Part shown: in pieces, positions 1 through 23,211 of the stretch | Position numbering within the stretch: the stretch's first letter is position 1 | Layout of the letters: each line of letters begins with the position of its first letter | Assembly (NCBI GenBank): GCA_016932965.1 | Contig: JAFGBW010000250.1 | Location: forward strand, 1-23,211 | Reading direction: 5' to 3' | Length of the DNA: 23,211 nt | DNA from: Candidatus Auribacterota bacterium | GTDB lineage: Bacteria > Auribacterota > JAFGBW01 | The notes under the pieces: model-generated | What the model was told of the DNA's origin: nothing | Databases searched by the model: none | What the model saw: only the letters and a program-made list of their open reading frames with translations | Translations under genes and position numbers: made by a program

Positions 1-1
1 A

Positions 2-97
2 AATTCTGTCACGATCGCGCTGGAAGAAATACTGGCTGATAAAATCAAAGTTTTGACAAAAACAGAAAGAGACAACCGAAAACGCTCTGACAACTGA
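2..97 (+). CDS. C-terminal end of an upstream protein, possibly RNA polymerase omega subunit
   Basis: Only the last 31 codons are in the window, read in the frame that begins at base 2 and ends with TGA at 95-97. The peptide contains VTIALEEILADKIKVL followed by a charged tail. The ALxEIxxxKI pattern resembles the end of the conserved core of bacterial RpoZ, the small omega subunit that helps RNA polymerase assemble, and omega proteins often end in such a charged tail. The rest of the gene is outside the window, so this rests on about 15 residues. Another small helical protein is possible. A MerR-type gene follows after 56 bases on the same strand. Confidence 0.45.
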   Translation, partial: NSVTIALEEILADKIKVLTKTERDNRKRSDN

Positions 98-153
98 ATT
101 CGGCCTTTTTCTAACATTCTGAGAACCTAACCGGATTTTTAACAGAATCGACC

Positions 154-588
154 ATGGAAAATTCCCAGCTCCAAGATAAACTCTATTTTTCCATAGGTGA
201 AGTCAAGGATATGACCGGCGTGGAACCTCATGTGCTCAGGTACTGGGAAACGGAATTCTCATCTTTCAGACCCAAAAAAAGCCGGGGCGGCCAGCGAACT
301 TATACAAAAAAAGACATTGAAATTATCCGACTGATCAAACAGCTCCTTTATGAAGAAAAATTCACAATCAAAGGCGCCAGGCACAAACTCAGAGAAAAAA
401 TTAAAAATCTGGATGAAGAATTGACCTCTCATCCTCATTTGGAATCGTCTCACACCAAAGAAAATCACCAGCTCAGCTTTGTCCAGGTGGAACAATCGGT
501 TGAAGCTCAGTTGAATCAGCGTGATTTTCTGCTTCATCTCAGAAAAAAACTCATCGATATTTCAAAATCCCTGCGTAAAATTCTTTGA
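154..588 (+). CDS. MerR-family transcriptional regulator
   Basis: A 144-residue protein with an N-terminal winged helix-turn-helix of the MerR type at about residues 10-80. Recognisable pieces are [20 protein letters not shown], the wing segment [17 protein letters not shown] and a second helical part [13 protein letters not shown]. The C-terminal third is polar and probably helical, with no cysteine cluster or ligand domain. It therefore resembles the short RacA/MlrA-like MerR proteins found beside housekeeping genes rather than metal sensors. Its target is unknown. The ATG at 154 has only a weak ribosome site. The stop overlaps the start of the next gene (TTGA at 585-588), which suggests translational coupling with the glycosyltransferase. 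Confidence 0.85.
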
Positions 589-1409
589 AACAGGTTTCCA
601 TCATTATTCCTCTCTTTAATCAAACCGCCTTATTGAACCAAACCCTTCTCTGCCTGGAACAGCAGACATGGAAGGATTTTGAAATCCTGATTGTGGACAA
701 CGCATCCGATTCCCCCCTATCCATTCCGGAGACCTGTAAAAAGCTGGATTTAAAGTACCTTTATCTGAAAAAGAATCATTATTATGCTCAGGCAGTGAAT
801 CTGGGGATTTCCCTGACCGGAACAAACCGGATCCTGATCTTGAATTCTGACGTCCATCTGAACAAAGATTATCTTCATGAACTGCTGGAGGTTTTCAACC
901 GGGACGCAACCATTCAATGCGCGCATGGATTATTATTGGATACGAAAGGGAACGTGGATTCCTGCGGAATCCGGACGGGTTTATGCCTGCAGCCAGTGGA
1001 CGTTAAACACATCGACCGCCCATGGGAAGGTCCTCCCGGGGCATCTTTCATGATCAGCAGGGATTTATGCGAGAATCTGATTGAGCGTTACGGCAGCGTA
1101 CTGGATTCGGATATTTCCTTTTATTATTCAGATCTTGCTTTTGCTTGCCGGCTGAACGAACAGGGCATGAAAAGCCTGCTTGTTAAAAACGCCTCCGGAA
1201 TTCATCACCGTTCTTCCTCTGTTCTGATGAAAAAAACACCACTTCTCCTCTTCACGTATCCAAAACTTAGCCCCGAATTCAAAAAACTGCTGATGGAAAA
1301 CCGCAGGTCTTTTAAAAAAAAATATTTCAGGTTTTCAAAACATTCTTGGCGAATTCCGTTTATTGTTTTATATGATCTCATGACGATTTGTCTTAAAAAA
1401 ACAGGCTGA
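585..1409 (+). CDS. Glycosyltransferase family 2 (GT-A fold, rhamnosyltransferase-like)
   Basis: A 274-residue GT2 enzyme. The N-terminus [10 protein letters not shown] and the nucleotide-binding VDNASD at about residues 37-42 are typical. LILNSDVHL at about 84-92 holds the DxD-equivalent that binds the metal and nucleotide sugar. [16 protein letters not shown] followed by [15 protein letters not shown] is the acceptor-side signature of the WcaA/rhamnosyltransferase subgroup. It should move a sugar from a nucleotide donor to a cell-surface glycan on the cytoplasmic face of the membrane; the sugar cannot be told. The start is a TTG overlapping the stop of the MerR gene by four bases. No transmembrane segment is evident. 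The permease gene follows 41 bases downstream. Confidence 0.85.
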
Positions 1410-1450
1410 TTTGAATTTTTACTGTCACGCAGGAAGGCTGGATTTAAAAA

Positions 1451-2407
1451 ATGCGGACCAGATCCGTTTTTATCATTTTGTTTGTTCTTTTTGGACTTGC
1501 TGTGTGGTTGGGCATCTCATATGGTTCGGTGTCCATTCCTTTCAGGGAACTCTTGTCTGAAAACAACCGGCAGATCCTGTATTTGAGGCTTTCCCGTGTC
1601 ATAATGGCCCTGATTGCCGGTTGCGGACTCTCTGTATCCGGAATCATCCTTCAGGCGCTTTTAAAAAATCCCCTGGCAGATCCTTACCTTTTAGGCACGT
1701 CCAGCGGAGCAGGACTGGGTGCGGTCATGGCGCTTCTCCTGGGACTCTCGGGTTTCTTTCTGCCTTTTTTTGCCTGGCTTGGCGCAATCCTGAGTGTGAT
1801 TCTAGTCCTATATTTATCCCGGGAAAACACCACCTTCTCTTCACAATCGCTCATTCTTTCAGGTGTGATTGTATCCATAGCGCTATCATCCGTTTTAGTC
1901 CTCATTCTTTCTCTTTCCCCAAATGAAACCCTGCATGGAATCCTCTGGTGGCTATGGGGCAACCTTCAGATTCTTGATCTGAGACTGCTTGTTTTTGTTT
2001 CATTTTTTGTCCTATGCGGAACTCTGCTCACCTTTTTCTTTTCCCAGGATTTAAATGCGATCAGTCTGGGAGAGGAGGAGGCCATTCATCTTGGAATTTC
2101 AATTGAATCCGTTAAAATCATCCTTATCGCCACGGCCTCATTAATGACAGCGAGCCTGGTTTGTATCTGCGGGGTCATTGGATTTGTCGGACTCATGGTT
2201 CCGCATATGATGAGAAGAGTGACAGGCGCCAATCATAATCTATTGCTTCCGGCAACGTGCCTCGCATCGGGTGTATTCATGATTGTCTGTGACACTCTTT
2301 CCAGGACGATTTATCCTCCCATAGAAATCCCCATCGGTGTCATTACATCCATGCTGGGAACGCCTGTATTTTTTTGGTTATTTAAGAAAAAACGAGATGG
2401 TATTTAA
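1451..2407 (+). CDS. btuC: FecCD-family ABC transporter permease, probably cobalamin (BtuC-like)
   Basis: A 318-residue integral membrane protein with about nine hydrophobic helices. It carries the FecCD/BtuC core motif ALLKNPLADPYLLGTSSGAG near residues 68-87 and the C-terminal segment GFVGLMVPHMMRR, followed by a region ending in the family motif EIPIGVITSMLGTPVFFWLF. The family imports iron siderophores, heme or cobalamin through the inner membrane as a dimer bound to two ATPases. The cobalamin assignment comes from the neighbours: an ABC ATPase, then a CobC-type phosphatase that directly abuts it. It is shorter than E. coli BtuC by a few residues but complete. No periplasmic binding protein gene is in the window. 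Siderophore uptake remains possible. Confidence 0.8.
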   Translation: MRTRSVFIILFVLFGLAVWLGISYGSVSIPFRELLSENNRQILYLRLSRVIMALIAGCGLSVSGIILQALLKNPLADPYLLGTSSGAGLGAVMALLLGLSGFFLPFFAWLGAILSVILVLYLSRENTTFSSQSLILSGVIVSIALSSVLVLILSLSPNETLHGILWWLWGNLQILDLRLLVFVSFFVLCGTLLTFFFSQDLNAISLGEEEAIHLGISIESVKIILIATASLMTASLVCICGVIGFVGLMVPHMMRRVTGANHNLLLPATCLASGVFMIVCDTLSRTIYPPIEIPIGVITSMLGTPVFFWLFKKKRDGI

Positions 2408-2486
2408 TTGAAAATAATGCATAAAAACATTCCAACGATTCTTAATGATATCCATGAACCGCACTTCTCTCAATGAAATCTGAAAA

Positions 2487-3272
2487 ATGAAACTTTTTAC
2501 CATACACAACTTAAACGGAGGCTACGGAAAAGAAGCCGTGATCAGGGATTTTTCCATCCAGATCAATCAAGGCGACTTTATCGGAATCATCGGACCAAAT
2601 GGTTCCGGAAAAACCACTTTATTACGCCTTCTCACCCGCGTTTTACGTCCTCATAGCGGAAAACTCTTCTTTGAAGACAAGGATTTGACTCATCTGAGCC
2701 TGAAGGAATTCTGCCGAAAGGTTGCATTTGTCTCCCAGGACATACCCATTCATTTCCCCATTTCCGTGTTTGAAATGGTTCTCATGGGAAGGACCCCTCA
2801 TTTAAAAAGGCTTCAAAAACACAGCCATAAAGACTATCGTATTGCTGAAGAATCTCTTTCCAAGACCGACGCACTCCATTTAAGAAACAATAAAATAGAC
2901 GAATTGAGCGCCGGGGAACGTCAAAGAGTCATGATAGCCAAAGCATTGGCTCAAACACCGGTTTTACTGTTTTTAGACGAGCCAACTTCACATCTGGACA
3001 TCGGTCATCAGATCCAGATAATGAATTTAATACAAAAATTGAACCGTCACAATGGTGTGACAGTGGTTCTGGTACTTCATGATTTGAACCTGGCAGGAGA
3101 ATACTGCAGTCGTCTGATTCTAATGAATGAAGGAAATATTTTCCGGGAAGGAACTGTTGAGGAAGTCCTGACCTATCAAAACATCGAAGAGGTGTATAAA
3201 ACCATTGTCGTGGTGAAGGAAAACCCGATCAGTCAAAAACCGTATGTCATTCTGGTTTCAGGAGAAAAATAA
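2487..3272 (+). CDS. btuD: ABC transporter ATPase of the FecE/BtuD type
   Basis: A 261-residue nucleotide-binding subunit. Walker A GPNGSGKT is at residues 36-43, the Q-loop at FVSQD (about 81-85), the ABC signature LSAGERQR at about 140-147, Walker B LLFLDEPTS at about 160-168 and the H-loop in VLVLHDLN. It should power the permease encoded 79 bases upstream, with the energy of ATP hydrolysis driving import. Its stop codon is immediately followed by the ATG of the phosphatase gene, so the two are surely co-transcribed. The start ATG has only a weak purine-rich site before it. The match to FecE/BtuD/HmuV proteins is strong, while the exact substrate is inferred from context. Confidence 0.85.
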   Translation: MKLFTIHNLNGGYGKEAVIRDFSIQINQGDFIGIIGPNGSGKTTLLRLLTRVLRPHSGKLFFEDKDLTHLSLKEFCRKVAFVSQDIPIHFPISVFEMVLMGRTPHLKRLQKHSHKDYRIAEESLSKTDALHLRNNKIDELSAGERQRVMIAKALAQTPVLLFLDEPTSHLDIGHQIQIMNLIQKLNRHNGVTVVLVLHDLNLAGEYCSRLILMNEGNIFREGTVEEVLTYQNIEEVYKTIVVVKENPISQKPYVILVSGEK

Positions 3273-3869
3273 ATGGTGACGCAATTCTATTTTATCAGGC
3301 ATGGGGAAACAACATCGAACGCAGAAAAAAGGTATTGCGGTTTTCTGGATGAAGGATTAAGCGAAAAAGGCATGCTTCAGGCTGAAAAACTGCATGCGCG
3401 AATGATCCACCAATCCTTTGACGGGATTTATTCCAGTGACCGGAAACGGGCCATTCAGACCGCCGGCATTGTTTTTAAAAATTCATCGATCAGTCCGATT
3501 CCGGACCTAAGGGAAATGCATTTTGGTGTCTTTGAGGGATTGAACAGCCATGAAATCCGGAAAAAATATAAATCCATTTATGATTCCTGGGTTCATGATC
3601 CTTACAGGGTCAGAATTCCTGAAGCTGAAACCATGAATCAGTTCGAAAAACGAATCGTCAAATCCATCAAAATAATTCTATCTTCCCATCTGGACAAGAC
3701 AGTCGCTGTTGTCTGTCATGGCGGGACGATCAGTGTGCTCCTTAATTATTTTTTAAAAACAAAAGATTTCTGGAAACATCTGCCCGGTTCAGCGAGCCTA
3801 AACATCGTGGAGTGTGAAAACGACTACAATGAATTAAAAGTATTCAACGACACATCTCATCTTAAATGA
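3273..3869 (+). CDS. cobC: Histidine phosphatase family protein, likely alpha-ribazole-5'-phosphate phosphatase (CobC-like)
   Basis: A 198-residue member of the branch-1 histidine phosphatases. FIRHGET at residues 7-13 contains the phosphate-accepting His10. YSSDRKRAIQTA at about 53-64 holds the second arginine, LREMHFGVFEG the catalytic glutamate, and VCHGGT the second catalytic His149. These features and the length fit CobC, which dephosphorylates alpha-ribazole phosphate (or cobalamin phosphate) in the nucleotide-loop step of B12 synthesis and salvage. Phosphoglycerate mutase-like enzymes of other specificity look similar. The direct abutment to the ABC transporter genes, with stop and start codons touching, is the main reason to prefer CobC and to read the transporter as a cobalamin importer. 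Confidence 0.75.
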   Translation: MVTQFYFIRHGETTSNAEKRYCGFLDEGLSEKGMLQAEKLHARMIHQSFDGIYSSDRKRAIQTAGIVFKNSSISPIPDLREMHFGVFEGLNSHEIRKKYKSIYDSWVHDPYRVRIPEAETMNQFEKRIVKSIKIILSSHLDKTVAVVCHGGTISVLLNYFLKTKDFWKHLPGSASLNIVECENDYNELKVFNDTSHLK

Positions 3870-3872
3870 GAG

Positions 3873-4680
3873 TTATGCGGATTGCCTAAAAGGAATCTGA
3901 TCCCATCCGATGGAGGTCTCATACCCGATTGAAAGACTCAGTTCACGAACTAAATTGTCCTGTTGACGGACAAAAACATCGTATTCTGCCTGAGGGCTGC
4001 CCTGTTTTTCCCAGAATCTACCATTCAGCAAAGTCCCTTCTCCTGTAATGATCCGGGAGAGTAAAAACCTTAAAAATATCAATACCTTCAAATAATCGCG
4101 CCAATTCCCTGGCGCGATCAGCTGTTTTTTGGACAGTTTTTTCTTCCGTATCGTCTCGTCTCTTTGAAAATCCTGTTGTTGGAGCTAACGCTGATCCAGC
4201 TTGTTGTCTATCTGACTCTAAAATTGGCTCGTAATGCTGTGTTATGAAGGCGGACTCATTCCAGAACACCGTTGAACCGATGGATTTTTCGTTCTTAATG
4301 AGGGATCGTATCCTTATTTCCGGATTCCATCGCATCAATTTAAAAATGCAGAGCCAGAAGATCCAGCAGATATCCGGGAAGAGGAAAAAAAATCTTCTCC
4401 CCTGAAACAACCTGCTGAAGCAATTCAGACGGCATACTGGCATAAGGTCCTTTATCAAAATAAGGATGAGGGGAAAATATCCGCTAACAACATACGGGAA
4501 AACTTTTTGCATCCATCTGTTTATATGCTCCTGAATTCTTAACACTTGATCTAAAGAAAGAACTGTTCCTGAAAACTGCATTTGTATCAACGGATCATGA
4601 ATATGATCAGCCGGCGCATCGGAGTTTTTGATATCCAAAGACTTTTTTCTGTAGACTCGTGTAAACGAATCTCCCCCCAA
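3873..4680 (-). pseudogene. Unrecognised gene broken by three single-base homopolymer indels
   Basis: The minus strand holds a protein-like reading split between two frames. It can be rejoined by adding one base to the run at 4470-4473 and removing one from the A-runs at 4342-4346 and 4063-4067 (plus-strand view). The repaired protein reads, in pieces, LSLDQVLRIQEHINRWMQ, then PYFDKGPYASMPSELLQQVV, GEKIFFPLPGYLLDLLAL, TTGFSKRRDDTEEKTVQ, RARELARLFEGIDIFKV, NLVRELSLSIGYETSIGW, and ends at 3873. I do not recognise the family; there is no signal peptide or clear motif. The N-terminus is uncertain: the open frame reaches TTG at 4680, but it overlaps the end of the methyltransferase relic, and ATG at 4581 may be the true start. 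It converges on the CobC-like gene with 3 bases between. Confidence 0.6.
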
Positions 4681-5198
4681 CCGAAAGGGGAATCAATCCA
4701 TTTCCTTATTTCTGCCAGATCCTAAGTTTGAAATATTTTATACTGAAGAAGGCATGTATCCATTTTTGAGGATCTGAAATAAGGCGCGGTTGCTATTACT
4801 CTGCCGCCTTTTTTGAGCACCCTGAAGAATTCCCTGAGGATATTTTCAGGTGTAATGACATGCTCATGTATATCGGTTGCGATGATAAGGTCAAACTATT
4901 CATCGCATGCAGGAATATTTGCGGCATCTGCGATCCAGCGCTCCCTGTAGCCCCTGTTGATGATCGATTCTTTGTCAGAAAGAAAATTTTCCGGACAGAT
5001 GTCCAGTCCAATCAAATAATTGTTGTCTGAGAAAACTCAGCCGATGGGCACTTCCTTGCAGCCTACGTCAAGAATATTCAGGTTTTTCAAAGAGCTGAAA
5101 CTGTCAAGGATTATCGATTGGGGATGAAACTATTTTTTTAAAAAAAACGGACCGGACTCCGGATAAAGATACAAAGAATATCCGATCAGGATTTTCAT
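4587..5198 (-). pseudogene. Class I SAM-dependent methyltransferase with four in-frame stop codons
   Basis: A single minus-strand frame starts at ATG 5198 and overlaps the neuC stop as ATGA, the classic coupled start. It runs MKILIGYSLYLYPESGPFFL, then a stop (5130-5132), then NLNILDVGCKE (motif I of Rossmann methyltransferases) and a stop (5037-5039). Next come LIGLDICPENF (motif II-like), a stop (4896-4898), FDLIIATD, ILREFFRVLKKGGRVIATAP (motif III-like) and a stop (4722-4724). It probably ends at 4587. There is no indel even across an 8T-7A run. Each stop could come from one transition in a Trp, Gln or Arg codon. It would have methylated a sugar or lipid carrier in the polysaccharide pathway. 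As it stands it cannot make a full protein. Confidence 0.75.
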
Positions 5199-6367
5199 TC
5201 TTTGAAACGTTTCTCTATGCAAAGTTTCACCGTGGAAAGAATATCCGCAATTTTTTTGCCGGCATTTCCATCGCCATAAAGTGCTGAACTTTCGTAACGC
5301 CCGCCTTTTTTCAGATGTTTCTGTACAGCCTGGATGATTTCCTGTGAGGAATGACCTACATCGATCACGTTTTCGGCACGATCCCTTCCCTGCTGACGGT
5401 TTCCGATGTTTACCGTCGGAACCCCGAGATACGAGCATTCTCGGATCCCCACCGAAGAATTTCCCACAATGCACCGCGCTTTCATGAGCACCGCAAGAAA
5501 ATCCTCGGCGGAAAGGTTCAGGAAAAAATGGAAATTTTCCGGATGATATTTCTCTCTTAGTATCCGGATGGCCTTGGAAGTCATGTCTGAACCGGCATCA
5601 ATGTTCGGCCACAACACAATCGCGGGGATTTTCATTTCATACACAGCGGCGAGAGTCTCCTGCATCTGAGTGTAGGCGTCTTTGAATTCCGTGGTCACCG
5701 GATGCTGCATGACAATGAGGAAATCCTTGTCGATGTCCACCCGTCCGCTTGTCCCGAAATAATGGGAATACAGATACTCTGTATTCATGTAGCTGAAATT
5801 GTTTTTCACCTTTGCCGCCAGATCAATGGAAGGGCATCCCGTGATGAAAATGGAGGACTCGTCTTCACCCATGAGCCTCACCCTTTTTGCCGCCTGCTGG
5901 TTGGAAACAAAATGCAGAGAAGACAGCTTGGTGACCGCATGCCGGACTTTTTCATCAATAGACCCTGAAATCTCCCCGCCCTGTACATGGGCGACCGGAA
6001 TATTCAGATACGATGCGGCAATCGCAGTGGAAATGGTTTCAAACCGGTCTGCAATCGAGATGACAATATCCGGCTTGTAATTATCAAAAATGGTGGCCAG
6101 TTCCATCACGCCGATCCCCACGCTTTTTGCCATGGTTGTCGGGTTTTCCCCTTCAATGATCATGTAAACTTTTTCATGAATGGTGAACCCGTCTTTTTCC
6201 ATGACCTCCGCAGCATTTCCGAATTTGGAAAGAACCAAGGAGGCGGCTCCGATGAGAAACAGTTCCAGTTCCGGGTGTTCCCGGATGGATTTCAAAACAG
6301 TCTTAATACGGGCGTAACTAGCCCTGGAAGTGACAACAACAGCTATTTTTCTCTTCATGTTCAGCAT
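5195..6367 (-). CDS. neuC: UDP-N-acetylglucosamine 2-epimerase, hydrolysing (NeuC/LegG-like)
   Basis: A complete 390-residue GT-B-like epimerase. ADRFET at residues 106-111, then HVQGGEISGSIDEKVRHAVT at about 127-146, and GNSSVGIRE near residue 300 are hallmarks of the NeuC subgroup rather than WecB. The enzyme converts UDP- or GDP-GlcNAc (or a derivative) to free ManNAc or its analogue, the committed step towards sialic or legionaminic acid. No synthase (NeuB) or cytidylyltransferase (NeuA) is in the window, so the final sugar is unknown. The ATG at 6367 is taken as the start; a second ATG lies at 6358. It lies between two broken genes, yet shows no damage itself. Confidence 0.88.
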   Translation of the reverse strand: MLNMKRKIAVVVTSRASYARIKTVLKSIREHPELELFLIGAASLVLSKFGNAAEVMEKDGFTIHEKVYMIIEGENPTTMAKSVGIGVMELATIFDNYKPDIVISIADRFETISTAIAASYLNIPVAHVQGGEISGSIDEKVRHAVTKLSSLHFVSNQQAAKRVRLMGEDESSIFITGCPSIDLAAKVKNNFSYMNTEYLYSHYFGTSGRVDIDKDFLIVMQHPVTTEFKDAYTQMQETLAAVYEMKIPAIVLWPNIDAGSDMTSKAIRILREKYHPENFHFFLNLSAEDFLAVLMKARCIVGNSSVGIRECSYLGVPTVNIGNRQQGRDRAENVIDVGHSSQEIIQAVQKHLKKGGRYESSALYGDGNAGKKIADILSTVKLCIEKRFKE

Positions 6368-6379
6368 GATGGCTTCTCG

Positions 6380-7926
6380 TTATTTTTTTAAATATCCTGC
6401 AAGGTATGCAGCCAGGGCATCATAGTCTTTTTCTATTTCCTCCGGCCCGAGTTCTAACATTTTTGCATCAGAACGATTGAACAGAGCGGAATAATAATTC
6501 ACATGGACCAATTCCTTCATCACAGCTGCAACATAATGAATCAGCGCTTCTTTGTCATAGAAAAAATGATCCAGCAGCATCTTCACCGCCCGGGCAAGTT
6601 CAAAGGGGTTTTGAACTTTTTGTATCATGGTGTCCGGAAAAATAGAAAAGGGACATTCACTGACATCCCCCATGGTGATGGCGGGAATCCCCTTGAGAAG
6701 GTATTCAAAAGCCACTGAATTCGAAATGGCAAGAGTCATGCTGGCATGCTCCAGAATGGAATAGGCGGATAAATCCGGATGCACCAAGATGACATTGGGA
6801 ATTTCCAGAAGTTTCTGGTAGTAGGGAGGCGTTTCTTTTCCCCCAGCAGACCGGGTGTTCCTTAACCAGCCGTTTCATGTGCACCGGGATGCTCTGACTC
6901 ATGAGTCTTAAGGTTTCAATCCGGTTCATGAAGGGACTTGCAGAAACCAGAAGGGATACTTCCGGTTCCATGTGCAGCGGACAGAAAACATATTCCAGGC
7001 TTTTCAGCTGCTCCGCAGTGATAAAATCTGCTGAAAACCTTTTTTTGATATAAAAGGTTTTTCAGGGGTTTTATCAGACGCTTATAGAGAAGGGGTAAAG
7101 GACTCCGCCCGTGGCCTGCAGGTCATGGCGCAAATCCCCTGTCCGGGGATGGATTTCTTTTATGATAACATTGAAAAACCCCTTCAGGGGATTTTTCTGA
7201 ACCTGTTTTTTTCCTTTTTCCTGCTGACCGTTCCCTTATAAACGGGTTTGGCCTGGGCGGCCTTTTCAACAAACCCGGCGGGCCTCCCTGAGGGCGGGGT
7301 CTGTTTCGGGAGATTCCGTACCTTTCCGGTATTCGGCATACCGGCCCGCTATCTGCGGGGGAAGGCCGAAAAAACTCGTGCTGACCCGGACGCAGTTTTT
7401 TATTTTCATCGAACGGATATTTAAAAAAGGGGTGTTTTTGTAGCGGGCGCACAGATAATACAGATAATCGACAAAGGTAACCGGTGCATGATTCACAATG
7501 AAATCCGGACGGGCTTCATTCAGAAAGGAATCCATCCGCCGAAGGGCGTGCTGCAGAATTTTAAGCATTTCCTCATGCGTGAACCCAGACCGGTAATCGG
7601 AATGCAATGGGGCGTATTCCCCGAGATAAAGCCGCCTGTCTACAACCAGGTCGCTTCACAGGAAGGGGGTGGCCAGTTTTTTTCATAGCTCTTGATAAGG
7701 GCCTCAACCACCCGCATCTTTTCAGTCAGCACCCCGGATGATGTCCCATTCTTTACAGAACCGGAAAAGATTCCATCTCCGGGTTATCCCTGCACCACTC
7801 TGCATAACAGGCGGAATCCGAAATATAAAAAACGGTTTTTTCCAGCTGCACATACCTCGAAAGATGGCGCCTCAGGGAATAAAACATCCTGAAGGTCAGT
7901 CCTTGTCCGACAAATAAAACATTCAT
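6380..7926 (-). pseudogene. Capsular polysaccharide biosynthesis protein, about 515 codons, broken by about eight frameshifts
   Basis: It starts at ATG 7926 after a good ribosome site (AGGA) with MNVLFVGQGLTFRMFYSLRR, and can be followed in shifting minus-strand frames to a TAA at 6380. Key pieces are MHSDYRSGFTHEEMLKILQH and PDFIVNHAPVTFVDYLYYL. Further on are LKSLEYVFCPLHMEPEVSLL, HMKRLVKEHP and the C-terminal SAYSILEHASMTLAISNSV then AFEYLLKGIPAITMGD. The CPLHxEPE, VKEHP and SxxxEYLLKGxPAI signatures fit the capsule-synthesis (KpsC/KpsS-related) transferases. Breaks lie near 7755, 7700, 7650, 7270, 7190, 7090, the A-run 7040-7046 and the run 6840-6844. The gene sits 24 bases after asnB in the same operon. 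It is almost certainly non-functional if the sequence is correct. Confidence 0.78.
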
Positions 7927-7950
7927 TTTTTTCCTGCCTTGATCATATTT

Positions 7951-9771
7951 TCAGAACGAAACGGCTTCGCTCAGGTCTTTGGACGGGATCCCGGGACTCG
8001 GAGGATTCTTCATCCAAGCGGATGAATCCATAAACATCCTGAACCACAATTCCAGATTCACGTATTGCCAGAGATAAATGGAATTTCCCTCCGGAGAATC
8101 ACAAAAAATGCGAAAGGCTCTGAAGATTTTTTTCGCGTTCCAAAAGGGTCTTTCGCGAAAGGAAGAGGAGGTGAAAATTTCTTCCATTTCCCGCCTCAGG
8201 CATCCCCTGAACCATTCATGCTGCGGATTCACCACCGCTCTTTTGGAGGCGTTCCGGATTTTTTCCGGGAGCCTTGATTTAAACGCCTCCCGCATCAGGT
8301 ATTTTGTCTGGCTGTCGCTGATTTTATATTGGTCCGGAAGCAGCATGCAGAACTCCACAACACGGTAATCCAGAAAAGGGACCCTTAATTCCTTGCCGAA
8401 AGCCATGGTGGCCCGATCATTGAAACAAAGGACCCTGGGTAATTTTGTAAACCGCAGATCCCGGTACTGCATGTTTCTGAGCGCAGAAGAAAAGGGCTTT
8501 GGACAAACCCACGAAGTATCTGAAAACCGGCCTGTGAATTCAGGATTCAGTAAATCCGCACGCAAAAATGAAGTCCCGTCCTGATAGAGATTTTCATTGC
8601 GCGGCTGTGGATTACAGGAAAGAAAGGATTTATAGTACTCATAACCTGCTAAAATCTCGTCCCCGCCCTGGCCTTCAAGAAGCACTTTGACGTTATTCCC
8701 TCTTTCCATCCTATTCAGGCCGAAATAGGCGATCGTTGCAAGCCCTCCATAGGGAGCCTCCATGTGATACAGCAGTTTTTCCGCATCGTCCCAGAATGAG
8801 GCGGAAGAAAACCCGGCAGTATGAAACCGCCAGGGATGCCGTCTTGCCTTTAATTCCTCCACATGGATTGCCTCATCATATTTTGGATCGTTGAAAACAA
8901 CTGTGTAGGCATTGAGTGCTGCAGGGGTTTCCAGAAGCTCGTCAAACAGGAGGAGAAGCACCGAAGAATCCAGTCCTCCGCTCAGATGCAGCCCGATGGG
9001 GACATCCGAGCGCAGCCTGTATTTCACCGATTCCGTCAGAAGGGAAAGAAATTTTTCTTTTGCCTCATCAAACGGGATCCGCTGCAGCTCTTCATTTTCC
9101 TTTGGAATATCCCAGTAGGATTTCAATTCCATTGTTCCGGAATGTTTATGAAAAATCAGGGAGGTTCCGGGGGAAAGCGAAGCTATATCCTTGAAAAAAG
9201 TGCGACTGGAATGGTGATACCTGCCGTGGAAAAAATATTCATAAATGGCATATTCATCCGCAGCCGGTTTGACAAGACCGCTGGCCAGTATGGATTTTAT
9301 TTCAGAGGCAAAAACTAGGGTGCTGCCGTCAAAAAAATAATAAAAGGGTTTCACTCCCAGCCTGTCCCGGCTGCAGAAGAGTTTATTATTCTTGTTGTCC
9401 CAGAGGGCAAAGGCAAACATCCCGTTGAATTTTGTAACGCACTCTTCACCCCATTTCACATAGGCAGCAAGGATGACTTCCGTGTCGGTTTTGGTCACGA
9501 AAGCATATTCTTCCTTTAATTCCTCCCTGAGCTCCGGGTAATTATAGATTTCGCCGTTAAAAACGAGGATCAGCTGTTTTTTTTCAAAAACCATGGGCTG
9601 ACGGCCTGCGGAGGATAAATCTATGATGCTCAGGCGGCGATGCCCTAAAGAGACATCCTTTTTCATAAAGATTCCGCCGTCATCAGGCCCGCGGTAAGAC
9701 AAAAGGTCTGTCATCCGCAGAAAATGCGCCCTGTCCATCTGCCGGCCGATCACACCAGTGATACCGCACAT
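7951..9771 (-). CDS. asnB: Asparagine synthase (glutamine-hydrolysing) family amidotransferase
   Basis: A 606-residue protein starting MCGITGVIG, where Cys2 is the glutaminase nucleophile exposed after Met removal. Upstream in-frame codons run into the previous gene, so ATG 9771 is chosen; AGGG lies about 11 bases before it. The class II amidotransferase domain (about 2-190) includes SYRGPDDGG, LSIIDLS and FNGEIYNYPELR. The synthetase domain has the ATP-binding SGGLDSS at about 264-270 and later LEGQGGDEILAGYEYY. It hydrolyses glutamine and uses the ammonia to amidate a carboxylate activated by ATP. In a polysaccharide block the target may be a uronic acid or nonulosonate rather than aspartate, as known for such AsnB-like enzymes in O-antigen loci. 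That substrate is inference. Confidence 0.88.
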   Translation of the reverse strand: MCGITGVIGRQMDRAHFLRMTDLLSYRGPDDGGIFMKKDVSLGHRRLSIIDLSSAGRQPMVFEKKQLILVFNGEIYNYPELREELKEEYAFVTKTDTEVILAAYVKWGEECVTKFNGMFAFALWDNKNNKLFCSRDRLGVKPFYYFFDGSTLVFASEIKSILASGLVKPAADEYAIYEYFFHGRYHHSSRTFFKDIASLSPGTSLIFHKHSGTMELKSYWDIPKENEELQRIPFDEAKEKFLSLLTESVKYRLRSDVPIGLHLSGGLDSSVLLLLFDELLETPAALNAYTVVFNDPKYDEAIHVEELKARRHPWRFHTAGFSSASFWDDAEKLLYHMEAPYGGLATIAYFGLNRMERGNNVKVLLEGQGGDEILAGYEYYKSFLSCNPQPRNENLYQDGTSFLRADLLNPEFTGRFSDTSWVCPKPFSSALRNMQYRDLRFTKLPRVLCFNDRATMAFGKELRVPFLDYRVVEFCMLLPDQYKISDSQTKYLMREAFKSRLPEKIRNASKRAVVNPQHEWFRGCLRREMEEIFTSSSFRERPFWNAKKIFRAFRIFCDSPEGNSIYLWQYVNLELWFRMFMDSSAWMKNPPSPGIPSKDLSEAVSF

Positions 9772-9784
9772 GAGTTTTAACCCT

Positions 9785-10768
9785 TTACTTGTTTCCCTTG
9801 ACAGCCCACACCCGGTGATGTCCCTGGCCTGCGATGCGTTCCATCGCCTGTTCATGGGAAATAAGACCCTGTTTTTCCTCCCTGGCGGTATCGGCAACCG
9901 TGTCAATCACAGCCTGGCACAGATTTTTTCCGTGTCGGAACAGATTGACCGGTGCAATGTTGTACTCGACCCCTGAAGAAAATATCTTCTGAAACGAGGC
10001 CAGATCCTTTTCAAACTCTTCGAGAGATGCTTCATGGTCCCATTTGTCCCTGGGCATTCTTCTTATTTTTTCAAACCCGCGCACTTCGAGCATTTTTTCC
10101 ATGCGTTCCCAGGAATAAAAATCAAGGGCCGGGCAGAAAAGATCATCCAGAAAGGTCCTGCGCTTATTGGCCGGAAGATTCCCTCTGGCAATCGCCTCCT
10201 CAACCGCGGAAAGCCCGATGTCATGGGCGAGTTTCCTCAGAATCTCTATGAGGGGCCAGCGCATGCCGCCGTTCGCATAGACCAGGAGATAAAAAGAGCC
10301 GCCGGGTTTTAAAACCCTGGTCAGTTCATCAAGCGCCTTGTCCGGATCGTCGGTGATCATGAGGACTCCGGCAAACCAGATGCAGTCAAAATAGTTGTCT
10401 TCAAAGGGGATATCGAGAACCGAGGCCTTCTGAAAATTGGCCTGGGTGATGCCGAGGCCTTTCGCCCTGCGCGCTGCATCTTTAAGACCCTGGTCGCCCA
10501 AATCAATACCCTGGACTTCAGAAGCCCCGAGAGAGGCCATGGCAATGCTGTTTCTCCCGCCGCCGCAGCCGGCATCAAGACATTTTTTATTCTTAAAGAA
10601 ATCCCCTGGTATTTTCCAGTCCGCCAGACGTTTATAAAACAATTCCACGGATTCCTTGAATAACACCTCATCATACTGGGGCCAGAGGTTCTCAAAGAGA
10701 GAACCCGTTTTATTTTCAAGGGTTTCGCGTCTCTTACTTCCGGTCGTATCTGATTTTGTTTTTTTCAT
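9785..10768 (-). CDS. Class I SAM-dependent methyltransferase
   Basis: A 327-residue protein with a Rossmann-fold methyltransferase core. CLDAGCGGGRNS at about residues 63-74 is the SAM-binding motif I, EVQGIDLG (about 84-91) supplies the acidic motif II, and the segment around DCIWFAGVLMITDDPDKAL followed by RVLKPGGSFYLLVYA matches motifs IV to VI of the type-11/UbiE-like group. A strong ribosome site AAGGAAGG precedes the ATG at 10768. The C-terminal 130 residues are outside the core and may bind the substrate. The gene ends 13 bases before asnB. A role in methylating a sugar or lipid-linked intermediate fits the operon, but the substrate cannot be read from the sequence. Confidence 0.82.
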   Translation of the reverse strand: MKKTKSDTTGSKRRETLENKTGSLFENLWPQYDEVLFKESVELFYKRLADWKIPGDFFKNKKCLDAGCGGGRNSIAMASLGASEVQGIDLGDQGLKDAARRAKGLGITQANFQKASVLDIPFEDNYFDCIWFAGVLMITDDPDKALDELTRVLKPGGSFYLLVYANGGMRWPLIEILRKLAHDIGLSAVEEAIARGNLPANKRRTFLDDLFCPALDFYSWERMEKMLEVRGFEKIRRMPRDKWDHEASLEEFEKDLASFQKIFSSGVEYNIAPVNLFRHGKNLCQAVIDTVADTAREEKQGLISHEQAMERIAGQGHHRVWAVKGNK

Positions 10769-10811
10769 ATAAAAACCTTCCTTCAGCTTTATGAATGATT
10801 CCGTTGCAATT

Positions 10812-12041
10812 TCAATTAATGATCCTGTTTTTTACTTTTACCAGAAAAGGCCGGACCTGATACACCCATATCCTCATCAATTCCCTGAAAAAATGCCAGG
10901 AAAGATTGTCTTTTTTTTGCCAGTCCGCGGCCTTCATTCCCTGAAGGTGCTGCATCGCAGCTTCAAAGGATTTCAGGGCCAGATCCGCTGATTCCCTGAT
11001 TCCGTCGAAAAGCGCAAAGTGGTATTTGGCAAAGGTCACGGTATTGAAGACCCAGGTGAGTTTTGTCGCCAGAACCGACGGAGCATAGGTGGAAAAACTG
11101 CAAACCTGTTTTCCGCGGCAGAATGCCATAAGATCACGGCTGATTTCAAGGGCCTTATCACGAACAAGGGCGCCCTGATAAAAATAAAGCGGTTTAACAT
11201 AGGGGAATGCTTTTTTCCTGTGGAGCTGAAAAATGTAGCTGTGAAAATCAAAATAATGGTTTGGCCGGGCCATTAAACAATACTGCCACAGGTAATGGAC
11301 TTCAGGGCACTTTTCAGTATCGTTTTCATCAAACTCCCAGTACAGGTTGAATCCTGCATGATTACAGCCGTTATACCCGTAAAAAAATCCGTCCGGATTC
11401 ACCTTCGGAATAACATGAAAAACCGTATCGGCATATTTCTTCCGGTTCTCAGGAAGCGAAAGATGCTCCATGATCTTTTCTGTAGCGATGGTATCGCCTT
11501 CAGGAAAATGAAAACCCGAGGAAATCATCACATTCAGGGATTCGGAGGAAGGTTCGCCATAACGGTAACATGAAAATTCCCTGCACCCGATGCTTTTGCC
11601 GTTGGGGACCCTCACGGCTTTTCCCATTCCGGCGAGATACTCAAAAAGCTTTTGAAGTCTTTCATGGGAGCGGTAATAGAAATTCGCGATATAAAGGGTC
11701 TGCCCGGCTTCCAGGGTTAACGGGATGTGATATTTTTTAAAGGTATCTGTCTTTGAAAAAATCTTTAACCGGTGAAATTCATTCTGCGTATTTTCAGCGG
11801 CATATAGCAGCGCATCATAAACCATTTCCTCTTCCACGGATTCACAGCCGAAGGAAATGTAAAGGGACTCTGACGTATTCCCAGAATTTTTGAGATCAAA
11901 AGCGAAATGGCAGCTGTAATCATGCGTCTTGCCATCAGACTGGGTTGCGGTCTCTTCACGCATGGCCATGTAAATATTGGCCCACTTAATCCGGTAACGT
12001 CCCGGGATGGAGCCGCTGAAATCCGATTTTATCTCGATCAT
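10812..12041 (-). CDS. M14-family zinc carboxypeptidase-like protein with CCP-type N-terminal domain
   Basis: Residues 1-110 (MIEIKSDFSGSIPGRYRIK) resemble the beta-sandwich that precedes the catalytic domain in cytosolic carboxypeptidase-like M14 proteins. The catalytic part shows GFHFPEGDT with the HxxE zinc pair (about His178, Glu181) and PKVNPDGFFYGYNG. It continues with the substrate-binding stretch AGFNLYWEF and the third ligand in NHYFDFHSYIF (about His267). The usual C-terminal general-base glutamate is not obvious: VFNTVTFAKYHF lies where it is expected. The enzyme may cleave C-terminal residues or act as a deacylase. I chose ATG 12041; the frame stays open to a TTG at 12110. It is transcribed with the methyltransferase 43 bases downstream. 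Confidence 0.72.
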   Translation of the reverse strand: MIEIKSDFSGSIPGRYRIKWANIYMAMREETATQSDGKTHDYSCHFAFDLKNSGNTSESLYISFGCESVEEEMVYDALLYAAENTQNEFHRLKIFSKTDTFKKYHIPLTLEAGQTLYIANFYYRSHERLQKLFEYLAGMGKAVRVPNGKSIGCREFSCYRYGEPSSESLNVMISSGFHFPEGDTIATEKIMEHLSLPENRKKYADTVFHVIPKVNPDGFFYGYNGCNHAGFNLYWEFDENDTEKCPEVHYLWQYCLMARPNHYFDFHSYIFQLHRKKAFPYVKPLYFYQGALVRDKALEISRDLMAFCRGKQVCSFSTYAPSVLATKLTWVFNTVTFAKYHFALFDGIRESADLALKSFEAAMQHLQGMKAADWQKKDNLSWHFFRELMRIWVYQVRPFLVKVKNRIIN

Positions 12042-12176
12042 ATTGTCATCTGTCTGATAGAGCCCTCTCACGACCTGTTTATCCCGCGAAATTGGACCCC
12101 CCGTGGTCAAGCCATGAGATGACGCAACGGAACGGATACTGCAGCTGTGCAGAGGGCTTTAAGTTTAAAATTGTTC

Positions 12177-12205
12177 TTTGTATGGAATAAGGGGCTGAAG
12201 GTCAA
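12177..12205 (-). promoter_or_regulatory. Possible sigma70-type promoter for the M14 gene
   Basis: On the minus strand TTGACC is followed after 17 bases by TACAAA, a fair match to -35 and -10 boxes, about 140 bases upstream of the M14 start. It overlaps the gap between the broken membrane-protein gene and the M14 gene. This is a pattern match only, in an AT-rich region. Confidence 0.25.
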
Positions 12206-12209
12206 TATA

Positions 12210-12958
12210 TTATTGAGCCTGACCACAGACCCGATTCTGCAGACGGAAAAAATATTCCCAGGCAGCGGACAATATCTTATTGGAACTGATGAGCGTGTTC
12301 AGAAGGGCGGTATCCTGCTCATTAAAAGGATGGTATCGGAGTAAAATCAGGCGATAAAACACCAGGAAAAGGAAATTCAAAGTAAGCAGACTCCAAAGGG
12401 AATGGCAGAAAGTTCCGGGAATATAAAAAACGAAAAGCAATATTCCGTTTACAATGAAATATCTTGTATACTCCGAAAAACGGTAACAGATATCTTCATC
12501 TTTTTTCATCCGGTAATACACCAGAAAATTTTTCAGCAGATCCCCAAAGGTTGTGACCAGAGCCACCGTAATCTCAGCAGGAAGCCGTCTGGATGTATCA
12601 AAAGACACAAAATCCAAATAGAGTTCAAGAGAAGTCTTTCCCTGTTGAAAGGCCCTGCTTATGGCATCAAAAACCATCAAAGTCTCTGTGTCTTCAACCA
12701 TGGCATCGCCGTGCTCATATGAAAGCATAAGTTTTGCGACTATAGCCGGATTTTCAAGGATGATTGTCTGAATACGCGCGTGCTGATCTGAAGTTCCATT
12801 ATAATAAACTAATAACTCACAAATCCTTTAATAAGTTCTTTCATTGAATAAGGATAAAATTCCTTAGGAGTGATTGTATTTACAGCCTCAACGAGCGAAT
12901 TTACATAATAATTGTCATTGAACCTCCCTGCAGCAAGCTGCAGGGAATCTTCGTTCAT
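12210..12958 (-). pseudogene. Unrecognised protein with two C-terminal membrane helices, one frameshift
   Basis: A first frame ends in KEFYPYSMKELIKGFVSY and a second continues ICELLVYYNGTSDQHARIQT then LENPAIVAKLMLSYEHGDA. Adding one base to the A-run (TTT at 12827-12829 on the plus strand) joins them into about 250 residues ending at 12210. The C-terminal part has two hydrophobic helices in YFIVNGILLFVFYIPG and LLTLNFLFLVFYRLIL. I do not recognise the family; the soluble N-terminal part is helical and charged. The 5' end is crowded by a REP-like palindrome whose translation (LQLAAG) lies in the apparent N-terminus, so the true start may be lost. It is the first gene of the minus-strand operon-like row. 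Confidence 0.55.
12926..12945. repeat. REP-like perfect palindrome (9-bp arms, 2-base loop)
   Basis: CCCTGCAGC-AA-GCTGCAGGG followed by GGAAT-type context. The element has the form of short palindromic repeats scattered in genomes that carry REP-associated transposases. It falls at the apparent 5' end of the frameshifted membrane protein gene. Confidence 0.6.
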
Positions 12959-12984
12959 AAGGAATTGTTCTTTTAATGGCCTAA

Positions 12985-13004
12985 CCCCGCAGCAAGCAGC
13001 GAGG
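12985..13004. repeat. Second, degenerate REP-like palindrome
   Basis: CCCCGCAGC-AA-GCAGCGAGG shares the core GCAGCAAGC and the trailing GGAAT with the copy 59 bases away, but its arms match at only 7 of 9 positions. The pair therefore looks like two related elements at different stages of drift. Confidence 0.5.
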
Positions 13005-13219
13005 AATGCGGCCTGCGAATTCAAACAAGTTATAACATAAAAAATCATACAGACTGGCGATTCCCGCAATTTATTTTTTTCTGAAAAAATATAGTGTTAA
13101 AGTTGGTAACGGAGGATATGGAAAACAGAGTTCTTAGAGACATATCTTTTAAGAGGAGTTGAATCGGATTTGAAAAGATTCGGTAAAAACAGAGTTATCA
13201 ATTAAAAGGAACTACCCTA

Positions 13220-13868
13220 TCAGTTCATCAGGTATTTCAACGGCAATTCCTCCTGACAATTCTGGAAATCATCTAAACACGGCTCAAAGACTGTGCCCTT
13301 GATCTCCGGTTCTTCCGGCGGCGAAGCCCTGAATGATGATTCCTGCTCTTCCCATAATTTCAGATGCCGCAATATCTTCTCAACTACAGCACGATGATCA
13401 ATAAACGCAATGATTCTCATGAACCCTCCGCAGTTCGGACATTCCAATGGATCTAACTCCCAAACCTTTTTGATCAGCTCCCGCCACTTTTAAGACAAAA
13501 CTTATCTTGGCCCATATTCTGAAACATCAATCACTTCTATTCCTGATTCTTTTGCTATTTCAGCTTTTTCCTGAAGAATGGATTTTGCCTTCATCCCACG
13601 GCATTTGTTGCTGTAACGGCAATCATATCGCACCATCTGGAATCCTTTATCCGATATATGGTTCGTCACTGCCGCTATAAAATCCAGGGCCGTGAATACC
13701 TCAAAGTTCCAACGGGTCTTTACGCTCGGCTTGGACCGGTAAATCACAGTCCCGGTCTTCTCAAAATACAGCATCTTCTCTTCCTTGAAAGGGTTCCGGA
13801 TAATGTACTGGGCTATCCGCTCCAGACATTCTCACGTTGCGGTTATAGAGTAAGGAGGATTTTTATCC
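13220..13868 (-). pseudogene. IS91-family (Y2) transposase remnant, C-terminal part
   Basis: One minus-strand frame reads CLERIAQYIIRNPFKEEKML, FEKTGTVIYRSKPSVKTRW, LDFIAAVTNHISDKGFQMVR and YDCRYSNKCRGM. It ends with the zinc-ribbon-like PLECPNCGGFMRIIAFIDHR and VVEKILRHLKLWEE. These strings match the C-terminal half of IS91/IS801-type transposases as I know them, including the IPDKGFQ-like and YSN motifs. In-frame stops lie at 13832-13834 (just after a probable small deletion), 13502-13504 and 13490-13492. The catalytic N-terminal half with the HUH residues is missing. It is a dead element beside the polysaccharide block and may mark how the block arrived. Confidence 0.8.
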
Positions 13869-14036
13869 GTATATAAATAATTTCAAAAACTTATTTCCGG
13901 CGCCTCTTAATTTATAACATTTTGAGGGAAAACGCCTTCCAATATAGAAGGCTTGATTACAAAAAAACATGACAACTGAATTTTATTATCGCGAAATACA
14001 AAAAAATGAGTTAAAGGGAATAAAATTTACCATTGT

Positions 14037-14040
14037 GGAG
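14037..14040 (+). promoter_or_regulatory. Ribosome binding site deciding the TTG start of the GT39 gene
   Basis: GGAG lies eight bases before TTG 14049, whereas no ATG with comparable spacing is nearby. It supports TTG as the initiator. Confidence 0.6.
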
Positions 14041-14048
14041 CACTCCTG

Positions 14049-15713
14049 TTGAAATTACTTACAGACATAAGGACTTATCTCACCCTGGGTTTTTCAATTC
14101 TTTTTTTCGCAGGATTGGGACGGATACCTCTCATGGAGCCGGATGAAGGCAGATACCTGGAGATACCCAGGGAAATGATCCTGACCGGCGATTATGTATT
14201 ACCCCATTTAAACGGCGTATTGTATTTTGAGAAACCCCCTCTTTATTACTGGCTGAACGTTTTATCCATCAGGATTTGGGGACTGAACGAATTTGGAGCC
14301 CGTTTCTGGAACGCTCTATTCGGCCTGTTGGGTCTTGGAATCGCCTGGTTTCTCGGAAAATCCATGAAAGGAGAAAAAACCGGTCTGTACTCTGTTCTCA
14401 TTCTTGGCACCACTCCTTTGTATTTCCTATTGTCCAGAATCAACATCATTGATATGGCATTGAGTTTTTTCCTGAATCTGGCTCTGTTATTCTTCTGGAT
14501 TGGATGTCAGAATCCTGAACGTTCGGGAAAAAAACTGGCCTGGAATCTCATGTTTATATTCTGCGGCATGGCTGTCATGACCAAAGGGCTGATCGGGATG
14601 GTTCTGCCCGGAGCAATTATTGTTCTTTTTATGATCATCACCGGAAAATGGAACCTCTTAAAAGATATGCCTTTTATCACCGGCATTCTTCTTTTTCTCT
14701 GTATCGTTCTTCCCTGGCATATCCTGGCTGCACGGCGGAATGAGGACTTTCTGTATTTTTATCTGGTTCGGGAACATTTCCTGCGCTATGCCACCTCTAT
14801 CGCTAAGAGACAGGAACCGTTGTGGTTTTTTTTTCCGGTTATAATGATCGGATTCCTTCCCTGGTCCTGCTTGTTTTTTTCTGCGGCCGGTACCTTAAAA
14901 AAAATATCTTTCGATTCGATCAGAGAGAATACAGGGAATCTTTTTTTATCTCTCTGGGCCGGGATTATTTTTCTCTTCTTTTCCCTCTCTCAATCCAAGC
15001 TGATCCCGTATATTCTTCCTGCTGTTTTACCTTTTTCCATTCTCCTTGCAGGAGCATTTAATCGGATCACTAAAAAAATGAAATGGGACAAGCCGTCCAG
15101 GATTGGCATTGGATTTTCCTCTTTATTTGTTTTATTGTTCGGAATGGCAGGAAGTTATGCAGGTTCAGGACAATTAAAAAATTATCCGGGTTTTGATGTT
15201 TTTTCCCCCGTATTATTCTTACTTGGATTCCTGATTGCAGTGTTATCGCTGTGGATTTTGATCCGGCATGCTGCCTGGCAGCCGGAAAAATGGCTCTTCA
15301 TTAATTTCATTCTTTCTCTTTTCCTTTTAATCATGGCTTTAAATGCAGCCATGCCTATCGCAGAGGCCAGGACTTCAAAAGCATTCACGGAACAGCTAAA
15401 AACAATCGTAAAAGAGGAAGACGAATTATACGGTTTTCATTACTATCCGCAAAGCTACCCCGTATACAGGGGACAGCTGATTGACCTGGCCGGATTCCGC
15501 GGTGAACTGGAATTCGGTATATCCAAACTGACAAGAGAAGAAAGAACGAAACGTTTTCCCTTCATCAGGGAGTTTAAAAAAATATGGAATTCAGAAAAAA
15601 GAATTTTCCTGATCGTTAAAGACACCTGGCTGTCCCATCTGAAAAAAGAAGGATTTTCTCATTATAAAATTCACTGTCAAAAGAATTCCCTTTATCTGAT
15701 CAGCAATCATTAA
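14049..15713 (+). CDS. Glycosyltransferase family 39 (ArnT/PMT-like) membrane protein
   Basis: A 554-residue polytopic protein. EPDEGRYLEIPREM at residues 30-43 in the first external loop carries the Asp-Glu pair shared by ArnT and protein mannosyltransferases. It is followed by YFEKPPLYYWLN and a long row of hydrophobic helices, then a soluble C-terminal part from about residue 430. Family members transfer a sugar from a polyprenyl-phosphate donor to lipid A, protein or glycan on the outer face of the inner membrane. Lipid A aminoarabinose transfer is possible, but no arn genes are visible, so the donor is unknown. It starts with TTG at 14049 behind GGAG. The gene follows the IS91 relic and converges on treT. 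Confidence 0.85.
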   Translation: MKLLTDIRTYLTLGFSILFFAGLGRIPLMEPDEGRYLEIPREMILTGDYVLPHLNGVLYFEKPPLYYWLNVLSIRIWGLNEFGARFWNALFGLLGLGIAWFLGKSMKGEKTGLYSVLILGTTPLYFLLSRINIIDMALSFFLNLALLFFWIGCQNPERSGKKLAWNLMFIFCGMAVMTKGLIGMVLPGAIIVLFMIITGKWNLLKDMPFITGILLFLCIVLPWHILAARRNEDFLYFYLVREHFLRYATSIAKRQEPLWFFFPVIMIGFLPWSCLFFSAAGTLKKISFDSIRENTGNLFLSLWAGIIFLFFSLSQSKLIPYILPAVLPFSILLAGAFNRITKKMKWDKPSRIGIGFSSLFVLLFGMAGSYAGSGQLKNYPGFDVFSPVLFLLGFLIAVLSLWILIRHAAWQPEKWLFINFILSLFLLIMALNAAMPIAEARTSKAFTEQLKTIVKEEDELYGFHYYPQSYPVYRGQLIDLAGFRGELEFGISKLTREERTKRFPFIREFKKIWNSEKRIFLIVKDTWLSHLKKEGFSHYKIHCQKNSLYLISNH

Positions 15714-15719
15714 TTACAA

Positions 15720-15732
15720 CCGCCTCAGGCGG
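15720..15732. terminator. Short GC hairpin between convergent genes
   Basis: CCGCC-TCA-GGCGG lies 7 bases after the GT39 stop and 14 bases from the stop of the opposing treT-like gene. The stem is only 5 bp and no T-tract follows on either strand, so termination is a weak guess. Confidence 0.3.
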
Positions 15733-15745
15733 ACATAACACACCC

Positions 15746-16951
15746 TCAACACCATTCCTGTAATAGATCAAGATACTGGGAAAGCAAACGAGTTGTTAAA
15801 AATTTTTCTGTCACGGATTTTTTTGCATTCTCCCCGAGCTTGATGGCCAGGGATTTATTTTGCAATATTTCAATAATCCGCTCTGCAAACCCCTGATAAT
15901 CCAGGGGATCCAATAGAAATCCGTTTTTTCCGTCCTTAATCTGCAAAGGAATGCCGCCACAATTGGATGCCACCACCGGTTTTGATTTCCACATAGCTTC
16001 GGTCACGCACAAACAAAAACCTTCTTTGATGGATTTTTGAATGATCACATCGGAAACAGAATATACGGCATTTACGAGACAGTCATTGCTTCCCATGACA
16101 AAAAGCACATCCTGTTTTTCGAATGTTTTGGCTTTTCTCTTGATTTTATTGAATATATCCATTCCTTCCGGATCATCCGTGGCTAGATTATAACAGTATA
16201 AAAGCCGGCAATCGATTTTTTCTTTCACCCGTTGATACACATCCAAAAGCCCTTCCGGATCCTTCCATTGATCCATGCGGGATACCTGAGTGATGAGCGG
16301 CTTGTCAGTTGGAATGCCTGCATCCCGGATCAGACTGGAAATCAAATCCGGGTTCAGACTTTGATTTTTCAGGGAAAGCGGATCTATGGCCGGATGAATG
16401 ATTTTCTGAGGGATGGGGATGTCCTTTTTAACATAGGATTCGCTTGAAACGATCATGACGTCATATCGCAGAATATATTTTTTTAAAAATTCCCATAGTT
16501 TAGGCTGGGGATTGGACAAATCAATATGGCACCTCCATGCCCAGGAATTTTTCTTTTGATAATGCCGGATCAACGGAAGCGGCTGGGGATCATGGACCAC
16601 TACGAAATCATGATCAATATGCGTATAGGAAGCAAAGGATTCATTCACATCCAGATATAATTTTTTTTCATCCTCGGTGATATCGATATCGGCGCTTTGC
16701 AATGCGTTATGGATTTTTTTAGTGACCTCATAAAAGGAAGGATTGCCATGCAGCACTCTCCATCCGGTATCCACAGAAATATTATTCATCAATGGGATTA
16801 AAGAATTCAATATTTCTGCCACTCCTCCACCAATAAAGGTGGAATTCACCATTAATAAATGTTTGCCGTATAATTTGGAGGCTTTTTTAAAAATTTCGGA
16901 AATGACCGGTTCTCCAACAATGTTGATGTAATCATCAATGGTTTTGATCAT
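15746..16951 (-). CDS. treT: Trehalose glycosyltransferring synthase (TreT-like, GT4)
   Basis: A 401-residue GT-B glycosyltransferase. VNSTFIGGGVAEILNSLIPL near residues 35-55 and WRVLHGNPSFYEVTKKIHNA near 65-85 are typical of TreT. So are DFVVVHDPQPLPL, SWAWRCHIDLSNP, SRMDQWKDPEG and the GT4 donor-binding EGFCLCVTEAMW. TreT makes trehalose from a nucleotide-glucose and glucose, and can run in reverse. The frame would allow a GTG at 16957, but AAGGAG (16957-16962) with 5-base spacing selects ATG 16951. It is known mainly from archaea and some bacteria. The cytosolic product serves as an osmolyte or carbon store. No trehalose transporter or hydrolase is in view. A related GT4 of other specificity is possible. 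Confidence 0.8.
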   Translation of the reverse strand: MIKTIDDYINIVGEPVISEIFKKASKLYGKHLLMVNSTFIGGGVAEILNSLIPLMNNISVDTGWRVLHGNPSFYEVTKKIHNALQSADIDITEDEKKLYLDVNESFASYTHIDHDFVVVHDPQPLPLIRHYQKKNSWAWRCHIDLSNPQPKLWEFLKKYILRYDVMIVSSESYVKKDIPIPQKIIHPAIDPLSLKNQSLNPDLISSLIRDAGIPTDKPLITQVSRMDQWKDPEGLLDVYQRVKEKIDCRLLYCYNLATDDPEGMDIFNKIKRKAKTFEKQDVLFVMGSNDCLVNAVYSVSDVIIQKSIKEGFCLCVTEAMWKSKPVVASNCGGIPLQIKDGKNGFLLDPLDYQGFAERIIEILQNKSLAIKLGENAKKSVTEKFLTTRLLSQYLDLLQEWC

Positions 16952-17354
16952 AGTCACTCCTTTTCATGCTATTGTCTTAACTATCCTTAACACAAATAAG
17001 GGTATTTAATCAATTCATCCTTACAAAATTATATCCCTTTTAGGAGGGATTCTGCGACAATAAACAGTCATGTAACCTGCATTCCGGGGTTGAAAATCTT
17101 GAAAAAGTATAGCAACCAACTCATTTCATCGGAAAGCACCCAGTGCCGCCGCTCATATCAAACGTCATCTCTATATAAACTGAGTCTCCCGATCCCCGAA
17201 AGTAAAAAATGATTTTAAAACCGGTTTTTATTGCTATAAAATAGCCTCCCGACTTTTTCTTGTTTCAAGAATACAGACGGCAGCAATGATTTTCTTTTAA
17301 AAAAGGAAACTTGAAGGAAAATTTTCCTTCAGACAATATCCGGGTTAGGATCGC
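16952..17354. other. Intergenic region between treT and rlmB
   Basis: About 400 bases without a gene I can support. It is AT-rich and should hold the divergent promoters for treT (minus) and rlmB (plus). The only distinct element is the perfect palindrome at 17313-17330. No tRNA or riboswitch fold was recognised. Confidence 0.5.
17313..17330. promoter_or_regulatory. Perfect 18-bp palindrome upstream of rlmB
   Basis: GAAGGAAAATTTTCCTTC has no mismatch and no loop, and ends 24 bases before the rlmB ATG. An operator for a dimeric repressor, or a structure in the 5' leader, are both possible. Its AT centre makes a chance origin conceivable. Confidence 0.4.
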
Positions 17355-18098
17355 ATGTCTGCACAAAATAAATTGATTTACGGAATCCGGCCGGTGATGG
17401 AATTGCTCCATACCACATCCTCAGTAAAAGTGGTCTGGTTTGAGCAGGAAAAACAGCATGAATCCTTGGAGGAGATGAAGTCCCTTTGCAGAAAAAAAGG
17501 GATAAAATCAGCGATAAAAAGCGCCCGGTACCTGGACAAACTATGCTCCCATTCCCTGCATCAAGGGGTAGCGGCGTTATACATCCCGCCGGAACTGGAG
17601 ATTGCATTTGAAAAAGCAAACTCAGCCCCGCGTAGCGAATGGTGGCTGTGCCTTTATCTCGATCAGATTCAGGACCCCCACAATTTCGGTGCCATTGTCC
17701 GTTCAGCGGAAAATTTCGCTGTGGACCAGATTTTTTATCCTGAACATCACAACGCCCCTTTCAATCCTGTTGCTTTTAAAACATCCGCTGGCGCAGGAAT
17801 CCATAATCCGCCTTACAAAATCTCTTCGGTTTCAAATATGTTTGACAAATTCAAAACGCATTCTTTTGAAATAGTCGGCGCCTTGCCGGAAGAAGGGACA
17901 CTCATCAGTGAAACGGATTTTAAAAAAAACATGGTGCTGGTTATTGGAAACGAAGGGGAAGGAATCACAGGAAAAATAAAAAAATACTGCACGGCTTTTG
18001 TCCGGATACCTGCCTATGGAAAAGTGGCATCTCTCAATGCATCGGTCTCAGCCGGGATCATGCTCTATGAAATTCAAAGGCAGCGGCAGAAAAAATGA
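17355..18098 (+). CDS. rlmB: 23S rRNA (guanosine-2'-O)-methyltransferase RlmB / TrmH family
   Basis: A 247-residue SPOUT methyltransferase of usual length. The N-terminal substrate-binding domain (about 1-80) has LIYGIRPVMELL and HQGVAALY. The knotted catalytic domain has LDQIQDPHNFGAIVRSAE at about 102-119, VIGNEGEGI at about 196-204, and the SAM-knot motif IPAYGKVASLNASVSAGIML at about 218-237. RlmB methylates the 2'-O of G2251 in the peptidyl-transferase loop of 23S rRNA. AGGA lies shortly before the ATG. Its 3' end overlaps the convergent gene by 25 bases. A tRNA 2'-O-methyltransferase of the same family cannot be fully excluded. Confidence 0.9.
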   Translation: MSAQNKLIYGIRPVMELLHTTSSVKVVWFEQEKQHESLEEMKSLCRKKGIKSAIKSARYLDKLCSHSLHQGVAALYIPPELEIAFEKANSAPRSEWWLCLYLDQIQDPHNFGAIVRSAENFAVDQIFYPEHHNAPFNPVAFKTSAGAGIHNPPYKISSVSNMFDKFKTHSFEIVGALPEEGTLISETDFKKNMVLVIGNEGEGITGKIKKYCTAFVRIPAYGKVASLNASVSAGIMLYEIQRQRQKK

Positions 18099-18877
18099 TG
18101 GCCGAGCCGTCTCACAACTGACGGCAGATTACCTCGTTTTCCGGCAATCGAAAATGCACCGGAAAGAAGTATAGACCGGATGGTAGAAAACAGGTCTTTT
18201 TCTTCCTCCACATCTTTGCTGATGATGCCATAGCTTCCGATATATTGTTCTTCTCCCTGAAAAGGAAGGGGGTCTGTTCCTGCCAAAACCTGATAACCTT
18301 TTTCCTGCGCCGAGAGCATGACAGAGGGTATCTTGAAGATGTCAGGCCGCAACGTCGTGTCTCCTATAAGAATCTGCTGATTAGAATAACGTTTTAAAAG
18401 GCTTTGAATTATTTTCCCCCTTTTAAAAAACCATTTCCCGGGTGCCCAGCTCAATACCGGAATGCCTTCACTTGACAGGATTTGTTCGATAATCTCTTCT
18501 GAAGCCAATCCGTTTTGAATATCTTCATCCTGCATGAGTCCCAGGATTTCAATCCTGTCTTTTGATACGATTTGTCTTCCGGCAATGAGATACAGCTTAT
18601 CTTTTACGGAATCAGTGACTTCCAGGATCCGCTCTTCAACAGATTGAATGGTAAATTCATCACCCTCAATCCTGAGCACGCCTTCCTTGAATTGATGAAA
18701 AAAATGGTAAGGTTGTCCTTCGGTCAGGAAAAGCAGCTTGGTGAAAGGTCCAACTGCAGATGGATTTTTCATAAGGCTGTTTAAATGGTTAAAACCGCTT
18801 TTGAAAGCCTGAACCAGGTCATAATAGGGATAAAGATGAACATGAGTGTCAGCAGCAATGATCATAGGAATTTTCAT
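18074..18877 (-). CDS. PHP/amidohydrolase-like hypothetical protein
   Basis: A 267-residue protein when started at ATG 18877 (MKIPMIIAADTHVHLYPYYD). The DTHVH motif near the N-terminus is the first metal-binding element of PHP and amidohydrolase proteins. Later histidines or acidic residues are in HFFHQFKEGVL, VLSWAPGKWFF, LIGDTTLRPDIF and LAGTDPLPF, the last a plausible distal metal aspartate. I know similar uncharacterised proteins but no assigned reaction. Upstream in-frame codons back to 18913 start with MEWFWIY, which I consider less likely. The 3' end overlaps the rlmB stop from the other strand. It stands alone with no operon partner. Confidence 0.6.
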   Translation of the reverse strand: MKIPMIIAADTHVHLYPYYDLVQAFKSGFNHLNSLMKNPSAVGPFTKLLFLTEGQPYHFFHQFKEGVLRIEGDEFTIQSVEERILEVTDSVKDKLYLIAGRQIVSKDRIEILGLMQDEDIQNGLASEEIIEQILSSEGIPVLSWAPGKWFFKRGKIIQSLLKRYSNQQILIGDTTLRPDIFKIPSVMLSAQEKGYQVLAGTDPLPFQGEEQYIGSYGIISKDVEEEKDLFSTIRSILLSGAFSIAGKRGNLPSVVRRLGHHFFCRCL

Positions 18878-18934
18878 AACATAATGTTCCCGATAAATCC
18901 AGAACCATTCCAAATGATAATTCTATCGCAGCTA

Positions 18935-19002
18935 ATTGAAAATTTTGAATTAAGAATTGAGAATTGTGATAAATATGACACAATCTACATGCTAGATGCT
19001 AG
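18935..19002. repeat. Simple AT-rich repeat with a tandem ATGCTAG pair
   Basis: GAATT-type units recur at 18935-18966 (TTGAATTAAGAATTGAGAAT) and are followed by ATGCTAG twice, at 18989-18995 and 18996-19002. They sit between the divergent PHP-like and TPR genes. The tandem creates a spurious ATG 21 bases upstream of the better start of the TPR gene. Confidence 0.4.
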
Positions 19003-19016
19003 AGGTAACTAACGCT

Positions 19017-20453
19017 ATGTCTGGATTATTTATAAAAATAAAACAGAAGACCTTCCAGGGAGTCTTTTTTCTTCTATTTATGCTTTCTGTTGTTTCCGGG
19101 ATTTCTTCAACACCTGAAGAAGAGTTCGCCCTTCATTTTTTTGAACCTGAGGCCCATGTCCGGTTAGCCAAATCGTATCATGACTCACGGCAAATGCTTT
19201 TGGCATTCATGATTCTGGAAAAAGCGCGAACAGCTTACTTTGATCCAGGACAGATACTCATTTTGTTTGACCATCTCTTTCATCAAAAACCGTTAAAGGA
19301 AGATTCCCAGGAAGCGGTCTCAATTTTAATGCAAGCGGCTGACAGCGCAACCAATCTAGCGATTCAGGAATCGCTTCTGCAATATTATCTTCTGCATGAA
19401 AAATGGAATTCTGCCGAAAATGCCCTGAACAGACTAATGGATCTTGATCCAAACTGTTTTGATTACTGCCTTCAAATGGACCAGCTCACGTCTTTGATGG
19501 GAAAACCTCTTGAGTCATCCTTCTCGGATCATTTCCTCAGAAAGCATCCCGAATCCATTGAAGCTGTCTTAGATAAATTGAATAAGGAAAGAGACCTCCA
19601 TCCCGAAACCTGCCTAACCAAAGCAATGGAACTACTCAAAACATATCCAGATAAGGGGGAACTAAAGCTCTTTCTTGCGGACCTCCTCTGGAAAAGCGGC
19701 CAAACCAAAGAGGCGCAATCTCATTATCTGCAAGCTGAAAAAAAAGGCTCAAAAAATCCTTTCATTCTTTATGCTTGCGGACTGCATTTCGAAAAAGATC
19801 TCCGACAAACCGAACGGGCACTTACATGCTATCTGAAAGCTTATTTTCAAGACCCGGAATACCGTTTCCCGGTCTCTCACGGTCCGCAATCATCTCAGAG
19901 GCTGGCTTCCCTGATTCATCTTCTGGCTGGAAAGGACGCATCGGAAACATTTGAAATTGTTCGGAAAACGGATTTTCTTTCCTATCTTTTCGCACCGGAG
20001 AATCCAATGCTTCAATTGCTTATCCTGGAATGGATGGCTGATAAAAATCCGGTAAAATACAAGGATTTTTTCATCCAAGCCCTTTCTCATCCTTATCCTT
20101 CGCTCAGATGGAGATCTGTTGAAATCCTCGTGGAAGAATCGCTGTTAAACCAGGAAGACATTGAAACCCTGTTCAATTCCTCAAACCCGGTAGTAAAGGG
20201 ACTCTCTTTTTATATCGGTGAATCCCTGCATCACCCGAAAACCAAAATTCATATCAAAGATGCGTTAAAAAGCCCTGTGCAATTATGGCGTTATGATGGC
20301 ATTTCCAGTCTGTTACAAAATCAGGATCCGGATGCAATAAATATCATACAAGAACTGCTATCCACGGAAAGCCATCCCTGGTTTCAAACCTGGCTGAAGC
20401 AAAACCTGCAAATGATTGAAAAAACAGGCAATAAAAAACACCAACACAATTAA
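19017..20453 (+). CDS. Secreted TPR/HEAT-like repeat protein
   Basis: A 478-residue protein. Started at ATG 19017 (AGAGG about 11 bases upstream) it opens MSGLFIKIKQKTFQGVFFLL then FMLSVVSGISS, a convincing signal peptide. The mature part is built of paired helices, with TPR-like units such as WNSAENALNRLMDLDPN, LADLLWKSGQTKEAQSHYLQ and RALTCYLKAYFQDPE. From about residue 345 helical pairs such as PYPSLRWRSVEILVEESL and PVQLWRYDGISSLLQNQDPD look like HEAT repeats. It is probably periplasmic or surface-anchored and mediates protein contacts; no catalytic site is evident. An in-frame ATG at 18996 lies inside a short tandem repeat. It converges on the GT4 gene with 18 bases between. Confidence 0.65.
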   Translation: MSGLFIKIKQKTFQGVFFLLFMLSVVSGISSTPEEEFALHFFEPEAHVRLAKSYHDSRQMLLAFMILEKARTAYFDPGQILILFDHLFHQKPLKEDSQEAVSILMQAADSATNLAIQESLLQYYLLHEKWNSAENALNRLMDLDPNCFDYCLQMDQLTSLMGKPLESSFSDHFLRKHPESIEAVLDKLNKERDLHPETCLTKAMELLKTYPDKGELKLFLADLLWKSGQTKEAQSHYLQAEKKGSKNPFILYACGLHFEKDLRQTERALTCYLKAYFQDPEYRFPVSHGPQSSQRLASLIHLLAGKDASETFEIVRKTDFLSYLFAPENPMLQLLILEWMADKNPVKYKDFFIQALSHPYPSLRWRSVEILVEESLLNQEDIETLFNSSNPVVKGLSFYIGESLHHPKTKIHIKDALKSPVQLWRYDGISSLLQNQDPDAINIIQELLSTESHPWFQTWLKQNLQMIEKTGNKKHQHN

Positions 20454-20471
20454 GGAGTAAGTCTATCTAGA

Positions 20472-21431
20472 TCAAACTCCGTAAACTATCTCCTTCCAGG
20501 CAGAAAGCAGTTCTTCCTTCATACAATCTTTGGAATAATGAGTGCATATATGTTCCGATGCTTTTCTTCTTTTATGGTCCATTTCACCGGGTTGCAAACG
20601 GACCCATTGAAGGACCTGTTCAACCGTGCGTGCAAAATCAATGACGGAGCCAGTCTGGATAGGCCATGAGAATTCAGGGAGAAAGAATTTCCTGCCTCCA
20701 TTTCCATGATATCCTATGACTAGGCATCCGCTGGACATGGCTTCTGCGGCGGGCAGATTGAATCCTTCCGGATAACCAAAACTCAAAAATATAAGAGACT
20801 CTTTTAAAATAGCCGCTACGTCTTTTTCATTTTTATTTTCTATAGGGACCAATTCAAAATCTTCCAGAACATTTCTGAATTTTAAAATGTTGATCACCTG
20901 CTCCAGTTGAGGCCGGTTTTTTCTTGTCATGAATGAGATTTGCTTCTGTTTTTTCTCAGAAAAGGAAAAAATGTCCGGACAAATGGCATTTCTTACATGG
21001 TATGTTTTCAATTGAGGGAACACATAAGCCAGATAATCCATTGCATCTTCTGATACCGTGATGGCCGCTGCTGTATCAGGATGCACATAGGGAGTTGTTT
21101 TATTCTGTTTATCCAGTGTATAGCCATCAAATGTATAATAAGCATTCTGATTAAAAATAACTTTTTTAATGCCCTTTCCCACCTCAGAAATAAGGGGTCC
21201 CCAGGCTTCCGGGAAAACCAGATAATCTTTGTCTGTGAGAGAAAAATCCGATAAATAAGCCAAAGGCGCGTGATGTTCAAACCAGGTGCATCGAAAAGGC
21301 TTATTTTTATGAAGGACATAGGCGGGAAAACCATTATCCGACAACAATTCCACATGCCGATAAATCATTTTAAAGCCACCGGTTGGACTGTCATGGTCCG
21401 AACATAAATAATAGATAGCAGGAATTGACAC
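20472..21431 (-). CDS. Glycosyltransferase, GT4-like (GT-B fold)
   Basis: A 319-residue protein with a GT-B layout. The N-terminal half begins SIPAIYYLCSDHDSPTGGFK and contains VSEDAMDYLAYVFP, and the C-terminal half has the donor-site stretch LSFGYPEGFNLPAAEAMSSG then VIGYHGNGG. EGFNLPAAEAM corresponds to the EGFGLPxLEAM element of GT4. The start is GTG at 21431 with AAGGAA about 9 bases upstream. It should add a sugar to a surface glycan or lipid, donor unknown. Its promoter would lie in the repeat-bearing gap. It is slightly short for GT4 but complete at both ends. Confidence 0.78.
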   Translation of the reverse strand: MSIPAIYYLCSDHDSPTGGFKMIYRHVELLSDNGFPAYVLHKNKPFRCTWFEHHAPLAYLSDFSLTDKDYLVFPEAWGPLISEVGKGIKKVIFNQNAYYTFDGYTLDKQNKTTPYVHPDTAAAITVSEDAMDYLAYVFPQLKTYHVRNAICPDIFSFSEKKQKQISFMTRKNRPQLEQVINILKFRNVLEDFELVPIENKNEKDVAAILKESLIFLSFGYPEGFNLPAAEAMSSGCLVIGYHGNGGRKFFLPEFSWPIQTGSVIDFARTVEQVLQWVRLQPGEMDHKRRKASEHICTHYSKDCMKEELLSAWKEIVYGV

Positions 21432-21793
21432 GAATACATTTCCTTATAAAAATAATGGATAGGAGAATCATAGTCAGTTACCTTCATCAGAGACTACAGG
21501 CTTAGAATACGTATCAGCTTTAAGCCTCTTTGTATGAACCATTCAAAGCGGCATGATAATCAATGATATTCTTAAAATATTTTTTTCACCACGGAGGACA
21601 CGCACGAAGGAAGCAAGCGAAAGGCCGGTGATTTGAGATTTGAAATTTAAAATTCATCATACCTACAGGCTAACTGACTCCCTCCGTGAACTCCGTGGTG
21701 AGTTTTCCTCCCTCCACTTCGCCTGGATTATAATGATTCTTATATTTTATAATAGAGCAGAAATTTATCCAGCCTTTTGGTTCCAACAGGGCT
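21432..21793. other. Intergenic gap holding an inverted repeat
   Basis: No gene was supported here. It contains a 7-bp stem pair at 21498-21537, the CACCACGGAG inverted pair described separately, a simple run ATTTGAGATTTGAAATTTAA near 21633-21652, and AT-rich sequence. It separates two minus-strand genes, so it should include the GT4 promoter. Confidence 0.5.
21586..21701. repeat. Inverted repeat with TCACCACGGAG arms
   Basis: TCACCACGGAG at 21586-21596 pairs with CTCCGTGGTGA at 21691-21701, 94 bases apart. The right arm also reads CTCCGTGAACTCCGTGGTG, an internally repeated CTCCGTG unit. Such sequences recur as intergenic repeats in environmental genomes; whether it is a mobile miniature element is not shown. 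Confidence 0.5.
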
Positions 21794-22696
21794 TTAAATA
21801 AATTCACCGCCTTCAATACGGCTGATGAAGGTAGCGCGGCAGTCTGCGCACAGAAAAAGACGGTATTCTGTCCATATTTCCTTGGTGAGTTCTTTTTCGG
21901 GTTTAGATCTGGTCATTTCATACAAATTTCCCATTTCCTCTTCGAATTCTTCCTTGGAAGCGAATTCATCTTCCTCTTTGAAACGAAGATTACGGGACGG
22001 ATAAATTTCTATACGGCCGATGTAAGGAGCTTTCAATCCCTTGATGTCTTTTCCACAGCCATCACAGGTAAAAGGAATCGCTGATTCCAATCTAGCCAGG
22101 ACTTCCTCCCTTTTCTCCTGTGGAAGAGACTCGACCTGCTTCCATGCCAGATAATGACGCTGACATTTCGGTGTTTCATTGAAAAATTCATTTAAAATGG
22201 ACTGAATCTCTACATAAGTCTCGTCATTTTCAAAAACATGAAAGTCCACAAGGAATTCACGCATCGTGTTTGAAACGGGAAAAACAGGCAGACTATAGAC
22301 AAAAAGAAGAATGGAATCACAGAATTCCTCTTTGCCTTCCAGCACTGTGGAAAGAGCGGAATCAATATGCCAGACTTCTTCATGAAAAAAATTTTTCAGG
22401 ATCCCCAGATACTCTTCGTTGATGAAATTAAAAACAGCCGAAGAGACTTCCGATAAAAGCGGATCATTGAAATGATCCAGATAATTTTGAAGATCCGGAA
22501 TAGAGCCCTCATCCACGTTTAACTCCATCTGACCAAGATCATTTTGAATATAGGTCAGAGCCTGAGTGCCGAAAACCGGGATCATGAGTGAACATAATAA
22601 TGACCCGCAAGTACCGTAAGAATAAGGGAAAACACGGGGAGAAGAGATTTCCCGCATCAATTGTTCATGGATGCTTTTAATCAAATTATAGCTCAT
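21794..22696 (-). CDS. Hypothetical protein with a C-terminal two-CxxC zinc site
   Basis: A 300-residue protein I do not recognise. The N-terminal two thirds is predicted mostly helical and acidic, with no signal peptide (MSYNLIKSIHEQLMREIS). The C-terminal part has FTCDGCGKDI and, about 75 residues later, RLFLCADCRATF. Four cysteines in two CxxC knuckles can bind one zinc ion, as in zinc-ribbon or LIM-like modules. Between them lies the acidic segment FKEEDEFASKEEFEEEMG. This suggests protein or nucleic-acid binding, not a known enzyme. The gene stands alone, with 234 bases to the divergent gene upstream. Confidence 0.55.
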   Translation of the reverse strand: MSYNLIKSIHEQLMREISSPRVFPYSYGTCGSLLCSLMIPVFGTQALTYIQNDLGQMELNVDEGSIPDLQNYLDHFNDPLLSEVSSAVFNFINEEYLGILKNFFHEEVWHIDSALSTVLEGKEEFCDSILLFVYSLPVFPVSNTMREFLVDFHVFENDETYVEIQSILNEFFNETPKCQRHYLAWKQVESLPQEKREEVLARLESAIPFTCDGCGKDIKGLKAPYIGRIEIYPSRNLRFKEEDEFASKEEFEEEMGNLYEMTRSKPEKELTKEIWTEYRLFLCADCRATFISRIEGGEFI

Positions 22697-22930
22697 GAGA
22701 ATCTTCTTTTACTTTTTAGGTCATTTTGGGGGAACCCAACAAAAATCATATATTATCACAATAGAAAGTTACCCTGATTTAGAATGGATGTAAATAGATT
22801 AAAATTGTATTTTAATATAATTTGAATCCTGATATATATATTTAAAAAAGCATAAACACAAACTTCCGCCTGAACGGGTGTTTTGGCGGTGTCCACTCAA
22901 TGAAACCTAAACTTTATTAAGGATCGAACC

Positions 22931-23211
22931 ATGAACCCTTATAAAAGTCAAAGATCTAGATTCATCATCAATCCACGGTTTCAATACCGGTTGATCGGCT
23001 TGTTTATGGCTGTCTCCATCCTCATGTCCGCTGCTATCCTCACGTTTGCCTGGACCAGCTATACTTCTTTCACATCCAAACTGGCTCAGAAGCAAAATGA
23101 AATGAGCCTCTATACTGAGATGGTGAATGAATTCATGGAATCCGGCGTCACGGTATTCTGGGTGCCACAGGAATTCAAAAAAGATTTCTTTATCAAATTA
23201 CTGGCTTTTAC
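22931..23211 (+). CDS. Membrane protein start, possibly a HAMP-type signal transducer (cut by window end)
   Basis: ATG 22931 follows AAGGA at a good distance and the frame is open to the last base, giving 93 codons. It begins MNPYKSQRSRFIINPRFQYR then LIGLFMAVSILMSAAILTF, a positively charged short tail and one membrane helix. An extracytoplasmic region follows (SYTSFTSKLAQKQNEMSLYT). The INPRFQ lead-in before the helix is a form I associate with chemoreceptor-like and HAMP-containing proteins in delta-type bacteria. No HAMP or output domain is in the window, so the assignment is tentative. Confidence 0.5.
   Translation, partial: MNPYKSQRSRFIINPRFQYRLIGLFMAVSILMSAAILTFAWTSYTSFTSKLAQKQNEMSLYTEMVNEFMESGVTVFWVPQEFKKDFFIKLLAF

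Follow-up and report, generated by a model that had tools for sequence, protein, structure and literature searches.

Gene clusters for nonulosonic acids (sialic, legionaminic and pseudaminic acid) combine NeuC, NeuB and NeuA with a flippase and transferases. Decaying polysaccharide or O-antigen islands of bacteria typically contain a mobile remnant, are pseudogenised in part and are patchily distributed. The stretch of DNA analyzed here (the window) is contig C36 in its full length of 23.2 kb, from a draft genome of 3.14 Mb (300 contigs, 92.6% complete), and it carries an island with features of both. Most probably, what decays here is the second copy of a surface-glycan cassette of nonulosonic-acid (sialic-acid-like) type. 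An intact version is found on contig C161 of the same genome, and at least the neuC of the island is probably of Omnitrophota origin. From the decaying islands described in other bacteria the island shows no difference in principle; here an intact sister cassette is present in the same genome. Compared with known nonulosonic-acid clusters, the window NeuC passes the NeuC_NnaA family model, and C161 supplies NeuB, NeuA, a flippase and a Capsule_synth-type transferase. The differences are that no NeuB or NeuA homologue was found in the window, that the NeuB of C161 is short (276 aa), and that a D-2-hydroxyacid dehydrogenase gene stands between NeuC and NeuB.

Layout of the island and its intact sister cassette

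Between cobC (plus strand, end at 3869) and a GT39/ArnT-like gene (plus strand, from 14049), positions 3874-13875 contain minus-strand genes only. In minus-strand order these are an IS91-type relic, debris, a flippase remnant, an M14-like gene, a methyltransferase gene, AsnB, a Capsule_synth-type transferase pseudogene, NeuC, a 2-hydroxyacid dehydrogenase stub, a methyltransferase pseudogene and again debris (Table 1). The coding debris at 12570-13170, like that at the other end, could not be assigned to a family. A preliminary description had placed an all-minus-strand island here between plus-strand blocks, and the gene map bears out both its coordinates and its orientation. The genes that it had taken as intact (NeuC, AsnB, methyltransferase, M14-like) all have open frames, and those that it had taken as broken are disrupted without exception: the transferase, the second methyltransferase, the flippase, the debris and the IS91-type relic.

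Table 1. Features of the island and of the two genes that border it; positions are those of the window.
Feature	Position	Strand	Basis
cobC-like histidine phosphatase	3273..3869	+	Pfam His_Phos_1; closes left flank, preceded by genes for FecCD and an ABC ATPase
Degenerate coding debris	3874..4640	-	Six-frame reading and hmmscan, without family match
Methyltransferase pseudogene	4640..5080 (about)	-	Methyltransf_11, E 2.6e-12, read across stops
D-2-hydroxyacid dehydrogenase stub (first ~16 codons)	5145..5198	-	blastn to C161 ends at 5158; tblastn 1-40 at 45%
neuC, hydrolysing UDP-GlcNAc 2-epimerase, intact	5195..6367	-	Likely ATG 6358 or 6367; TIGR03568 NeuC_NnaA
Capsule_synth-family glycosyltransferase pseudogene	6389..7926	-	8 frameshifts and one in-frame TGA vs intact C161 homologue
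asnB-type glutamine amidotransferase, intact	7951..9771	-	Asn_synthase 1.7e-66, GATase_7; TIGR01536 434 bits (cut-off 267)
Class I SAM methyltransferase, intact	9785..10768	-	Methyltransf_11 2.6e-23
M14-like zinc hydrolase, intact frame	10812..12041	-	36% to C161 M14 protein
Wzx-type flippase, C-terminal remnant	12255..12566	-	42% over residues 402-505 of 518 of intact C161 flippase
IS91-family transposase relic, C-terminal third	13219..13875	-	NF033538 positions 251-354 of 356, E 1.2e-9
GT39/ArnT-like glycosyltransferase	14049..15713	+	PMT_2, PMT, Arnt_C; opens right flank

The order of genes around cobC and GT39 is not conserved in order-level relatives, the nearest genome compared being from another family. 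In one genome of the same order (G001), cobC adjoins cobU-cobT-cobS and nonulosonic-acid genes are absent there. The idea that the island splits a cobalamin operon found no support and was dropped; cobU-cobT-cobS are grouped on contig C43. Searches of the window for tRNA genes and Rfam families gave no match, and the island borders have no direct repeat exceeding 9 bases, so that a tRNA gene and flanking repeats as signs of integration are missing. Elsewhere in the window, between two minus-strand genes, an imperfect 33-base inverted repeat was observed at 21586-21701 (CACGGAG-type arms, 73% complementary, 50-base loop); it is REP-like and without Rfam match.

Among the four open genes, NeuC is full-length: its residues 6-377 align to positions 1-365 of TIGR03568 with 384 bits (cut-off 236), and the protein is predicted from its family to release ManNAc or an analogue from a UDP-sugar. 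The frame of AsnB is given from its ATG; the listed frame, from a TTG, extends to 9906. Its best paralogues in the genome are only 36-42% identical, and the best match of the intact methyltransferase is at 28%. Since neither has a close paralogue in the genome, these two genes are not redundant.

The cassette on C161 is an intact run of genes for a GT4 glycosyltransferase, flippase, Capsule_synth transferase, radical SAM protein, M14 protein, NeuC, 2-hydroxyacid dehydrogenase, NeuB, NeuA, methyltransferase and a membrane glycosyltransferase-like protein. Except for the methyltransferase, every cassette gene that is missing or broken in the window has an intact homologue in it. Identities between the window and C161 are 82% for NeuC, 56% for the transferase (frameshift-aware alignment; the C161 homologue matches PF05159), 42% for the surviving part of the flippase and 36% for M14. 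Because identity is low for M14 and the flippase, the two cassettes are not simple duplicates and may be separate acquisitions sharing a NeuC. The genome contains four NeuB genes, one on C161 and three elsewhere. The C161 protein (L013:3337-4167) aligns to positions 2-260 of a 329-position model. It and a 297-aa NeuB of an Omnitrophota relative (L044:11809-12702) align only to the synthase domain, appear to be without the C-terminal SAF domain, and are both paired with a NeuC of the clade that includes the window and C161 copies.

The M14-like proteins of both cassettes resemble M14 metallocarboxypeptidases (CCP-like, 4a37, 3l2n) in that HxPE, the later His zinc motif and NPDG are conserved and the N-terminal domain is of similar length; the C161 protein (L013:6307-7548) matches PF00246 and solved M14 structures. 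The zinc ligands H201, E204 and H290, that is, an HxxE and a later His, are conserved in the two proteins, the window protein reading HxPE...FDFH. They differ from the known enzymes in lacking the classical carboxylate clamp, as the Arg and Asn-Arg positions are Gly, Tyr and Trp in the C161 protein and are equally replaced in that of the window. In the other genomes of the 44-genome host phylum set, no match to these M14-like proteins was found below E 1e-4. An AlphaFold model (two-sequence alignment) had a pLDDT of 35 and was unusable. It is conceivable, though rather doubtful, that both proteins are zinc amidohydrolases which trim or deacylate a nonulosonic-acid glycan, and not carboxypeptidases. 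If this is true, they would be a new group of glycan-tailoring enzymes on the M14 fold.

Kinds of damage and their age

Three independent kinds of damage, namely deletion, frameshift and nonsense mutation, are present in the island, which bears out the earlier reading of decay. In the transferase pseudogene, nine stops were first counted; most of them vanish once frameshifts are allowed, and one is left. The resulting pattern is indel-heavy, with eight frameshifts, a single nonsense codon and no excess of dN. Several of the frameshifts fall in homopolymers of A, T or C; some could be assembly errors. The methyltransferase pseudogene has in-frame stops at 5039, 4898 and 4724. Downstream of NeuC, similarity between the window and C161 extends into the dehydrogenase for some 40 bases, as far as 5158; the stub may mark the breakpoint of a deletion of a segment that would have held the dehydrogenase, NeuB and NeuA. 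At the other end of the cassette, only the last fifth of the flippase survives. NeuB, NeuA, the radical SAM gene and the dehydrogenase beyond its first codons are all absent from the window, and NeuC stands there without the NeuB and NeuA that accompany it on C161. The preliminary description had proposed that the capsule transferase step was selectively lost. This is not what was found: the four genes just named are missing, and the flippase and one methyltransferase are missing or broken as well. Since several steps are gone, the loss is not selective for the transferase.

The decay is recent, because dN of the transferase to its C161 homologue (0.315, range 0.28-0.37) is not above the value of about 0.37 which, scaled from NeuC, is predicted for a gene that is still functional. 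For NeuC itself, dN between the window and C161 is 0.125 with dS saturated, and the gene shows strong past constraint. In the tree, the branch of the window NeuC (0.056) is shorter than that of the C161 copy (0.13); therefore, no relaxation is shown by NeuC.

Origin of the cassette

The window and C161 copies of NeuC are sisters (97/95). The clade that contains them (100/100) is otherwise made up of sequences from six Omnitrophota genomes, while the NeuCs of the order and phylum to which the host belongs form a separate clade, also at 100/100. The phylogeny was made for NeuC alone, and it is for NeuC that gene tree and species tree conflict. The host is probably no member of Omnitrophota itself, since 44 species represent its phylum and the 384 Omnitrophota genomes are a sample of a larger set. 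Because both copies nest in the Omnitrophota clade, away from the NeuC of the host phylum, a horizontal origin of NeuC is indicated, and the tree supports a gain of the gene from outside the host phylum; its direction and date are what we infer. The horizontal gain proposed in the preliminary description thus finds support in the phylogeny and, more weakly, in composition.

The closest named relative, at 73%, is a marine glass-biofilm MAG of the Omnitrophota, in which genes for a transferase, NeuC, NeuA and NeuB are adjacent. In the Omnitrophota relatives generally, a NeuC of this clade has NeuB, NeuA or both nearby. One of these relatives (L044:4398-12702) has two consecutive nonulosonic-acid sets, an ordinary NeuA-NeuC-NeuB and then transferase-NeuC-NeuA-NeuB; in the first set, NeuC is a fusion protein of 720 aa with an added domain that resembles NAD-dependent epimerases. 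In a plasmid collection, matches to NeuC were at most 45% identical and those to M14 at most 27%. In the library searched, no paper was found that connects Omnitrophota to sialic or nonulosonic acids.

As to composition, the core of the island (5195-12110) has a GC content of 0.475, compared with 0.429 ± 0.018 in genome windows of the same length, 1 in 232 of which is as high. The raised GC claimed earlier therefore stands for the core; however, the broken ends of the island are at 0.41-0.42 and codon usage is host-like, the four open genes being ordinary for the genome (26th-67th percentile). Given ordinary codon usage despite the high GC, the cassette is not clearly foreign in composition. 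The idea that codon usage points to a recent gain was dropped on the same ground.

Alternative readings and meaning of the island

The C-terminal zinc-ribbon region of the IS91-type relic matches NF033538 and NF052416, as in rolling-circle elements of the IS91/ISCR kind. As a fragment it scores below the curated full-length cut-off of NF033538, and its PF04986 (Y2_Tnp) match, the only one in the genome, is above cut-off, so that by sequence it is an IS91/Y2 relic. It differs from such elements in having no catalytic Y2 HUH domain and no functional frame, with stops at 13834, 13504 and 13492. Transposition of IS91 proceeds from oriIS to terIS, the latter being located 5' of the gene for the transposase (PMC13393415). 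In the relic, the 5' side is turned towards the GT39 gene and the 3' (oriIS) side towards the island. The presence of a transposase relic at the island edge might suggest that an IS91-type element brought the island by one-ended rolling-circle transposition. This is very unlikely: read-through past terIS would have captured the GT39 flank, and one-ended capture is not indicated because the island is on the oriIS side. Moreover, the element is truncated and the sole copy in the genome, and the borders lack a direct repeat of more than 9 bases. A causal role of the relic in bringing the island is not supported, and we take it as a mark of a disturbed site.

It might also be argued that part of the damage, mainly the frameshifts of the transferase, stems from errors in the consensus of a metagenome assembly that is fragmented, and that the real gene is intact. 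The frameshifts regain frame, several are in homopolymers, the transferase has no dN excess, and the genome is in 300 contigs. Even so, this reading is improbable, if somewhat less so than delivery by IS91. The genes on both sides of the transferase are clean. The four open genes, with approximately 1720 codons between them, have zero disruptions versus 9 in about 520 codons of the transferase, and at the transferase rate the probability of such a result is about 1e-13; therefore, uniform sequencing error cannot explain the pattern. Nor can homopolymer errors account for the nonsense codons that interrupt the methyltransferase and transposase pseudogenes, or for the deletions of NeuB/NeuA and of the flippase body. 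The same count of disruptions, together with the short branch of NeuC and the lack of close paralogues of AsnB and the methyltransferase, can be read in another way, namely that the four open genes are a working decoration module retained under selection, which acts in trans on the glycan of C161, only redundant genes having been lost. We consider this possible, and the best of the three alternatives, but still not likely, as NeuC and M14 have homologues on C161 and the decay is recent, so that in this one genome the order of loss could be due to chance.

With a decaying second cassette as the preferred reading, the following course of events can be proposed. As the phylogeny shows, a cassette of such kind, or at least neuC, is shared with Omnitrophota, and it was presumably from their gene pool that the lineage acquired it. 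From the gene families, NeuC of the once whole version would have made an N-acetylmannosamine-type precursor, which NeuB and NeuA would then have condensed and activated. The Capsule_synth-type transferase and the Wzx flippase would have served in building and exporting the glycan, and AsnB, the methyltransferases and the M14-like enzyme in decorating it. Deletion then took NeuB and NeuA together with the greater part of both the dehydrogenase and the flippase, while the transferase and one methyltransferase were inactivated by indels and stops. On its own, the window copy is no longer able to produce its glycan. The four open genes may either be used with the C161 cassette and the other NeuB loci, or be as yet unhit.

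Taken together, the island is a case of ordinary gain and loss of surface-glycan genes, the broad decay of a redundant cassette being a known kind of event. It changes no general picture; it illustrates clearly, on a small scale, how surface glycans turn over in an uncultured lineage, with a cross-phylum neuC and two versions of a cassette, the redundant one of which is early in decay.
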